A stretch of DNA of 64,000 nucleotides, from the NCBI RefSeq assembly GCF_022063185.1, contig NZ_CP091913.1, positions 2,481,501-2,545,500 of the forward strand. Direction: 5' to 3'. Origin of the DNA: Nostoc sp. UHCC 0870 (lineage in GTDB: Bacteria; Cyanobacteriota; Cyanobacteriia; Cyanobacteriales; Nostocaceae). Positions 1 to 64,000 of this stretch are shown here, in pieces. The notes below the pieces were generated by a model. The model was not told where the DNA came from. It was given only the letters and a program-made list of their open reading frames with translations, and made no database searches. The stretch's first letter is position 1; each line of letters starts with the position of its first letter. The position numbers were made by a program, and so were the translations under genes.

Positions 1-19
1 GAGGTCTAATGAATATTAA

Positions 20-973
20 CTATTTATCGTGTTGTTCGTAAGCCAAAACAATACGCTGTACTAAGGGATGACGCACGACATCTTTTTGAGTAAATTCAGA
101 AAAGCCAATACCTTCAACGTGCTTTAAAATTTGCAAAGCCACTGTTAAACCAGATTGTTGATTCATCGGTAAATCAGTTTGTGTGGTGTCGCCTGTAATT
201 ACCATCCGCGAACGGAAACCCAAACGGGTTAAAACCATTTTCATTTGGGCGGGGGTGGTATTTTGGGCTTCATCTACAATCACAAAAGCATGGTTTAAAG
301 TACGTCCCCGCATATAAGCTAGTGGAGCAACTTCAATGATTCCCCGTTCTATCAAATTAGCTACTTTTTCTTGATCGATGAATTCATGGATAGCATCATA
401 AAGAGGACGGAGATAGGGGTTAATTTTCTGCTGCAAGTCTCCAGGTAAAAATCCCAGGCGTTCACCAGCTTCTACCGCCGGACGAGTTAAGATGAGTTTT
501 TCTACTTGGTTAGAGAGGAGTGCTTGCACGGCAATAACGACAGCCAAGTATGTCTTACCAGTTCCAGCAGGCCCAGTGCAGAAGGTGAGGTCATGCTTTC
601 GGATATGTTCGATGTACTGGCGTTGTTTAAAGGTTTTGGCGCGAACTTCGTCACCCCGACGAGTTTTTGCTAGGATATGTCGCTGTAATTCTTGCAATTC
701 TCCTTGGCGGTGGGTATCTATGGCTTGGCGGGCTGTTAAAATATCGGCACTGGAAATATTATTACCCTGAACCCAGATATTTTCTAGCGATCGCACTAAT
801 TGAGCAGCTAGGTCTTTTTGTGTGTCTGTACCAGAAATATGTAGTTCTTGTCCACGCAATACAAAGTTAGCTCCTGTGTGTCGGGATAAGATTTTCAGAT
901 TTTCTTCTCTATCACCGGCTATAGCGATCGCACTGGGAATATTCGGCAGCTGAATTATTAAGGCATCTGCCAT
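20..973 (-). CDS. phoH: PhoH family ATPase
   Basis: Cytoplasmic P-loop ATPase of the PhoH family, whose members are linked to RNA metabolism and phosphate stress; the exact role in cyanobacteria is not settled. The 317-residue protein has a small N-terminal domain resembling a KH/RNA-binding module (about residues 10-65). The PhoH ATPase domain follows, with Walker A GPAGTGKT at 134-141 and Walker B VIVDEAQN around 231-238, then an ITGDTTQTD motif. Length is normal for the family. The ATG at 973 is followed by a natural start MADALIIQLP. Nothing upstream within 300 bases shares its transcript. Family assignment is secure; the physiological role is inferred only from family membership. Confidence 0.93.
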   Translation of the reverse strand: MADALIIQLPNIPSAIAIAGDREENLKILSRHTGANFVLRGQELHISGTDTQKDLAAQLVRSLENIWVQGNNISSADILTARQAIDTHRQGELQELQRHILAKTRRGDEVRAKTFKQRQYIEHIRKHDLTFCTGPAGTGKTYLAVVIAVQALLSNQVEKLILTRPAVEAGERLGFLPGDLQQKINPYLRPLYDAIHEFIDQEKVANLIERGIIEVAPLAYMRGRTLNHAFVIVDEAQNTTPAQMKMVLTRLGFRSRMVITGDTTQTDLPMNQQSGLTVALQILKHVEGIGFSEFTQKDVVRHPLVQRIVLAYEQHDK

Positions 974-1305
974 AGTTATTTTTTAATTGTGTGGGGGGCA
1001 ATTTTTAACAACAGTTGATTACTTTTGGTGAGTTTTTATCTCATTCGTAAAGATTATTTTTATACTATTCTAGCTTGAAAACTCTATCTAATTAGTCTTA
1101 AGTTCTAGCAAGGTTGCAATTAATTTTTATCACCGCCCACGTATTGCCTGCTGGAAAGGTGCAAAAATTAACAAAGTGCAGGGGTTTAAGCAAAGAGCCT
1201 CATTAAAATCCTGACTTTTCACGTTATGTGGAAAAGCTAACGTGAAACCTAACCCCCTAATCCCCTTCCCTAGTAGGGAAGGGGGAAAATGTAGAGACGT
1301 TCTAA
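974..1305. other. Intergenic stretch, repeats only
   Basis: No gene seen between phoH and cysH. It holds a dispersed ~59-bp repeat (1212-1270) and a perfect hairpin CCCCTTCCC/GGGAAGGGG at 1262-1284, lying just beyond the cysH stop. The hairpin has no T-run on either strand, so it is more likely repeat sequence than a classical terminator. Confidence 0.6.
1212..1270. repeat. Dispersed ~59-bp repeat, copy 1
   Basis: Begins TGACTTTTCACGTTATGTGG and ends in CCCCTTCCC. A diverged copy lies at 51943-52001 upstream of the small gene at 52073, with the same order of blocks (TGACTTTT, GTTAT, GGAAAAGCTAACG or GGGAAAGCTAACG, GAAACCTAA, CCCTTCCC). Confidence 0.6.
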
Positions 1306-2040
1306 CTATTTCTGTAAGTTAGCCGCGTGCAAACCACACTCCTTAGCAGTGGACTCTTCCCACCACCAACGGCCTTCGCGTTCGTGCTGGTTGGGTAACA
1401 CTGGTCTGGTGCAGGGTTCGCAACCAATACTCACAAAACCGCGTTCGTGTAACTTGTTATAAGGCACATCTAAAGCCCGAATATATTCCCACACTTCAGC
1501 AGAAGACCAATTTGCTAAGGGGTTAAACTTAATCAATTGATGGTCTTCAGTGGAAAAGGCACTATCAACTTCAATTACAGGAATATGGTTGCGAGTGCTA
1601 GGACTTTGGTCTTTGCGCTGTCCTGTCACCCAAGCATCCAGAGTGTTAAGTTTGCGGTGCAGTGGTCTGACTTTGCGGACTCCACAGCATTCTTTGTGGC
1701 CATCTTGATAGAAACTATACAATCCCTTCTCTTCTACCAAAGCTTGAACTTCCGCAGCATCAGGGAACATTACTTCTAATTTGATCCCATAATGTTCTCT
1801 GACTTTATCTAAGAATTGATATGTTTCTGGGTGTAACCTGCCGGTATCAAGTGTAAACACGCGGAAGTTTTTGGTAATCTTGGACGCAATATCAATTAGC
1901 ACAACATCCTCAGCACCACTGAAAGAAATTGCTAGGTTGTTAAAGGTTTCTAGGGCAAATTTGAGAATTTCCCTGGGTGATTTTTGACTATATTCTGCTT
2001 CTAAAGCAGCAATATTTAAATCCGTTTGGGCGGCTAGCAT
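1306..2040 (-). CDS. cysH: Phosphoadenylyl/adenylyl-sulfate reductase
   Basis: Assimilatory sulfate reduction: reduces (P)APS to sulfite using thioredoxin or glutaredoxin. The 244-residue protein has the PP-loop fold with [11 protein letters not shown] at 39-49 and the catalytic C-terminal motif ECGLH (Cys235). It also carries Cys118-Cys119 and Cys207-x-x-Cys210, the ligand set of a [4Fe-4S] cluster. In this family that set is typical of enzymes that accept APS rather than PAPS. The ATG at 2040 gives the usual N-terminus. It stands alone, with no sulfate transport or cysC/N genes next to it. Substrate choice is inferred from the cysteine pattern, not proven. Confidence 0.95.
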
Positions 2041-2146
2041 ATCTAAATGTTCTCCTCTGTCGCACCCTGAATTTTACCAAGTTTAAGATGCTGTTATAAC
2101 AATCCGGGCAAAATGACTTGATAGTGCTAACAAAATTTAGCGATGC

Positions 2147-3181
2147 TTAAAGAGCTTCCGGTGGTGCGATATCATTGCCAACACTGATACTACCATCAGC
2201 ACTAGATTTGATTCCTGGTTTATTAGTAATCTCAGTTTGATGCTGTGGTGACGGGGAAACCGATGGAACTGGTGAATTTACTAAACTGTTAGTGGTTGAT
2301 GGTTGAGATAGATGAGATAATCCTCCTACTGCTCCAGCAATAAGGGCTGTATAACCTAGATATAAATGTAGTGGACGGATTTCTAATCTCAAATCTAGAG
2401 CATCTTTCTGAGGCTGATACCAAGAGGGCAAAATTGATTTTACTATGCCAGGTGTGGGTAGAGAAGATGCCAAAATTGTGCCATTAATTCCTAAAGCATT
2501 GCCCATGACGCGGATAAAACCCCGCAAATATACATCTTCTGGCAAAAACTCAAAGTTGGCGTTTTCGACTGCTTCCATTTGTTGAATTGGAATGTGAGTA
2601 TAGACTTGTAGTTGCTCTAAACTCAAATATTGAGAGTCACGGGCTTGCTTTAATTGCAACCCTATTTGTTGCATGACTTCTAGGCGGTGTTGTGCTGCGA
2701 TTTGTTTGGCTAACTCAGCCTTGGAAGGCTTTTGGTTTGGGTGAAACCATTGGCTGAGTTTGGTTACTGGGTTGTTGTGGGTGCTTTTTGTACTTTCTTT
2801 ATCTGTATCAATGCTTACATCTGTATTAATGCTGGTTGTCTCTGAAGTTAATGCTGTTGGTGTCTGGTAATTAGATAAAGCACTTGACTTTTCTGCTTCA
2901 ATATTGTCTGCAATCTCAGTATTCTCTTCTTCTGGATTTTGTTGTGCAAATTGCTGGAATGCCAAACCAATCGCTTCTCTACCTATAGCTTTACAAAACA
3001 CTTTGGCTTGATCACCAGTATCACCTAATAAGGTTTGTAACCTAGCTACAATTCGGCGATAAATTTTACTACTATGAAGTTCAGCCTCAATCTGACCTAA
3101 GAGCGATCGCAATTCATCTTGAGAAAGGGTAACTGCTGACTTTCCTGGCATATTTAATAAATACACAGATGCGGTAGACAT
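2147..3181 (-). CDS. HTH_25 (RodZ-type) single-pass membrane protein
   Basis: 344 residues. A conserved N-terminal segment (20-80) precedes a long Ser/Thr/Glu-rich linker (85-160). A RodZ-type helix-turn-helix region follows at about 170-235, with the hallmark LPEDVYLRGFIRVMGNALGI. One hydrophobic segment (273-290) leads into a short Pro/Ser-rich tail. The layout resembles RodZ, the MreB-linked cell-shape protein, but the extra N-terminal domain and very short periplasmic part differ. A second, more classical RodZ-like gene lies 1.3 kb away at 4470. Role in morphology is an inference; direct DNA binding is not expected for this HTH subtype. Confidence 0.7.
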   Translation of the reverse strand: MSTASVYLLNMPGKSAVTLSQDELRSLLGQIEAELHSSKIYRRIVARLQTLLGDTGDQAKVFCKAIGREAIGLAFQQFAQQNPEEENTEIADNIEAEKSSALSNYQTPTALTSETTSINTDVSIDTDKESTKSTHNNPVTKLSQWFHPNQKPSKAELAKQIAAQHRLEVMQQIGLQLKQARDSQYLSLEQLQVYTHIPIQQMEAVENANFEFLPEDVYLRGFIRVMGNALGINGTILASSLPTPGIVKSILPSWYQPQKDALDLRLEIRPLHLYLGYTALIAGAVGGLSHLSQPSTTNSLVNSPVPSVSPSPQHQTEITNKPGIKSSADGSISVGNDIAPPEAL

Positions 3182-3368
3182 AATTAAAGTAGATTTGACT
3201 AAACAAACCAGACCATTCTGTATAATTTATCGTGTTTGCCATAAATAAATCAGGACGGTTTGGTATGAATTTTACTGATTTTTTAAGTCATACCACTTTA
3301 ATTAATGATGGCAATCTATCCTTTGCTAGATGCACAATGTCCCATACCCAATGCTCCTTAAATAATCA

Positions 3369-4286
3369 CTATTGACTATTAACCATTGACCTCTGCACAA
3401 AAGCCTCTACCCATTGTAAATATTGCACCCCTGATAATTTTGCTAGGTCGTTATGATCTGCTCCTTCAACTAAAATTAGTTTTTTAGGTTCAGGTGCAAC
3501 ATCATACAATTTTTGGCTCATAAAGGCAGGTATTGTAGAATCAGCCGTACCATGAATGAATAAAATTGGCATTTTTAATTGAGGTATTTTATCAATAGAT
3601 TCAAATCGCTGTGTCAAAAGTAAATTAACTGGAAATAACCGAAACATATTGCGATAATCTATAACATCCCGCACAGATGTAAAAGTGCCTTCGACAATTA
3701 ATCCTGCTGCTTTTGGTTGTTTTAATGCTAAATCAATGGCTACAGCTCCCCCTAAAGAATGACCGTAGAGAAAAATCTGCTCAGGGGGAATTTGTTTTTG
3801 CTGTACTAAGTAATTCCAAGCAGTTTCAGCATCTTGATAAACGTTCATTTCGTTGGGAAACGAACCTTCGCTGCGTCCGTACCCTCGGTAATCAATCAGC
3901 AACACAGAAAATCCTAGTTGGTAAAATCTGTGAGCATGACTCAGATTTGCACTAATGTTCTTACCATTACCGTGTAAATACAATAACACCTTAGCATTGG
4001 GTTGTTTAGCTGGCATCCACCAAGCGTGTAGACGTTCCACCTGACCAGACTTTGCTTTTACAGGTAGCCAAACATCCTCATAGGGGATACTAAAATACTC
4101 CGGTGTAAATTCAATGGCAGTAGTGGGAAAAAATATCAAGCGAGTTTGTTGCCGTGAAACTAATATACACAGTGTCAGATACGCGATCGCTATAACTGTT
4201 GTGACTAAAGGTAGCAACTTGAAACATACTTGTAACACAAGGGGCAATTTTTTGATGATCATGGGCATAATCTGATGATTTAACAA
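3369..4286 (-). CDS. Membrane-anchored alpha/beta hydrolase (BEM46/ABHD13-like)
   Basis: 305 residues with an N-terminal membrane anchor (about 17-44), then an alpha/beta hydrolase fold. Visible elements are the oxyanion-region LYLHGNG (102-108), DYRGYGRSEG (132-141) and the nucleophile elbow GHSLGG with Ser177. Asp249 (HGTADS) and His278 (GADHND) complete the triad. Substrate unknown; relatives are called serine peptidase or lysophospholipase-like. The start is uncertain because Met1, Met7 and Met9 are all possible. It is a single transcription unit, divergent from the RodZ-like gene at 4470 across 183 bases. Confidence 0.82.
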   Translation of the reverse strand: MLNHQIMPMIIKKLPLVLQVCFKLLPLVTTVIAIAYLTLCILVSRQQTRLIFFPTTAIEFTPEYFSIPYEDVWLPVKAKSGQVERLHAWWMPAKQPNAKVLLYLHGNGKNISANLSHAHRFYQLGFSVLLIDYRGYGRSEGSFPNEMNVYQDAETAWNYLVQQKQIPPEQIFLYGHSLGGAVAIDLALKQPKAAGLIVEGTFTSVRDVIDYRNMFRLFPVNLLLTQRFESIDKIPQLKMPILFIHGTADSTIPAFMSQKLYDVAPEPKKLILVEGADHNDLAKLSGVQYLQWVEAFVQRSMVNSQ

Positions 4287-4469
4287 ATATTGATAAAGAC
4301 AATAATTTTTTAATAACCAAAAAAGGTTAATATTTTGCCATTAGAATTTCTCATTAGAATTAAAATCTGACAAAAAATTTGATCATTCCATTAAATAGTA
4401 ATAATATTTACTTTGCCTAAGTAGTCTCACTGGGGAATAGTAAACATTAGCTAAAACTAGGAGCAGACC

Positions 4470-5327
4470 GTGACGCTATTAAATGAGACACAAAAAGAAC
4501 GATTGCTAGAAATAAGTAGATATTTACGACAAACCAGAGAAGAAAAATCTATCCGTATAGAAGAAGTAGCAGCTCAAACAAATATTCGATTATCGTTATT
4601 AAAAGCTTTAGATGCAGGAGACTTTGAAGAATTACCAGAACCGGTTTATGTTCAGGGATTCATCCGCCGTTATGCAGATATTGTTGGATTAGATGGTACG
4701 GCTGTCGCCAATTCTTTTACAGTTAATGCTTTACCTCCAAACCCTTATACAGATTCTAAGCAGAAAAAGGCAAATTCAGACAAAAAGCCTAAGATTCGCA
4801 TACCTCTTGTTGTACCCTATATTTTGTTATTAGGTATTGCTGGCACTGGGCTAATTTATGTCCTCAATCCTAAACTCATAACCAAATCTTTAACCAACAA
4901 AAAAGCCTCTGTATCCAGTCAAGTCGAACAAACCACCCCCTCACAGGTAGTTTCTTCATCCACAGAAGAAGGTCTAGCTAATCAACAAAATTCTATTCCC
5001 CAAGAAACATCGCCAGTAGCTACTCCATCATCTGTAACGGCAGAATCATCAACTTTACCTAACAGCACAGATAATTCCAATTTGACAGTTACCTTAGAAC
5101 TGCAAGGCGATTCATGGTTACAAGTCACAGCAGACGGTAAAACAGAGTTTGTAGGTAATTTAACCAAGGGAGAACGGAGAACTTGGGCAGCACAAAAAGA
5201 GTTGACTGTGCGTTCTGGTAACGCTGGTGCTGTGTTGGTGGGTGTCGATAATCAACCTGCACAACCTTTAGGGGGACAAGGAGAAGTTAAACAAGTAACT
5301 TATAAATCGGAGAATATTGGTCAATAG
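4470..5327 (+). CDS. RodZ-like protein (HTH_25, TM, DUF4115)
   Basis: 285 residues: RodZ HTH_25 domain (8-80, with LPEPVYVQGFIRRYADIVGL), a basic linker, one membrane span (about 112-131), a Ser/Thr-rich periplasmic linker, and a C-terminal DUF4115 beta domain (about 205-280, containing DSWLQVTADG). This is the complete RodZ architecture, the MreB-associated regulator of cell shape and elongation. The start is a GTG at 4470 preceded by AGGAGC; no better ATG lies in frame. mreB is not in the window. The gene ends directly against a truncated copy of the ~95-bp palindromic repeat. Confidence 0.85.
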   Translation: MTLLNETQKERLLEISRYLRQTREEKSIRIEEVAAQTNIRLSLLKALDAGDFEELPEPVYVQGFIRRYADIVGLDGTAVANSFTVNALPPNPYTDSKQKKANSDKKPKIRIPLVVPYILLLGIAGTGLIYVLNPKLITKSLTNKKASVSSQVEQTTPSQVVSSSTEEGLANQQNSIPQETSPVATPSSVTAESSTLPNSTDNSNLTVTLELQGDSWLQVTADGKTEFVGNLTKGERRTWAAQKELTVRSGNAGAVLVGVDNQPAQPLGGQGEVKQVTYKSENIGQ

Positions 5328-5329
5328 TC

Positions 5330-5390
5330 TATAGCGTGAGGTACAAGAACCCCACCCCCAACCCCCTCCCCGCAAGCAAGGAGGGGGCTA
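5330..5390 (-). repeat. TATAGCG palindromic element, truncated copy
   Basis: Half copy, in reverse orientation, of the element found complete at 18475, 35157, 39839 and 41319. It starts with the terminal TATAGCGTGAGGTACAAGAA and keeps the C-rich core, then stops after the G-run. The distal terminus is missing. Confidence 0.75.
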
Positions 5391-5441
5391 ATAATTTACT
5401 CTTCCCCTTTTCTTCTTGTCTCCCCATTTCCCACTCAGCAC

Positions 5442-5523
5442 CGGCTAAACGCCGCGCTACCGCTAACAGCACTCAGCACTCAGCACTCAGCACTCAGCAC
5501 TCAGCACTCAGCACTCAGCACTC
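5442..5523. repeat. CACTCAG heptamer array with 26-bp mini-insert
   Basis: Eight or so tandem copies of the 7-mer CACTCAG run up to the gatA stop codon. A 26-bp unit (5442-5467: CGGCTAAACG ... CGCTAAC) interrupts the array. The same unit interrupts or borders similar arrays at 10104-10129 and 62757-62782. This matches the short tandemly repeated repeats and small dispersed repeats known in Nostoc. Confidence 0.85.
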
Positions 5524-6980
5524 TAAATTGTTGGCTGACGTAGATGCCAAGTAGTTGATTGCTCATAGGCGTAGGCTACTTGTAGTAATTGGTCTTCTTT
5601 CAAAACTTTTCCGATTAGCTGTAAGCCGATGGGTAGTCCTTGGTCATCAAAACCACAGGGAATACTGATTCCTGGTAAACCAGCGAGGTTTACGGGAATA
5701 GTCATCAGGTCATTCAAATACATACTTAAGGGGTCAGTAGTTTTTTCCCCGGCTTTAAATGCTGTGGTAGGCGCAGTAGGAGTCACCAACACATCAACGG
5801 TTTCAAAGGCTCTTTCAAAGTCTTGTTTAATGAGGGTACGGACTTTTTGCGCTTTCAGATAATAAGCATCATAATAGCCAGCTGAAAGGGCATATGTCCC
5901 AATCATGATCCGACGCTTGACTTCTGTACCAAATCCAGTAGCACGGGTAGTCTTGTACATAGACAGCAGATTATCCGCATCTGGCGCACGCCAGCCATAT
6001 TTCACGCCATCGTATCGGGCTAGGTTGGCTGATGCTTCTGAGGGGGCGATGATGTAATAACTAGGTAAGCCATAACGGAAGTTAGGACAGGAAATTACAT
6101 GAATTTCTGCGCCTAAACGCTGTAGTTGCTCAATGGCTTTGGTAACGGCTTGTTCGACGACAGGATCTAAACCTTCGCCAAAGGTTTCTTTGATGATGCC
6201 AATTCGTAGTTTACCTCTAGCTTTGAGGTCTGGTTTTAAACTAGCTGCGTAATCAGGAATTTCAACTTTCAGGCTGGTGGAATCTTTCGGGTCATAACCT
6301 GCGATCGCATTTAATAATATCGCGGTATCTTCTACTGAGCGTCCAAAGGGGCCAATTTGATCCAAAGATGACGCGTAAGCTACTAAACCATAACGGGAAA
6401 TTAACCCATAGGTTGGTTTTAGTCCTACCACACCACAAAAAGATGCAGGTTGGCGAATTGAACCTCCTGTATCAGAACCCAACGCAACAACGCATTCATC
6501 GGCGGCTACGGCTGCGGCTGAACCTCCAGAAGAACCACCAGGAACTCTAGACAAATCCCAAGGGTTTGCTGTGACTTGATAGGCAGAATTTTCGGTGGAA
6601 CTACCCATCGCAAATTCATCTAAGTTGGTTTTACCAACAATTACCGCCCCAGCATCAATCAGCTTTTGTGACACTGTTGATTCATAAGGCGGGACAAAAT
6701 TTTCTAAAATCCGTGAGGCGCAAGTAGTGGGAATGCCTTTAGTACACATATTGTCTTTTACACCCAGGGGAATTCCCGCCAGCAGCCCAATTTCTTCGCC
6801 GGCAGCAATTTTGGCATCCACAGCACTAGCTTGCTCTAACGCTTTTTCTGCCGTTATGTGTAAAAAACTGTGCAATTTTGGCTCTAACGCTTGAATACGG
6901 TCTAAAGCTTCTTGGGCTATTTCAACGGCAGAACGTTCTTTTTTAACTAGTTGTTCGTGCAGCTCGCGGATGGATGCCAT
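5523..6980 (-). CDS. gatA: Asp-tRNA(Asn)/Glu-tRNA(Gln) amidotransferase subunit A
   Basis: Amidase subunit of GatCAB, which releases ammonia from glutamine to convert misacylated Glu-tRNA(Gln) (and Asp-tRNA(Asn)) to the correct aminoacyl-tRNA. The amidase signature is intact: GVKDN (catalytic Lys), [13 protein letters not shown] and [11 protein letters not shown] with the cis-Ser/Ser pair. The protein is 485 residues when started at the ATG at 6980 ([11 protein letters not shown]), which matches the family. A further in-frame ATG nine codons upstream is less likely. gatB and gatC are not adjacent, as is usual in cyanobacteria. The stop codon abuts a CACTCAG array. Confidence 0.97.
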
Positions 6981-7156
6981 GATTGCTCTCTTTGTGACTC
7001 GAATCATTGATTTTAGTACATATTGATGGGGACTGGGTACTGGGGATTGGGGATTGGGGAAATATCTTATATTAGTATTCTTCCTTGTCTGTCTGCCTAG
7101 CCTAAAATTCTTTGTATCACATAAACTTATAGATTCTCACATCAGGGTTAAAGTAT

Positions 7157-7264
7157 ATGATTAAAATTATTACTCGTAAGTATGTAGGTAAAGAAAATGT
7201 CTACGATATAGGAGTTGAGCGTGACCACAATTTTGTCATTAAAAATGGCTTAATCGCTTCTAAT
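7157..7264 (+). other. C-terminal half of split DnaE intein
   Basis: The first 36 codons of the dnaE-C reading frame encode an Int-C segment: MIKIITRKYVGKENVYDIGV followed by a block ending in HNF and the terminal IASN. It is followed by Cys+1-Phe-Asn (Cys codon 7265-7267), the first C-extein residues. This matches the naturally split DnaE inteins of Nostoc, Anabaena and Synechocystis, which splice in trans with an Int-N carried on dnaE-N at another locus. All residues expected for splicing (His in the block, terminal Asn36, Cys+1) are present. Confidence 0.96.
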
Positions 7265-8506
7265 TGTTTCAATAAATCGCACTCAACAGCCTATGCCTAT
7301 GTTACTTACCAAACAGCATATCTGAAAGCTAATTACCCACTGGAATATATGGCTGCACTGCTGACGGCTAACAGTGGTGATACCGACAAGGTGCAGAAAT
7401 ATATTTCCACCTGTATGAGTATGAATATTCAAATAGAACCACCAGATATTAATCGCTCTGGGGTGGATTTTACGCCAGTGGGGGGGAAGATTTTGTTTGG
7501 GTTTTCGGCTGTGCGGAACGTTGGACAAAATGCGATCGCGGCGACGCTAGAAGCACGGAATGAGGGAGGCGCGTTTAAATCTCTCGCTGATTTTTGCGAT
7601 CGCGTCGATCTTCGCACTGTCAACCGTCGGACTTTAGAATCGCTAATTTACTGTGGAGCTTTTGACAAAATAGAATCGAATCGTCAGCAATTAATTCAAG
7701 ATTTAGAACTAGTTTACGATTGGGCGCAATCCCGTGCTAGAGATAAAGCATCCGGTCAAGGAAATCTATTTGATTTATTAGGTGGCTTGTCTTCTAGCAA
7801 TGATAACAAAACTAATAATGCCTTTGAAACTGCTCCTAAAGCTAAACCTGTAAATGACTATCCACCCCAGGAAAAATTGCGGCTAGAAAAGGAATTATTA
7901 GGTTTTTATGTCTCCGACCATCCACTAAAAGCCTTAAGGCAAGTTGCATCGCTTTTGACCCCAATTAATCTATCTCAACTTGGTGAACAAAGAGAAGACA
8001 CAAAACTCTGTGTGGTTGTCATGCTTAACGGGGTGAAAAAAGTGATGACCAAAAAAGGCGATGCTATGGCGATTTTGCAAATAGAAGATTTAACATCTCA
8101 AACTGAAGCTGTAGTATTTCCCAAAACTTATGAACGAATCAGTTTTCTGTTACAAGTTGATGTCAGATTAATTATTTGGGGTAAACTAGACCGCCGCGAC
8201 GAACAAATTCAATTAATAGTTGAAGATGCAGAACCTGTAGAAACAGTACAAATGGTAATGGTGGAACTAAATCCCCAACAAGCAGCCAATATTGAAGAAC
8301 TGCATCGCTTGAAAACAATTTTACAAGAACAGTCAGGTGATAAAGAAAAGTCAAAAATGCCCGTGATAGGAATTATACAAACTGAACATTCTCGTAAATT
8401 AGTCCGCTTAGGGTGGCAATTTTGCGTACAAGATGCCCGTATCACCGTTCAAGCTTTACAAAATGCCAGATTCCCCGCACACCTTAGACCGTTGACTGGC
8501 GGTTAA
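7157..8506 (+). CDS. dnaE: DNA polymerase III alpha subunit, C-terminal part with split intein
   Basis: 449 residues: a 36-residue C-intein, then 413 residues of the polymerase C-terminus starting CFNKSHSTAYAYVTYQTAYL. The extein contains the end of the finger domain and a helix-hairpin-helix region (around 150-200 of the frame). An OB-fold (KKVMTKKGDAMAILQIEDLT, about 295-315) and the C-terminal domain follow. A functional alpha subunit requires protein trans-splicing with the dnaE-N product, encoded outside this window. The ATG at 7157 is the only sensible start because the intein begins there. The gene is divergent from gatA and has no obvious operon partner. Confidence 0.97.
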   Translation: MIKIITRKYVGKENVYDIGVERDHNFVIKNGLIASNCFNKSHSTAYAYVTYQTAYLKANYPLEYMAALLTANSGDTDKVQKYISTCMSMNIQIEPPDINRSGVDFTPVGGKILFGFSAVRNVGQNAIAATLEARNEGGAFKSLADFCDRVDLRTVNRRTLESLIYCGAFDKIESNRQQLIQDLELVYDWAQSRARDKASGQGNLFDLLGGLSSSNDNKTNNAFETAPKAKPVNDYPPQEKLRLEKELLGFYVSDHPLKALRQVASLLTPINLSQLGEQREDTKLCVVVMLNGVKKVMTKKGDAMAILQIEDLTSQTEAVVFPKTYERISFLLQVDVRLIIWGKLDRRDEQIQLIVEDAEPVETVQMVMVELNPQQAANIEELHRLKTILQEQSGDKEKSKMPVIGIIQTEHSRKLVRLGWQFCVQDARITVQALQNARFPAHLRPLTGG

Positions 8507-8696
8507 TTCAGAAGAAGCAGGGGAGTAGAGGAGGAAATACAATGCCCAATACCCAATTGCCAGTATATTGACGTAGCAATTATGAAAATTAATACTTTTT
8601 TTAGTTAGTTATGCGGATGATGATTTCCTGTAGTAAGTGGTATCTTTTTATGCCATGACAACTTCGGCAAGAGGTAGGGGAAGGAGCTAAAACTTA

Positions 8697-9236
8697 ATGA
8701 TTGCTAATGATTTAAGTAAGTTTGTATGTTACTGCAAAAAAATTCAACCCCAAACCCAGGAAGAAATTAAACAATTTTTTGAAGGGGTGATTGTATTTCC
8801 CTACGATAAGGAACTACTTTTGCAAGCTTATCTATTTTTGAATATTCGGACTTTGTTTCCTTCATGCTATGAGTTATTGTTGTTTGAAAAATCTCCGATT
8901 TCAGACTATACAGACCTAGGAAAATGTGATTTTGTCTATTTAACATTTCAAGGTAATTTGTTTTTAGTTGAGACAAAATTTATTGATACAGAAGCAACAG
9001 GAGCTACAGAAAGAAAACGTAGAAATAAGCATAGGAATAAAGTATTTGAACAAGTAATTACTTTAAAAGGTAGGTTTAGTCAATATTGGGATATTCATCC
9101 TGAACAGTTGGAATGTGGTGTTTTTACTACAGATTCTGATATTGATTGGCGAGGTGATTGTGTCAATGTTGTGACTAAATCTATATCTATAGATAATCTC
9201 GAAAAATGGCGGAGAAATTACAAGAAAATTAAGTAG
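8697..9236 (+). CDS. Putative PD-(D/E)XK nuclease-like protein
   Basis: 179 residues, not recognised as a named family. Residues 74-95 read like a PD-(D/E)XK core: LGKCDFVYLTF with Asp78, then a hydrophobic strand ending VETK (Glu92, Lys94). A basic stretch RKRRNKHRNK (107-116) and a predicted helix follow, as in restriction-endonuclease-like folds. The start ATG at 8697 has GGAAGGAGCT upstream. No methyltransferase or defence partner is adjacent. Its AT-rich coding sequence differs slightly from its neighbours. Nuclease fold is an inference from the motif spacing only. Confidence 0.5.
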   Translation: MIANDLSKFVCYCKKIQPQTQEEIKQFFEGVIVFPYDKELLLQAYLFLNIRTLFPSCYELLLFEKSPISDYTDLGKCDFVYLTFQGNLFLVETKFIDTEATGATERKRRNKHRNKVFEQVITLKGRFSQYWDIHPEQLECGVFTTDSDIDWRGDCVNVVTKSISIDNLEKWRRNYKKIK

Positions 9237-9237
9237 T

Positions 9238-9297
9238 AGGGATGTAGGGGTGTAGGGGTGTAGGGGTTTAGGGGTGTAGGGGTTTAGGGGTTTAGGG
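9238..9297. repeat. GGGGTGTA/GGGGTTTA tandem array
   Basis: Seven-base G-rich units (GGGTGTA and GGGTTTA variants) are repeated about eight times, directly after the stop of the gene at 8697. It is one of several heptamer families in the window. Confidence 0.75.
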
Positions 9298-9336
9298 AAG
9301 TAAATTCAATGCTCAATGTTAATTGACTATTAACTA

Positions 9337-9654
9337 TTAACTATTAACAATTGGTTTAGGCGATCGCAAAACTGCATCTAGTAAACCAGGAAACAGCACT
9401 TCTAAATCTTCTCGCCGCAATCTGTTGATGTGTTGTGTTCCTTCCTTGCGACTCAATACTACCCCTGACTCCCGCAGAATCTTAAAGTGATTCGACATGG
9501 TAGACTTAGCGATCGCAAAATCAAAGTCTCCACAGCACTGCTCACCCTTGGTTGCTAGCAAGCGCACCATCTCTAGCCGTACAGGATCGCCTAGCGCATA
9601 CAACACTCCGGGTAACGTAATATCTTTTCGGTCTGGATGATATAAAAATTTCAT
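9337..9654 (-). CDS. rexT: ArsR-family redox-sensing repressor RexT
   Basis: Winged-helix ArsR/SmtB regulator, 105 residues from the ATG at 9654 (MKFLYHPDRKD). With that start the vicinal cysteines in GEQCCGDF are Cys40-Cys41, the redox pair described for Anabaena RexT, which represses trxA2 and lets go of DNA on oxidation. The recognition helix region is AKSTMSNHFKILRESGVV. It is divergent from a thioredoxin gene across an 81-base spacer holding an inverted repeat, the arrangement expected of a repressor of that gene. An ATG three codons upstream is the alternative start. Function is inferred from the cysteine pair and context. Confidence 0.82.
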   Translation of the reverse strand: MKFLYHPDRKDITLPGVLYALGDPVRLEMVRLLATKGEQCCGDFDFAIAKSTMSNHFKILRESGVVLSRKEGTQHINRLRREDLEVLFPGLLDAVLRSPKPIVNS

Positions 9655-9689
9655 AACTTGCATTATCTCTTAAATTGGCTTATATTTTT

Positions 9690-9708
9690 ATTATTCGATA
9701 ATCCCGAA
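9690..9708. promoter_or_regulatory. Candidate RexT operator
   Basis: The short spacer between rexT and trxA contains TTCG-N7-CGAA (9694-9697 and 9705-9708), overlapping ATTAT-TCG-ATAAT (9690-9702). It sits where an ArsR-type repressor would block both divergent promoters. No binding data; inferred from symmetry and position. Confidence 0.4.
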
Positions 9709-9735
9709 CAAAAGAATTAAATCAGGGAGGCAACT

Positions 9736-10068
9736 ATGTCATCCGTCACAAATGTTACAGAAGCCACATTTAAACAAGAGGTACTCGATAGTGAAGTTCC
9801 AGTGTTAGTGGATTTTTGGGCCCCTTGGTGTGGTCCTTGTCGGATGGTAGCCCCAGTTGTCGATGAAATTGCTAGCGAATACGTAGGGCAAGTAAAAGTG
9901 GTAAAGTTAAACACAGATCAAAATCCCACCGTTGCCAGCCATTACGGAATTCGCAGTATTCCTACTCTGATGGTATTTAAGGGAGGGCGACAAGTCGATA
10001 CAGTTGTAGGGGCTGTTGCTAAAACTAGTTTGACTAAGACTTTAACTCAGCATATTCAGCAAGGGTGA
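9736..10068 (+). CDS. trxA: Thioredoxin A (TrxA2-like)
   Basis: 110-residue classical thioredoxin that reduces protein disulfides in the cytosol using electrons from thioredoxin reductase. The active site is WCGPC (Trp31, Cys32, Cys35), and the cis-proline motif [11 protein letters not shown] is intact. The start ATG at 9736 has a good GGGAGG at 9724-9729. Divergence from rexT identifies it as the probable TrxA2 of this strain, induced by oxidative stress when RexT is inactivated. It is followed by a repeat block and then a nitroreductase gene in the same direction, possibly also redox-linked. Confidence 0.96.
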
Positions 10069-10082
10069 CAGGTGATAGGTGA

Positions 10083-10200
10083 CAGGTGTTTTTTACTCAG
10101 CACCAGCTGAACGCCGCGCTACCGCTAACACCACTCAAAACTCACCGCTCAAAACTCACCACTCAGCACTCAAAACTCAGCACTCACCACTCAGCACTCT
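10083..10200. repeat. Degenerate heptamer array with 26-bp mini-insert
   Basis: Mixed CACTCAG, CACTCAA and CTCACCA units follow trxA. A 26-bp unit at 10104-10129 (CAGCTGAACGCCGCGCTACC and CGCTAAC) is inserted in ACTCAGCAC. It differs at two bases from the units at 5442 and 62757. Confidence 0.75.
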
Positions 10201-10243
10201 CTCAAAGCGTAATCCTAATTAAATCAAATCAGAGGAGAATCTC

Positions 10244-10909
10244 ATGAGTATAATCACTAAAACTCAACCTCTAGAAGTACCCAAGGCTATTATTCAAAGA
10301 CGCTCAATCAAAGCTTTTAAAACAGACCCCATAGCACCAGAACTGCTGAAGCAACTAGTAGAGTTGACTGTAGCTGCACCTAGTAGCTTTAATATGCAAG
10401 GCTGGCGGATTATTTTAGTTCAAGACGAAACCCAAAAGGCGGCTTTATCAGCTGCATCTTGGAATCAAAAGCAAATTATTCAAGCACCAGTAACCTTTGT
10501 GTTTGCAGCCGATCCTAATGCAGGAGAAGGTGATTTAAGCTTAGTGTATGAAAAAGCTTTGCAAACTGGGGCATGGAATGAAGGTACAGTAAATTATTTT
10601 AAAAATGCTATTCCCCAATTCCAGGCGGGTTTGGGAGACAAACGCCGGGAATATGCGATTAAAGATGCTATTATTGCCGCTACTCATTTAGTTTTAGCAG
10701 CAGAAAGTTTAGGACTATCTACCTGTTTCATGAATGGTTGGATTGAAGAGCAAGTCAAAGCAGTAATTGGTGCAACGGATGAGCCTGATTTAGCGATCGC
10801 AGTTTTAGTTCCTGTAGGTTATGCTGCCGAACCCCGTCTAGATCCTGGTCGCTTGCCATTATCCTACAACGTCTTTGTAGACAAAATTGATAACCCATAT
10901 CAAGGTTGA
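10244..10909 (+). CDS. Nitroreductase family protein
   Basis: 221-residue FMN-dependent NAD(P)H oxidoreductase of the nitroreductase superfamily. The FMN-binding N-terminus RRSIKAFKTD is present, followed by APSSFNMQGWRIILVQDE and the central AAESLGLSTCFMNGW. The C-terminus carries VPVGYAAEPRLDPGRLPLS. The natural substrate is unknown; related enzymes reduce quinones, nitro compounds or flavins. The start ATG at 10244 follows GAGGAGAAT. It lies 175 bases downstream of trxA, with only repeats between. A strong hairpin (11025-11061) follows. Confidence 0.88.
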   Translation: MSIITKTQPLEVPKAIIQRRSIKAFKTDPIAPELLKQLVELTVAAPSSFNMQGWRIILVQDETQKAALSAASWNQKQIIQAPVTFVFAADPNAGEGDLSLVYEKALQTGAWNEGTVNYFKNAIPQFQAGLGDKRREYAIKDAIIAATHLVLAAESLGLSTCFMNGWIEEQVKAVIGATDEPDLAIAVLVPVGYAAEPRLDPGRLPLSYNVFVDKIDNPYQG

Positions 10910-11024
10910 CTGCCAAATAACTTGTCAGCCTAGATTCATCTATCCTGCTAAGGATAATATGCTTTTCTTTGGTACTACTTCATTAGGAAAAAATTGCTGA
11001 ATATTGCGTAAATCATCTGAATAT

Positions 11025-11061
11025 ACAGCCTATTTTACTGCTGAATTAGGCTGTATTTTTC
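11025..11061 (+). terminator. Rho-independent terminator after nitroreductase
   Basis: ACAGCCTA (11025-11032) pairs with TAGGCTGT (11047-11054), followed by ATTTTT. It lies 116 bases past the nitroreductase stop and before the next gene. Confidence 0.7.
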
Positions 11062-11158
11062 TACTTTTTGATTAAAACACTTATATCTCTGGTATGGTTC
11101 AAAACCTTATCTATCCTTGTTACGGTTGCTAATGAAATTAATTACAACCGCAATCATT

Positions 11159-11650
11159 ATGGCTTCTACGCAAACCAGCGATCCAACTATTCGCGAAAAT
11201 GTCCAAGCGTGGCAGAAATTGGATACAGATGAACAGCTTGCTTTGTTTTGGTTTATCTACACAGAAATGGGAGATACAATTACACCAGCCGCCCCGAATG
11301 CTAGCACTGTTTCTCCAGAAATTGCCGAGGGCTTATTTAATCAAGTCAAAGACTTAAATCATGAACAACAATTACAGTTACAACGTGACTTGATTAACCG
11401 TGTAGATAACCAAATTAGTCGCCAATATGGTTCATTAAGTGATACGACAAAATTACTATTTTGGTATCGTTTAGCTCAAGGCATGGAAAATACTACTATT
11501 GTGCCTATGCCACCTGACTACGAACTTGGTTCTCAAGGTAAAAAACTCTTGGATAAAATCAAAACACTATCATTTGAAAAGCAGATTACTGTTTTCCGTG
11601 ATTATGTTTCCCCGATGGGTGCTGAACCAAAACCTGGTGCTGAGATTTAA
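11159..11650 (+). CDS. Helical carotenoid protein (OCP N-terminal domain homologue)
   Basis: 163 residues from the ATG at 11159 (MASTQTSDPT). A TTG 14 codons upstream is the alternative start but would add an unrelated extension. It aligns along its length to the all-helical N-terminal domain of orange carotenoid protein: LALFWFIYTEMGDTITPAAP, LLFWYRLAQGMENTTIVPMP and ITVFRDYVSPMG. Such stand-alone HCPs bind a keto-carotenoid; some quench phycobilisomes, others quench singlet oxygen. The carotenoid-contact aromatics in FWFIY and FWYRL are kept. A second paralogue follows at 12064. No C-terminal-domain homologue gene is adjacent. Confidence 0.87.
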   Translation: MASTQTSDPTIRENVQAWQKLDTDEQLALFWFIYTEMGDTITPAAPNASTVSPEIAEGLFNQVKDLNHEQQLQLQRDLINRVDNQISRQYGSLSDTTKLLFWYRLAQGMENTTIVPMPPDYELGSQGKKLLDKIKTLSFEKQITVFRDYVSPMGAEPKPGAEI

Positions 11651-11707
11651 ATAAGTGTAGAGATGAGTTAGCGTAATTTCACATTTCAATAAATCTAAGT
11701 AGTAAAT

Positions 11708-11745
11708 AAACACAGAGTAGAAATCAAAATTCTGCCTCTGTGTTT
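11708..11745. terminator. Hairpin downstream of first HCP gene
   Basis: Perfect 10-bp inverted repeat AAACACAGAG (11708-11717) and CTCTGTGTTT (11736-11745), lying 58 bases past the stop. The rest of 11651-12063 shows no gene. It is AT-rich, probably with the promoter and leader of the second HCP gene. Confidence 0.5.
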
Positions 11746-12063
11746 ACTAGGTTGCTCTTTGGGTTAGATGCACCCAAAACTCTTAACGCCCTTTGCTTCG
11801 TATTTCATAATTTAAGTTAATTTCTAAAATATTACCTCTGTCTTACGACTGGTTTAAATTTATTAATTGTTGTCAGAACTTCTATCTTTTTATAGTGTTT
11901 TAAAATAGGCTATTTTTTTAACTTAAACGAAGGTATAGTTAATGGCTATACTCTTTATACAGAGTAGATTTTATCACTTGATAGAAATAAAACTACTTGA
12001 GCATACACAGTCAGAAAATACATTTAGTTTTGAAAATAAAGAACAATAACTAGAGAGGTTTTT

Positions 12064-12591
12064 ATGACTTCTAAAAACGTTAATCCTGTAGAACAAGCTG
12101 TCTCGGATTTTAAGAAGTTAGATATAGACGATCGCCTGGTAGTATTTGGTTCATTGTTTAGCAAGGTTGCTGATACAATCTCCACCAGTGATATAGACAA
12201 ATTACCAACACAAAAAGCTGCGGACTTAGTAGCAGAAATTCAGCAGCTTTCACCAGAAGAACAACTTTATGCTTTGCGTGATTTGCTACCAGCTTCAAGA
12301 AATGATCAAGATGAAATCATGCTAGATCCCCATCCTAGTAAAGCAATGGTTGAATTGGCTCAAGGTGGTAGCAAAATTCCGACTGGAGAATATGGTCAAC
12401 TCAATGCTGAGGGTAAAATAGCTTTTTGGTATTTCTTGGGACAAATATTAGGCCGCACGATTATCAACCTACCGCGCGACTATACCCCCTCAGCGCAAGC
12501 TACAGCAGTTTTGAACAATCTGCGCTCATTAAATACTAATGATGTAATGTCTTTCTTGAAACAAGTTCTGCAAACCAGAGTCACAGCATAA
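12064..12591 (+). CDS. Divergent helical carotenoid protein paralogue
   Basis: 175 residues, homologous to the OCP N-terminal domain: RLVVFGSLFSKVADTIS, KIAFWYFLGQILGRTIINLP and a C-terminal helix DVMSFLKQVLQ. It is clearly more diverged than the HCP at 11159, with an insertion around 78-100 and FWYFLG in place of FWYRL. That places it in another HCP clade. The ATG at 12064 follows AGAGAGGTTTTT. Carotenoid binding is likely from family knowledge; quenching ability is not predictable from sequence. The two genes probably arose by old duplication and have separate promoters. Confidence 0.8.
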   Translation: MTSKNVNPVEQAVSDFKKLDIDDRLVVFGSLFSKVADTISTSDIDKLPTQKAADLVAEIQQLSPEEQLYALRDLLPASRNDQDEIMLDPHPSKAMVELAQGGSKIPTGEYGQLNAEGKIAFWYFLGQILGRTIINLPRDYTPSAQATAVLNNLRSLNTNDVMSFLKQVLQTRVTA

Positions 12592-12748
12592 AGAATTCAG
12601 TGTTGCTGAAGACAGGGGAACGGGGTATTTTGCCTTGTGTCCTCTTTTTTTATAGGGGTGTAGTAGAAGCAACCCATTTGAGGGCGCGATCGCACGCTTT
12701 CTGTTTTAAGGTCATAATCGAGACACCGCAAAGCCAACATAGAATTAA

Positions 12749-13139
12749 GCCATGCCAGTTATAACAACCTAATAAAGTCAGGTGAAACTTAGTAAAAATG
12801 CGCGTTTTGCTGATGCCGCCCCGTTAGATAATAAAATATCGCGCCCGTATCATGTCTGGGTCAGTTGCAGGGACACCAAGCAACCGCAACGCCATGTAAG
12901 CCTCAACCGACGTGCTGAGTTCTCCGCCATCATCATAAAATTTCCAACCTCCATGCTGCCGTTGTTGGGAACGCAGATATGCTTCTCCTTTGTGCAGAGG
13001 TCTGGTTGTATCTGTTCCCCAAATTTTGTGGACTAAAACCACCTCATCTGTGATAGTGACATTAGACTCTAACTCAGCCCACCAGTAACCAGCAGGATTT
13101 TGCAGTGATAGCAAATATTTTTGACTAGCTGCGATCGCA
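12749..13139 (-). pseudogene. shc: Squalene-hopene cyclase, N-terminal remnant
   Basis: Reading from 13139 down, the frame gives AIAASQKYLLSLQNP, GYWWAELESNVTIT, KIWGTDTTRPLHK, HGGWKFYDDGG and STSVEAYMALRLLGVP. These are the start of squalene-hopene cyclase (hopanoid synthesis). At 12824-12826 a TAA replaces an expected CAA. The same frame then continues RGGISKTRIFTKFHL and a short further stretch before homology fades near 12749. There is no start codon in frame and a TAG lies four codons before the first recognisable residue. About 120 of roughly 630 codons remain. It is a dead fragment; an intact copy elsewhere cannot be judged from here. Confidence 0.88.
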
Positions 13140-13278
13140 TTTCTCTACACCCTCATGACTATAGATTCTGCATTACGCCATTGGCAAGGACGCGGCGGCG
13201 CGTGGAAAGGTAGAGTGTATCCGGGTTAACTCTGTTTAACTATTTAAAAAACTGTAATTAGGAGTATTAAAAGTTATT

Positions 13279-14196
13279 TTAGCTATCTGTAAAGTAGTCT
13301 GAATCAACTTTTTTAATTTCATATACAGCAAAGGGCGCAACACCAACATTATTTTCAATCATCAAATTAGTCAATGTTTCACCATCAATTAAGATAATTT
13401 TGGTGTCAATTCGGGAAACGTAATCTTTAGCTTCACTGGTAAAAGTTGATGTTGTAATAAATACACCTTTTTTAGCCCGAAACCCTTGCAAAGCCCCAGC
13501 AAACTTTTGAATTTCAGGACGACAAACAGAATTTTCCCACCGTTTAGCTTGGATATAAATTACATCTAGCCCCAAACGGTCTTCATTGATAATACCGTCT
13601 ATTCCGCCATCACCACTGCGCCCAACTGTTTTTCCTGCGTCTTTTCGAGTACCACCATAACCCATTTTAACTAATAAATCTACCACCAGTTTTTCAAAGA
13701 AAGCTGGAGAAGAAGTTTTAATTGTTTGTAGCAAATCTGATGCTAAGTCTTGTGTCAATTTTTCAATAGCAATCTCTAAATTTTCTTCTGGTGTACGAGT
13801 TGTATCTAGATTGGCTTCATTTTCATTAGATATAGGTTTATCTGATTGTTGAGGATAATTTTTAAATTCTAGAAATTCAGGAAACTGATTGAGAAATTTA
13901 GCATTAATTTCAACAGGATTGGATGTGATAATATCTAATCCTCTATTAGTTATCTGAAAATAACCTCGCTTTGTTGACTTTATTAACCCTGCTTTCTTCA
14001 AATAAGCACGCGCCCATCCTATACGATTATCAAAAGTTGGTTGGCGACCACTAGGTAGTAGCTCTTTTCGTTGTGCTTCGGTTAATTGGAAGTGATCAGC
14101 TAGAACCTCAATTGCTTCCCGTAATGAATGTTCCTTTTGGTCGGTAGTCAATTTCAGCAACGGCAGCATTATGGCTTGGTAGTCAGGAATGGGCAT
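13279..14196 (-). CDS. mrr: Mrr-type restriction endonuclease
   Basis: 305 residues. An N-terminal winged-helix Mrr_N domain (1-95: AIEVLADHFQLT, GWARAYLKKAGLI, GYFQIT) precedes a charged linker. The Mrr_cat PD-(D/E)XK domain lies at about 160-290: FFEKLVVDLLVKMGYGG, then GDGGIDGII with the metal-binding Asp, then VIYIQAKRW (the QxK variant), then KGVFITTSTFT. This family cleaves methylated DNA (type IV). No methyltransferase lies nearby, which fits a stand-alone modification-dependent nuclease. Methylation specificity cannot be read from sequence. Confidence 0.92.
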   Translation of the reverse strand: MPIPDYQAIMLPLLKLTTDQKEHSLREAIEVLADHFQLTEAQRKELLPSGRQPTFDNRIGWARAYLKKAGLIKSTKRGYFQITNRGLDIITSNPVEINAKFLNQFPEFLEFKNYPQQSDKPISNENEANLDTTRTPEENLEIAIEKLTQDLASDLLQTIKTSSPAFFEKLVVDLLVKMGYGGTRKDAGKTVGRSGDGGIDGIINEDRLGLDVIYIQAKRWENSVCRPEIQKFAGALQGFRAKKGVFITTSTFTSEAKDYVSRIDTKIILIDGETLTNLMIENNVGVAPFAVYEIKKVDSDYFTDS

Positions 14197-14296
14197 ACAA
14201 TCTTTCCAGCAAGGATAAAATCTTACTGGAAGATAGCAATTTATACTTAAATTGGCAAATTAAAAGTACGCCCAGTGCAAAAGGGTAAACAAGTTT

Positions 14297-14346
14297 GTAG
14301 TAAGGACTTTAGTCCTGATTTTTCTAAGGACTAAAGTCCTTACTAC
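14297..14346. repeat. Perfect 20-bp palindromic hairpin (GTAGTAAGG family), copy 1
   Basis: GTAGTAAGGACTTTAGTCCT (14297-14316) is mirrored exactly at 14327-14346. It lies 17 bases beyond the stop of the SLH gene on the minus strand and may act as its transcription end, though no T-run follows. Diverged copies are at 21526-21596 and 35496-35569. Confidence 0.8.
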
Positions 14347-14363
14347 GAACAGGCAATTACAAA

Positions 14364-16016
14364 TTAGAAATTGTAACCTACTCCTAATAACAAGCCAACA
14401 TCAGTTTCATCAACGAAAGCTGCATTAACAGCACCCGTTAGTGTAAAGCGATTCCCCAAAGGAACATCAACACCACCAGTTACCAGCAAGCCAATACTAG
14501 TATCGCCACTAGCTTCAATTGCTACACCAGCACCAATATAAGGCGATACAGCAAATGGTTGTACAACGCCAGGTTCTACCTCACGGGGGGTAAAATCATA
14601 AGTTAAGGGAACGAGAAATACTGTATCGTTGCCAAATACTGCTGATGGACGCACTGATAAAGTCCGGGTAAGCCCAATTTTGCTGATTACTGCAAAGTTA
14701 CTTTCACTCAGAGCAGTATCACCACCCAAGCCAATATTACCAGCCACTCCTACATAACTAGAGCCGCCACGGGTAGCTCTCCCTGGTGTCACACCGTTAG
14801 TAGGTGTTTGTGGTTGTTGACTGGTAAGTTTAGGTGGAATCAGAACTTGGTTAATGGGATATATAACCCCGTTGCTAGCTTGGATATTGGGTTGAATCAC
14901 TCTAGCTTCGTTGACTGTAATCTGATTGTTGGCACTGTCAACTTTAATATTTACAGGTGAATTTTCAACGGTTTTTAATTCCCCAGATGAGAGTTGATTA
15001 GCTGTTAACTGACCAGGAACTACATGATATGTCAATATCTGAATCAATAATTCTCTGTTTTCAGGTTGCTGTAACTGTTGTAAAGTACCAGCCGGCAAAC
15101 CAGCAAAGGCTTCGTTCGTGGGTGCGAAAACTGTATAAGGGCCTGGTTGTTGTAAGGTATCAGCTAACCCTGCTGTCTTGATTAAAGAAGTTATTATACT
15201 AAAAGAATTACTAGCCGCAGCTATAGAAACGATGTCATTGCCAGTTTGAGTATTGCCAGTTGCTTGACCTACTATGTAGTTAGTGGCTACAACATTGCTA
15301 GCGATAGGTTGCACCTGTCCTTGCTTGACTAAGGCTTGATATAACAGTGCGGCTGCTTCTGCACGAGTCAGAGACTGTTGGGGATTGAGTTCTTTGACAT
15401 CGGGATAATTCACAACCATATTGGCTTGTGTCGCCGCCGCTACAGCATTCACAGCATAATTGGGGATGGCTGAGGCATCTGTATAGTTAGTATTGACTAC
15501 ATCTGATGCAGAAGAGTTACTAGATTGTAAGCCTAAACCATTAGCTAAAGCTGCGATCGCCTGAACTTTGGGAATTTGTTGATTGGGTAAAAACACATCC
15601 CCTGGATAACCTGCCATAAATCCAGTTTCGTAAGCTTCTCTAATAGCAGCATTTGCCCAGTAGTTCGCCGGCACATCTGTAAATCCATCTGCACCTAATT
15701 GTCTAACTGCTTGTTGGTTAAAAGCTTTCTGGATCATTGTGGCAAATTCCGCCCGACTTACTGATTGATTTGGCTTAAATGTGCCATCGGGAAAGCCAGC
15801 AATAATATTTCTTTGAGCCAGGGTTTGAATAAATGGACTCGCCCAATAATCTGCACCAACATCACCAAAGCTAGTGGCTGTAGTTGTCGCAGGAACTGTA
15901 TTTTGAGCTAAAGCCTCATGAGAAATGATCACAGGAGAAATTGTAGCCGCAGCTACTCCTAAAGCTAGCAAATTTGCACTTGCTAATGACCAGCGAAAAA
16001 AATTACTCACGAACAT
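14364..16016 (-). CDS. SLH-FAS1-beta-barrel surface protein
   Basis: 550 residues with a signal peptide (1-38, ending ALAQN). Three S-layer homology repeats lie at about 49-92, 112-153 and 178-223; SLH domains bind peptidoglycan-linked polymer. A fasciclin (FAS1) domain follows at 262-394 (YTVFAPTNEAFAGLP, LTYHVVPGQLTA, GVIYPINQVLIPP). The C-terminal ~130 residues alternate hydrophobic and polar residues in strands and end in the Phe (GVGYNF) typical of outer-membrane barrels. The protein could link outer membrane to cell wall and display an adhesion domain. Domains are secure; the barrel is inferred from strand pattern and terminal Phe. Confidence 0.85.
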   Translation of the reverse strand: MFVSNFFRWSLASANLLALGVAAATISPVIISHEALAQNTVPATTTATSFGDVGADYWASPFIQTLAQRNIIAGFPDGTFKPNQSVSRAEFATMIQKAFNQQAVRQLGADGFTDVPANYWANAAIREAYETGFMAGYPGDVFLPNQQIPKVQAIAALANGLGLQSSNSSASDVVNTNYTDASAIPNYAVNAVAAATQANMVVNYPDVKELNPQQSLTRAEAAALLYQALVKQGQVQPIASNVVATNYIVGQATGNTQTGNDIVSIAAASNSFSIITSLIKTAGLADTLQQPGPYTVFAPTNEAFAGLPAGTLQQLQQPENRELLIQILTYHVVPGQLTANQLSSGELKTVENSPVNIKVDSANNQITVNEARVIQPNIQASNGVIYPINQVLIPPKLTSQQPQTPTNGVTPGRATRGGSSYVGVAGNIGLGGDTALSESNFAVISKIGLTRTLSVRPSAVFGNDTVFLVPLTYDFTPREVEPGVVQPFAVSPYIGAGVAIEASGDTSIGLLVTGGVDVPLGNRFTLTGAVNAAFVDETDVGLLLGVGYNF

Positions 16017-16683
16017 ATCCTCCAGGAAAATTATCTTTTTCTCTCAATCGGTATATTGGATTTTGGCAAATATCCAATGCGTAACTAAATCAAAAAAATA
16101 TAGGTCAAATGATTAGGATGTTATTGAAATCATGTTTTTACATCAACAGACATCGCTCAAAAAATAGATTTTGGTGGTAAATAAATATTTGAGAAATTGA
16201 ATTTATTAATCCTGACATGGGAGAACAACATTGTTTTAGATAACAGAACATTCTTTCTGATATCTCTAATTCTTCATCGATAACCTGGAATGCACAACTA
16301 GCTAAAGGCTAAAGTTTTATGAATTATTTTCATCCTTTAGATAGTTGTTCACATTTGTAAAACCTCAATTACTAATTAGCGATTCAGGTTTTTTTATGAG
16401 GCAATAGCTCATGGCTAGACTATATTTATTTTTTCTGCGTAGATTAAATATAGTTTTAAAGAATAGGTTAAATATTTTTAATTAAAAATCACGATTAAAT
16501 ATCTTTTTTCAGTAATTAGTATTGCAAATTAACCGCAATTTTTATTTATTTTAAGGTATCAGATAGCACAGTACCCTCTGTCTTGTGTGTGAAGATTAAT
16601 TAAAGTTAAAAAAATAAACAAAATACTTGCATGATTAGCCATCTATAAATTTGATTGTTATATTGTATTAATTAATCACTATA
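16017..16683. other. Intergenic stretch with hairpin
   Basis: No gene seen between the divergent SLH gene and the gene at 16684. It contains a 15-bp stem, ACAACTAGCTAAAGG (16294-16308) with CCTTTAGATAGTTGT (16334-16348), one mismatch. A weaker stem, AAACCT (16360) with AGGTTT followed by a T-run (16386-16395), lies beyond it. The rest is AT-rich and probably holds both promoters. Confidence 0.45.
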
Positions 16684-17436
16684 ATGGTGAAAATGGGTAA
16701 AACTGTGCGTAATGATTTACAGGGCTTAGAGATTAGTCAAAAGGAACTGCAAAGTTTGACTAATTTGCCTGTTAAGGATGAACTAGTCATCATCATTAAC
16801 CCTTTAAAAGAGATAGGTAAGACAATTGTCCATAAACTTAAAGGTTCTGAAGGGGCTACGGTACTTTTCTTGAGCTTTTCTATATTTGTGTTTGGCTATC
16901 TGATTCTAGATATTCTGATTAAGATATTTGCTAACTGGATCACAATCCCGTCTTGGATGTTATTAATAATACTATGTTTTTGGGGTGGCGGAATTACCCA
17001 ATGTGGTTTGTACTACTGGTGGCGAAAAAGACTGAAGATACTCAAGGAGAATATGAGCCATTCTCTACAAATCCTCTTGAATGATGTTGATAGATATAAT
17101 GCTGTGATTAAAGCCATAGACATTAATGACCAAATAGAAGATGCTGGTAATCCAGAGGTGAATATTAAAGAAAGAGCAAAAGTGATTGCTGCATTAAGAC
17201 TAACAAGAGATGATTTAGTCAGAGCTTTAAAGACAGAAAGAGTTTTGCGAGAAAATAAAAACTTTATTCTTGGTAATACAGAATTATTTGCTAATAATTT
17301 AGCAACTTTAACCGCCATGCAAGTTACAGAACAAGCTACTGAGCATGGCCGGTTACTTAATGAAGCATTGCAGATTGCTTTAGATGTACAACATGAAATG
17401 AAAAGCTTACAGAGTCAATCTCAGGACTGGGGATAG
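16684..17436 (+). CDS. Hypothetical two-TM, coiled-coil protein
   Basis: 250 residues, not recognised. It has an N-terminal cytosolic part (1-55), two membrane spans (about 58-83 and 88-112) and a positively charged RKRLKIL after the second span. A long helical region (120-245) follows, rich in Lys/Glu/Leu and likely coiled-coil. The last residues (SQDWG) and the stop codon are encoded by the G-rich heptamer array that follows, so the array has moved into the 3' end. The start at 16684 is an ATG; a second ATG four codons later is equally plausible. It is single-gene and function is unknown. Confidence 0.6.
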   Translation: MVKMGKTVRNDLQGLEISQKELQSLTNLPVKDELVIIINPLKEIGKTIVHKLKGSEGATVLFLSFSIFVFGYLILDILIKIFANWITIPSWMLLIILCFWGGGITQCGLYYWWRKRLKILKENMSHSLQILLNDVDRYNAVIKAIDINDQIEDAGNPEVNIKERAKVIAALRLTRDDLVRALKTERVLRENKNFILGNTELFANNLATLTAMQVTEQATEHGRLLNEALQIALDVQHEMKSLQSQSQDWG

Positions 17437-17482
17437 GGGATAGGGGACAGGTGACAGGGGATAGGGGATAGGTGACGGGTGA
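17425..17482. repeat. GGGGATA/GGGGACA heptamer array
   Basis: Units GGGGATA, GGGGACA and GGTGACA are tandemly repeated. The array starts inside the last codons of the gene at 16684. Confidence 0.8.
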
Positions 17483-17539
17483 GATTTTATTACTATGCCT
17501 TATGCCCAATACCCGCACTACCGTCTAACATAAAGAAGT

Positions 17540-18328
17540 GTGAATAAAGCGATCGCCTGCATGGATTGGAAAGAGATTAGAGGTAACTGGGTACTGATAC
17601 CCCCAAACCCCGTTGGTATCATTCATTTCTTGGGCGGTGCATTTGTGGCTACTGCACCTCACTTGACTTACCGATGGTTACTAGAACAACTAGCAGCTAA
17701 AGAATATGTAATTATTGCTACACCTTTTGTCAATACTTTAGATCATATTGCGATCGCTCAATCTGTATTACTGAATTTTGATCGCACGATAGAACGATTA
17801 CACGACTCTGGTAAGCTACGCAAACTCTATCTCCCCACCTATGGACTTGGACATAGTATGGGTTGCAAACTCCACTTGCTCATCGGTAGTGTATTTCCCG
17901 TAGAACGCGCAGGCAATATTTTAATATCTTTCAATAACTACGCTGCCAAAGATGCTATTCCCCTAGTGGAACAGTTTAATTCGGCTTTCACGATTGAATT
18001 TACTCCCTCACCATTAGAAACTAACAAAATCGTTCAGGAAGGTTATAACATCCGCCGTAACTTACTGATCAAATTCAATAACGATAACCTCGATCAATCA
18101 GCTATTTTAACCAAAATCCTACAAGCACGCTTTCCTGAGATGGTGACAGCGCAAATCTTACCAGGAACGCACACCACACCTTTAGGCCAAGACATCAAAT
18201 GGCAAACAGGAGCATCTTTCACTCCCTTAGATGCCTTGGGACAGTGGTTTAGACAAGAAGTATATCGTGACCTAAACCAGCTAAAACGTTCCCTACTCTT
18301 GTGGTTGAATCCTCTTTCACCTCCGTAG
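17540..18328 (+). CDS. DUF1350 family protein (alpha/beta-hydrolase-like)
   Basis: 262 residues matching the DUF1350 family found in cyanobacteria and plastids: GIIHFLGGAFVATAPHLTYR near the N-terminus, then LPTYGLGHSMGCKLHLLIGS. The GHSMG elbow suggests an alpha/beta-hydrolase fold with Ser as possible nucleophile. Downstream are VERAGNILISFNNYAA and LPGTHTTPLGQD, where the His could close a triad. The annotated frame begins with a GTG-type start at 17540; the ATG ten codons in (MDWKEIRGNW, 17561 or nearby) may be the true start. Biochemical role unknown. Confidence 0.8.
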   Translation: MNKAIACMDWKEIRGNWVLIPPNPVGIIHFLGGAFVATAPHLTYRWLLEQLAAKEYVIIATPFVNTLDHIAIAQSVLLNFDRTIERLHDSGKLRKLYLPTYGLGHSMGCKLHLLIGSVFPVERAGNILISFNNYAAKDAIPLVEQFNSAFTIEFTPSPLETNKIVQEGYNIRRNLLIKFNNDNLDQSAILTKILQARFPEMVTAQILPGTHTTPLGQDIKWQTGASFTPLDALGQWFRQEVYRDLNQLKRSLLLWLNPLSPP

Positions 18329-18375
18329 GGGACAGGGGACAGGGGACAGGTGATAGGGGACAGGTGATAGGTGAG
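18327..18375. repeat. GGGGACA heptamer array
   Basis: Tandem GGGGACA with GGTGATA variants directly after the DUF1350 stop. The remaining stretch to 18663 holds the complete palindromic element at 18475-18569 and no gene. Confidence 0.8.
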
Positions 18376-18474
18376 AAAATCCAATACCCAATGCTCAATG
18401 TCCAATAACTATTGACTTAGTAAAAAAAAGGCAAATTCTCTCTAAGAGATGGATAATTAGAGATAGTGGAGCAT

Positions 18475-18569
18475 TATAGCGTTTCCTAATCACATGAGGT
18501 ACATCATAGCCCCCTCTCCTTGCGTGCGGGGAGGGGGTTGGGGGTGGGGTTCTTGTACCTCACGCTATA
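18475..18569 (+). repeat. TATAGCG palindromic element, complete 95-bp copy
   Basis: Ends are TATAGCG and CGCTATA. Inner arms are TGAGGTAC and GTACCTCA, and the core is pyrimidine-rich then purine-rich (CCCCCTCTCC ... GGGGAGGGGG). It can fold into one long hairpin. Four other copies are in this window. Confidence 0.85.
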
Positions 18570-18663
18570 TATTTTTAGTGATAATACTCAACTATTAATT
18601 TTGCAATATTTTTATTCTTATTGGTAATAGCTAACTATTAATTAACCTTGTCTAAAATCCCCG

Positions 18664-19800
18664 ATGTTTAAAATACTTGTCATTGATGATGATCAATCCA
18701 TCCAAATATTGCTCAAAAGAATTTTACAAAAACAAGGTTATGAGGTAGTTGCTGTTAATAATGGCCAAGAAGGAATTGCTCAAGCACTGGCTTACCGTCC
18801 AGCATTAATTATTTGTGATTGGATTATGCCAGGCTTAAATGGGTTAGAAGTGTGCAATCAGATTAAGACTGACCCTAACCTATCTACTACCTTTTTCATC
18901 TTATTAACATCATTAGATTCTGTCTCCGATCGCGTCAAAGGTTTGGATGCTGGTGCTGATGACTTTATTACCAAACCGATTGAACAAAATGAACTACAAG
19001 CCAGGGTAAGAGCGGGATTGAGACTACATCAGTTGAGTCGAGATTTGCGAACCCAAAAGTTACTGTTAGAAGAACAGCTAACGGAAGCCGCCGAATATGT
19101 GCGATCGCTTCTACCTGAACCGATGACTGAACCCTTTACCATCAATTCTCGATTCATCCCGTCTCGAGAACTAGGGGGTGATTGTTTTGATTATTACTGG
19201 TTAGATAACGATGCGATCGCTATTTATCTATTAGACACGGCTGGACATGGACTCAAAGCCACTCTCCCTTCCATTTCCGTGCTAAATATTTTGCGTTCCC
19301 GCGCTCTCAAAAGTCTCAATTACTACCAACCTAGTGATGTACTCCAAGGTTTGAATGAAACCTTTCAGATGAATTATCAAAATGACAAATATTTTACTAT
19401 TTGGTATGGAGTTTATAACCGAGTCACACGACAGTTAACTTATGCCAGTGCTGGACATCCACCCGCAATTTTGATATCTGGAACATCTCCAACTAGCAAT
19501 GAAGTTCAACTTTTGCGAACTCCTGGTATGCCAGTTGGGATGTTTCCAGAAGCGCAATATATTGATGCGTCCTGTAATGTAAAACAATTCAGTAGTCTTT
19601 ATATTTTTAGTGATGGTGCTTACGAAATCACTAAACCAGATGGCACACTCTGGAATCTAGATGCTTTTGTTCAGATTCTTACTAACGTCCATCGCACTGC
19701 TGATTATCAACTCGATCACGTCTTGAACTACCTCACTGCTTTGAACTCCAAACAGGCATTTGAAGATGATTTATCAATTCTGCAAATCAAATTTGACTAG
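18664..19800 (+). CDS. Response regulator with PP2C (SpoIIE/RsbU-type) phosphatase
   Basis: 378 residues. The N-terminal CheY-like receiver (1-120) has the acid pair in IDDD (8-10), phosphoacceptor Asp52 (ICDWIMPG) and Lys in TKPIE. A short coiled linker leads to a PP2C-type Ser/Thr phosphatase domain (about 155-375) with SRELGGDCFDY, LLDTAGHG and FSDGAYE metal-binding motifs. Such proteins dephosphorylate STAS-domain anti-sigma antagonists. A STAS gene lies tail-to-tail, its stop overlapping this one by four bases, so that protein is the likely substrate. The ATG at 18664 is the start. Confidence 0.93.
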   Translation: MFKILVIDDDQSIQILLKRILQKQGYEVVAVNNGQEGIAQALAYRPALIICDWIMPGLNGLEVCNQIKTDPNLSTTFFILLTSLDSVSDRVKGLDAGADDFITKPIEQNELQARVRAGLRLHQLSRDLRTQKLLLEEQLTEAAEYVRSLLPEPMTEPFTINSRFIPSRELGGDCFDYYWLDNDAIAIYLLDTAGHGLKATLPSISVLNILRSRALKSLNYYQPSDVLQGLNETFQMNYQNDKYFTIWYGVYNRVTRQLTYASAGHPPAILISGTSPTSNEVQLLRTPGMPVGMFPEAQYIDASCNVKQFSSLYIFSDGAYEITKPDGTLWNLDAFVQILTNVHRTADYQLDHVLNYLTALNSKQAFEDDLSILQIKFD

Positions 19801-20123
19801 CTTCTCGATAGGATAGCTTGATGAAATTCTTCTTGACTCTGAAAAATTTCAAATACTTTATCCATACCCGTAAGTTCAAATAATATTCTTACTTGCTCAT
19901 TAATCGAGCAAAGAAAGAGCTTTGTTCCTGCTGCTCTCAGGGTCTTAAAAGCTAATACTAAAGACCCTAAAGCTGAACTATCCATAAAAGTTACTTCTTC
20001 ACAATCAACTAAAACCATTTTTGTTCCACTATCTACAAGATGAGTTATTTTTTCTCTCAACTCTAAGGAGTTGGTAGTATTGATAATTCCAGAGAGTTTA
20101 ATAACTTTTACTTCCTGATTCAT
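19797..20123 (-). CDS. STAS-domain anti-sigma factor antagonist
   Basis: 108 residues from the ATG at 20123 (MNQEVKVIKL); a TTG five codons upstream is less likely. It is a SpoIIAA/RsbV-like STAS fold with the conserved phosphorylation loop VTFMDSSALGSL, where one of the two serines would be phosphorylated. It is convergent with the PP2C response regulator and overlaps it by four bases. The pair fits a partner-switching circuit: the phosphatase activates the antagonist, which sequesters an anti-sigma kinase. No kinase or sigma gene is adjacent, so the partner is elsewhere. Confidence 0.9.
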   Translation of the reverse strand: MNQEVKVIKLSGIINTTNSLELREKITHLVDSGTKMVLVDCEEVTFMDSSALGSLVLAFKTLRAAGTKLFLCSINEQVRILFELTGMDKVFEIFQSQEEFHQAILSRS

Positions 20124-20138
20124 TGTATTTTTAACCAA

Positions 20139-20821
20139 ATTGCTGTCAGCGAATGTCTAAATTTGCAAATATTATATAGCAATTAGCTACATTTATTGGA
20201 AATAAATTAGTACAACCAAATTAGTAAATTAATTCATAAGCAAGCTCTCATAATAGAAACTGATTAACAACCCAATTCATGATAAATAAAATGTATTTTA
20301 AGGAACATTTTTAGATACCAATCTCAAACTATCGCTGGAAGTGCAGATATTTTAGTTACTAATTGGTAATCAAGAAAGTTAAATTTATTATGTGTTTCCA
20401 TACTTTGCATCTGTAGCCCCCTTTTGGCTAATTAGGATAAGTAAGAGATATGAACATAACTTAGTCTCAGCATCAAATTTTGTATATCTTGTGCCAAAAT
20501 GATAATATCTCGATAAAACTTTGGAAAAGTCAGCCAAAAATTTATATTTTTTTTAATCCCTAGACATTATCAAAACTCAAAATTGATCTGAAGTCAAAAG
20601 ACTACAGATAGATCCTCCTTATGGTGTACATTTAGACTCTCTCTAGTGATTTCCATTGGTTCAGTGAGGTACTTGTTCTTGTTGTATCCTTGTTTACAGC
20701 TAAATTCCTGGTAATCAGCATAGCAACTGCTGGTACTGGAAGTTAAATACACTACTATCTTTTAGTATTCCCAATATCTTAAATTTCTCATCGGTAACTG
20801 ATGATGCCCAATTCCTCATAT
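20139..20821. other. Intergenic stretch without recognisable gene
   Basis: 683 bases, AT-rich, no reading frame with coding character and no clear RNA structure on either strand. Since both flanking genes read leftward, it presumably contains the STAS promoter near 20130-20250 and sequence downstream of the HTH/GrpE-like gene. Confidence 0.4.
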
Positions 20822-21478
20822 TCATCCAATAGGACTGACTTTGGCTCGATAAAGTAACTTGTCACCTTGGAGATAGCCAGTGTAGCGGATTTTGACTATT
20901 TCCCCTGGTTGTGCAGTTCCTTCTAATAATTGGTGCAGTTGGGGATTATAGGGTAATTCTGCCCCTACGGGTGCGATCGCTTCTATTCCCCAGGCTTGTA
21001 ATAATTTTTCTAAAGGTTTTTGTACTAAGGGCAAGATTTTCACTGCGGCTAGTTGGGGGTTCTCTTGGGCTTTTTGGGCGGCTGTCGGCCATTGTAATAA
21101 TAAAGATTCCAGCAGTTGTAAACTCGACTGCTGGAACTCTTGCAGCAATATTTCTCGCTGCTGTTCTAGTTGTAATTGCGATCGCTCGTATTCTTTTTTT
21201 AAGTCAGCAATTTCTTGGGGACTGGGGACTGGGGATAAGGGGCAATAGGGACTGAGACTCGGTACTAAAAAACTGGCTACTAATTCGCTCAAGGGTATTT
21301 TCAGCACTTGGCATAACTTCAACAGTACATCCAATGGCATCTGTTCTAGTGTGCCTCGTCGTAACCGCAATATTTGCCGTTCGGAAACACCAGCAGCACG
21401 ACTTAAGGCTTTAAAACTAGAAATACCTGCCTGTTGCATTAAGCTTTTTAACTGAGGAGTGCGATCGCAATTAGACAT
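20822..21478 (-). CDS. XRE-type HTH fused to GrpE-like domain
   Basis: 218 residues. The N-terminal Cro/XRE helix-turn-helix (about 8-68) includes ISSFKALSRAAGVSERQILR and DVLLKLCQVLKIPLSEL. A Ser/Pro-rich linker follows (LSPYCPLSPVPSP, 75-87), then a coiled helix (88-120). The C-terminal region (about 125-215) resembles GrpE: LPLVQKPLEKLLQAWGIEAI, APVGAELPYNPQLH and the short beta end. GrpE is the DnaK nucleotide-exchange factor; an HTH fusion suggests a regulator or DNA-bound cochaperone. The linker is encoded by a G/C-rich heptamer array (around 21218-21255). GrpE similarity is my reading of motif order. Confidence 0.7.
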   Translation of the reverse strand: MSNCDRTPQLKSLMQQAGISSFKALSRAAGVSERQILRLRRGTLEQMPLDVLLKLCQVLKIPLSELVASFLVPSLSPYCPLSPVPSPQEIADLKKEYERSQLQLEQQREILLQEFQQSSLQLLESLLLQWPTAAQKAQENPQLAAVKILPLVQKPLEKLLQAWGIEAIAPVGAELPYNPQLHQLLEGTAQPGEIVKIRYTGYLQGDKLLYRAKVSPIG

Positions 21479-21525
21479 AGGGGTTAGGAATCAGGGACTA
21501 GTACCGCTACGCGGAAGTCAAAAGT

Positions 21526-21596
21526 CAAAAGTCTTTAGTCCTTAGAAAAATCAGGACTAAAGTCCTTACTACGAACCGTCAAAACTAACTTGATAG
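21526..21596 (-). repeat. GTAGTAAGG palindrome, copy 2
   Basis: One arm is complete (AGGACTAAAGTCCTTACTAC, 21553-21572), the other shortened. The flank CGAACCGTCAAAACTAACTT with TGATAG is shared, in opposite orientation, with the copy at 35496-35569. So the repeat unit is larger than the hairpin. Confidence 0.7.
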
Positions 21597-21672
21597 AAAA
21601 ATTTTACCTTGTCCCCAGTCCCCATTACCCCTTATCCCCAGAGGGGTCCCCGAGTTCCCCAGTCCCCAGTCC

Positions 21673-22164
21673 CTATTCTTCCAGCAAACTTCTCAACATC
21701 CAAGCAGTTTTTTCATGGACTTGCATCCGTTGAGTCAATAAATCGGCGGTGGGTTCGTCGTTCACTTCGTCAACCACGGGAAAAATTGATCGCGCAGTTC
21801 TCACTACAGCTTCTTGTCCTTCCACCAATAAAAGAATCATATCAGTGGCTTTAGGTACACCAGCAGTTTCAGGAATGGAACTGAGTTTGGCATATTCGCT
21901 GTAAGTTCCGGGTGCGGGATAACCCAACGCTCTGATTCTCTCAGCAATTAAATCGACTGCTAAAGCCAACTCTGTATACTGAGTCTCAAACATCAGGTGC
22001 AATGTTTGAAACATTGGCCCCTTCACATTCCAATGGAAGTTATGGGTTTTTAGATAAAGTGTGTAGGTGTCAGCTAACATCCGAGACAAGCCTTCGGCAA
22101 TCTTGGCTCTGTTGGCATCATCAATGCCGATATTTATATTTTTAATTGTTGCTTCAGATGACAT
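21673..22164 (-). CDS. dps: Dps family ferritin-like DNA-protection protein
   Basis: 163 residues from the ATG at 22164 ([10 protein letters not shown]), chosen because AGGAG sits just upstream; a longer frame adds 21 residues derived from repeat sequence. The ferroxidase motif is intact: [20 protein letters not shown] with [17 protein letters not shown]. Dps dodecamers oxidise and store Fe(II), consuming hydrogen peroxide, and may bind DNA. Next to sulfiredoxin on the same strand (141 bases apart), it belongs to a small oxidative-stress neighbourhood. The gene is independent of the HTH/GrpE gene. Confidence 0.94.
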
Positions 22165-22304
22165 GAATTTTCTCCTAATTGAGTAATGATGTATTGGGGA
22201 ATTAGGGATTGGGCAGAAAACAGTCAAAACTCAAACATTCTTTAATTTTGAATTTTGAATTTTGAATTTTGAATTGGTTTATCCCCAGCCTCTTCAGTCC
22301 CTAC

Positions 22305-22568
22305 TTATGCCAAGTGCATCTTCAAAACACTACGTGGAGCTTTACGAACTCTAGCTAAAATGGTTTCTTTACCCAAACGTTGGCAGGCTTCATACCGATG
22401 GCAACCAGAAAAGCCATAATATTGTCCATCTACCTCTAGGACATCAATGGGTTCTTGCTGTCCGATCGCCGCAATCGATTCCATTAAGTCTTGCACTTTT
22501 TTGGCATCGTTGCTACGGGGCAATGGCCTCTGAATTTGATTTAATGGAATTTCTTGTATCCTAACCAT
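22305..22568 (-). CDS. srx: Sulfiredoxin
   Basis: 87 residues with a ParB/sulfiredoxin fold. The catalytic motif FSGCHRYEA carries Cys56, the residue that resolves the sulfinic acid of overoxidised 2-Cys peroxiredoxins with ATP. N-terminal VRIQEIPLNQIQRPLPR matches the family start. Length is typical for cyanobacterial Srx. It reads toward dps. ParB-like partition proteins share the fold but lack the GCHR cysteine, so sulfiredoxin is the better call. Confidence 0.93.
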   Translation of the reverse strand: MVRIQEIPLNQIQRPLPRSNDAKKVQDLMESIAAIGQQEPIDVLEVDGQYYGFSGCHRYEACQRLGKETILARVRKAPRSVLKMHLA

Positions 22569-22671
22569 GAGGAATTACCCCACTAAATTCTGTTTCGTAT
22601 CCATAAATAAATCATACTCGTTATGACTTCGTTTTGCAACTTTTTCGGACAGCAAAACCGATAAAAGTATT

Positions 22672-24348
22672 ATGGGAGCGCTCATGCGACAAAATCACCA
22701 CGCCATAAAGCAAGTGCCAAAACTGCTGCCTAGCAGCCATACTAAGAATCGGAGAGCCAGGAAATACTCATTCTGGCGTTTTTCCTTGACTGTGCTGATG
22801 ACTTTTAGTTTGTTGGGATTGACGGGTGCATCAGGTACTGAAGATAAAGTTAAGGATTTAAACTTGAGAATTGGGATTGTGCAGCGATTTGGTGCAGAAT
22901 CTACAGTTAAACTGCAACTAGAACCCACAAAAGACGATCGCTTAAAACTCAGGTTTCAGGAAGGGGATAAACAACTTACCTTGACTACCTCAAACCCTGT
23001 TGAGCTAGAAGCAGTTATGCAACCTTTATCTAGCCCAGCAATTGGGGAGGTGGTAGTTTTAGGGACATATAGCACCTACGAAACGGCGGAATATAGTGCC
23101 AACAAATGGCGATCGCAGGGAATTGAGGTAGAAATAGCCCAGCCTGATCGTTGGCAAGTGTGGGCAAAGAGGGAAGTTTATAACACGCCTTTATTACGAC
23201 GCTTGTTATTTAAGAGTGTACAGTCTACGGGCAATCAGTTGGCATTCATTAACACCCAGGTTTCCCCCACTGTACCGCGAGTCAATTGGATAGTGAACGG
23301 CAAACGCTACAGCCCTAAAAATGTAGAGATTAGTACAACTAAAAACTTGATTCGGGTGAAACAAGGCGAAAAACTAGATACAACTCGTGTTTATGCAGGC
23401 AAAATTAATTTTCAGCCCAACGCCTATGGTACATACACTCTAGTCAATCAAGTCCCCTTAGAAATTTATTTACGCGGTGTTGTTCCCCACGAAATTGGTA
23501 CAACTGCACCAACAGCAGCCCTAGAAACCCAAGCAATTCTGGCTCGGACTTACGTTTTAAGAAATTTACGTAGATTTGCTGTAGATGATTATGAATTATG
23601 TGCTACTACGCACTGTCAAGTATATTATGGGCTGACAGGAACAAGCACCAAAACCGATCAGGCGATCGCAGCTACTAGAGGTAAAGTATTAACCTATAAC
23701 AATCAGCTAGTAGATGCGCTGTACTCTTCTACTACTGGTGGTGTGACAGCTTACTTTAGTGATGTTTGGAATGGTAAAAATCGTCCTTATTTACGTCCAG
23801 TGGTGGATACACCTACACAGTTATGGGACTTGTCTAAGCAGAGTCTCGCCGACGAAAAGAACTTTCAGAAATTTATTAGTCTCAAACAAGGATTTAATGA
23901 AAGTCAATGGAATGTGTTTCGCTGGTCTAAAGAAACGCCATTAGATAAGATTATTGAAGATTTACAGAAATTCTTGCGGGCAAAAAACAATCCCTACGCC
24001 AAATTTAAAAACATCGAGGCGATGGCCATAACCAAACGCAGTCCAAGTGGACGTATTCTCGAACTAGCGGTGAAAACAGATATTGGCACTTTTACGCTAC
24101 ACAAAGATGAAGTGCGTAGTGCCTTTGCCGCGCCTAGAAGCACATTGTTTTATATAGTACCGCTTAATAAAGGTAAAGACGAATTGTGGGGATATGCCTT
24201 TATTGGTGGTGGCTTAGGACATGGAGTGGGCTTGAGTCAGACAGGAGCGCAAAATTTAGCCAAATTAGGGTGGTCAAGCCAGAAAATTTTGCAGTTTTAC
24301 TATCCTGGAACGCAAATTAAACCACTCAACGAAGAAATCAAGTTCTAA
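22672..24348 (+). CDS. SpoIID/LytB domain protein
   Basis: 558 residues with a basic N-terminus and membrane anchor or signal segment (about 32-52). An SPOR-like portion (about 115-165: GEVVVLGTYSTYETAEYSANKW) precedes the SpoIID/LytB domain (about 225-540). Visible motifs are YLRGVVPHEIGTTAP, LETQAILARTYVLRNL, YSSTTGGVTAYFSDVWNG and the C-terminal GGGLGHGVGLSQTGAQNLA. SpoIID in sporulating bacteria is a lytic transglycosylase acting on peptidoglycan stripped of stem peptides. Here a cell-wall remodelling role is inferred. Start may be 22672 or the Met four codons later. The last stop base overlaps the left end of a MITE. Confidence 0.9.
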   Translation: MGALMRQNHHAIKQVPKLLPSSHTKNRRARKYSFWRFSLTVLMTFSLLGLTGASGTEDKVKDLNLRIGIVQRFGAESTVKLQLEPTKDDRLKLRFQEGDKQLTLTTSNPVELEAVMQPLSSPAIGEVVVLGTYSTYETAEYSANKWRSQGIEVEIAQPDRWQVWAKREVYNTPLLRRLLFKSVQSTGNQLAFINTQVSPTVPRVNWIVNGKRYSPKNVEISTTKNLIRVKQGEKLDTTRVYAGKINFQPNAYGTYTLVNQVPLEIYLRGVVPHEIGTTAPTAALETQAILARTYVLRNLRRFAVDDYELCATTHCQVYYGLTGTSTKTDQAIAATRGKVLTYNNQLVDALYSSTTGGVTAYFSDVWNGKNRPYLRPVVDTPTQLWDLSKQSLADEKNFQKFISLKQGFNESQWNVFRWSKETPLDKIIEDLQKFLRAKNNPYAKFKNIEAMAITKRSPSGRILELAVKTDIGTFTLHKDEVRSAFAAPRSTLFYIVPLNKGKDELWGYAFIGGGLGHGVGLSQTGAQNLAKLGWSSQKILQFYYPGTQIKPLNEEIKF

Positions 24349-24503
24349 GAGGGTATTTGAAAAGTTTCAGTAGGTATAAAAATGTCATTCTGACTGGAGC
24401 GGAGCGTAAGGAAGAATCTAGGCTTTGTGGCACATACCGAGATGTTTCATTCCGCTACGCTGCATTCAACATGACAAAGAAACAGACTTTTCAAACGTCC
24501 TCT
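24348..24503. mobile_element. MITE with TTTGAAAAGT termini, copy 1
   Basis: 156 bp. The left end AGAGGGTATTTGAAAAGT (24348-24365) pairs with the right end at 24486-24503, whose reverse complement is AGAGGACGTTTGAAAAGT (15/18 identical). The interior blocks CATTCTGA, GGAAGGAAGAATC-like and ACATGACA recur in the copy at 52911-53053. It carries no transposase, so it is non-autonomous. It abuts the SpoIID stop codon. Confidence 0.8.
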
Positions 24504-24528
24504 AAAAACAAAGGAGTCAGAATTCAGA

Positions 24529-24690
24529 TTGACACTCTCCGACCTAAAGGTACGGAGATTCTTAAGACCTCACAGCCTTAATATTCTGTTTGCACAGATT
24601 CCCAGGCTCACCACGTTTGCCCAGTAGGGCGTAGTGATATCTCCTCAAGGTTTTTCGGGCGTAGACTTTCCCCCAGTCCGGGGGTAGGTT
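24529..24690 (-). mobile_element. IS200/IS605-family right-end remnant
   Basis: On the minus strand the sequence ends GAATCTCCGTACC...GGTCGGAGAGTGTCAA. This is the hairpin-plus-GTCAA right end typical of TnpB elements (stem CTCCG/CGGAG, 24537-24541 with 24553-24557). Further upstream on that strand is another stem (CCCCC/GGGGG, 24670-24684). This would be the 3' part of tnpB and its reRNA tail. No tnpB frame of useful length survives. Confidence 0.55.
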
Positions 24691-25184
24691 TTTAAATCTT
24701 GTACTGATTAGAGTATTTTACCATGTTCATCAACAAAATTGACTTAAGCCTAAAGGCAATAAAGAAGCTTTCATCCCGTGCCTGTTCGCGCAGCGTCTCC
24801 CCTTGGGAGAAGTACGAAGTTCGGACACCTGCGTGTCCTGCTTCTCACGGGTTTTCAGCATTCCCCTTATAATTATCTTTTTGAATTCAAAATGCAAAAT
24901 TCAAAATTCAAAATGAAGAATCAGAATAATTTAAAATTAATCAATTCTTGGGAAAAACCCCCACTGAATCATTCGCGCAGCGTCTCCTAGAGAAGATTCA
25001 GTGGTCTAAAATCAGTGGCGGGTAGCTTACAGCAAGCAAGCTACAAGTCCCCACTGATTATCTTGAATTTTGAATTTTTAATTTTGAATTGGAGCGTAAA
25101 GCCTGCGGCGGAGCTTCCGCTTAACACTTAGCGTCTCCTAGAGAAGCTACTGAACCCCTTTAATTTTTTGTCTTTTCTAATCTC
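24690..25184. other. Repeat-filled intergenic stretch
   Basis: No gene. It contains AATTCAAAAT-type arrays (around 24885-24920 and 25063-25092) and several variants of a GCGCAGCGTCTC-containing small repeat (near 24788, 24975 and 25128). Repeat-derived inverted blocks such as CCCACTGAAT/ATTCAGTGG (24960-25000) are also present. The ferredoxin gene ends at its right edge. Confidence 0.55.
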
Positions 25185-25955
<771 letters not shown>

Positions 25956-26951
25956 GTGCGCGTTGGCTTAGTTGGTACTGGATATGCAGCAAAACTACGG
26001 GCAGAGGCTCTACTGCAAGATGAACGTTCAGATTTAGTTGCAGTTGCGGGGAATACATTAGAAAGAACTCAAACCTTTGCCAAAGACTACCAGACTGAAG
26101 CGATAACTTCGTTAAGCTCCGCCAACCCTTCTTGGCAAAATTTGGTAGAACGAGATGATATAGATTTAGTAGTGATCTCCACAATTAATCGCGATCATGG
26201 TGCGATCGCTCGTGCGGCACTATTGGCCAATAAACACGTAGTGGTAGAATATCCCCTAGCTGTGGATTTGACGGTAGCTGAGGAATTGGTAGCTTTAGCC
26301 AAAGCTCAAAAAAAATTACTCCACGTCGAGCATATTGAACTTTTAGGCGGACTGCATCAAGCTTTAAGACAAAACTTAGAGAAAGTTGGTCATTTATTTT
26401 ACGTGCGCTACAGTACGATTAATCCCCAAAACCCTGCACCCCGCAAATGGACATATCATCACGAAATGTTCGGGTTTCCCTTGATTGGCGCACTTTCTCG
26501 GTTGCATCGTCTCACGAATTTGTTTGGTGAGGTTTTCTCAATTAACTGTCATCAACGATATTGGGAAACAAAAGCAGACTCAGACTATTACCAAACCTGC
26601 TTCTGCATGACGCAAATTGCCTTTGAAAGTGGCTTGCTAGCGCAAGTTATTTACGGCAAAGGTGAAACTTTGTGGCAGCATGAACGAAAGTTTGAAGTTC
26701 ATGGTGAAAGTGGGGGTTTAATTTTTGATGGGGAAACAGGATTTGTCATTCAAGCTGGGGAAACTACACCCATAGAGATGGGAACTCGTCGGGGTCTATT
26801 TGCCAAAGATACAACAATGGTGTTAGATCATTTATTTCATGGCACACCTTTGTACGTCACCCCAGAGGAAAGCTTGTATACTCTAAAAGTTGCCGATGCT
26901 GCAAAAAGAGCCGCAGAGACTGGTTTAACTATATTTCTTACAGATAAATAA
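25956..26951 (+). CDS. bvdR: Biliverdin reductase (Gfo/Idh/MocA fold)
   Basis: 331 residues. The N-terminal Rossmann motif VGLVGTGYAAKLRAEA precedes IDLVVISTINRDHGAIARAAL, HVVVEYPLAVDL, LLHVEHIELLGGLHQALRQNL and NPAPRKWTYHHEMFGFPLIGALSR. These segments match cyanobacterial BvdR, which reduces biliverdin IXalpha to bilirubin with NADPH and supports phycobilisome function. The start is the GTG at 25956; no ATG fits. The methionine aminopeptidase gene follows 12 bases later, so the two are probably cotranscribed. A general Gfo/Idh/MocA dehydrogenase is the fallback call. Confidence 0.85.
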   Translation: MRVGLVGTGYAAKLRAEALLQDERSDLVAVAGNTLERTQTFAKDYQTEAITSLSSANPSWQNLVERDDIDLVVISTINRDHGAIARAALLANKHVVVEYPLAVDLTVAEELVALAKAQKKLLHVEHIELLGGLHQALRQNLEKVGHLFYVRYSTINPQNPAPRKWTYHHEMFGFPLIGALSRLHRLTNLFGEVFSINCHQRYWETKADSDYYQTCFCMTQIAFESGLLAQVIYGKGETLWQHERKFEVHGESGGLIFDGETGFVIQAGETTPIEMGTRRGLFAKDTTMVLDHLFHGTPLYVTPEESLYTLKVADAAKRAAETGLTIFLTDK

Positions 26952-26963
26952 ATTAGATCCAAA

Positions 26964-27734
26964 ATGAAAACTGAGATAATTGTTATTTTATCCCAACGCG
27001 AAATCGACAAAATGCGGCAGGCGGGACGCTTGGCGGCTAAACTTTTGCAGCATCTAGAACCATTGGTAAAACCAGGAGTCACCACCCTCGAACTTAATGA
27101 TGAAGCTGAACGCTGGACACAAGCACACGGAGCAAAAAGCGCACCCCTAAATTACAAAGGCTTTCCTAAATCAATTTGTACCAGCGTCAATGAAGTCATT
27201 TGTCATGGGATTCCCAACGCTAAACAGGTTCTCAAAGAAGGTGACATTATTAACATTGATGTGACACCGATTGTTGATGGTTATCACGGTGACACATCCA
27301 AGACTTTTATTGTTGGCACTGCTGCGCCAAAAGTACAACATCTGGTAGAAGTAACCCAAAAGTGTCTCTACTTAGGCATTGCGGAAGTCAAACCAGGGGC
27401 GCGGATTGGTGATATTGGCGCAGCTATTCAAGAGTATGCTGAGGGAGAAGGCTTTTCTGTGGTGCGTGATTTTGTGGGACATGGTATCAGCCATATTTTC
27501 CACACTGCACCAGATGTTCCCCACTACGGTATACGGGACAAAGGTAAGCGTTTGCGTCCGGGGATGGTATTTACAATTGAGCCAATGATTAACGAAGGCA
27601 CTTACGAAGTCGAGATGCTCAATGATGGTTGGACGGCTGTAACACGCGATCGCAAATTATCCGCCCAGTTTGAACATACCATAGTAGTTACAGAAGACGG
27701 CGTAGAAATCCTCACTCGCCCCGACGGTGATTAA
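26964..27734 (+). CDS. map: Methionine aminopeptidase, type I
   Basis: Removes the initiator methionine from nascent proteins. The 256-residue type I enzyme has metal ligands Asp99, Asp110, His173, Glu206 and Glu237 in the expected motifs (NIDVTPIVDGYHGDTSKTF, FVGHGISHIFH, FTIEPMINEG, QFEHTIVVTEDG). His81 is in the substrate site. The start MKTEIIVILSQREIDKM is 12 bases after bvdR. Cyanobacteria carry several map paralogues; this is a short form without an N-terminal zinc extension. A TAATGAG heptamer array begins right after the stop. Confidence 0.96.
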   Translation: MKTEIIVILSQREIDKMRQAGRLAAKLLQHLEPLVKPGVTTLELNDEAERWTQAHGAKSAPLNYKGFPKSICTSVNEVICHGIPNAKQVLKEGDIINIDVTPIVDGYHGDTSKTFIVGTAAPKVQHLVEVTQKCLYLGIAEVKPGARIGDIGAAIQEYAEGEGFSVVRDFVGHGISHIFHTAPDVPHYGIRDKGKRLRPGMVFTIEPMINEGTYEVEMLNDGWTAVTRDRKLSAQFEHTIVVTEDGVEILTRPDGD

Positions 27735-27790
27735 ATGAGTAATGAGTAATGAGTAATGAGTAATGAGTAATGAGTAATGAGTAATGAGTA
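27735..27790. repeat. TAATGAG heptamer array
   Basis: Seven or eight perfect tandem TAATGAG units follow directly on the map stop codon. The reverse-complement unit (CTCATTA) forms the array at 30287-30325. Confidence 0.9.
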
Positions 27791-27825
27791 AATACCCATT
27801 ACTTCACTCAATAAATATTACCAAA

Positions 27826-29181
27826 TTATCTTCCTAAGTGATTAGGGATACCTTCACAACCGCCAGGAATTGTATTTCTGGTTTTTTCTCCACCCCAAGC
27901 GCAGCAGTAATAACGAACGGACTCAGGCATTCTTTGAACATCGCTAAAATCAGCATTTTCGACCACCGCACCAGTGTATTCTCCTGTTTCATAGTCTGGT
28001 GGTTCAGTGCGACTGCGAGGTGATGCTTGTGCCAATGTACCGTAAAATAGGCGCACCCCATTTAAGTCAGCCCCTCTGAGATTGGCATCATATAAGATGG
28101 TACGAGCGAGGTTGGCTTTAACTAAATCACAACCACTCAGGTTAGCGCGAACAAGATTGGCTTCACTCAGGTCAGTCCAACGTAAATCTGTACCCGCAAG
28201 GTCGGCGGCGGCTAACATCACACCTAAATCAATGACGCGTACACCCTCTAAGCGGTCTTCTGCGTAGCCGCCAACGCCGTTGAGAATGGCTCTACCTAGA
28301 CGGCGATCGCGTTTTAGGGGTGTGAGTAACTTAGAACGGGACAAAAAACGCAGAATTTTAGCTTTACCACTACCATCGACACTACTAAAAATTGCCGCCG
28401 TCCGACCTTCGGCGATCGCTCTTTCTTGCGGCCAATCTTCTAATAATCCTTCTTCATCTAACACCAAATCAGAAACACCTTGGAAGTAGGAATCAATGGT
28501 TTGTTGTTGGGTAATAATATTTTGCTGAACAGTTAACAAGTTTTGCTGAATTGTCAAGTCTTTGGAAATTACATATTGTCGCCACGCCACGTAAACAGCA
28601 ACGATCGCAATCAGAATTTGACCCAAAGCCCCAAACCACTCCGCCAGAGTTCCCGACGCATCCCAATTGATTCGCCGTCCCCACAGCAGTAAGCGATCGC
28701 CTATTCCGGTAAACTTCAAACCACCGATGAGTGAGACTATTAGCCCTACCGAGCCGATAAATATGGTTTTATCTTGACCATAAAACCACGAGTTGACGAC
28801 ATATTGCAACCAAGGGAAGAGTATCACCAAAGATAACAGCAACGTCCCCAACGTCCCCACCATACCGATGAGCCAGTTATTGAGGACAAAGCCGAGAAAA
28901 GTAATAGCGATCGCTACTACAGTCATTAACAATGCTCTCGGCTTAACTTTTAATTGAGGTTTCGGGGTGGTTGAGAAACTAGAACGGGCTTGTTGCAAGG
29001 CGGCTGTATTTTGCGGTGATTGCAAAGACGAAATCGCCGCTAAAGCTTGTTGTGCAGCTAGTGTTCCCGGTGTGAGTTGATTTTTACCTGCTCTCGCACC
29101 ATCAAAGTCATCTGGTTGCGATTCATTTTCAGGTATAGATTTTGGGGTTGGTGGTTTGGGGGAATTAGATTCAGTCGTCAT
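27826..29181 (-). CDS. Membrane pentapeptide-repeat protein
   Basis: 451 residues. A Pro/Ser-rich N-terminus (1-75) precedes four hydrophobic segments (about 84-130, 143-160 and 185-202). A helical stretch rich in Gln/Thr (205-235) leads to a pentapeptide-repeat region (about 315-390: LAGTDLRWTDLSEANLVRANLSGC in part). The C-terminus DVQRMPESVRYYCCAWGGEK ends in a Cys-containing tail. The beta-helix of A(D/N)LXX repeats is usually a protein-interaction surface. Function unknown. Single gene, convergent with map. Confidence 0.8.
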   Translation of the reverse strand: MTTESNSPKPPTPKSIPENESQPDDFDGARAGKNQLTPGTLAAQQALAAISSLQSPQNTAALQQARSSFSTTPKPQLKVKPRALLMTVVAIAITFLGFVLNNWLIGMVGTLGTLLLSLVILFPWLQYVVNSWFYGQDKTIFIGSVGLIVSLIGGLKFTGIGDRLLLWGRRINWDASGTLAEWFGALGQILIAIVAVYVAWRQYVISKDLTIQQNLLTVQQNIITQQQTIDSYFQGVSDLVLDEEGLLEDWPQERAIAEGRTAAIFSSVDGSGKAKILRFLSRSKLLTPLKRDRRLGRAILNGVGGYAEDRLEGVRVIDLGVMLAAADLAGTDLRWTDLSEANLVRANLSGCDLVKANLARTILYDANLRGADLNGVRLFYGTLAQASPRSRTEPPDYETGEYTGAVVENADFSDVQRMPESVRYYCCAWGGEKTRNTIPGGCEGIPNHLGR

Positions 29182-29500
29182 GTTTTCTATTTTGCCCCAG
29201 TAGTCTCAATTACCCAACTGTCCATGAAAAATTCACCATATATACAACATGGGGGGATTTTGACAGAGGAAATTGGCATCACAATTGCGATCAGCTACGC
29301 TGGGCGGTTACGCCATCGCTACTAAAATTTGATTTTCTCAACAAAATATGTTAATATTATTGAACATTTTTTACAAATCCTTCAAAGCAAACTAAACTGT
29401 TAAAACATATACAAAACTATCTAAAAAGATTCGTGATAGTGAATACGATTAGGAAAGATGGGTAGTTTTAACATTGTTTTATGAGTTCTGTGGTTACAGC

Positions 29501-30244
29501 ATGGTCTTTTGGCGCAGCTTGGTTGCCTCTGGTTTTATTACTGTTTTGATGTTTGGCTGTAGTAATGGGATAAACTCATCAACAGCAAAGACCAGGGAAG
29601 TAGTCAAAAAGATTAATGTTTCCCGGCTATTTACAGAAGCGAAGGATAGCCAAAAAGCAGAACAATTATTTATTGAAGGTAATAAATTATCAGATGCACA
29701 ACGCTATCAAGATGCTATAGCGATGTATGAGCAAGCGATCGCCATTAAACCAGAAAGTGCAGATATTTGGATTAATCGGGGTAACGCCCTAGCATCGTTG
29801 CAAAAGTATAAAGATGCCCTCTCATCCTACGACAAAGCGATCGCCCTCCAGCCAGAAAAAGATGAAGCTTGGTATAACCGAGGTAACGTGTTAATGACCT
29901 TGCAAAATTATCAAGGTGCAGTAGCAGCATACGACAAAGCGATCGCCCTCGCACCAAAGAAAGCCGCAGCTTGGATTAATCGCGGAATTTCCCTGACAAA
30001 GCTGCAACGTTATCAAGAAGCGTTAAAGTCTTATGATCAAGCGATCGCCATCAAACCCGATAAACCAGAAGTCTATTACAATCAAGCTTGTACCTATGCC
30101 TTACAAAGCAATGTAGAATTAGCCACTGCAAATTTGCAAAAAGCTATACAACTTGATGCTGGTAAGTACCAATCGTTAGCAAAAATTGACCCAGATTTTG
30201 ATAAAGTGCGTAGTAATAAGCAATTTCAGGAATTGATGCAGTAG
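29501..30244 (+). CDS. TPR-repeat lipoprotein
   Basis: 247 residues from the ATG at 29501 (MVFWRSLVAS). A hydrophobic signal ends LMFGC, a plausible lipobox (cysteine at about residue 20). Four or five TPR units follow (about 60-200) with the recurrent pattern AWYNRGNVLMTLQNYQGAVAAYDKAIAL. The HIP1 site GCGATCGC recurs at the same place in successive TPRs, encoding the KAIA motif. Likely a periplasmic or outer-membrane-attached scaffold; partners unknown. An ATG nine codons upstream is an alternative start. Confidence 0.82.
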   Translation: MVFWRSLVASGFITVLMFGCSNGINSSTAKTREVVKKINVSRLFTEAKDSQKAEQLFIEGNKLSDAQRYQDAIAMYEQAIAIKPESADIWINRGNALASLQKYKDALSSYDKAIALQPEKDEAWYNRGNVLMTLQNYQGAVAAYDKAIALAPKKAAAWINRGISLTKLQRYQEALKSYDQAIAIKPDKPEVYYNQACTYALQSNVELATANLQKAIQLDAGKYQSLAKIDPDFDKVRSNKQFQELMQ

Positions 30245-30286
30245 GTAAGACGAGCAGGGGGAGCAGGGGGATCAGGGGGAGAAAAA

Positions 30287-30325
30287 TACATTACTCATTA
30301 CTCATTACTCATTACTCATTACTCA
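30287..30325. repeat. TACTCAT heptamer array
   Basis: About five TACTCAT units between the TPR gene and the next gene; it is the complementary form of the TAATGAG array at 27735. Confidence 0.85.
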
Positions 30326-30335
30326 CCTCTTTCCA

Positions 30336-31214
30336 ATGAAAAAACTTTTAATAACGGGAGTAAGTGGTTTTTTGGGATGGCATCTTTGCCAAATAGCTAA
30401 ACAAAATTGGCAAGTTTATGGAACTTATTATTACCATAATATAGAAATTTCTGGTATTAACTTAATTAAATTAAACTTAACAGATTTTGCTGAATTGCAG
30501 CAGGCATTTAGGGAAATTCAACCGGATGCAGTCATTCATACAGCAGCGCGATCGCAACCAAACTTTTGCCAAATCCATCCCGAAGAATCACACTTAATTA
30601 ATGTGACAGCATCTAGTAATATTGCGGGACTTTGTGCAGATTATGCTATTCCCTGTGTTTTCACATCAACCGACTTAGTTTTTGATGGATTAAATGCTCC
30701 TTATAAAGAAACAGATGCGGTGTGTCCTGTTAATATTTATGGTGAGCAAAAAGTATTAGCAGAAATACAAATGTTAGAACGCTATCCCATGACAGCAGTC
30801 TGTCGGATGCCATTAATGTTTGGTAATGCTACCCCCACAGCTAAAAGTTTTATTCAGCCATTTATTGAAATTTTAAACCAGAGAAAAGAACTAAATTTAT
30901 TCATCGACGAATTTCGCACACCAACCAGTGCTAAAACTGCGGTACAGGGATTGTTATTAGCATTAGCAAAAGTTAATGGTATTATTCATTTAGGCGGAAA
31001 AGAAAGAATTTCTCGCTATGATTTTGGGCGGCTTTTGGTAGATGTTTTTCAACTTCCGGCAATTGGACTTAAAGGTTGTCGTCAACAAGATGTGCAAATG
31101 GCAGCACCAAGACCCGCAGATGTATCTTTAGATAGTTCTAAAGCTTTTATTTTGGGGTATCAGCCTCGGTCTATCAAAGAAGAGTTAGAGGAATTAGCTT
31201 TGCTGATATCTTGA
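30336..31214 (+). CDS. RmlD/extended-SDR sugar reductase-like protein
   Basis: 292 residues of the extended short-chain dehydrogenase type, closest in layout to dTDP-4-dehydrorhamnose reductase. The NAD(P) motif is GVSGFLGWHL (8-17), followed by DAVIHTAARSQPNFCQ, PCVFTSTDLVFDG and the catalytic NIYGEQK (Tyr and Lys). A C-terminal substrate part contains HLGGKERISRYDFG. No rhamnose-synthesis genes are adjacent, so the substrate is unknown. It ends 43 bases before ureB and may share a transcript with it. Confidence 0.82.
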   Translation: MKKLLITGVSGFLGWHLCQIAKQNWQVYGTYYYHNIEISGINLIKLNLTDFAELQQAFREIQPDAVIHTAARSQPNFCQIHPEESHLINVTASSNIAGLCADYAIPCVFTSTDLVFDGLNAPYKETDAVCPVNIYGEQKVLAEIQMLERYPMTAVCRMPLMFGNATPTAKSFIQPFIEILNQRKELNLFIDEFRTPTSAKTAVQGLLLALAKVNGIIHLGGKERISRYDFGRLLVDVFQLPAIGLKGCRQQDVQMAAPRPADVSLDSSKAFILGYQPRSIKEELEELALLIS

Positions 31215-31257
31215 TTTCGGATAAAATTAACTATCAAGTAATACCATTGCAAATACT

Positions 31258-31566
31258 ATGATGATACCAGGGGAAATTATCACACCTGCCGGAGAAATTG
31301 AACTTAATGCTGGTCGTCAAGCTGTGAAATTGTGCGTAGGGAATACAGGCGATCGCCCGATTCAAGTGGGTTCACATTTTCATTTTTATGAGGTGAATAA
31401 TGCGCTTAATTTTGATCGGGAACAAGCGTTGGGAATGCGGTTAGATATTCCAGCCGGAACAGCAGTGCGGTTTGAACCGGGGGATGAGAAGGAGGTGAGT
31501 TTAGTTCCTTTAGTTGGGAGTCGTCAGGTTTATGGGTTTAATGGGAAGGTGAATGGGAAATTATAA
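31258..31566 (+). CDS. ureB: Urease subunit beta
   Basis: 102 residues, full length for the beta chain of the (UreABC)3 nickel urease that hydrolyses urea to ammonia and carbon dioxide. Family motifs are [48 protein letters not shown] and [10 protein letters not shown]. It starts at the ATG at 31258; a second ATG follows immediately. The expected ureA is not upstream; an RmlD-like gene is. ureC lies 496 bases downstream but is separated by an inverted-repeat unit carrying a gene on the other strand. Confidence 0.97.
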
Positions 31567-32026
31567 CGCAAAGGGGCGCGGAGGTTTACGCAGAGGTGCG
31601 CGGAGTTAGAGTTTGTTGGCTACGCGTTTGATGCCTTCTTTGAGGTGGAGGACGTTAAAGTTAAGGAGGAGTCCGAGTTTACAGTGGGTAAGTTTCAGGT
31701 ACGTGAGAAGTTGTACCGCGTGGATGGGTTTGAGAGATTCTACAGATTTGACTTCAATCACTACTTTATTTTCGACTATCAAATCCAAACGATAGGCGCA
31801 ATCTAATTGCACCTCTTTATACACAAGGGGTAATGAAATTTGCCTACCAACTCTAAATCCTTGCTGCTGCAATTCATAACACAAACACTCCTCATAAGCC
31901 GACTCCAACAACCCAGGACCCAATGCCGTATGCACCCTCATTCCACACCCAATAATCATCCCACTCAAATCATTCTCATCCATACTCCGCGCCCCTCTGC
32001 GCTTCCCTCCGCGCTCCTTTGCGTTT
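31565..32026. mobile_element. Inverted-repeat unit carrying a GxxExxY gene
   Basis: 462-bp unit between ureB and ureC. The left 44-bp end (31565-31608, starting AACGCAAAGGGGCGCGGAGG) and the right end (31983-32026, reverse complement starting AAACGCAAAGGAGCGCGGAG) are near-identical inverted repeats. Both are built of CGCAAAGG/CGCGGAGG/CGCAGAGG modules. The enclosed gene fills the space exactly, with its start codon touching one repeat and its stop inside the other. The left repeat also begins inside the ureB stop codon. No transposase is present; mobility is inferred from structure and from the split operon. Confidence 0.7.
31606..31983 (-). CDS. GxxExxY family protein
   Basis: 125 residues from the ATG at 31983 ([12 protein letters not shown]); a longer frame would translate the flanking repeat and is unlikely. 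The family-defining motif is [13 protein letters not shown]. It is followed by [19 protein letters not shown], which fits a PD-(D/E)XK-like core (Asp, Glu, Lys), so nuclease-like activity is possible but unproven. In many genomes such genes occur alone, flanked by short repeats. Here it lies antisense inside the urease operon, so its transcription would run against ureBC. Confidence 0.85.
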
Positions 32027-32062
32027 AAACTCAATTCTAACCCCACTTCCAAAAAATGTAAT

Positions 32063-33769
32063 ATGCCTTACAAAATATCTCGCCGCGCCTACGCAGAAAC
32101 CTACGGCCCCACAGTAGGCGATCGCATCCGTCTAGCTGACACAGAATTATTTATACAAGTAGAACAAGATTTTACTACCTACGGCGACGAAGTAAAATTT
32201 GGCGGCGGTAAAGTCATCCGCGATGGGATGGGACAATCCCCTATTTCCAATGCTGATGGTGCAGTAGATTTAGTCATTACCAATGCTTTGATTCTCGATT
32301 GGTGGGGAATAGTCAAAGCAGACATCGGCATTAAAGACGGTAAGATATTCAAAATTGGGAAAGCCGGTAATCCATATATTCAAGACAATATAGATATTAT
32401 TATCGGCCCAGGTACAGAAGCCTTAGCCGGGGAAGGAATGATTCTCACGGCTGGCGGAATTGATAGCCATATTCATTTTATCTGTCCCCAGCAGATTGAA
32501 GTTGCGATCGCCTCCGGTATCACTACCATGATTGGCGGTGGTACAGGCCCCGCGACAGGAACAAACGCCACCACCTGCACCCCCGGCCCCTGGAATATTT
32601 ACCGAATGCTACAAGCGGCTGATGCTTTCCCCATGAACTTAGGCTTTTTAGGTAAGGGAAACACCAGCCAACCCCAAGGCTTAGTTGAACAAGTTTTAGC
32701 CGGTGCAATGGGGTTAAAGCTACATGAAGACTGGGGAACTACCCCCGCTACCATTGATACTTGTCTCAGTGTCGCCGATGAATATGATGTGCAAGTGGCG
32801 ATTCACACCGACACCCTCAACGAAGCCGGATTTGTCGAAGATACCATCGCCGCCTTTAAACATCGTGTCATTCACACTTACCACACAGAAGGCGCAGGCG
32901 GTGGACACGCACCAGATATCATCAAAGTCTGCGGTGAACTCAACGTCCTCCCATCTTCCACCAACCCCACCCGTCCCTATACCCTCAACACCTTAGATGA
33001 ACACCTAGATATGTTGATGGTATGTCATCACCTCGACCCCAGCATCCCTGAAGATGTCGCCTTTGCAGAGTCCCGCATTCGTCGGGAAACCATCGCCGCC
33101 GAAGATATTCTGCACGACTTAGGCGCGTTTAGCATGATTGCATCCGATTCGCAAGCAATGGGAAGGGTAGGTGAAGTAATAATTCGCACTTGGCAAACAG
33201 CCCACAAAATGAAGGTACAACGGGGAAGCCTCGCGGGTGATGGAGAAGCAGATAATCTGCGGGCTAAAAGATATGTTGCAAAATACACTATTAATCCTGC
33301 AATTACACATGGTATTGCTGAGTATGTCGGTTCGGTAGAAGCAGGTAAACTTGCAGATTTATGCTTGTGGCGACCAGCATTTTTTGGTGTGAAACCAGAG
33401 ATAGTCATTAAAGGCGGGATGATTGCATGGTCACAGATGGGAGATGCTAACGCCAGTATTCCCACACCCCAACCTGTCCATATGCGACCGATGTTTGGTA
33501 GTTTTGCAGGTGCGAAACACGCCACATCTTTAACCTTTGTTTCTCAAGCAGCTTTAGCCAGAGAAATTCCTAGCCAGTTGGGTTTAAAGAAATCAGCCGT
33601 AGCGGTTTCTGGAACACGTCAATTAACTAAACAGGATATGAAGTTAAATGATGCTTTACCTCATATAGAAGTAGATCCAGAAACCTATGAAGTCAAAGCT
33701 GATGGCGAATTGTTGACCTGTGAACCCGCCACCGTTTTACCAATGGCGCAAAGATACTTTTTGTTTTAG
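32063..33769 (+). CDS. ureC: Urease subunit alpha
   Basis: 568 residues, the catalytic chain of nickel urease. The dinickel ligands are visible: His136 and His138 ([11 protein letters not shown]), Lys219 to be carbamylated (GLKLHEDWG), His248 and His274. The active-site flap pair is Cys321-His322 ([13 protein letters not shown]). The N-terminus [20 protein letters not shown] is typical. Nickel insertion requires UreDEFG, not encoded in this window. The start ATG at 32063 lies 36 bases after the right inverted repeat of the GxxExxY unit. That unit could disturb coupling to ureB. Confidence 0.98.
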
Positions 33770-33833
33770 TCCATGACCTTTTTTAAATTTTGTTAGCGCA
33801 GCGTTAGCGAGTCCGCGAGCGTCATTTTGAATT

Positions 33834-34172
33834 TTGAATTGGAGCGCAGCGACTGACTGGGTGATGGTTTTGCCAAGGGAATTGGCATTAGATTTTAAAA
33901 TGGAAGTCAGAAGTTACGAGGAGGTACAGAGAATGCGGTACGTAACCAGTATTGAACGGCTAGCAAAAGAAGAAGGGATTGTTCAAATGGGTAGAGAGAA
34001 TTTGATTGCTATTTTAGAAACCAGATTTGGAGAAGTGCCAAACTCTATTGTTGAAGCTATCAATAGCATTAATGATCCATCGTTGCTGAAGACACTGCTG
34101 AAAAGCGCGATCGCAATTTCATCAACTACAGAATTTCAGCAAGTATTGGATCATCTTACTACTGGAGGATGA
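33834..34172 (+). pseudogene. Rpn/PD-(D/E)XK transposase-like protein, C-terminal fragment
   Basis: 112 codons resembling the C-terminal third of the Rpn-type recombination-promoting nuclease/putative transposase family common in Nostoc: a WVMVLPRELALDF-like segment, YVTSIERLAKEEG, and a helical end LIAILETRFGEVPNSIVEAI. The nuclease core with its PD-(D/E)XK motif is absent. Upstream sequence is only repeat (33784-33850), where the frame begins without a proper leader. Likely a truncated remnant, though a short expressed product cannot be ruled out. Confidence 0.55.
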
Positions 34173-34177
34173 AATTA

Positions 34178-35041
34178 TCACATTTTCATACTCAAATCTA
34201 ACCACTTCGATTGGGTAATCGGCGCACTGCTGGAAATATAGTCAACACCTGTCTCAGCAACAGCGCGAATAGTTTCTAAGGTTACATTCCCAGAGGCTTC
34301 TATTTTTACCCGTTTATCCTGTTGACGAATTAACTCCACTGCTTCCCGCATCATATCTAAGGGCATATTATCTAACATAATAATGTCGGCTTGATGCTGC
34401 AAAGCTTCTTTCACCTGTGCTAAATTTTCCGTTTCTACCTCTATTGTCAAAGGATAGGGAATTTTGGCACGAATCCGGGTGATGGCTTCTGCAATTCCCC
34501 CAGCCGCCGCAATATGGTTATCTTTAATCATCACTGCATCATCTAACCCCATGCGGTGATTAATTGCACCACCCACAGCAGTCGCGTACTTTTCTAACAG
34601 TCTTAATCCTGGTGTGGTTTTGCGAGTATCTACTAACTGTGCAGGTAAATCGGCAATTTGTTTTACATATTGATTAGTTAAGGTAGCAATTCCACTCAAG
34701 CGCATCCCTAAGTTCAACGCCACCCGTTCCCCCATCAGCAACGCATCCAATGAACCGTGAATTTCCGCTACTAATTGTCCTGGTTCACAGAATGCACCTT
34801 CATCAGCAGCCACTACAAAATTAACTTTCTCATTCAATAGTTGAAATACCCTAGCTGCTACAGGTAAACCAGCGATTATTCCTGGTGCTTTTGCTATCCA
34901 TTGTGCCTTACCTGGAGTGACATCTGCGGCTAATAGACTATTTGTAGTGCGATCGCCTCTACCAATATCTTCTAATAACCAGCTTTGCAATAGCTGATCT
35001 AAGACAATAAATGGGGGTAGGACGGCATTTAAATGGTTCAT
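34178..35041 (-). CDS. nadC: Nicotinate-nucleotide pyrophosphorylase (carboxylating)
   Basis: 287-residue quinolinate phosphoribosyltransferase of NAD synthesis, converting quinolinate and PRPP to nicotinate mononucleotide. Motifs: EDIGRGDRTTNSLL, LMGERVALNLGMRLSGIATLT, DTRKTTPGLRLLEKYAT with the substrate-binding basic residues, GGAINHRMGLDDAVMIKDNH, IEVETENLAQ and the C-terminal EASGNVTLETI. Complete and standard length. nadA and nadB are not adjacent. The gene is convergent with the Rpn fragment. A heptamer array begins just upstream of its ATG at 35041. Confidence 0.97.
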   Translation of the reverse strand: MNHLNAVLPPFIVLDQLLQSWLLEDIGRGDRTTNSLLAADVTPGKAQWIAKAPGIIAGLPVAARVFQLLNEKVNFVVAADEGAFCEPGQLVAEIHGSLDALLMGERVALNLGMRLSGIATLTNQYVKQIADLPAQLVDTRKTTPGLRLLEKYATAVGGAINHRMGLDDAVMIKDNHIAAAGGIAEAITRIRAKIPYPLTIEVETENLAQVKEALQHQADIIMLDNMPLDMMREAVELIRQQDKRVKIEASGNVTLETIRAVAETGVDYISSSAPITQSKWLDLSMKM

Positions 35042-35045
35042 GTAG

Positions 35046-35117
35046 GGAATAGGGGACAGGGGACAGGTGACAGGGGACAGGGGACAGGGGACAGGGGACA
35101 GGTGACAGGTGACAGCG
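35046..35117. repeat. GGGGACA heptamer array
   Basis: About nine GGGGACA/GGTGACA units, starting four bases upstream of the nadC start codon, in the region that should contain its ribosome-binding site and promoter. Confidence 0.85.
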
Positions 35118-35156
35118 AAGAGAGAAGTAGTAAGTAGTGTTTCTTTTATATGTTGC

Positions 35157-35277
35157 TATAGCGTTTCTTACTTAATCACATGAGGTTATATCATAGCCCC
35201 CTCCTTGCTTGCGGGGAGGGGGTTGGGGGTGGGGTTCTCATACCTCACTAAAGCGAGAACCGCTATAGTACCTTAGC
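35157..35277 (+). repeat. TATAGCG palindromic element, 121-bp copy
   Basis: Complete element with ends TATAGCG and CGCTATA, the same C-rich/G-rich core and the ATACCTCA arm. It is longer than the 18475 copy because of an extra CTAAAGCGAGAACC segment before the right end, also seen (diverged) in the 39839 copy. Confidence 0.85.
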
Positions 35278-35375
35278 TGGGCTAGGTAGAGGCTTACAAA
35301 AAATTATTATTATCTTTACAAAAAAATCTTGTTACCAAAACTGTTACGAGCGTCTCGTCACTAGTCAGTTACTCT

Positions 35376-35456
35376 ATCATGATATTTAGTTAAACTCCTC
35401 ACACCACACTAAAAACCGTGAAACTATAACATCATAATAGTTTCGCGGTTTTTTTT
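35376..35456 (+). ncRNA. yfr1: Yfr1 small RNA
   Basis: Contains the ultraconserved Yfr1 core ACTCCTCACAC (35394-35404). It is followed by a terminator hairpin, AAACCGTGAAACTAT (35413-35427) pairing with ATAGTTTCGCGGTTT (35437-35451, one G-U), and a T-run. Yfr1 is a trans-acting cyanobacterial RNA that binds outer-membrane-protein and other mRNAs through this unpaired core. The 5' end is not determined; TATCATGATA (35376-35385) may be a short 5' stem or a -10 region. There is no protein gene on this strand that the terminator could serve. Confidence 0.85.
35411..35456 (+). terminator. Terminator stem of Yfr1
   Basis: 15-bp stem with one wobble pair and a 9-base loop, ending in eight T. It forms the 3' end of the small RNA. 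Confidence 0.9.
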
Positions 35457-35495
35457 GACAATTGAGTAGCCTAGGCGGAAAATCGTCGTAGTGGT

Positions 35496-35569
35496 CTATC
35501 AAGTTAGTTTTGAAGGTTCGTAGTAAGGACTTTAGTCCTTAACATTGCAAGGACTGAAGTCCTGACTAC
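35496..35569 (+). repeat. GTAGTAAGG palindrome, copy 3
   Basis: Starts CTATCAAGTTAGTTTTGAAG, then GTAGTAAGGACTTTAGTCCT, a short loop and a diverged right arm ending CTGACTAC. The left flank is shared with the copy at 21526-21596. It lies 40 bases before the quinone oxidoreductase gene. Confidence 0.75.
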
Positions 35570-35609
35570 AAACTAAGTGTGCATCTAGTTTCAACTCGGA
35601 GAAACAATC

Positions 35610-36614
35610 GTGAAAGCAGTTTTAATGACAGCCGCAGGTAGTCCAGAAGTCCTGCAATTACAGGAAGTGCCAAAACCTACTGCATTAGGTAGTACAGACT
35701 TGTTAGTTCGCTTGGTAGCGGCTGGGGTTAACCCCATTGATACTAAACTACGACAACGAGGTACTTTTTACCCCGATCAAATGCCTGCCATTTTAGGGTG
35801 TGATGGCGCGGGTGTAGTGGAAGCAGTAGGCGACGGCGTAAAACGCTTTCATCCAGGTGATGCAGTTTATTTCTGCAATGGTGGCTTAGGCGGACATCCA
35901 GGTAATTATGCTGAGTACACTATTATAGATGAACGCTTTGCAGCCCATAAACCAGAGTCCTTAACCTTTGCTGAAGCCGCAGCCGCGCCTCTAGTCTTAA
36001 TCACCGCTTGGGAAGCTTTATATGAACGGGGAAGATTAGAACCTGGGGATAAAGTTTTAATTCATGCAGGTGCTGGTGGGGTTGGCCATGTGGCGATTCA
36101 ACTGGCAAAACTTAAAGGCGCGACTGTCTCTACTACCGTTAGTTCTGAAGAAAAGGCGCGTTTTGTCAGACAACTTGGTGCTGATCATGTGATTTTCTAT
36201 AAACAAACAGATTTTGCCCAAGCTGCCTTAGATTGGAGTAACGGCGAAGGTGTAGACTTAGCTTTTGATACCGTCGGCGGTGAAACTTTTCATCAAACCT
36301 TCCCTGCGGTGCGAATATATGGCGATATCGTTACCATTCTCGAACCCAAAGCCGATACTGTTTGGAGAAGTGCCAGAAATCGCAACCTCCGCATCGGTTT
36401 TGAGTTAATGCTGACACCGATGTTACTAGGCTTGGTCGAAGCACAACAGCACCACGGAGAAATTTTAGCAGAGTGCGCCGACTGGATTGATCAAGGTAAA
36501 TTAAAAATTCATGTCAGCCACAAGTTTCCCTTAGAAGCAGCCGCAAAAGCTCATCAGTTACTGGAAGAGGGTGGGATTGTGGGTAAAATTGTTTTGCTGA
36601 TCAGTAATGATTAA
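35610..36614 (+). CDS. Zinc-independent MDR quinone oxidoreductase-like protein
   Basis: 334 residues of the medium-chain dehydrogenase/reductase superfamily, quinone-oxidoreductase branch. It has LQLQEVPKPTALGSTDLLVRL, AAGVNPIDTKLRQRG, ILGCDGAGVVEAVGDGV and the NADPH-binding HAGAGGVGHVAIQLAKLKGA. The structural-zinc cysteine cluster of alcohol dehydrogenases is absent. The substrate is unknown; relatives reduce quinones or enones. The start ATG at 35610 follows CTCGGAGAAACAATC. Only 36 bases separate it from the next gene, so cotranscription is possible. Confidence 0.9.
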   Translation: MKAVLMTAAGSPEVLQLQEVPKPTALGSTDLLVRLVAAGVNPIDTKLRQRGTFYPDQMPAILGCDGAGVVEAVGDGVKRFHPGDAVYFCNGGLGGHPGNYAEYTIIDERFAAHKPESLTFAEAAAAPLVLITAWEALYERGRLEPGDKVLIHAGAGGVGHVAIQLAKLKGATVSTTVSSEEKARFVRQLGADHVIFYKQTDFAQAALDWSNGEGVDLAFDTVGGETFHQTFPAVRIYGDIVTILEPKADTVWRSARNRNLRIGFELMLTPMLLGLVEAQQHHGEILAECADWIDQGKLKIHVSHKFPLEAAAKAHQLLEEGGIVGKIVLLISND

Positions 36615-36650
36615 AGCCTTGAATCTACGATAACTAATGACTAATAACTA

Positions 36651-38843
36651 ATGCCTGATGCCTTATGGTGGAGACAAGCTAGTTTACTAATTATTTTGTG
36701 TGCGTTGTTAGTATTATTAATACCCCTACCAGTATGGGCAGTACCAACACAACTAGAACGTACACCATTAACTTTAGAATTGTTGCAAGAGCGACTACGT
36801 ACACCAAGCCTCCGGGAAGGTAATTTAACTGTAGACTTGCGACAGATGGTAATTGATTTGCGTCCTGAAAATGCTGGTTTTCGTGATGCTTTTTATCAAC
36901 TTCTACGAAAAGAACTGCAAAAAACAGGGGCAAAACCTTTAGGATTAGACTTGAGTTTTGCTCTAGTTCAAGGTGATTTTATTGGCAGTGATTTGGGTTT
37001 AAGAACGCCTTTATACGCCCAAGCTATTGCTCCTATTTTTACTGCCACTGAGCAAGCACAATTAGAACAGTTACGCTTGGTTTGTTTACAATCTTTAACG
37101 GTGACTTTGATCAACTCTAAAGATTGTCGATCGCTGTTAGATACTCAATCAACAGCATCTAGCGAAGTGACTGTTTTTCGTGGTGCTTTGACATTCACCC
37201 AAACTCGCTTTAATGGGGAAGTGAAATTTCCTAATACATTTTTTCTCCAATCTGTAGATGCTCAAAATGCTATTTTTCTCCAACCTACTAACTGGAGTGA
37301 AACTAGATTTAGCCGTCCTGTAAGTTTTTATAATTCCAGTTTCCGCAAAACGGATGATTTTCACAGTAGTATTTTTTTTGATAAAGCTAATTTTAAACAA
37401 ACCCAGTTTCTCGAAAATGCTGATTTTCAAGGTAGCCTTTTTCAGAAAAACGCCAATTTCAATCAAGCTAATTTTAAACAATTAGCTAAGTTTAATAATA
37501 TCCAATGGCAAGGAAATGCTGATTTTTCTGATGCGCGGTTTACAAATCAAGCACAGTTTACGAAAGATAGTTTTAATCAGTTCCTATTTTTAATAGAAGC
37601 AACCTTTGAACAAGCTGTCATCTTTCGAGAAGTGCTGTTTAATCAACCTGTAAATTTGCAGAATGCTAGTATTCTCAACCAAGCTGATTTTAGTGATGCG
37701 TTATTTGCCAAGGAAGCATTTTTAAATGTCCCTGGAATCACTTTTAATTCTAATCAAGCCAAAATCTTAGGGAATCCTGGGCAGATTGGCAAAATGTTTA
37801 GTGTCCCCACTTTACAAGGCAATCAAAATGTGTTGCGAAATTTGGGGCAGAATTTCCGTCAACAACAGCAAGTCACTGATGCTAACCAAATAGAGTACAC
37901 CAAGCAACAATTAAGATTGCAAGAATTAAGCCGTAAGTTATTAGGGATTAATATTAATAATGCACCTGTAGTCAGTTTGATGAGACTGGGTTTTTCTAAC
38001 ATTCAAGCAGAAGCGATCGCCCAACGCCGAATCATCAAACCATTTCGCAACAGCAACGAACTATTAACCTTAGTAGACATTGATTTAGCCACCTATAACC
38101 AACTTAGCGATCGCCTGATCGTTTCCGAACCCCTGGCTATTGGTAGTTGGTTGCTAGAAGCTTGGGCTTGGTTAGCATTGAGTGTATTATTACTCTTAAG
38201 CGGCTATGGGACAAACTTTTGGCTAGTCTTTGGTGTGGGGGGAGTAGCGATCGCTTATTTTGGTGTATTATTTTGGCTAGTAGATCGCTATCGTCGTTTA
38301 CATCCCGTCCCCATCATTCCCACCTACTACGAAACGGTTGCTATCTTCATTAGTTTTAGTGGTTTAACCTTCTTTAGTTTATTAGCCATCTTCCGCAATG
38401 CTGCCCAACCTTGGCTAACTCTAGGATGTCTGGGAATAATTATCGTCCCCATACCCTTGCTTTTACTTATCTGTCTTTACAAACAAGGACGCTATCACGA
38501 CTTAATGAATGTTTCTTACTTAACCGAAGATGGAACATTTCGACAGTTGCGATTATTAATTGGTCGTTTACCCGTGATTCCCAGAAATCAAGTATTTCGG
38601 GAACGATATATGCACCTATTGTGCGATCGCCGTTGGAATTGGCTGAACTACTACGACTTTAGCCTGAACAACCTAGTCAGGTTAGGTTTTAACGATATTC
38701 GCCTCCGAGATGAACACCTACCGGGGATTATTTCTACCCTTGCTTGGTATCAGTGGAGTTTAGGGATACTTTACATCACCCTGGTTTTATGGACACTCTC
38801 CCGCACTATTCCTGGCTTGAACTTATTGATTTATCTCAAATAA
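36651..38843 (+). CDS. Pentapeptide-repeat/HhH multi-domain membrane protein
   Basis: 730 residues. A signal or anchor segment (10-30) leads to a helical region (35-170). Degenerate pentapeptide repeats follow (about 175-360: ANFKQTQFLENADFQGSLFQ). A helix-hairpin-helix-like stretch lies at about 430-492 (INNAPVVSLMRLGFSNIQAE ... FRNSNELLTLVDID), resembling ComEA-type HhH. Several membrane spans are in the last third (about 500-540, 563-615 and 712-728). The combination is unusual; function unknown. The next gene, a flippase-like protein, starts 13 bases downstream, so they probably form an operon. Confidence 0.75.
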   Translation: MPDALWWRQASLLIILCALLVLLIPLPVWAVPTQLERTPLTLELLQERLRTPSLREGNLTVDLRQMVIDLRPENAGFRDAFYQLLRKELQKTGAKPLGLDLSFALVQGDFIGSDLGLRTPLYAQAIAPIFTATEQAQLEQLRLVCLQSLTVTLINSKDCRSLLDTQSTASSEVTVFRGALTFTQTRFNGEVKFPNTFFLQSVDAQNAIFLQPTNWSETRFSRPVSFYNSSFRKTDDFHSSIFFDKANFKQTQFLENADFQGSLFQKNANFNQANFKQLAKFNNIQWQGNADFSDARFTNQAQFTKDSFNQFLFLIEATFEQAVIFREVLFNQPVNLQNASILNQADFSDALFAKEAFLNVPGITFNSNQAKILGNPGQIGKMFSVPTLQGNQNVLRNLGQNFRQQQQVTDANQIEYTKQQLRLQELSRKLLGININNAPVVSLMRLGFSNIQAEAIAQRRIIKPFRNSNELLTLVDIDLATYNQLSDRLIVSEPLAIGSWLLEAWAWLALSVLLLLSGYGTNFWLVFGVGGVAIAYFGVLFWLVDRYRRLHPVPIIPTYYETVAIFISFSGLTFFSLLAIFRNAAQPWLTLGCLGIIIVPIPLLLLICLYKQGRYHDLMNVSYLTEDGTFRQLRLLIGRLPVIPRNQVFRERYMHLLCDRRWNWLNYYDFSLNNLVRLGFNDIRLRDEHLPGIISTLAWYQWSLGILYITLVLWTLSRTIPGLNLLIYLK

Positions 38844-38856
38844 TAATTAAGATTAA

Positions 38857-39780
38857 ATGACTATTAAACTAAAGAAAATTTTACGTTGGTTAATTTTAGG
38901 GGCGACACTAGTTTTTGTCGGTAATACCTTAAAGAATCATTGGTTAGAGGTGACAGCTATTCGCATTGATGAAGCGGGATGGTCAATTTTGGCGATCGCG
39001 ACTGGGGTCACTTTACTAGCGCATATTTGGGCTGGTTGGATTTGGACTTGGGTTCTCCAAGAGTTAAAACAACCTGTACCATCTATCCAATTTATCCAAG
39101 TTTATCTTAAAACCAACCTTGCTAAGTATTTGCCGGGTAATGTGTGGCATCACTATGGGAGAATTGTAGCGGCGAAAAATGCCAATGTTGTACCTGGTGC
39201 AGCCACCCTCAGCGTTTTGCTAGAACCCTTACTGATGGCGGCGGCGGCTTTAATTTTTGTTGTTTTATTTGGCAATCAATTTGCAGCTAGTAACACTACC
39301 TTGACGCTAAAAGGGTTACAAATACTAAGTTTGGTAATCATACTTGGTGCAGTGCATCCCCGATTTTTAAACCCAGTCATTGGCTTGTTGTACAAATTAA
39401 AAGCTAAGAAATCTAGCACTCAGCCAACCCCTAATTTTCAGATTCGACGCTATCCCCTCAGACCAATGTTAGGAGAGATAGGATTTTTAGGACTGCGGGG
39501 TATGGGTTTTGTCTTAACTGTATTTGCGATCATACCCTTGAATCTGAGTCAAATTCCTTTATTGTTGGGTGCTTTTAGTTTTGCTTGGTTATTGGGGTTT
39601 ATAGTTCCCGGTGCGCCTGGGGGATTGGGAGTCTTTGAAGCCACAGCGATCGCACTTTTACAACATCGTTTTCCCTCGGCGGCGGTCATTAGTGCGATCG
39701 CCCTATATCGTCTCATCAGTATCGTAGCTGAAACTATTGGTGCAGGCTTGTCCTATTTCGATGAACGCCTTGCTAAGTAG
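38857..39780 (+). CDS. LPG-synthase TM-region/UPF0104 family membrane protein
   Basis: 307 residues with about eight membrane spans, matching the flippase-like transmembrane domain of lysylphosphatidylglycerol synthase (UPF0104): YLKTNLAKYLPGNVWHHYGR near residue 85-105, then VPGAPGGLGVFEATAIALL near 253-270. The soluble aminoacyl-transferase part of MprF is absent, so it would be a lipid translocase or similar. Partner of the pentapeptide/HhH protein just upstream (13-bp gap). ATG start at 38857. Confidence 0.85.
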   Translation: MTIKLKKILRWLILGATLVFVGNTLKNHWLEVTAIRIDEAGWSILAIATGVTLLAHIWAGWIWTWVLQELKQPVPSIQFIQVYLKTNLAKYLPGNVWHHYGRIVAAKNANVVPGAATLSVLLEPLLMAAAALIFVVLFGNQFAASNTTLTLKGLQILSLVIILGAVHPRFLNPVIGLLYKLKAKKSSTQPTPNFQIRRYPLRPMLGEIGFLGLRGMGFVLTVFAIIPLNLSQIPLLLGAFSFAWLLGFIVPGAPGGLGVFEATAIALLQHRFPSAAVISAIALYRLISIVAETIGAGLSYFDERLAK

Positions 39781-39838
39781 CCATTATTATGGGCATGGGG
39801 CATCATTAGTTATCAGTTATCAGTTATCAGTTATCACT

Positions 39839-39946
39839 TATAGCGTTTCCTAATCAAATGAGATATGTGATAGCCCCCTCTCCTCGCTAGCGGGGAGGGG
39901 GTTGGGGGTGGGGTTCTTGTACCTCACTCAATCGAGAAACGCCATA
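39839..39946 (+). repeat. TATAGCG palindromic element, 108-bp copy
   Basis: Left end TATAGCGTTTCC, core as in other copies, right end diverged (GCCATA instead of CGCTATA). It is preceded by a TTATCAG heptamer array (around 39808-39838). Confidence 0.8.
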
Positions 39947-40004
39947 TCAGTTACCAGTCACTTGATAACTGTTCACTGTTCACTGATGATACCCCATACC
40001 CCTC

Positions 40005-40427
40005 TTAGGTGCTAGGAGAATCGTCCCCAGACAATATTTGATTGATGCCAATGACCCAAGGCATACCTTGATTCACTGGAGAACTAATACTAATTTTGGC
40101 GTGGTTTGCAAACAGTTTTAATTTGCTAGCCAAATACGAAACATTCATCATAACATTTTGATAACTTTCAATATCATGGCATACCATGACTAACATCAGA
40201 ATGCCACTATTAACTTTAAAATACCAGTGACAACTGGATAACAAAATACGTACCGAATGCCTACAAGTTAAATAGAACCTTGTTTTTGTTACTTCTTCTA
40301 GTTGACTGAGTAATATTTCACTTATGAGTGTAGTTTTATGTGTGGGCAAATCGTCGGGAGATAGATATGGTTGCTTCATAGATTTTCGCCCTAATTGCAA
40401 AGGATTAATAGACTGACGTAAACTCAA
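40005..40427 (-). CDS. Hypothetical protein
   Basis: 140 residues (or 124 from an internal Met, MKQPYLSPDD), not recognised. It is a soluble protein with conserved-looking segments KTRFYLTCRHSVRILLSSCH and SGILMLVMVCHDIESYQN, mixed alpha/beta in character, with no signal or membrane span. The coding potential is supported by length and codon use rather than homology. Neighbours on both sides are separate small genes, and no operon is evident. Confidence 0.5.
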   Translation of the reverse strand: MSLRQSINPLQLGRKSMKQPYLSPDDLPTHKTTLISEILLSQLEEVTKTRFYLTCRHSVRILLSSCHWYFKVNSGILMLVMVCHDIESYQNVMMNVSYLASKLKLFANHAKISISSPVNQGMPWVIGINQILSGDDSPST

Positions 40428-40744
40428 AAACTTTAATTAATTTGTCAGTTACATCAGGTAGAAACATAATCTCTATTGATATCCGTTCACTCCCTTACAA
40501 CTGGTTATATAGTTGAGTTTCCCTGCTGTCTCATTTTCCTTATATTTCTTTAGCAATTACTCTACAAAAGTAAATATTCTTTAGTATTTCGTGATATTTA
40601 GCTTATTCTTACTAGTCATCATCCTATCCATCCACATCTCAAAGTCTTACCCTAGTTGATTTTGGGCGATTCCAAAAATAACATAGGCACAATTCAATTG
40701 TACCTAACAAGGATTTCATCCTGTCTAATTGTCAATTGTGATAC
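40428..40744. other. Intergenic stretch without recognisable gene
   Basis: AT-rich, no coding frame. Near 40690-40740 there are several interleaved AATTG/CAATT half-sites (CACAATTCAATTGT and AATTGTCAATTGTG) around TGTACCTAACAAGG. They may be the end of the transcript at 40745 or a remnant repeat. Confidence 0.35.
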
Positions 40745-41032
40745 TTATGCAGATAATTCAGATATTAAGTAAGAAATACTAAAAGCAAACATTGCCAAAA
40801 TAACGGGAATTATAGTGCTAGGTTCTAGTTTACGGGTCTGAAAAACTTCTATCAAAGACAGAGGAACAATCACCGGCCAGAAAATAGTAGTGATTAAGAA
40901 CATCACAAAAGATAAGAATTTATCTTCAGGGGAAGCATGAGATTGACGCAAAGAGAACTGTAGCCAGTTAGTGAAAAAGTAACAACTCATCAACAGATAA
41001 CTAATCACTAATGTTAATTGTATTTGGTGCAT
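40745..41032 (-). CDS. Small hypothetical membrane protein
   Basis: 95 residues with three hydrophobic segments (about 5-22, 38-60 and 73-92) separated by short charged loops such as RQSHASPEDKF and QTRKLEPS. Not recognised. The ATG at 41032 is the only likely start. The upstream region to 41552 holds a palindromic element and no gene. A small inner-membrane protein; no function inferred. Confidence 0.55.
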   Translation of the reverse strand: MHQIQLTLVISYLLMSCYFFTNWLQFSLRQSHASPEDKFLSFVMFLITTIFWPVIVPLSLIEVFQTRKLEPSTIIPVILAMFAFSISYLISELSA

Positions 41033-41318
41033 TGCGATTACTCCTGAAGCTTTTTGATGTTTATCACGATAACCGGGATGAAGTTATTAAACAATGTATT
41101 TAATAGAAAAAAACAGAGTATTTAAAAGCAATATTTATATGCGTTTGTAGACAATTATACTGATAAAAATCTGCTATTTTTTGGTCAGATAAATACTATG
41201 CGAATTCCGAAAAAATCTGAAACTGTAATTATACTTGAATTCATCTCAACCCAAAAGTTAAATCAATACTGCTTCTAGGGTTAAGTTACTTAGATTTTTT
41301 AAAAACCAATGGGACAGA

Positions 41319-41414
41319 TATAGCGTTTCCTATCACATGAGATATATCATAGCCCCCTCTCCTTGCCTGCGGGGAGGGGGTTGGGGGTGGGGTTCTTGTA
41401 ACTTAAACGCTATA
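41319..41414 (+). repeat. TATAGCG palindromic element, 96-bp copy
   Basis: Complete copy with TATAGCG and CGCTATA ends, lying 139 bases upstream of the gene at 41553. The rest of 41033-41552 shows no gene. Confidence 0.85.
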
Positions 41415-41552
41415 TGTGCTGGGACGCTGATTTTGCTGTATTTACCTTTTCAAAGATATTAGTGATGACATGGACTTTGATCTGCTTTCCAGTGTTTGAT
41501 GTTAAAATATTGTTTCTAGGCAGGGTTCATCAGCAAATTTTCTATCTGCAAT

Positions 41553-42059
41553 ATGGTTCAGTATACTCTCGCTCAAAGCCCAGAAATTATCCTCACTGTT
41601 GCAGGGAAAGATTCTGCCAAAGCCCGTGACAAAGCAATGGATCAGTTAATGGAACTGATGAATGCTGGTCAACTCCCTACAGAACTAGAAGAAGGATTTG
41701 GCCCGCAACAATTAATAGAAGTGAAAGAGCCTACAACTGATTCTACAGGTGGTGAAGATGCCATCACCCAAGCAGTCCAAGTTCTCAGCAACCTGGCTAC
41801 ACTGAAATTAAAAGTACAAGAATCACGCACTGAAGCATTAGAAATTCGTAAAGCTCTTGATGTTCTCTTTTCAGACGAATCAGTAGCAGAAGAAGAAATT
41901 GCTCGCCTCAAAGATGGTTTTAAGGTTCTCAAGAATTTTGCTCAAGCTAATTTACGTTACCAAGACGCACGCACCAAAGCAGAACACGCTAGGAAAGTAT
42001 TAGATCAGGCTTTAGAGTCACCAGATAACCCTGATTTCTCACAAAAACTCAAAAAATAG
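41553..42059 (+). CDS. Conserved hypothetical coiled-coil protein
   Basis: 168 residues, not recognised as a named family. The first 50 residues form a compact start (TLAQSPEIILTVAGKDSAKARDKAMDQLMELMNAGQLPTEL in part) containing a repeated KARDKAMDQL helix. The rest (80-160) is charged helix with heptad-like leucines, likely coiled-coil. No signal or membrane segment. ATG at 41553. It is followed directly by an IS200/IS605 relic. Function unknown. Confidence 0.6.
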   Translation: MVQYTLAQSPEIILTVAGKDSAKARDKAMDQLMELMNAGQLPTELEEGFGPQQLIEVKEPTTDSTGGEDAITQAVQVLSNLATLKLKVQESRTEALEIRKALDVLFSDESVAEEEIARLKDGFKVLKNFAQANLRYQDARTKAEHARKVLDQALESPDNPDFSQKLKK

Positions 42060-42093
42060 GCTCTTGAGTCTAATCTATCGGGAACTATGCTGA

Positions 42094-42469
42094 GAACCTC
42101 CGGCTTTTAGCCGGGGGATGAAAGCTAGCCCCAGACTTTAGTCTGCGGCTAATGTTAAAATAAAGCATCCAGTCGTAGGGGTGACGACCCATGCAGGATA
42201 TCCATCACTGGACTCCAAGGGCAAAAACGTAGCCGCAAGGTTCGCGATGAGGATGCTCGGCGGTGGGACGCATCGTGGAGGATAAATTAAATTGCCTGTG
42301 GAGACGGTCTGACGGGGGCATAAAACCAAGGTTGAGTGTCTAGTTAAGGGTCTAAGAAGCAGGAAAAAGGTGGAGAGCAAGGGCTTTAGCCTTTGCTTCC
42401 TTCGGAACGCTACGCGAACGGAACATCCTTTAAGAATCCCCTTGATTTTTAATCAGGGGAGTACGTCAA
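42094..42469 (+). mobile_element. IS200/IS605-family relic with tnpB 3' end
   Basis: The left part has a stem CCTCCGGC/GCCGGGGG (42097-42117). The right end has CCCCTTGATT/AATCAGGGG (42438-42459) followed by GAGTACGTCAA, the standard right-end form of TnpB elements. Between them, the plus-strand frame gives fragments like the end of TnpB (AARFAMRMLGGGTH, then after stops RGHKTKVECLVKGLRSRKKV, then a tail past the usual end). Most of tnpB is lost. The 3' part may correspond to a degenerate reRNA. No tnpA. Confidence 0.65.
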
Positions 42470-42521
42470 CACCGTAAAATTAGCAAGTAGGGGCATAAGC
42501 CCCGCTATGCTAAGAAGACTT

Positions 42522-42908
42522 CTAATTCTTGCCTAGTAAAGATTCAAACTCAGCTTGCAAAGCCGTAATATCTGCTAGCCTAGCAACGAGAATATTGTCA
42601 TTACCAGCATCAGTTAAACGTACTTTCCAATAATTTATAGTTTCTGAGTTATTTAACCAGAATTGCACGACAGTATCTATCACTTGCTCAGTATTCCAAC
42701 CCCATTTTATGGGAACTGGTTCTACGCATTCTAGCAATGCGTCGAGGGTACATTTATGGGTAGATAAATATTCTATCGCTTGAGGTTGTGGTTTTTGCAG
42801 GCTTTGCTGTTGGTGATGGAAAAATTGCCAAACTGGAGACACGCCGACAAGATCAAAAGTAAATTTCATCCATTTCTCCCAATAGTTAATTAGTTGTATG
42901 GAAGACAT
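42522..42908 (-). CDS. Conserved hypothetical protein
   Basis: 128 residues (or 115 from Met14), not recognised. It is soluble and mostly helical: LVGVSPVWQFFHHQQQSLQK, AIEYLSTHKCTLDALLECVE and WGWNTEQVIDTVVQFWLNNS, with a C-terminal LADITALQAEFESLLGKN. It could be a small helical binding protein. It is bordered on one side by the IS605 relic and on the other by an EamA transporter gene on the other strand. Confidence 0.55.
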   Translation of the reverse strand: MSSIQLINYWEKWMKFTFDLVGVSPVWQFFHHQQQSLQKPQPQAIEYLSTHKCTLDALLECVEPVPIKWGWNTEQVIDTVVQFWLNNSETINYWKVRLTDAGNDNILVARLADITALQAEFESLLGKN

Positions 42909-43145
42909 AGCTTATGCAAACAAAACTACCTAACTATCACCTGGGAAATTTAGACTATTTACCTATTTATTAGGTATTAAGGTTTCTTGAGAAATTAGCA
43001 CTTGTTAGGTTTGAGTGCTAATTTTTTATGTAATTATTTGATGTATTATTAAAGAGTTTCGGTCATAAATTTGGGGAGATATTGAATTTTTAATAATTCT
43101 TTAATTTTTATAATTACTAATGGTAAAGGGGAAGTAGCCGCTTTA

Positions 43146-44012
43146 TTGGCTGCTTGCTTATGGGCTATAGCTTCAGTGGTATATGGGATTGTGGGGCAAA
43201 GAATTCCGCCGCTAAAGCTGAATTTGACCAAGGGGATAGTAGCGATCGCCTTTTTAGTGCTGACTATCCTATTCACTAGAGAATCCTTACCCCTTTCTGA
43301 CCCAATGCCGATTTTTCTGCTGTGTTTGAGTGGGGTTGTCGGTATTAGCTGGGGTGATACAGCTTTTTTGGCAGCGATAAATTATTTAGGGGCGCGGCGT
43401 GTTTTACTTATAGGAACGCTTGCACCGCCCATGACAGCGATCGCCGCTAATATTATTCTCCAAGAACAGCTTAATATCAGGGCGTGGTGTGGGATTATAC
43501 TAACTATCCTGGGAGTAGCTTGGGTAGTTACAGAAAGAGTTCCAGGTAATGGTGATGATTCCCCGGCGCACCTATGGACAGGTATTGGCTTTGGTTTATT
43601 GGCAGCCATGACAAATGCTATTGCTACAGTTATCTCTCGCGGTGCTTTTGCTGCGGGGAATGTGACACCTTTATGGGCAGCTTTGTTGCGGTTAAGTGCA
43701 GCCGAGTTAATTCTTTTGCTATGGGTGTGGTTCGGTAGGAAAAACCAAGAACTGTCCTATCCCTACTGGCAATCAGGAAGAGTGATTTTTGTTACTTGCT
43801 TTGCAGCTTTTTGCGGCACATACTTAGGAATTTGGCTACAACAGACAGCCATTAAATTAACGGCTGCGGGAATTGCTTCAACGCTGTTACAGACAAGTCC
43901 GTTATTTGTTATCCCCATAGGTATGTGTATGGGTGAAAAAGTGAGTTGGAGAGCGATCGCCGGCGTGATTATTGCGATCGTCGGTATTGGATTGTTATTC
44001 TACCTTAAATGA
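43146..44012 (+). CDS. EamA/DMT-family transporter
   Basis: At least 288 residues with ten membrane spans in two EamA repeats (about 1-130 and 145-288), as in drug/metabolite exporters. The TTG at 43146 falls inside the first span. The same open frame continues upstream to 43086 (...NGKGEVAALLAACLW), but offers no ATG, GTG or TTG further up except ATA/ATT codons. The true start is therefore uncertain: either TTG, a rare start codon, or a lost ATG. Substrate unknown. The rest of the protein is intact. Confidence 0.8.
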   Translation: MAACLWAIASVVYGIVGQRIPPLKLNLTKGIVAIAFLVLTILFTRESLPLSDPMPIFLLCLSGVVGISWGDTAFLAAINYLGARRVLLIGTLAPPMTAIAANIILQEQLNIRAWCGIILTILGVAWVVTERVPGNGDDSPAHLWTGIGFGLLAAMTNAIATVISRGAFAAGNVTPLWAALLRLSAAELILLLWVWFGRKNQELSYPYWQSGRVIFVTCFAAFCGTYLGIWLQQTAIKLTAAGIASTLLQTSPLFVIPIGMCMGEKVSWRAIAGVIIAIVGIGLLFYLK

Positions 44013-44112
44013 GTTGGGATTCCCAACGACATAATCAGTTTTTTGTGCTGATAACTGCTTGAATAGCAGAAGCACCGAAAAAACTTAAACCACCTGAAAT
44101 ATAAATTAGCTT

Positions 44113-44204
44113 ATCGTAAATTCAAGGGTTTAAGACCCCTACGTCTACACGTAGTATCAGTTGAGTTGGGGTTTAAATCCCTAACTCCAACTGTCTTTAA
44201 TTTT
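44113..44204 (+). repeat. 92-bp dispersed repeat, copy 1
   Basis: Nearly identical to the reverse complement of 60535-60626, differing at only a few bases. It contains GACCCCTACGTCTACACGTAG and GGGGTTTAAATCCC-type inner palindromes. It is followed by a chain of GCGCAGCG-type small repeats and AATTTTGAATT units to 44335; the stretch 44013-44335 has no gene. Confidence 0.85.
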
Positions 44205-44335
44205 GTTAGCGCAGCGTAAAGCCTGCGGCATAGCTTCGCTTAGAGCGAGTCCGCGTATCGCTAAAGCGAAAGCTCCGCTAACGCGCAGCGTCTCGTAGAG
44301 AGCGTCATTTTGAATTTTGAATTTTGAATTGTTAT

Positions 44336-44572
44336 CTATAGTGCCTTTTTCGCCCGTTTTAACTCTTTCCAAAGTACATGAATTTGTTGGTAAGCTTCTT
44401 CTGGAGAAATCTTCCCCCCAGTTTGTAGACTACAAATGTAGTTTACTCTTTGCGAAAATTCTTGAAGACTTGCATTGAAAACCAAATATTCTGGTTTAAA
44501 TTGACCATAATAGGGACTACGAGGATAGAGGAAATCACATAAATCAGACAGGAAATCAGAGTTGGTATTCAT
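44336..44572 (-). CDS. Small conserved cyanobacterial protein (DUF7219-like)
   Basis: 78 residues with DFLYPRSPYYGQFKPEYLVFNASLQEFSQRV and GGKISPEEAYQQIHVLWKELKR, blocks I recall from a small family widespread in cyanobacteria. Compact, helical and soluble. Function unknown. The family name is given from memory and is tentative; the gene itself is well supported. The ATG at 44572 begins MNTNSDFLSDLCD. Confidence 0.7.
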   Translation of the reverse strand: MNTNSDFLSDLCDFLYPRSPYYGQFKPEYLVFNASLQEFSQRVNYICSLQTGGKISPEEAYQQIHVLWKELKRAKKAL

Positions 44573-44678
44573 AGGAATTCAAGAGAAATTAGATTGAAAA
44601 TTTCAGTTTTCAAGCATCTGATAATTACGCAATTCCAAATATATTGATATATTTCAAAGGTTTTCAATCATACTGTAA

Positions 44679-44960
44679 TCATCCTCTTTCAATTTTCCAG
44701 GTTCTCCCCTTCTGACAAGCATTACAAGCAGCCGTTTTAGGTTCAAAATCAATACAACCAATAGCCTGATCAGAACAAGCTCTAGTTGGATTAACAGTAC
44801 ATTTCAGACGGTAGTCATTAGTGAAATACTCACAATTATGACAAGGCACTTGATGTAACTTCCACAAAAAACTTATCCCTGTTTGGAGAGTTGTCCAAAT
44901 ACTCCAAAGCAATAAAATCATGATTGCCCAAGCGGATAAGGCACAAATAATTGTAGTCAT
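44679..44960 (-). CDS. Hypothetical Cys-rich single-span protein
   Basis: 93 residues. One N-terminal membrane span (about 4-30) precedes a short loop and a cysteine-rich part: CHNCEYFTNDYRLKCTVNP, RACSDQAIGCIDFEP and ACNACQKG, eight cysteines in CxxC-type and spaced pairs. This suggests a metal- or disulfide-containing domain on one side of the membrane. Not recognised as a named family. It is the last gene before the terminator of the antenna cluster, but reads on the same strand as a separate unit. Confidence 0.6.
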   Translation of the reverse strand: MTTIICALSAWAIMILLLWSIWTTLQTGISFLWKLHQVPCHNCEYFTNDYRLKCTVNPTRACSDQAIGCIDFEPKTAACNACQKGRTWKIERG

Positions 44961-44992
44961 TCCGATTGATACTCCACTGTAAATTTTAAGAA

Positions 44993-45028
44993 ATTGCCTA
45001 CAGTTAACTGCTTTTAACCGCAGGCAAT
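44993..45028 (-). terminator. Hairpin at end of antenna-protein cluster
   Basis: On the minus strand ATTGCCTGCGGTTA pairs with TAACTGTAGGCAAT (14 bp, two G-U), followed by TTCTT. It lies 22 bases past the stop of the gene at 45051 and fits the 3' end of the CP43-like transcript. Confidence 0.7.
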
Positions 45029-45050
45029 AAGGAACTTGAGATGAGTGATA

Positions 45051-46016
45051 TTAGAAGGAAATATTACGCGCCCTCCAGGCGTGCCAAACATAACCTAAGA
45101 ATGCTAATATCCCTAGAAAAAATTGAATGTTTGCCATACCTAAACGTTCTGTACCGTAAAGTTCAGGTGGAAAAACAGTAGTGTTATATCCTACAAAACT
45201 CGCAGAAATCCAAGCCATCAAAGCTAAACCAAGCAAGCTGTAAGACAGAATTTCTTCACCATTTTCTATTGGTAAAATTCGTCTGACCCAAGCAAAGGGT
45301 TGTACGATAATATGCCATACACCCCCCACAATTAGAATGCAACCAATCCAAATATGACCACCGATGACATCTTCTAGATTGTCAACACTGGCTATTCCTA
45401 AAGGAGTCCAGTGGTTATCTTTAAACCCAACTAAGTAGCTAAAAATTGTCATTGGGTTGAGAGTGGGCGTAGTTATCAGGCGCACATCTCCTAAATGAGT
45501 GTCATAAATGCCGCCGAAAAACATAGCTTTTAGCACTAGTAAGAATGCACCTAAACCCAGAATAATTAGGTGATGTCCTAAAATTAAACTCAATTGTTTA
45601 GGGTCATTCCATTCATAGTGAAATTTAGCTACTCTACCACCGGCATTATATAAAATTGCCGGAGCGCGAAAAACATGAAATAACCCACCTGCACCCAACA
45701 CAGCAGATGCAACTAAATGCAAAACACCAATAACAAAATAGGGATAAGTATCAACTACTTGACCACCTGCACCGACACCCCAACCTAAATTTGCTAAGTG
45801 CGGTAATAAAATCAAGCTCTGTTGATAAATTGGTACATCAGGAACAAAGCGAATAACTTCTGATATGGTAGTTGTCCCTACCCAAAACATAATCAAGCCT
45901 GCATGGGCAATATGTGCGCCTAATAATTGGCCTGACAAATCAGTTAAACGAGCATTACCAACCAACCAAGGTAATTCTGTATTGGCTGCAAAAGTTCTAT
46001 CAGTAGAAATTGCCAC
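45051..46016 (-). CDS. CP43-like chlorophyll-binding antenna protein (Pcb/IsiA family), divergent
   Basis: 321 residues, six membrane spans as in CP43 and IsiA, with ligand-type histidines in [56 protein letters not shown] and YVWHAWRA. It is shorter at the C-terminus than the other copies. It lacks the large lumenal loop of CP43, as Pcb/IsiA proteins do. It is the most divergent of the four antenna genes in this cluster. Likely a thylakoid protein binding chlorophyll a around a photosystem under stress. It lies 182 bases downstream of the gene at 46198, with an array between. Confidence 0.88.
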
Positions 46017-46094
46017 AGTTATACAATTTGAGATTTTAGATTTTCAAGTCAGCCCCAAGGAAAGGCTATGTAATACGAAGTCTCTCTAGAAAAG

Positions 46095-46205
46095 TGCTGA
46101 GTTAGCGAATCAGATAGTGGGCAATACCAACTCAGCACTCATTACTCAGCACTCATTACTCAACACTCAGCACTCAACACTCAGCACTCAGCACTCATTA
46201 CTCAG
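46095..46205. repeat. CACTCAG/CATTACT heptamer array
   Basis: Mixed CACTCAG, CACTCAT and TACTCAG units. The last copies overlap the stop codon and final codons of the antenna gene at 46198. Confidence 0.8.
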
Positions 46206-47232
46206 CACTGCTAATCGTATTTAATGACCTTTCGATTTGTCTAAAGTCAACACCAATGGCTCGTAGCGCGTGCCAGAGATGACCTTGGAGGAAGAAGAAA
46301 GCTAAGAAGAAGTGGGCATTAGCTAACCATGCTCTAGCACTGTAGCCGCCATTAGCTAACTTGACTGTATCGGCAAAATAGGGAGTTACACCTAATTTGA
46401 GTTCTAAGGGCGCACCATAGAATTCCACGGGATAAGCTAAGGTATTGACCGCACAGAAATAAGCTGCAACAAACCCAGCTAAGGCAATACCACCCAAAGA
46501 GTAGGAAAGAATCGCTTCACCTGAAAAGATTAAGAGCTTTTTCGCCCAAGGTAAAGGCTCTTTGACGATGTGCCAAATACCGCCACCAATCAGGATTAAA
46601 CCCACATAGATATGACCACCAATCAAATCCTCTAGATTGTTAACAGTGGCAAAGTGAGTTTGATAGCCATAGATAACAAAGGGGTTGAGGGTAGGGTTTG
46701 TGACTAGTCTGACATCGTGAATTGTCGAGTCGTATAGTCCTCCCCAAAACATAGCTTTTCCTACTAGCAATAAGGCAGCTATGCCTAGAAAAAGGAGGTG
46801 ATGCCCTAAAATTAAACCTAGCTGTTTGGAATCATCCCATTCAAAGTGAAATTTACGAGCAAAACCAGCACTGTTTTTTAAGTTGCGTGGCCCTTTAAAG
46901 GTATGAAAGAGCGCACCTGCTCCGAGGACGGCAGAAGAGATTAAATGTAAAGCTCCAATCACGAAGTAAGGGTAAGTATCTACTACTTGACCACCTGCAC
47001 CGACACCAAAACCTAAAGTAGCTAAATGGGGTAACAAGATTAGTCCTTGGTCGCCCATCGGGATATCAGGGTTGTAGCGAGAGATTTCAAACCATGTAAA
47101 TGCACCTGCCCAAAGAGTTGTCAGTGCGGCTTGTGCTACGTGTGCGCCGATAAATAAGCCAGAGAGGTCGGCGAAGCGGGCATTACCAACCCACCAATCA
47201 AATTTGACGTTGGGATTATCGTATGTCTGCAT
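46198..47232 (-). CDS. CP43-like chlorophyll-binding protein (IsiA paralogue)
   Basis: 344 residues, normal length for IsiA. Six spans carry conserved histidines ([81 protein letters not shown] and [16 protein letters not shown]). Its C-terminus SSAE and stop codon are written by the adjacent CACTCAG array. It is part of the cluster but 437 bases downstream of the IsiC-like gene, so it may have its own promoter. Family knowledge suggests iron-limitation induction; regulation of this copy is not shown by the sequence. Confidence 0.92.
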
Positions 47233-47669
47233 TGGTTAGCTCGTTTATATTTGTTGATAGAAATACTCAAGTAATGGCTCATTAACTTCAACGGGTAAAA
47301 GTTGTGAACAAAAGCCAATAGTTCAAATAATTGAAGTTAACTTGCCAACATTGGTGATTACAAATCTACTCTATTGAAAATAATTCTTAATTACACCTAC
47401 TTTTAACAAAACTTAATAATTATAAATAAGGATGAATTTTGCAGCAAAAAATAGACGACGATAACTAATTTTGTCGCTGTTAAAAAGTTACATAAAAATT
47501 AACCACCTTTGGGGGTTTAAGTAAAGAGCCTCTATAGGCAGCGCGTTTTATGTGGGGGTCTAAATCCCTGGACGCTTGCGGACTCGCTACCGCTACGCTA
47601 ATACAAAACGTAATTGCGAATTGCGAATTGGTTTAATAGGGGTGTAGATGCGCCCCTAAAAAATACTTG
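47233..47669. other. Intergenic stretch with repeats
   Basis: The AT-rich right-of-start region of the gene at 46198 (47233-47460) is probably its promoter. Further on are small repeats: GGGGGTTTAAGTAAAGAGCC at 47511, a GCTACCGCTACGCTAA block, and AATTGCGAATTGCGAATTGG. No gene. Confidence 0.5.
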
Positions 47670-48422
47670 TTAATTTGTCGAATTTTGGTGAACTAATTGA
47701 GCTTTGGGTATTGATTTTAGATGATATGGTTGCCAAAAGCTCAACAGTTCCTCGCCGACTTGTTGAGGATAGAAGTAGTGAAAAAAATGATGCCCTTTGG
47801 GACACTCCCAGAGATTATCTTCAGCCTTAAACCCTTTCAACCAGTCTTTTAATACTTGTGAATTTACAATGGGATCATTCTTGCTACCACATACCATCAT
47901 CGGCATAGAAACCCCACCTTTAGGTAACTTAGTCAACTTAAAAAGAGAATGTAATAGGGGAGATTGTTCTAAATCTCTATCTAAGACTGCCATTAACTTT
48001 TTAGTAGTATTATGTGGTTGCTCACCAAAGAGATGACGAACACTACTAGCTAACACCTGCTCACGACTCATACTAAATGCTTGTCTTTGCAGATAATAGT
48101 GGACGTGCCAAGTATTTGCAGGTTGAGAGGCCACAGCCAATAGAGATAGCGATCGCACTTTTTCAGGATACCACCGCGCCAAAGTTAAAGCGATCGCACC
48201 ACCCGCACCATGACCAGCTAAATGCACCGGCTGAGAATACTGTGATAAATATTCCTCTAGCAAACCCACAGCCTCATCTATCGAGCCACCTTCATCCTTA
48301 CCATGACGATATTCCCACTGAGCTACATTCACATATTGCGATATATATTGGAGCAATGGTTTATCAAAACGCTGTAATACAGAACTAGAACTGATCCAAA
48401 GAACATCAATATCATCAGACAT
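47670..48422 (-). CDS. IsiC-like alpha/beta hydrolase homologue without nucleophile Ser
   Basis: 250 residues with an alpha/beta hydrolase fold. The nucleophile elbow reads LAGHGAGGAIALTLA, so Gly72 stands where the catalytic Ser should be. The acid site (CGSKNDPIV) and the late His (KGHHFFHYF) remain. The first part is SDDIDVLWISSSSVLQRFDK. Such a gene follows isiA/isiB in some cyanobacteria under the name isiC. With the Ser missing, a non-hydrolytic or altered role is likely. It lies 175 bases downstream of isiB on the same strand. A solitary repeat fragment is in the spacer. Confidence 0.82.
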   Translation of the reverse strand: MSDDIDVLWISSSSVLQRFDKPLLQYISQYVNVAQWEYRHGKDEGGSIDEAVGLLEEYLSQYSQPVHLAGHGAGGAIALTLARWYPEKVRSLSLLAVASQPANTWHVHYYLQRQAFSMSREQVLASSVRHLFGEQPHNTTKKLMAVLDRDLEQSPLLHSLFKLTKLPKGGVSMPMMVCGSKNDPIVNSQVLKDWLKGFKAEDNLWECPKGHHFFHYFYPQQVGEELLSFWQPYHLKSIPKAQLVHQNSTN

Positions 48423-48498
48423 AAAAACTCTAAAACCTCAGAAATTAAGCAGATTTAAAAACCACAAATACATACAGATTGCTTTCAAACTTAGCGTT

Positions 48499-48531
48499 CC
48501 TCCGCGTAAACCTCAGCGACACTTTGCGTTT
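48499..48531. repeat. Solitary end-repeat of the GxxExxY unit type
   Basis: CCTCCGCGTAAACCTCAGCG followed by a CTTTGCGTTT block closely resembles the inverted repeat at 31565-31608 (reverse complement: CCTCTGCGTAAACCTCCGCG, CCCCTTTGCGTT). It has no gene beside it. It lies between isiB and the IsiC-like gene. Confidence 0.55.
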
Positions 48532-48597
48532 AAAAACAAAATTATCTGTGTGTATCTGTGGTTAATCATCAGGTACAAAAAACGTTAATGGCTCAAA

Positions 48598-49107
48598 CTA
48601 CAAACCAAACTCTCTTTTCAACTGAGACACCCAAGCCTTTATCCGTTCATCGGTCAAATCAGATTGATTATCCTCATCAATAGCCAAGCCGACAAACTTG
48701 CCATTTCTTAAAGCCTTAGAATCGTTAAAATCATACCCCTCAGTAGGCCAATAGCCGACAGTTTTACCACCGCGTTGGGAAATCTTTTCTTCCAGAATGC
48801 CAATTGCATCTTGAAAATTATCTGCATAGCCCATCTGGTCGCCAGTACCAAAATAGGCAACCATCTTACCATTAAAATCTATGTCATCTAGTTCTGGAAA
48901 AAAGCCTTCCCAATCACTTTGGAGTTCACCAATATTCCAAGTAGGACAGCCAACAATCACATATTGATACTCCTCAAAATCAGCAGCTTCCGCTTGGGAC
49001 ATATCATGTAATGTCACACCATCACCAAACTCATCCCGAATAATTTCTGCTACAGATTCAGTTTTACCAGTTTGAGTACCGTAGAATAAACCAATTTTTT
49101 TCGACAT
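48598..49107 (-). CDS. isiB: Flavodoxin
   Basis: 169-residue long-chain flavodoxin; its FMN carries electrons from photosystem I to FNR in place of ferredoxin when iron is scarce. The phosphate-binding loop is FYGTQTGKTES (8-18), the FMN-stacking segments are CPTWNIGELQSDW and GTGDQMGYADNF, and the long-chain insertion and DEDNQSDLTDERI end are present. It starts nine bases after the isiA-psaL stop, so it is in one operon with isiA, as isiAB elsewhere. The ATG at 49107 is a clear start. It is functionally paired with the petF ferredoxin at 25185. Confidence 0.97.
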   Translation of the reverse strand: MSKKIGLFYGTQTGKTESVAEIIRDEFGDGVTLHDMSQAEAADFEEYQYVIVGCPTWNIGELQSDWEGFFPELDDIDFNGKMVAYFGTGDQMGYADNFQDAIGILEEKISQRGGKTVGYWPTEGYDFNDSKALRNGKFVGLAIDEDNQSDLTDERIKAWVSQLKREFGL

Positions 49108-49116
49108 TTTTACACC

Positions 49117-50556
49117 TTATATTGAGAAAAACAAACTGCTATTGGTTAATAGCAAATAAGCAAACAATGCTCCGCCACAACTTCCTACAGTCCAGCCAGC
49201 ATTGAACTCGCTCCAAGACTTAGCTGTTTTCAGATTCTCTGGTAGCTCCCCTTGCGGAGATTGGCCTTTTTTGAACCATGCACCGCCATAAAGCCACAGA
49301 CAAACCGATAAAATCAGCAACAGAGCAAAAGTTGCAAGTAGTCCGGCTGGGTTTGCCAACTCTGTATTCCGCAAGGGGCCTAATTTCACGAAGGGGCCGA
49401 GTAGGAAGTAACCATGAGCCATCCCAATTTCTAACCCTCGTGAAAAAGCGGACAAACCTGGACGGTAAATAGGAAGACCACCCAACAACTTCAGCGTCAA
49501 ATCAGAAGTATTGATTGGGGTTTGGAGATTCCCTAGTTCTGGTGCATCCAGATAATTGACTACGCCCTCCTGAAAATTCAATCCAGCCGCTAGGACACGC
49601 ACTCTTACAGCGTGCCATATATGTCCAGAGAGCAACACAATTGCCAAAGCAAAATGACTAGTTGCTAACCAAGTCCGAACTGAAATCACTCCTGAAGCAG
49701 TAACACTCAATCCCAAAGGGCCATAAAACTCTGTGGGATAAACGGTATCGTTGACTGTCACAAAATATGCTGCCAACAAACCCATGTATGCCAAAACAGC
49801 GAGACTGTAAGATAAGTAAGCCTCACCTGACCAAAACAGTACATTTTTCGCCCAAACAAAAGGTTGGGTGAAGATATGCCAAAATCCGCCGCCAATACAG
49901 AGGATACCTACCCAGATATGACCGCCTACAACATCTTCTAAGTTATTGACGGCGGCCATTCCCTGATTACCAAATGCACCAAAGAGATAGCCAAATATCC
50001 GCCCAGGATTCAGTGTTGGTTCTGTAATTACTCTGACAGATGCTACTGTCGGATCATAAAGACCACCCCAAAATAAGGCTTTTGCTACCAACAACCAAGC
50101 ACCTAAACCTAACAACAATAGGTGAATGCCAATGATAGTGGTCATTTTGTCTTCATCTTCCCAGTCGTAGCCAAAGAAACCAGGAAAGTTTTTATTGTCC
50201 GCCAATACTTCCGGCCCTAGAAGGGCATGATAAATGCCACCAGCACCAAGTACGGCTGAACTGATCAAATGTAATACACCAATCACAAAATAGGGATAGG
50301 GATCAATAATTTGTCCACCATCACCAACACCAAATCCTAGAGTCGCTAAATGAGGTAGTAAGATTAACCCTTGTTCGTATATGGGTCGGGAAGAGTCGTA
50401 TTTGGTGATTTCAAATAGGGTCATAGCCCCAGCCCAAAGCACAATTAACCCAGCATGGGCAATATGCGCTCCCAACAGCCGACCCGACAGATTAATAAAC
50501 CTGGCGTTACCTGCCCACCATCCATATTGTTGGGGGGTGATTGTTGCCGTAGTCAT
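49117..50556 (-). CDS. IsiA-PsaL fusion protein
   Basis: 479 residues. The first ~330 are an IsiA/CP43-like antenna with six spans and the usual chlorophyll-ligand histidines ([35 protein letters not shown]). The C-terminal ~145 (from about 335) are a PsaL-like domain: [52 protein letters not shown], then [21 protein letters not shown]. PsaL is the photosystem I subunit that forms the trimer core, so the fusion could anchor an IsiA domain directly in or beside photosystem I. The start is two bases after the isiA stop. Confidence 0.96.
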
Positions 50557-50558
50557 AG

Positions 50559-51587
50559 TTAAATTACCTCCCCACGAGTTGGGCGTAAAACTTTCCCGGC
50601 GCGGAAATCAAAACCCGCAGCTCGTAAAGCGTGCCAGAGATGCCCTTGCAAGAAGAAAAAGCCTAGCCAAAAGTGAGCATTTGCTAGCCAAACACGAGAG
50701 GATAATAAGTCTCCATCTTGGAAGTAGGGGAAGCGGTCAAACCCAATACTCAAAGCTGGCCCAAAAAACTCTACAGGGTAAGCCAGAGTATTAATAGAAA
50801 CAAAATAAGCCGCTATCAAACTCATGAAGCTTAATGCTCCCAAGCTGTAAGAAAGGTATGCTTCTCCTGACCAGACAAAGAGGCTTTTTACAAACGCTGA
50901 AGGCTCAGTTGTCATGTGCCAGATACCCCCTGCTATGCAAAGAATACTCACCCAAATATGGCCGCCTACTAAGTCTTCTAGATTATTGACTCCGGCAATC
51001 CAATACTTGTTACCACCAACTAAATAACTAAAAATAGCTGCAAAGTTCCAAGTAGGATGAGAAATAACTCGCACTTCCCCAATATTAGAATCGTATAAAC
51101 CACCGAAGAAGACAGCTTTGGCAACCAGTAAGCCAGCACCTAGACCTAATAAAACTAGGTGAATACCTAAGATAGTCGTCATTTTATTGGCATCTTGCCA
51201 ACGGTAGCTAAAGAAAGCAAATCGCTCTTCTAAGATGGCGGGGCCGCGTAGAGCATGAAATATCCCTCCCAAACCGAGGAAGGCAGAGCTAATCAAGTGC
51301 AGTACCCCAATGACAAAGTAGGGATAAGTATCTATCACTTGACCCCCACTACCCACACCCAAACCCAGGGTTGCTAAGTGGGGTAACAGAATTAAGCCTT
51401 GCTCATACATTGGTTGCGAGGTTTGAAAACGAGCGAGTTCAAACAAGGTGGTTGCACCTGCCCACAGTACAATTAAACCCGCATGAGCAACATGAGCGCC
51501 TAACAGTCGCCCTGAAAGATTCGTTAGCCGGGCGTTCCCTGACCACCAGGGAATCGACTCCGGGGTTTGCACAGCCATGCTCGTCAT
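50559..51587 (-). CDS. isiA: Iron-stress chlorophyll-binding protein IsiA
   Basis: 342 residues, six spans, with the full set of CP43-like histidine ligands and the [22 protein letters not shown]-terminal pattern. IsiA forms antenna rings around photosystem I and may dissipate energy under iron limitation. First gene of the run isiA, isiA-psaL (2-bp gap), isiB (9 bp), all on the minus strand. The ATG at 51587 has AGGAAA nearby; Met4 is an alternative. A candidate Fur-type site lies about 50 bases upstream (51636-51658). Confidence 0.95.
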
Positions 51588-51635
51588 GTTGTCATTTCCT
51601 GGAATTGTTGGAAATATTTGTGATCTTTCTCCAGC

Positions 51636-51691
51636 TTATTGAGATAGTTATTCAATAAGTGTTGGAAACATCCTACCAGATTTATTGAGAT
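51636..51691 (-). promoter_or_regulatory. Candidate Fur-type operator and isiA promoter region
   Basis: TTATTGA (51636-51642) and TCAATAA (51652-51658) form a perfect inverted repeat with a nine-base spacer. A further TTATTGAGATA begins at 51682, a direct repeat of the first. Such AT-rich symmetrical sites are where Fur binds upstream of isiA in other cyanobacteria. Assignment is by position and symmetry only. The rest of 51588-52072 holds no gene except the diverged repeat at 51943-52001. Confidence 0.45.
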
Positions 51692-52072
51692 AAATTTTCA
51701 CTTATTTATAATTAATTTTTGTAAAAGCCAAAGTTAGATCATGGCTAATGCCGATATTAAGGGTTTTTTAGCGATATTATAGAGAATAAATTTTGTATCT
51801 ATGGCTAGCTGACTATAAAATAGCTTATAATTATTGCTATTAAGATTAAGTTAAAGTAGCAGTTCTGATGGCATACTTGTACTACCAAGCGTAAATAAAG
51901 CTACCATTTCAAATCAACAGCATACTTACGATATATTTATTTTGACTTTTGCCGTTATCTGGGAAAGCTAACGCGAAACCTAAACACCTAACCCCCTTCC
52001 CGACATATCCGCCAACGGCGACTTTATAAATTATGACCGTAGTCAAATGTCTAGCCACTAACAAGCGTACCC

Positions 52073-52273
52073 ATGAACAAAACAACGGAGAACGGATTCA
52101 GTTCTGGTATGAGTTATGAAGATTGGTTTAACTTAGGAAAATCTGATGCTTGGGCTGGAAAACCCAAAGTCCCACCAGAACAAAATTCTCAAGCTGCTAG
52201 TATGTACGACCTAGGTTACAGCGAGGGAGAAATTACACATCCGCCAACTCAAACAAGAAAAATAAACCAGTAA
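52073..52273 (+). CDS. Small conserved-looking hypothetical protein
   Basis: 66 residues, hydrophilic: GMSYEDWFNLGKSDAWAGKP and SMYDLGYSEGEITHPP, with two repeat-like blocks (LGKSDAWAGKP, LGYSEGE). No signal or membrane segment. Not recognised. The ATG at 52073 follows GCGTACCC without a strong ribosome site. It lies alone between isiA and a 1-kb gene-free stretch. Coding status is plausible from composition. Confidence 0.5.
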   Translation: MNKTTENGFSSGMSYEDWFNLGKSDAWAGKPKVPPEQNSQAASMYDLGYSEGEITHPPTQTRKINQ

Positions 52274-52812
52274 GCAGAAATCATTAATCGCTAAACCACA
52301 AGGTTAGCAAGAGAAAATCTCAAACCTCTTCCTTCTTTGCTGTCCCCTGCTTAGGAATTTGCTTTACTTTTCAAAACTTAAAAATCAGTGAGCGATGACT
52401 CAAAAGATATCAGAAAAATCTCATATGTTTCGTTAGCCCTTGAATCCAGATAGATGAAAGCTTTAATCGGAATTATCAGGAGCAAAATAAGTAAAGTTTA
52501 GTTGCATTAACTACCACACTAATCTATAAGTGCTAATTTATTAATAGAAGCTACAAAGCTTCCCTGGCAGATTTAACAGCTAGATTCTAATTAGTATAAG
52601 AGGTAAAAAACGCTGTTTAATCTCATATCTGTCTCGTTAAAAACCGACAACACCCAACGCGAACGTTAATATTTCCTCAAATTCCGAAAATGAGGGCAAT
52701 GTAACTGCTTTTTATTACTTAGTTTGAAGTGATAAATCTGATTACATCCCTAGCTAAAATGACCCAGGAGAGGAAATAGTTATAACTAGTAGAAGGTTGG
52801 GTGTTGTTGTTA

Positions 52813-52909
52813 TAATTCGTAATTCGTAATTCGTAATTCGTAATTCGTAATTCGTAATTCGTAATTCGTAATGGGCTAACGCCCCGCTCCGCTAACGTAA
52901 TTCGTAATT
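52813..52909. repeat. TAATTCG heptamer array with 26-bp mini-insert
   Basis: About eight TAATTCG units, then TGGGCTAACGCCCCGCTCCG with CTAACG (52872-52897), then the array resumes. The same mini-insert ends the CAATTCG array at 62700-62725. Confidence 0.85.
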
Positions 52910-52910
52910 A

Positions 52911-53053
52911 AGAGGCTGTTTGAAAAGTTTTGTCAGGTATCATTTGTCATTCTGAGTGGAGCTTTGCGGAAGGAAGAATCCGCGTTTTCACCGTTATACT
53001 GGGATGCTTCCTTCGTCAGCATGACATAAAAGGGGACTTTTCAAACAACCTCT
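52911..53053. mobile_element. MITE with TTTGAAAAGT termini, copy 2
   Basis: 143 bp with 18-bp terminal repeats AGAGGCTGTTTGAAAAGT and (reverse complement) AGAGGTTGTTTGAAAAGT, 17/18 identical. Interior blocks are shared with the copy at 24348-24503. It lies directly after the TAATTCG array. Confidence 0.85.
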
Positions 53054-53321
53054 AAGAAATTAACAATAAGTAAGTGGGTAAGGAATATTTAATATATATA
53101 TGAAGAAATATAAACTGTCCGTAGTAGGCTAACGCACCTAAGATTGTTGGCGGTGCGTTGCGCTGTGCTACAACACACCCTACACTTAATTTTTCCTTAT
53201 TTTTAGAGTTAGCTTTTCTTGAGGGAAGTGAGAAGAATAGAGAGAATTTTTTTGACAGATGCTCGACACCGTGTAAAATTATACGCAATGAAATAAACAT
53301 AGACATTTAAGATAGCGTTTT

Positions 53322-54092
53322 ATGTCCATTATTGCGCTCAGAGCATGGTATATCCAGGATTATGAGCCGATTTCAGAACTGGAAAAACGTCCACCAGACA
53401 TTCGCCTCAGTAAAAAAAGCCTACTGAGATCGGCGTTGCGTGCAGATTTTTTAGAAGATAGTGACGAAGTTAAACAATCTACTTGGTTTAACCGCTATCT
53501 AGAGGGAGAAAACATAGAATTTTATGTTGAAGGTAGTGGTGGCTATTGTGTCGCTAACATTGACTTGATTAGCCATGAAATTTATTTCACCAAACAGACG
53601 CTATTAGCGCAGTTAGAACCAACGATTTTTTTCTCCTATCAAATTGAGTATGCCGCAGCTAGTGATGCGCTCAAAGAGGGATTGCGGAAAAGTTTAGAAA
53701 CTTTAAATTTGCGATCGCGCCTCCCCCTGACACTAGTAGAATCATATCGCCCTAGGAATGCACCAATCCGGCTCAACCGCACAGTAATGCGAAAAATCCG
53801 CAGAAGTTTGTTATTTATTGCCGACACTACACCAATTGCTAGCATGGATGGTGAAGAAACTCAGCAATTAATTCCTAGTTCTAATGTGTGTGTAGAAGTT
53901 GGCTATGCGATTCAAAGCAAGCGTTCTGAACAAATCTTGCTAGCACAGATGCAACGATCAGATATGGAAGGACAATTTCCTTTTGATTTACCTACCCAGC
54001 AAATTGTACAATTTCAAGATATTGACGAACTGAATACAATCCTTACCAAGTCAATTGAAACTCAACTGGCAAGATTTAAGTTGTTTTTTTGA
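53322..54092 (+). CDS. Protein with TIR/deoxyribosyltransferase-like C-terminal region
   Basis: 256 residues, not recognised as a named protein. The N-terminal ~90 residues are unique (RAWYIQDYEPISELEKRPPD). The C-terminal half has LLFIADTTPIASM, then LIPSSNVCVEVGYAIQSKRSEQILLAQM, then PFDLPTQQIVQFQDIDEL. That order (S/P-N-V-x-x-E-x-G-Y, ILL, PFD) resembles the TIR-like or nucleoside 2-deoxyribosyltransferase fold, with Glu as the candidate catalytic residue. It overlaps the convergent PhnD-like gene by 17 bases. Activity is inferred from motif order only. Confidence 0.55.
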   Translation: MSIIALRAWYIQDYEPISELEKRPPDIRLSKKSLLRSALRADFLEDSDEVKQSTWFNRYLEGENIEFYVEGSGGYCVANIDLISHEIYFTKQTLLAQLEPTIFFSYQIEYAAASDALKEGLRKSLETLNLRSRLPLTLVESYRPRNAPIRLNRTVMRKIRRSLLFIADTTPIASMDGEETQQLIPSSNVCVEVGYAIQSKRSEQILLAQMQRSDMEGQFPFDLPTQQIVQFQDIDELNTILTKSIETQLARFKLFF

Positions 54093-54945
54093 ATAATTGC
54101 ACAGGCTTGTTTTGCAGTTCCGTCGCAATTAGTTTCACCCGTTCGACTACATCAATCATGTATTTATAATCGGGTAGCTGTCCATTCGGGACATAACCGA
54201 CTTCTTGCGCTAAAACACCAGGAAACTCACTCATCACTTTGCGGATGTATTCCTGGCGATTGCGTTCTACAGTAGGACTAATTAAAACTACCCCAGGAGG
54301 GACGTAATGAGGATCTGTGTAAAGGACACGCAAGTCTGTTTGGCTTAATTGGGAACTGTAGAGATTCAATTCTGCCATTGAAATCGCACCAGCCGCAGCT
54401 TTCCCTTGCACTACCCATTCTAGAAGCGTTTTAGGCGTAGGCGCAAACAAGATTTCTGCTAGTGTTAATCCGTAAAGATTGTAAAGTGGTAAATAATATC
54501 CTGTAGCTGAACCCGGTTGACCTAAAGCCACGGTTTTACCCTGTAACTGCGTTAAATCGCTGATGGGATTATCTTTACGAACCACGAAAATTGAGCGTAA
54601 ATTACTCAACCCCAGCAAAGGAAAAATCGGGACGTATTGAGAACGAGCGATCGCCCTTGCGGCTAACCCTGGAGGTGCAAATATCAAAGACCAAGCTTGA
54701 GCCTCCAAACGCTCAATAGCCTTATTTTCATTAAAAGTAGGCTCTAGTTGAATGCTGGATTTAGTTTTCTCTGCTAAGTAACGATTGAACTTTGCATATT
54801 GGTTAATTATTTCCGCTCCTCCATCATAATCAATCACACCAATGGTTAACTGACCTTGAGAAGTTGGTGCTGATGAGCATCTAGCAACTGTAAACCCTAG
54901 TAAATTTAAAAGAAATAAACGCCGTGAAAATCGCCACACCATCAC
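54076..54945 (-). CDS. PhnD-like periplasmic substrate-binding protein
   Basis: 289 residues. The N-terminus SRRLFLLNLLGFTVARCSS is a signal with a twin-arginine-like start and a possible lipid-attachment Cys (weak lipobox). The mature part matches phosphate/phosphite/phosphonate-binding proteins (PhnD type): LTIGVIDYDGGAEIINQYAKF, LIFAPPGLAARAIA, SDLTQLQGKTVALGQPGSATGY and KAAAGAISMAELNLY. No ABC permease or ATPase is adjacent, so it may serve as a sensory input. It lies divergent from the haem-sensor/HAMP gene, an arrangement suggestive of signalling. Confidence 0.82.
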   Translation of the reverse strand: MMVWRFSRRLFLLNLLGFTVARCSSAPTSQGQLTIGVIDYDGGAEIINQYAKFNRYLAEKTKSSIQLEPTFNENKAIERLEAQAWSLIFAPPGLAARAIARSQYVPIFPLLGLSNLRSIFVVRKDNPISDLTQLQGKTVALGQPGSATGYYLPLYNLYGLTLAEILFAPTPKTLLEWVVQGKAAAGAISMAELNLYSSQLSQTDLRVLYTDPHYVPPGVVLISPTVERNRQEYIRKVMSEFPGVLAQEVGYVPNGQLPDYKYMIDVVERVKLIATELQNKPVQLFKKTT

Positions 54946-55228
54946 TATTTATGTTTAAATAATTTGTTGTTAGAACTGCTTAGAGATTAAGCCTGGTTAA
55001 AATCATACCTAAGTTATGAACCAGAAAAATTTTAACATTTGTTTACTTGAATTAGTTAAATTATCATCGGCAACCTGATAAAATATGTTATCATTCTAAA
55101 GCTTTTATATTAAAATTGACATGATAAAAAGAGACTCTATAAAGCAGACAAAATAGGATAGAAATCTCTATCCACATAGCTCCTGATTGATTCAAAATAT
55201 CACGATTTAAGATAATTAATTATAAATC

Positions 55229-56125
55229 ATGTTAAATAACTTAAAAATAGGTACTAAATTCAACTTACTTTTAATATTAGTTTTCATCGCCAGCATTTGC
55301 GTCAGTGGTGCGATCTTATCCAGCGTGTTACAACGAAGAGCGCAAAACGAAGTCAGTTCTCAAGCACTGCTTTTAATGAAGACGATGAATTCCGTGAGAA
55401 CTTATACACAAAATAGAATAAATCCTTTATTAGCTCCTCAACTAGAAACAGCAACAGCATTTATCCCAGAAACAGTACCAGCTTTTTCTGCCACAGAAGT
55501 CTTTGAAAATTTTCGCCAAACTGAAGGAAATGAAAATTTTCTTTATAAAGAAGCCACACTCAATCCTACTAATTTGAGAGATAAAGCCGATAGTTTTGAA
55601 ACTCAACTTGTAGAGCGTTTTCGTAGAGAATCCAAGATTAAAGAAATTGTCGGCTTTCGTTCATTACCTCAAGGCGACGTATTTTATATTGCGCGTCCCC
55701 TAGGAATTACACAACAGACTTGTCTACGATGTCATTCCACACCAGAATTAGCTCCTAAAAGCCAATTGATAACCTATGGTACAAAAAATGGTTTTGGCTG
55801 GAAACTAAATGAAATTGTTGCGGCTCAAATCATTTCTGTCCCCTCCAAAGAGATTTTTAATCATGCCCAAGGTAGCTGGTCGTTGATTATGGGATTGTTA
55901 ATTGCTATCTTTACTATAGTTCTGCTTATAATTAACTTTTTAATCAAAAAAACTGTTATTCAGCGAATTAAAAATATAGAAAGAATTGCTCAAAGAGTTA
56001 GCACTGGCGATATGACTGCTGATTTTGATGAAGCGTCAAAAGATGAAATTGGTGGTTTAGCAGCAGCATTCAATCGGATGAAATCTAGCTTGAAAATAGC
56101 GATGGATATGCTTAATAGTCATTAG
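55229..56125 (+). CDS. DUF3365 (Tll0287-like) haem sensor with HAMP
   Basis: 298 residues. Membrane span 11-33 precedes a periplasmic DUF3365 domain (about 40-210) with CLRCH at 165-169, a c-type haem motif. The second span (217-239) leads to a HAMP linker (240-292: RIKNIERIAQRVSTGDMTADF). It ends there, with no kinase, cyclase or chemoreceptor output. It may act through a partner protein. The nearest genes are a PhnD-like binding protein (divergent) and a Ser/Thr kinase (convergent). ATG at 55229. Confidence 0.87.
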   Translation: MLNNLKIGTKFNLLLILVFIASICVSGAILSSVLQRRAQNEVSSQALLLMKTMNSVRTYTQNRINPLLAPQLETATAFIPETVPAFSATEVFENFRQTEGNENFLYKEATLNPTNLRDKADSFETQLVERFRRESKIKEIVGFRSLPQGDVFYIARPLGITQQTCLRCHSTPELAPKSQLITYGTKNGFGWKLNEIVAAQIISVPSKEIFNHAQGSWSLIMGLLIAIFTIVLLIINFLIKKTVIQRIKNIERIAQRVSTGDMTADFDEASKDEIGGLAAAFNRMKSSLKIAMDMLNSH

Positions 56126-56207
56126 CATTATCCCCAATCCCCAGTCCCCAGTCCCCAAGAGTTATTTAATTAATTTTGACTTTTGACTTCCGCGTAGCGG
56201 TACGTCC

Positions 56208-57608
56208 CTATTTTCCAGAAAGTAACCGTTGCTGGAATTGGGAAGCTTTTTGAGGGTCTGGAATGCTAGCGGCTAAAATTTTCACGAATTCTGTCCGCGA
56301 GATTGAGACACCGGCAGATTTGATCGCTTTTTGAACTAGAAACACACCCATTGGGCCGATTAAATCAACCAATTCTCGCTCACATTCACGGAGAAAATTT
56401 TCGCTAATTGTTGAGTTGATTGTGGGGGGAGTGATATTTGGGATGCTTGGAGATGTCTGAGATGAATTGTTTGGTTGAGGACTAGTAGATTCTTCTAGTA
56501 ACAGCGACATTGCTTTTTGTCGAAACTTAGCGCGTTGATTTTCTGTTAGGTGTAGAGACAAATTATCTATGAGGTCTTGGTAACTGGGTGCTGATGCGGC
56601 CAGTCGTAATAATGTCTTAGCTACAGGGCCAACTAATTCTAGCAGCATCTTCTCCAGGCGATCGCTCTTTTCTGGCGACAAAATAGAACCAGTTTGATTA
56701 CTAACAGCCTGTTGTTGAGATGATGTACTTGGAATCTGTAATGTCAAAATTGATGGTGTCTGAGTTAATTGAGTTTCAGCTTCAGGATGAAAATTCTGCT
56801 GAAGTGCTTCTAAAACCTCGGTTGCAGACTGATAACGCTGTTTAAAGTGGTTTACCACCATTTTTGATATCACAGATGCTAACACAGGAGTTACTGTTGC
56901 CCGATATTGCCAGAGAATTTCTCCTGTGTGGGGGTCTTCCTCAAATTCCCTGGGGTGCAGTCCTGTGAGTGCTTGAATACAAAGAACACCCAAAGAATAA
57001 ATATCACTGTTGGCGTGGGGTTTCCCTCGTCCTTGTTCTATAGACATATATCCTGGCGTACCAATAGCCACAGTCATCTCTGTTTGACCAGGAGCTGTAA
57101 TCATCCGTGTGTGGACTTGTTTAACCGCGCCAAAATCAATCAGCACTAATTTACCATCATGTAAACGTCTGATGATATTTTCCGGCTTAATATCTCGATG
57201 GATGACGTTATAACTATGAATAAATTTCAGGATATTTAATATCTGCTGCAACAGGAAGATAACTTTGTCTTCCGTCCATCTTTGACCAGATACAATTTCA
57301 GCTTTGAGACAATTTCCCTCAATATACTCCTGCACCAAAAAGAACTCTTGCTTTTCTTCAAAATATGCCAAAAGCCGAGGAATTTGCTCATGATGACCGA
57401 GTTGTTCTAGAGTTTCTGCTTCACTAGTGAATAACCTTCTGGCAGTTTCCAGAAATTCAGGGTTATGAGTGACAGGCCGAAAGTGCTTGACAACACATCT
57501 AGGATTACCTGGACGTTGGGTGTCTAGCGCAATATAAGTTTGACCGAATCCTCCTCCCCCTAAGATTTGGAGGACTTGATAACGACTAGCTAGTAAGTTT
57601 CCTAACAT
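56208..57608 (-). CDS. Serine/threonine protein kinase
   Basis: 466 residues. A eukaryotic-type kinase domain (about 10-270) has LGGGGFGQTYIALD, Lys41, HRDIKPENIIRR, LIDFGAVKQ and GTPGYMSIEQGRG, all catalytic residues present. A C-terminal portion (about 320-466) contains two related helical blocks (LLELVGPVAKTLLRLAASAP and LVDLIGPMGVFLVQKAIKSA). This helical repeat accompanies many cyanobacterial kinases. No membrane span. The start ATG at 57608 is natural. Target unknown. Confidence 0.95.
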   Translation of the reverse strand: MLGNLLASRYQVLQILGGGGFGQTYIALDTQRPGNPRCVVKHFRPVTHNPEFLETARRLFTSEAETLEQLGHHEQIPRLLAYFEEKQEFFLVQEYIEGNCLKAEIVSGQRWTEDKVIFLLQQILNILKFIHSYNVIHRDIKPENIIRRLHDGKLVLIDFGAVKQVHTRMITAPGQTEMTVAIGTPGYMSIEQGRGKPHANSDIYSLGVLCIQALTGLHPREFEEDPHTGEILWQYRATVTPVLASVISKMVVNHFKQRYQSATEVLEALQQNFHPEAETQLTQTPSILTLQIPSTSSQQQAVSNQTGSILSPEKSDRLEKMLLELVGPVAKTLLRLAASAPSYQDLIDNLSLHLTENQRAKFRQKAMSLLLEESTSPQPNNSSQTSPSIPNITPPTINSTISENFLRECERELVDLIGPMGVFLVQKAIKSAGVSISRTEFVKILAASIPDPQKASQFQQRLLSGK

Positions 57609-57885
57609 TTTATGACTTGTCTAAGTCCTCACCTTCATATTGACATAATCACCAATGTACGGAGAAATTATTCAGAAAACCTATACGACTGCAATTCTTT
57701 GCTGTCAAAAATTCCTGGGAACTGGTGAAAGTATTGACCGTCTAGAGGGAAAGGGAAAGTGAAGAGTGAGTTATCAATAGATGACTCTCCCGAAAAGCTG
57801 CTGTTGCTCCCGTATGCTTACCCTTTTCATTCTGGGGTATCGTGGTTAACAATAGGTTGAACATTTTTCATAAAGATTCAATCTT

Positions 57886-58140
57886 ATGGCTAGAACCCCA
57901 AATGAATACTCAGTCTACCTCTTACTAGAAAGTGGTCATCGAGAAGAAGTCAGGTTTCCTACTATTCAAGAATTTCAAAAATGGTATAGTGGCGAACTTG
58001 TACCTAAGTCTGCTTCTAATGATTTTATCAGCGTACCAATCAAAAATATTCAAGGGGAGTATATGGTCTTGCGTCCATCCCGGATTGTGGCAATTCGGGT
58101 AGAACCAGTGTTTAGTTCTAGTGTTGAAAGATTTAACTAA
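57886..58140 (+). CDS. Small conserved hypothetical protein
   Basis: 84 residues with a compact alpha/beta composition: SVYLLLESGHREEVRFPTIQ, FQKWYSGELVP and MVLRPSRIVAIRVEPVF. Soluble, no signal. Not recognised as a named family. Its stop codon overlaps the start of mltA by one base (TAATG), so the pair is translationally coupled. That may point to a role near cell-wall turnover, but this is context only. Confidence 0.7.
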   Translation: MARTPNEYSVYLLLESGHREEVRFPTIQEFQKWYSGELVPKSASNDFISVPIKNIQGEYMVLRPSRIVAIRVEPVFSSSVERFN

Positions 58141-59390
58141 TGATGAGAAAAACCCTTGCTTTGCTTTCCTTGAGTCTGGGAATTGCCTTTATAAATCCAA
58201 TTGCTGTGGCGCAGGTAATCATTAATGTACCACCACCCAACTTTCCTAATCCTGAGTTACAACCACCAGTCAAGCCAAGCACTCCTGAGATTGAGCAACC
58301 CCTTAAACTAGTACAGGTCGGTAATTGTACTGCCCAAAATACTTGCTTGGGTTGGGATGAGCAAATTTTTGGTAGCAGGGGTAAACCAGGCGATCGCCAA
58401 GCACTGTTAACATCAATTGATCACAGCCTGCGTTATCTAAACACGAATACGGCACAACGTATATATCAACATTATCCCGTCCAGGGTATTACCCTAGATC
58501 GTGTGCGTCGAAGTTTGCTGCGGTTTCGTCAACTAGTTGTCAATTCTAAATCTACAGCCCAACTACAAGCGGCAGTCAAAAGAGAGTTTGCTTTTTACCA
58601 GTCTGTAGGTAATGATGGCCGGGGTACTGTTAAGTTTACCTCCTATTACCAGCCTGTTTATAATGCCAGTCGTGTCAGGACTTCAGCATATAAGTATCCT
58701 CTTTACCGACTACCGCCTGATTTTAACAAATGGAATAAACCCCACCCCACACGCCTGCAATTGGAAGGTAAAAATGGGTTACTGGGGAATAAAAGCAAGC
58801 TGCGCGGTTTAGAATTGCTATGGTTTCGCGATCGCTTCGAGGCCTACATGATACATATTCAAGGTTCTGCCCAAATTCAGTTAACTGATGGTACAAGAAC
58901 TTCTATCGGCTATGCAGGCGCAACCGATTATCCTTGGACGAGTATCGGGGGAGAATTAGCCAAAGATGGTAAATTGCCATTATCAGGCTTGACAATGCCC
59001 AAAATGATCAGTTTTTTCAAAGCACAACCCCAGGAATTAAATAACTATCTACCACGCTGGGAACGATTTATTTTCTTCCAGGAAGCGAAGGGTAGACCAG
59101 CTACAGGCAGTATAAATGTACCAGTAACTGCCGAACGTTCCATTGCTACAGACAAATCTTTAATGCCTCCAGGCGCACTAGCATTAGTTCAGACTTCACT
59201 ACCTTATCCGGTTGCTGGTGGGAAGCTAGAGTATCGTCGAGTTAGCCGTTTTGTGCTGGATCAAGATACAGGTAGTGCCATCAGAGGCCCAGGCAGAGTA
59301 GATTATTTTATGGGAACTGGTAAACTAGCAGGCGATCGCGCCGGTGTTACAGGCGGCAATGGATCATTATATTATTTACTGCTGAAATAA
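58140..59390 (+). CDS. mltA: Membrane-bound lytic murein transglycosylase A
   Basis: 416 residues. A signal peptide (1-25, ending AVAQ) and Pro-rich segment precede the MltA domain (about 120-300: VKFTSYYQPVYNASRV, LELLWFRDRFEAYMIHIQGSA, TSIGYAGATDYPWTSIG). The C-terminal 3D domain (about 310-415) has the conserved Asp-rich pattern (LDQDTGSAIRGPGRVDYFMG). The enzyme cleaves peptidoglycan to 1,6-anhydromuropeptides. No clear lipobox, so anchoring is uncertain. It is coupled to the small gene upstream. Confidence 0.94.
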   Translation: MMRKTLALLSLSLGIAFINPIAVAQVIINVPPPNFPNPELQPPVKPSTPEIEQPLKLVQVGNCTAQNTCLGWDEQIFGSRGKPGDRQALLTSIDHSLRYLNTNTAQRIYQHYPVQGITLDRVRRSLLRFRQLVVNSKSTAQLQAAVKREFAFYQSVGNDGRGTVKFTSYYQPVYNASRVRTSAYKYPLYRLPPDFNKWNKPHPTRLQLEGKNGLLGNKSKLRGLELLWFRDRFEAYMIHIQGSAQIQLTDGTRTSIGYAGATDYPWTSIGGELAKDGKLPLSGLTMPKMISFFKAQPQELNNYLPRWERFIFFQEAKGRPATGSINVPVTAERSIATDKSLMPPGALALVQTSLPYPVAGGKLEYRRVSRFVLDQDTGSAIRGPGRVDYFMGTGKLAGDRAGVTGGNGSLYYLLLK

Positions 59391-59473
59391 TTGGGCAATT
59401 CAATTTTAGATTTTAGATTTTGGATTGGGTTTCCATCTAAAATCCAAAATCTAAAACCCCCAATCCCCAATCC

Positions 59474-60355
59474 CTAGTACGGCGGATAACCGAAATCATC
59501 CTCATCAGGATAAACATAAGAACTAGAAACAGCAGCCACTGCCATTTTTGGCGTTTCTGTTCTCACTGGTTCTTTAGCAAAATCTTTGTGATCTTCAAAG
59601 GCTTTACAAATAATTGCTGATTCTGGTGAATCTGAAGCAATCAAATAATTAGTTAAAGTTCCCACTGTAGGATGTTCATAATCCACAGTGGAAGCTACCA
59701 AAACAGTATTTGGTTCAATCCCTCTTTCTTCGCACTCAATAATCGGACAAAAGATTCCGTGAGCATGGAATAAAGAACCTTTCGGCGTAATTGGCTGCTT
59801 ACGGAATAAAGCATAAGCCCTTTCTAATTCCGCCACAAAACCGCTCACAACTTTACCCTGTTGAAAATCACAATAAGTTTTACTAAAACTCGCTCCTGCT
59901 GCACCATTGAGAGTTAATTGCAGTGGAGATTCATGTAAAAAGTTTTTATCTTCACCTACTAAGAAAATCAGGTAACGAGTGAAGGTTTTAAACTTTAATT
60001 TATCTGCTAAAAAGGCATCATAATTATCTTTTAGTGTCCCTAGTTTTATGCCAGTTTCTCTATCTTTAACAGACAAAGGCCCTCGACGCACTATTACTAT
60101 GCGGGGAGTAGCCGTCATAAAAACGGTTTCCACCCCAGAACTAAATTCGTGTTCTACTTGCTGCCAATTATCATCAGGCTGAAAACCCACAGCCTGGGCG
60201 TTATCTACTTTAATAGCTAAACCGTGGGATTGCACTCCATCAGCACCATACCGAGGATTGATCATCTGACACCAGGGGATGACTTGAGAAGGCGGTGCAT
60301 TAAATTTTTCATCCTCAAAGTCGAACTTAGCAGATGCTTTCATCGTTTTAGGCAC
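59474..60355 (-). CDS. DUF5895-type conserved cyanobacterial protein
   Basis: 293 residues, soluble. The N-terminus SAKFDFEDEKFNAPPSQVIPWCQMINPRYGADG and FQPDDNWQQVEHEFSSGVET resemble the DUF5895 family seen in filamentous cyanobacteria. The middle contains DNYDAFLADKLKFKTFTRYLIFLVGED and HAHGIFCPIIECEERGI. The C-terminal tail is acidic and Tyr-rich (YPDEDDFGYPPY). Function unknown. The family label is from memory and tentative. Flanked on both sides by repeats. Confidence 0.6.
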   Translation of the reverse strand: MPKTMKASAKFDFEDEKFNAPPSQVIPWCQMINPRYGADGVQSHGLAIKVDNAQAVGFQPDDNWQQVEHEFSSGVETVFMTATPRIVIVRRGPLSVKDRETGIKLGTLKDNYDAFLADKLKFKTFTRYLIFLVGEDKNFLHESPLQLTLNGAAGASFSKTYCDFQQGKVVSGFVAELERAYALFRKQPITPKGSLFHAHGIFCPIIECEERGIEPNTVLVASTVDYEHPTVGTLTNYLIASDSPESAIICKAFEDHKDFAKEPVRTETPKMAVAAVSSSYVYPDEDDFGYPPY

Positions 60356-60783
60356 GGTGGTACTTTACTATACAAGTTTATCAGTAATTTGCTGATGAGC
60401 AAACAGGCGTACTGTTTTTCCAGATTAAAGCAGAATCAATCTTTGTTGCAATCCCTGTTTCCTTTTTTAACAACAGCAATGCCCACCCTACAAAAAAATG
60501 GATAGGTGCAAGATGTCTTAACAATTCAAAATTCAAAATTAAAGACAGTTGGAGTCGGGGATTTAAACCCCAACTCAACTGATACTACGTGTAGACGTAG
60601 GGGTCTTAAACCCTTGAATTTACGATTAAAGGCGATCGCAAAATCGCAAAATCATCAAAGTTTGACGGGGTGTCTTTTGACAAAGTAGCAAATATCGCTT
60701 AAATTCCCCCATAAAATTAAGCCCAATGCCCATTCACTAATGACTATTAACTCAGCACTCTCCTTCAGTACCCATTACCACAT
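60356..60783. other. Gene-free stretch with 92-bp repeat
   Basis: No gene. It includes an AATTCAAAATT block (60522-60540) directly joined to the 92-bp repeat copy at 60535-60626, then a HIP1 site. The upstream region of the TauE/SafE gene at 60784 follows. Confidence 0.5.
60535..60626 (-). repeat. 92-bp dispersed repeat, copy 2
   Basis: Reverse-complement copy of 44113-44204, almost identical over its full length. Confidence 0.85.
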
Positions 60784-62058
60784 ATGCTAGATTTATCACT
60801 CATCACTATTCTGGGGTTTCTGGGTAGCTTTGGGCATTGCTTCGGGATGTGCGGGCCGCTAACGGTGGCGTTTTCCCTGTCTAGCCACCAGTCAAATTCA
60901 CAGCAAAACTCTTCAACAGGGGTATTAACTTTAGAAAAACCCTCTAATACTTGGCAGCAGCAATTAACATTCCATGTTTTATTAAATCTAGGGCGAATGT
61001 TAAGTTATGGCTTAGTTGGTGCTGGGATTGGGGCTTTAGGTTCGGTACTTTTACAAGGTGGACAGTTCGCTGGCGTGGGTAGCGACTTCCGCCGTGTGAT
61101 GGCAATCATTACTGGCGTGATGCTGATTTGGTTTGGTTTAGGGCAAATTACACCCAACTTACTCCCCCATATTCCCCTCCTGCATCCTTTCTTAAAAGGT
61201 GGCTTACATAATCGGCTGAGTTCCGCAATGATGCAGCTATCTTTACAACGGCGATGGTGGACACCGATAACTTTGGGCATGACTTGGGGTTTAATGCCTT
61301 GTGGTTTTTTGTATGCAGCCCAAATTAAAGCGGCGGAGACTGGTAGTTTATGGCTGGGTATGGCAACTATGTTGGCCTTTGGCTTAGGCACAATGCCTAC
61401 CATGCTGGGTGTCGGTGTATCTACTGCCTTGATAAGTCAAGATAGGCGAAGTCAGTTATTTCGTTTAGGTGGTTGGGTAACACTGACTATTGGTGCAATT
61501 ACTTTGCTGCGGACTGGTGACACAATGTCAGATTATACCGGACACGCGGCGTTATTCTGTCTGATACTGGCGTTAATTGCTCGCCCCATTAGTAAATTGT
61601 GGGCATCTCCTTTACGCTATCGTCGCGCTTTGGGAGTGGGGGCTTTTGTTTTAGCTGTGGTGCATACCAGCCACATGATTGAACATTCCTTACAATGGAA
61701 TTTGGCTGCCTTTTGGTTTTTACCCCCAGAGTTTCAACTAGGGATGGGGGCAGGTGCTGTAGGATTAGTATTAATGACCCCCGCCGCACTCACAAGTTGG
61801 GAATCATGGCAGAAATCTTGGGGTAAAAACTGGCGACGAATTCATTTATTGAGTGTACCGGCTTTGCTTCTGAGTGTTATTCATGCGGTGTTGATTGGTT
61901 CTCATTACTTGGGTTCTTTACAATTGACTTGGGGGAATAAACTAGCAACGCTGCTATTGGGACTGATTAGTCTGGGCGTATTGCTAGTTAGAACGAGATT
62001 TTTTTGGTCAAAGTTAACTGTAGAAAAGTTTTATGTCCCTCCAAGCAAATCACGGTAA
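60784..62058 (+). CDS. TauE/SafE-like (UreH-type) protein fused to ferric-reductase-like membrane domain
   Basis: 424 residues. The N-terminal half (1-250) is a six-span sulfite-exporter/UreH-like domain with GSFGHCFGMCGPL (His18, Cys19, Cys23), a metal-handling motif. GMTWGLMPCGFLYAAQIKAAETG follows. The C-terminal half (about 255-410) has further spans with paired histidines (HTSHMIEHSLQWN, RIHLLSVPALLLSVIHAVLIGSH), resembling ferric-reductase-like haem-binding membrane domains. This suggests electron transfer coupled to metal or sulfur chemistry. It overlaps the next gene by 26 bases. Confidence 0.83.
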   Translation: MLDLSLITILGFLGSFGHCFGMCGPLTVAFSLSSHQSNSQQNSSTGVLTLEKPSNTWQQQLTFHVLLNLGRMLSYGLVGAGIGALGSVLLQGGQFAGVGSDFRRVMAIITGVMLIWFGLGQITPNLLPHIPLLHPFLKGGLHNRLSSAMMQLSLQRRWWTPITLGMTWGLMPCGFLYAAQIKAAETGSLWLGMATMLAFGLGTMPTMLGVGVSTALISQDRRSQLFRLGGWVTLTIGAITLLRTGDTMSDYTGHAALFCLILALIARPISKLWASPLRYRRALGVGAFVLAVVHTSHMIEHSLQWNLAAFWFLPPEFQLGMGAGAVGLVLMTPAALTSWESWQKSWGKNWRRIHLLSVPALLLSVIHAVLIGSHYLGSLQLTWGNKLATLLLGLISLGVLLVRTRFFWSKLTVEKFYVPPSKSR

Positions 62059-62656
62059 AGCTATCACCTATGTTTCTGTTTTGAGTTGCTTAATGTTGGG
62101 GTTCACTAACGTTCATCCGGCTTTAGCCCACAAGGTAGAAGTCGCAGGAGATGTTGGTGCGACACTCCACATTGAACCGAATGATACACCTCGTGCTGGA
62201 GAAACTGCACAAGCTTGGTTTGCCTTGACGCGCAAAGGTGGTAAAGCCATTCCTCTAGCACAATGTAATTGTCAATTAGCGGTTTACGCCGAACCCCACC
62301 CCCCCGGAGAACCGGCACTGCTAGAGCCATCTTTAGAACCAGTCAACGCCGAACGCTTTCAAGGCATCCCAGGCGCAGATATTACCTTCCCCAAACCGGG
62401 AATTTATCAGCTACAGCTAACAGGAAAGCCCAAATCTGGGGCAACTTTCCAACCATTTGAGTTTAACTTTAATGTGACTGTGGCGGTGGGTGCTGGTGAT
62501 ACAAGGAAACAGGTACAAAGCCAGCAAGCAATCAATGATCCTGTCGTCGAGAATAAATTATCATCATTTCCAGTATGGGCGATCGCTATCCCAGCTTTAA
62601 CAGTCGGCGGTATATTATTTATTTTTCTGCAAAAGAAGAAAGGGAGTAGGGAGTAG
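62033..62656 (+). CDS. Secreted/anchored beta-sandwich-like protein with CNC motif
   Basis: 207 residues. A signal peptide (about 10-32, ending ALAHK) precedes a soluble domain: HKVEVAGDVGATLHIEPNDTPRAGETAQAWFAL, LAQCNCQLAVYAEPHPPGEP, and a beta-rich part to about 160. One C-terminal membrane span (180-199) and a basic tail follow. The fold could be like YtkA/FixH or CopC-type domains, with His33 and Cys-Asn-Cys as possible metal ligands. It overlaps and is probably translated with the upstream TauE/SafE fusion, suggesting a shared metal-related function. Confidence 0.6.
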   Translation: MSLQANHGKAITYVSVLSCLMLGFTNVHPALAHKVEVAGDVGATLHIEPNDTPRAGETAQAWFALTRKGGKAIPLAQCNCQLAVYAEPHPPGEPALLEPSLEPVNAERFQGIPGADITFPKPGIYQLQLTGKPKSGATFQPFEFNFNVTVAVGAGDTRKQVQSQQAINDPVVENKLSSFPVWAIAIPALTVGGILFIFLQKKKGSRE

Positions 62657-62660
62657 TAAA

Positions 62661-62800
62661 CCAATTCGCAATTCGCAATTCGCAATTCGCAATTCGCAAT
62701 GGGCTAACGCCCCGCTCCGCTAACGCAACGATGCTCCCGTCCCGCTCCAACAGCACCGGCTAAACGCCGCGCTACCGCTAACAGCACTCAGCACTCAGCA
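62661..62800. repeat. CAATTCG array, two mini-inserts and CACTCAG array
   Basis: CAATTCG units (62662-62699) are followed by the mini-insert TGGGCTAACGCCCCGCTCCG-CTAACG (62700-62725). A GC-rich spacer and the second mini-insert type follow (62757-62782: CGGCTAAACG...CGCTAAC), then CACTCAG units up to the galE stop. It shows two array families joined by two mini-inserts. Confidence 0.85.
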
Positions 62801-62801
62801 C

Positions 62802-63800
62802 TCATTTATGTCTTTTCAAGTGCCATTGCCAGGCGTGGGTGACAATATCTTGAATATCTGGATATTGAGGATGCCAGCCGAGAATTTTTCGGGCTTTTTC
62901 GCCGCTACCAATTAAACTGGGGGGATCTCCGGGGCGGCGATCGCATTCTGTAACTGGTATATTCGATCCTGTCACCTGGGCGGCGGCTGCAATGACTTCT
63001 CTGACTGAAAAACCTTGACCATTACCTAAATTAAAAAATTCGCTATCGCCACCTTTTAATAAATATTCCAATCCTAAAATGTGGGCATCTGCCAAGTCAC
63101 TGACATGAATATAGTCCCGAATACAAGTCCCATCGGGGGTGGGGTAATCTGTGCCAAAAATTGAGATAGATTCGCGTTTACCTAAAGCTGTCATCAGTAC
63201 CAAAGGAATGAGATGGGTTTCAGGGTTGTGATCTTCACCTAATAAGCCTTCAGGATGTGCGCCAGCTGCATTAAAATAACGAAAACGGACTGATTTTAAA
63301 CCATAAGCTACATCAAAATCAGATAAAATCCTCTCTACCATTAATTTAGTAGCACCGTAGGGATTGATGGGATTTTGGGGGTGGTTTTCGGGAATCGGCA
63401 CAACATCTGGGACACCATAGGTGGCACAAGTGGAAGAAAAGACAAAATTCTTAATAGATGCCGCCAGCATTGCTTCTAAGAGAACCAGCGTACCCAAAAC
63501 GTTGTTACGGTAGTATTTAGCGGGGTCTGTCACTGATTCGCCGACATAAGCATAGGCAGAAAAGTGCATGACGGCGGCAAAATTATGGGTTTTAAATAAA
63601 TCATCTAACAGAGCGCGATCGCTAGTATCCCCGACAATCAACTCAACCTGCAAAACCTTCTCCACCAAGTCACGATGCCCATAAACCAGGTTATCGAGTA
63701 TCACCACGTCATAACCTGCTTGCTTGAGAGCTAAGACGGTATGTGAACCGATGTACCCTGCTCCCCCTGTTACTAAAATGCTGGGCTTTCCAGGTGACAT
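62802..63800 (-). CDS. galE: UDP-glucose 4-epimerase
   Basis: 332 residues from the ATG at 63800 (MSPGKPSILVTGGAG). An upstream in-frame Met adds ten residues and is less likely. NAD-binding GGAGYIGSH, then AVMHFSAYAYVGESV, FSSTCATYG and catalytic YGATK (Tyr, Lys) are present, then RYFNAAGAHPEG and DGTCIRDYIHV as in GalE. It converts UDP-glucose and UDP-galactose for exopolysaccharide and glycolipid synthesis. A heptamer array abuts its stop codon. Confidence 0.95.
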   Translation of the reverse strand: MSPGKPSILVTGGAGYIGSHTVLALKQAGYDVVILDNLVYGHRDLVEKVLQVELIVGDTSDRALLDDLFKTHNFAAVMHFSAYAYVGESVTDPAKYYRNNVLGTLVLLEAMLAASIKNFVFSSTCATYGVPDVVPIPENHPQNPINPYGATKLMVERILSDFDVAYGLKSVRFRYFNAAGAHPEGLLGEDHNPETHLIPLVLMTALGKRESISIFGTDYPTPDGTCIRDYIHVSDLADAHILGLEYLLKGGDSEFFNLGNGQGFSVREVIAAAAQVTGSNIPVTECDRRPGDPPSLIGSGEKARKILGWHPQYPDIQDIVTHAWQWHLKRHK

Positions 63801-64000
63801 AGTTTTTCCTTTTGAGTTACAACTACTCAATTAATTTAACTAATTCACTGGTGTATCACATTCCTAATCAGGAAAATTATAAATATTAGACGCAGTGTCA
63901 AAAAATTGCACTAAAATCACTACGACGGTAGTCTTTGGTGTGAGGGTTGGGATATTTTAAGTCAAATTACAGATGACGATAAAATGAATCCACTTTATGA
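63801..64000. other. Upstream region of galE at the window edge
   Basis: AT-rich with no gene complete. Near the edge, ATG at 63984 opens a short plus-strand frame (MNPLY...) that runs off the window; it may be a gene start but cannot be judged. Confidence 0.3.

Follow-up and report, generated by a model that had tools for sequence, protein, structure and literature searches.

The antenna-PsaL fusion gene of the isi cluster in Nostoc sp. UHCC 0870 and its relation to IsiA2 of Anabaena

Our study reports on a cluster of isiA-family genes in a 64,000-nucleotide stretch of Nostoc sp. UHCC 0870 (the window, from contig NZ_CP091913.1), in which all of the genes discussed lie on the minus strand. 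The first is an antenna gene of the IsiA3 type (50559-51587; 342 residues, ATG start), followed after 2 bases by isiA2, which encodes a fusion of an antenna with PsaL (49117-50556; 479 residues, ATG start) and has a GGGGAGG stretch ahead of its ATG. After a further 9 bases comes isiB, which encodes a long-chain flavodoxin (48598-49107; 169 residues, ATG start). The preliminary description of this DNA had tied three genes together by gaps of 2 and 9 bases, and these gaps, measured between minus-strand open reading frames, are borne out. Its span of 49117-51587 leaves out both isiB and the classical isiA, and the cluster is longer. Beyond isiB there are 175 bases to a gene of the alpha/beta hydrolase fold (47670-48422; 250 residues, PF12697 over its cut-off), 437 bases from there to isiA1, the classical isiA (46198-47232; 344 residues, PF00421), and 181 bases to an IsiA5-type antenna gene (45051-46016; 321 residues, PF00421), which is listed with a GTG start.

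All four antenna genes carry PF00421, and PF02605 is found by Pfam in the C-terminal part of the fusion alone; the IsiA3-type gene shows PF00421 only. The top PDB match of this first gene is chain 2 of 9ZJT, titled 'Photosystem II CP43 protein PsbC homolog' (1.5e-213), that of the gene at 46198-47232 is chain 4 of 7Y3F (4.3e-217), with chain 4 of 9ZJT also matched, and that of the gene at 45051-46016 is chain 3 of 9ZJT (1.5e-191). Residues reported to be diagnostic of the Anabaena paralogues are F45, W47, K279, G281, V282 and T283 for IsiA1, M45 for IsiA2, T46 for IsiA3 and T49 for IsiA5 (PMC9938196). The window genes agree with them in all four cases: T46 is present in 50559-51587, M45 in the fusion, T49 in 45051-46016 and the complete set of six in 46198-47232. 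The published diagnostic residues thus identify these genes as IsiA3, IsiA2, IsiA5 and IsiA1, respectively. The first gene, which had been called isiA, is indeed a member of the isiA family but, on the evidence of T46 and the match to 9ZJT chain 2, is of the IsiA3 type and not the classical isiA. The product of isiB carries the flavodoxin domain PF00258, exceeds the cut-off of NCBIfam TIGR01752 and has the flavodoxin 1FLV as its top PDB match (3.8e-99); a second flavodoxin, 39% identical to it, is encoded elsewhere in the genome. Across the whole genome (7.17 Mb in 12 contigs) PF00421 is found in the four cluster genes and in two others, with frames of 510 and 488 residues, the latter being a psbC-like gene.

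As first described, the fusion holds a complete antenna domain and a PsaL-like domain, the latter complete as well and in the same frame. PF00421 matches residues 11-281 (1.1e-77 for the whole protein, far over the cut-off), covering positions 3-271 of the 500 in the profile together with a short second stretch, and PF02605 matches residues 332-474 (1.2e-56; 191 bits, cut-off 25). The protein passes the cut-off of NCBIfam TIGR03041 (419 vs 335 bits) and falls below that of the psbC model TIGR01153 (416 vs 603 bits); these Pfam and NCBIfam matches describe a CP43-like antenna domain that is free of the large lumenal loop of CP43. It also lies under the cut-offs of all seven listed NCBIfam equivalog models for standalone PsaL. 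With its antenna domain, its PsaL domain and its distinguishing residues the protein is, by sequence, an IsiA2, or PsaL-fused IsiA (CBP type V). It is identical at 430 of 477 aligned positions (90%) to IsiA2 of Anabaena sp. PCC 7120 (7Y3F chain 1, present also in 9ZJT), from which it differs in length by one extra residue near position 286 and two more at the C terminus. Anabaena IsiA2, the All4002 of the Nodularia paper (PMC3610870), shares with it the two domains, their order and the diagnostic residues. Besides the fusion, the genome encodes one standalone PsaL, outside the window (E 4.4e-65), which is identical to the fused PsaL domain at 62 of 145 aligned positions.

Relatives were collected in one scan of genome contigs with the fusion as query, from which the best 80 of 394 were kept. 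A frame with both domains is present in 79 of these 80 loci, both being near full length in 77 of the 79; the sole miss, L052, has a 426-residue frame that ends without a PsaL part. This retention shows that the fusion is not a chance event. The surroundings recur as well: among the 79 fusion loci, many of which are cut by contig ends, the nearest upstream match is of the IsiA3 type in 67 and isiB is the next match downstream in 58, and homologues of the alpha/beta hydrolase are found in 45 of the 79. Of 386 genomes sampled from the phylum, PsaL is present in 189; at least 16 genomes besides this one show a PsaL match in a frame of 489-550 residues, which is the length of a fusion as judged by frame length alone, with no domain check. 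A quick tree was built from 110 PsaL domains, comprising 81 fused rows (the window, the 79 loci that remain when L052, with no PsaL part, is dropped, and L018) and 29 standalone rows (L001 and loci of the 386-genome sample, drawn from best-scoring matches only; other fusions could be missing). The standalone rows form one side of a branch with support of 91. This topology fits a single fusion event, but long branches meet in the tree and 39 of its 104 inner branches are left open.

Several relatives depart from the common pattern. In L041 (Nostoc sp. KVJ20) the fusion frame is split into parts of 90 and 418 residues, as a result of either gene disruption or faulty assembly. The Oscillatoriales-type fusions L088, L089, L094, L097, L105 and L108 have long branches and PsaL domains only 42-47% identical to that of the window; they may fit the PsaL site differently. 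Three fusion genes (L071, L080 and L081) come from records titled Gracilibacteria, Saccharibacteria and Chloroflexaceae, and are most likely contigs of cyanobacteria that were binned wrongly in metagenome assemblies.

The conserved Glu and His of the PsaL motif (Glu 376 and His 381 in the window protein), which we take to be chlorophyll ligands of PsaL, are invariant in all 81 fused and all 29 standalone rows. Of the residues published as contacts to photosystem I (PSI), W313, V331 and G341 (PMC9938196) are conserved in the window protein as W314, V332 and G342; the published contact L347 is isoleucine both in 7Y3F chain 1 and in the window protein, and the published numbering is only partly confirmed. 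Four residues of IsiA2 reported as unlike PsaL, W426, F427, N451 and W454 (PMC9938196), are matched in the fusion by W427, F428, N452 and W455. As a family signature this set was rejected, since it varies among the 81 fused rows, with W427 in 3, F428 in 69, and N452 and W455 in 19 each.

Iron regulation of the cluster was examined with a FurA matrix made from 11 sites of PMC4005646 and the consensus, which was given double weight; as the site of Anabaena all4003 is among the 11, the matrix is partly circular. A weak group of FurA-box-like sites at 51642-51718, just upstream of the first gene, as a predicted FurA site has been published upstream of Anabaena all4003 (PMC4005646), holds three of the five best matrix matches in the window, and the score of the region 51588-51887 was equalled by 11 of 200 shuffled sequences. 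Shuffles were as good in 4 of 200 cases for 46017-46197 and in 23 of 200 upstream of isiA1, while the gap at 48423-48597 yielded nothing (151 of 200). A search for the exact FurA consensus with up to 3 mismatches returned 0 sites in the 64-kb window. The Rfam IsrR model matched the plus strand, antisense to all four isiA-family genes, at 45434-45611, 46662-46839, 49986-50163 and 51023-51200 (128.7-142.4 bits). Opposite the psbC-like gene in this genome (L113) the same model scores higher still, at 170.3 bits; the IsrR matches thus follow from homology of the coding sequences, and we rejected them as evidence for an antisense RNA. That IsrR matches the coding homology of isiA and psbC is a caution for automatic annotation.

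Fusions of this kind are known from other cyanobacteria. The isi cluster of Nodularia with its PsbC-PsaL hybrid gene was reported in 2013, with nine predicted membrane helices for the product; that paper links the hybrid to All4002 of Anabaena, counts nine more cyanobacteria with hybrids of this type and suggests that they provide a hard-wired antenna on PSI monomers (PMC3610870). By description, the 477-residue hybrid psbC-lk2 (Nsp37500) of Nodularia spumigena CCY9414 resembles the window fusion, and its cluster, like that of the window, has four isiA/psbC-like genes, a flavodoxin gene and an alpha/beta hydrolase gene (PMC3610870). The hydrolase gene lies between flavodoxin and isiA in Nodularia, and such genes are reported near flavodoxin in most N2-fixing cyanobacteria (PMC3610870). 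In Trichodesmium, IsiA4 is described as an IsiA-family protein with a C-terminal PsaL domain, as in IsiA2, that is up under iron limitation, and it belongs to an isiA2-isiA3-isiA4-cpcG2 cluster with a strong iron response; this cluster, again likened by description, is unlike that of the window and its paralogues are numbered differently (PMC12090762).

The Anabaena orthologue has been seen in place. The 2023 cryo-EM structure 7Y3F, at 2.62 Å, is of a PSI-IsiA complex in which PSI is a monomer, PsaL is absent and the C-terminal domain of IsiA2 occupies the PsaL position (PMC9938196). A visible loop links the antenna and PsaL-like domains, the pigment sites are retained, the purified complex includes PsaI and PsaM, and energy passes from IsiA to PSI in 55 ps (PMC9938196). 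Its authors propose that PsaL, giving tetramers, and IsiA2, giving monomers, compete, and that the antenna domain of IsiA2 blocks the formation of PSI dimers and tetramers; the block on oligomerisation is their model, drawn from one structure and earlier gel work that they cite (PMC9938196). In the same account isiA2 is less strongly induced than the other three isiA genes (PMC9938196).

The sequence of the window fusion, its domains and orthology, the gene order and the separate standalone psaL are established for this genome, and we consider it very probable that the fusion is an ordinary orthologue of Anabaena IsiA2 that acts as described for that organism. By analogy, the fusion would be expressed under iron shortage, as part of an iron-regulated cluster that comprises isiB and four genes of the isiA family. 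Its C-terminal domain would then take the place of PsaL on a PSI monomer, and the fused antenna domain would lie against PsaA and, on that side, contact the neighbouring IsiA subunit. The antenna would pass excitation to the PSI core and keep PSI from forming dimers and tetramers, while ordinary PsaL, encoded elsewhere, would compete for the same site and give rise to PSI oligomers.

The preliminary description had instead placed the antenna at the trimer interface of PSI under iron stress. The attachment to PSI survives, as the PsaL site, by homology to the Anabaena structure; the trimer interface does not, the PSI there being a monomer without PsaL. A fusion that kept the contacts of PsaL and so brought an antenna into the oligomer would accord with the completeness of its PsaL domain, and in other PSI it is PsaL that lies at the interface of the oligomer, but we regard this as highly improbable, contradicted as it is by the monomeric complex of the 90% identical orthologue. 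In addition, the role proposed for the antenna domain is to prevent oligomers, and Anabaena PSI is described as forming tetramers together with monomers and dimers, not trimers (PMC9938196). Broken or divergent versions do exist, such as the split frame of L041 and the PsaL domains of L088 and L108 (42 and 44% identical to that of the window), yet we give almost no credence to an accidental or decaying fusion that has no function in its own right, given the 79 of 80 related loci that keep both domains and the presence of the Anabaena protein in a purified complex (PMC9938196).

In the window, isiB stands directly behind the fusion, whereas in Anabaena isiA and isiB are transcribed separately according to a review (PMC8635728). 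We suggest, tentatively and as less likely than not, that the position of isiB behind isiA3 and isiA2 may make an antenna for the PSI monomer and an iron-free PSI acceptor into one co-expressed unit; if so, assembly of the PsaL-replaced monomer and the supply of flavodoxin would rise together.

Published work already covers the fusion protein, along with its family and mechanism. The idea that had been offered as open at this locus was proposed by 2013 (PMC3610870) and shown in 2023 (PMC9938196), where the Anabaena orthologue formed part of a purified PSI complex, against the earlier proviso that the product might never appear in PSI fractions. Our analysis introduces no new principle; the solved case, that of a fused antenna exchanged for a PSI subunit, now takes in one further genome of the Nostoc type. 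Our survey shows that the fusion and its cluster occur widely among filamentous cyanobacteria and in some unicellular ones, and in the solved case the fused antenna is proposed to set the oligomeric state of PSI under iron shortage.
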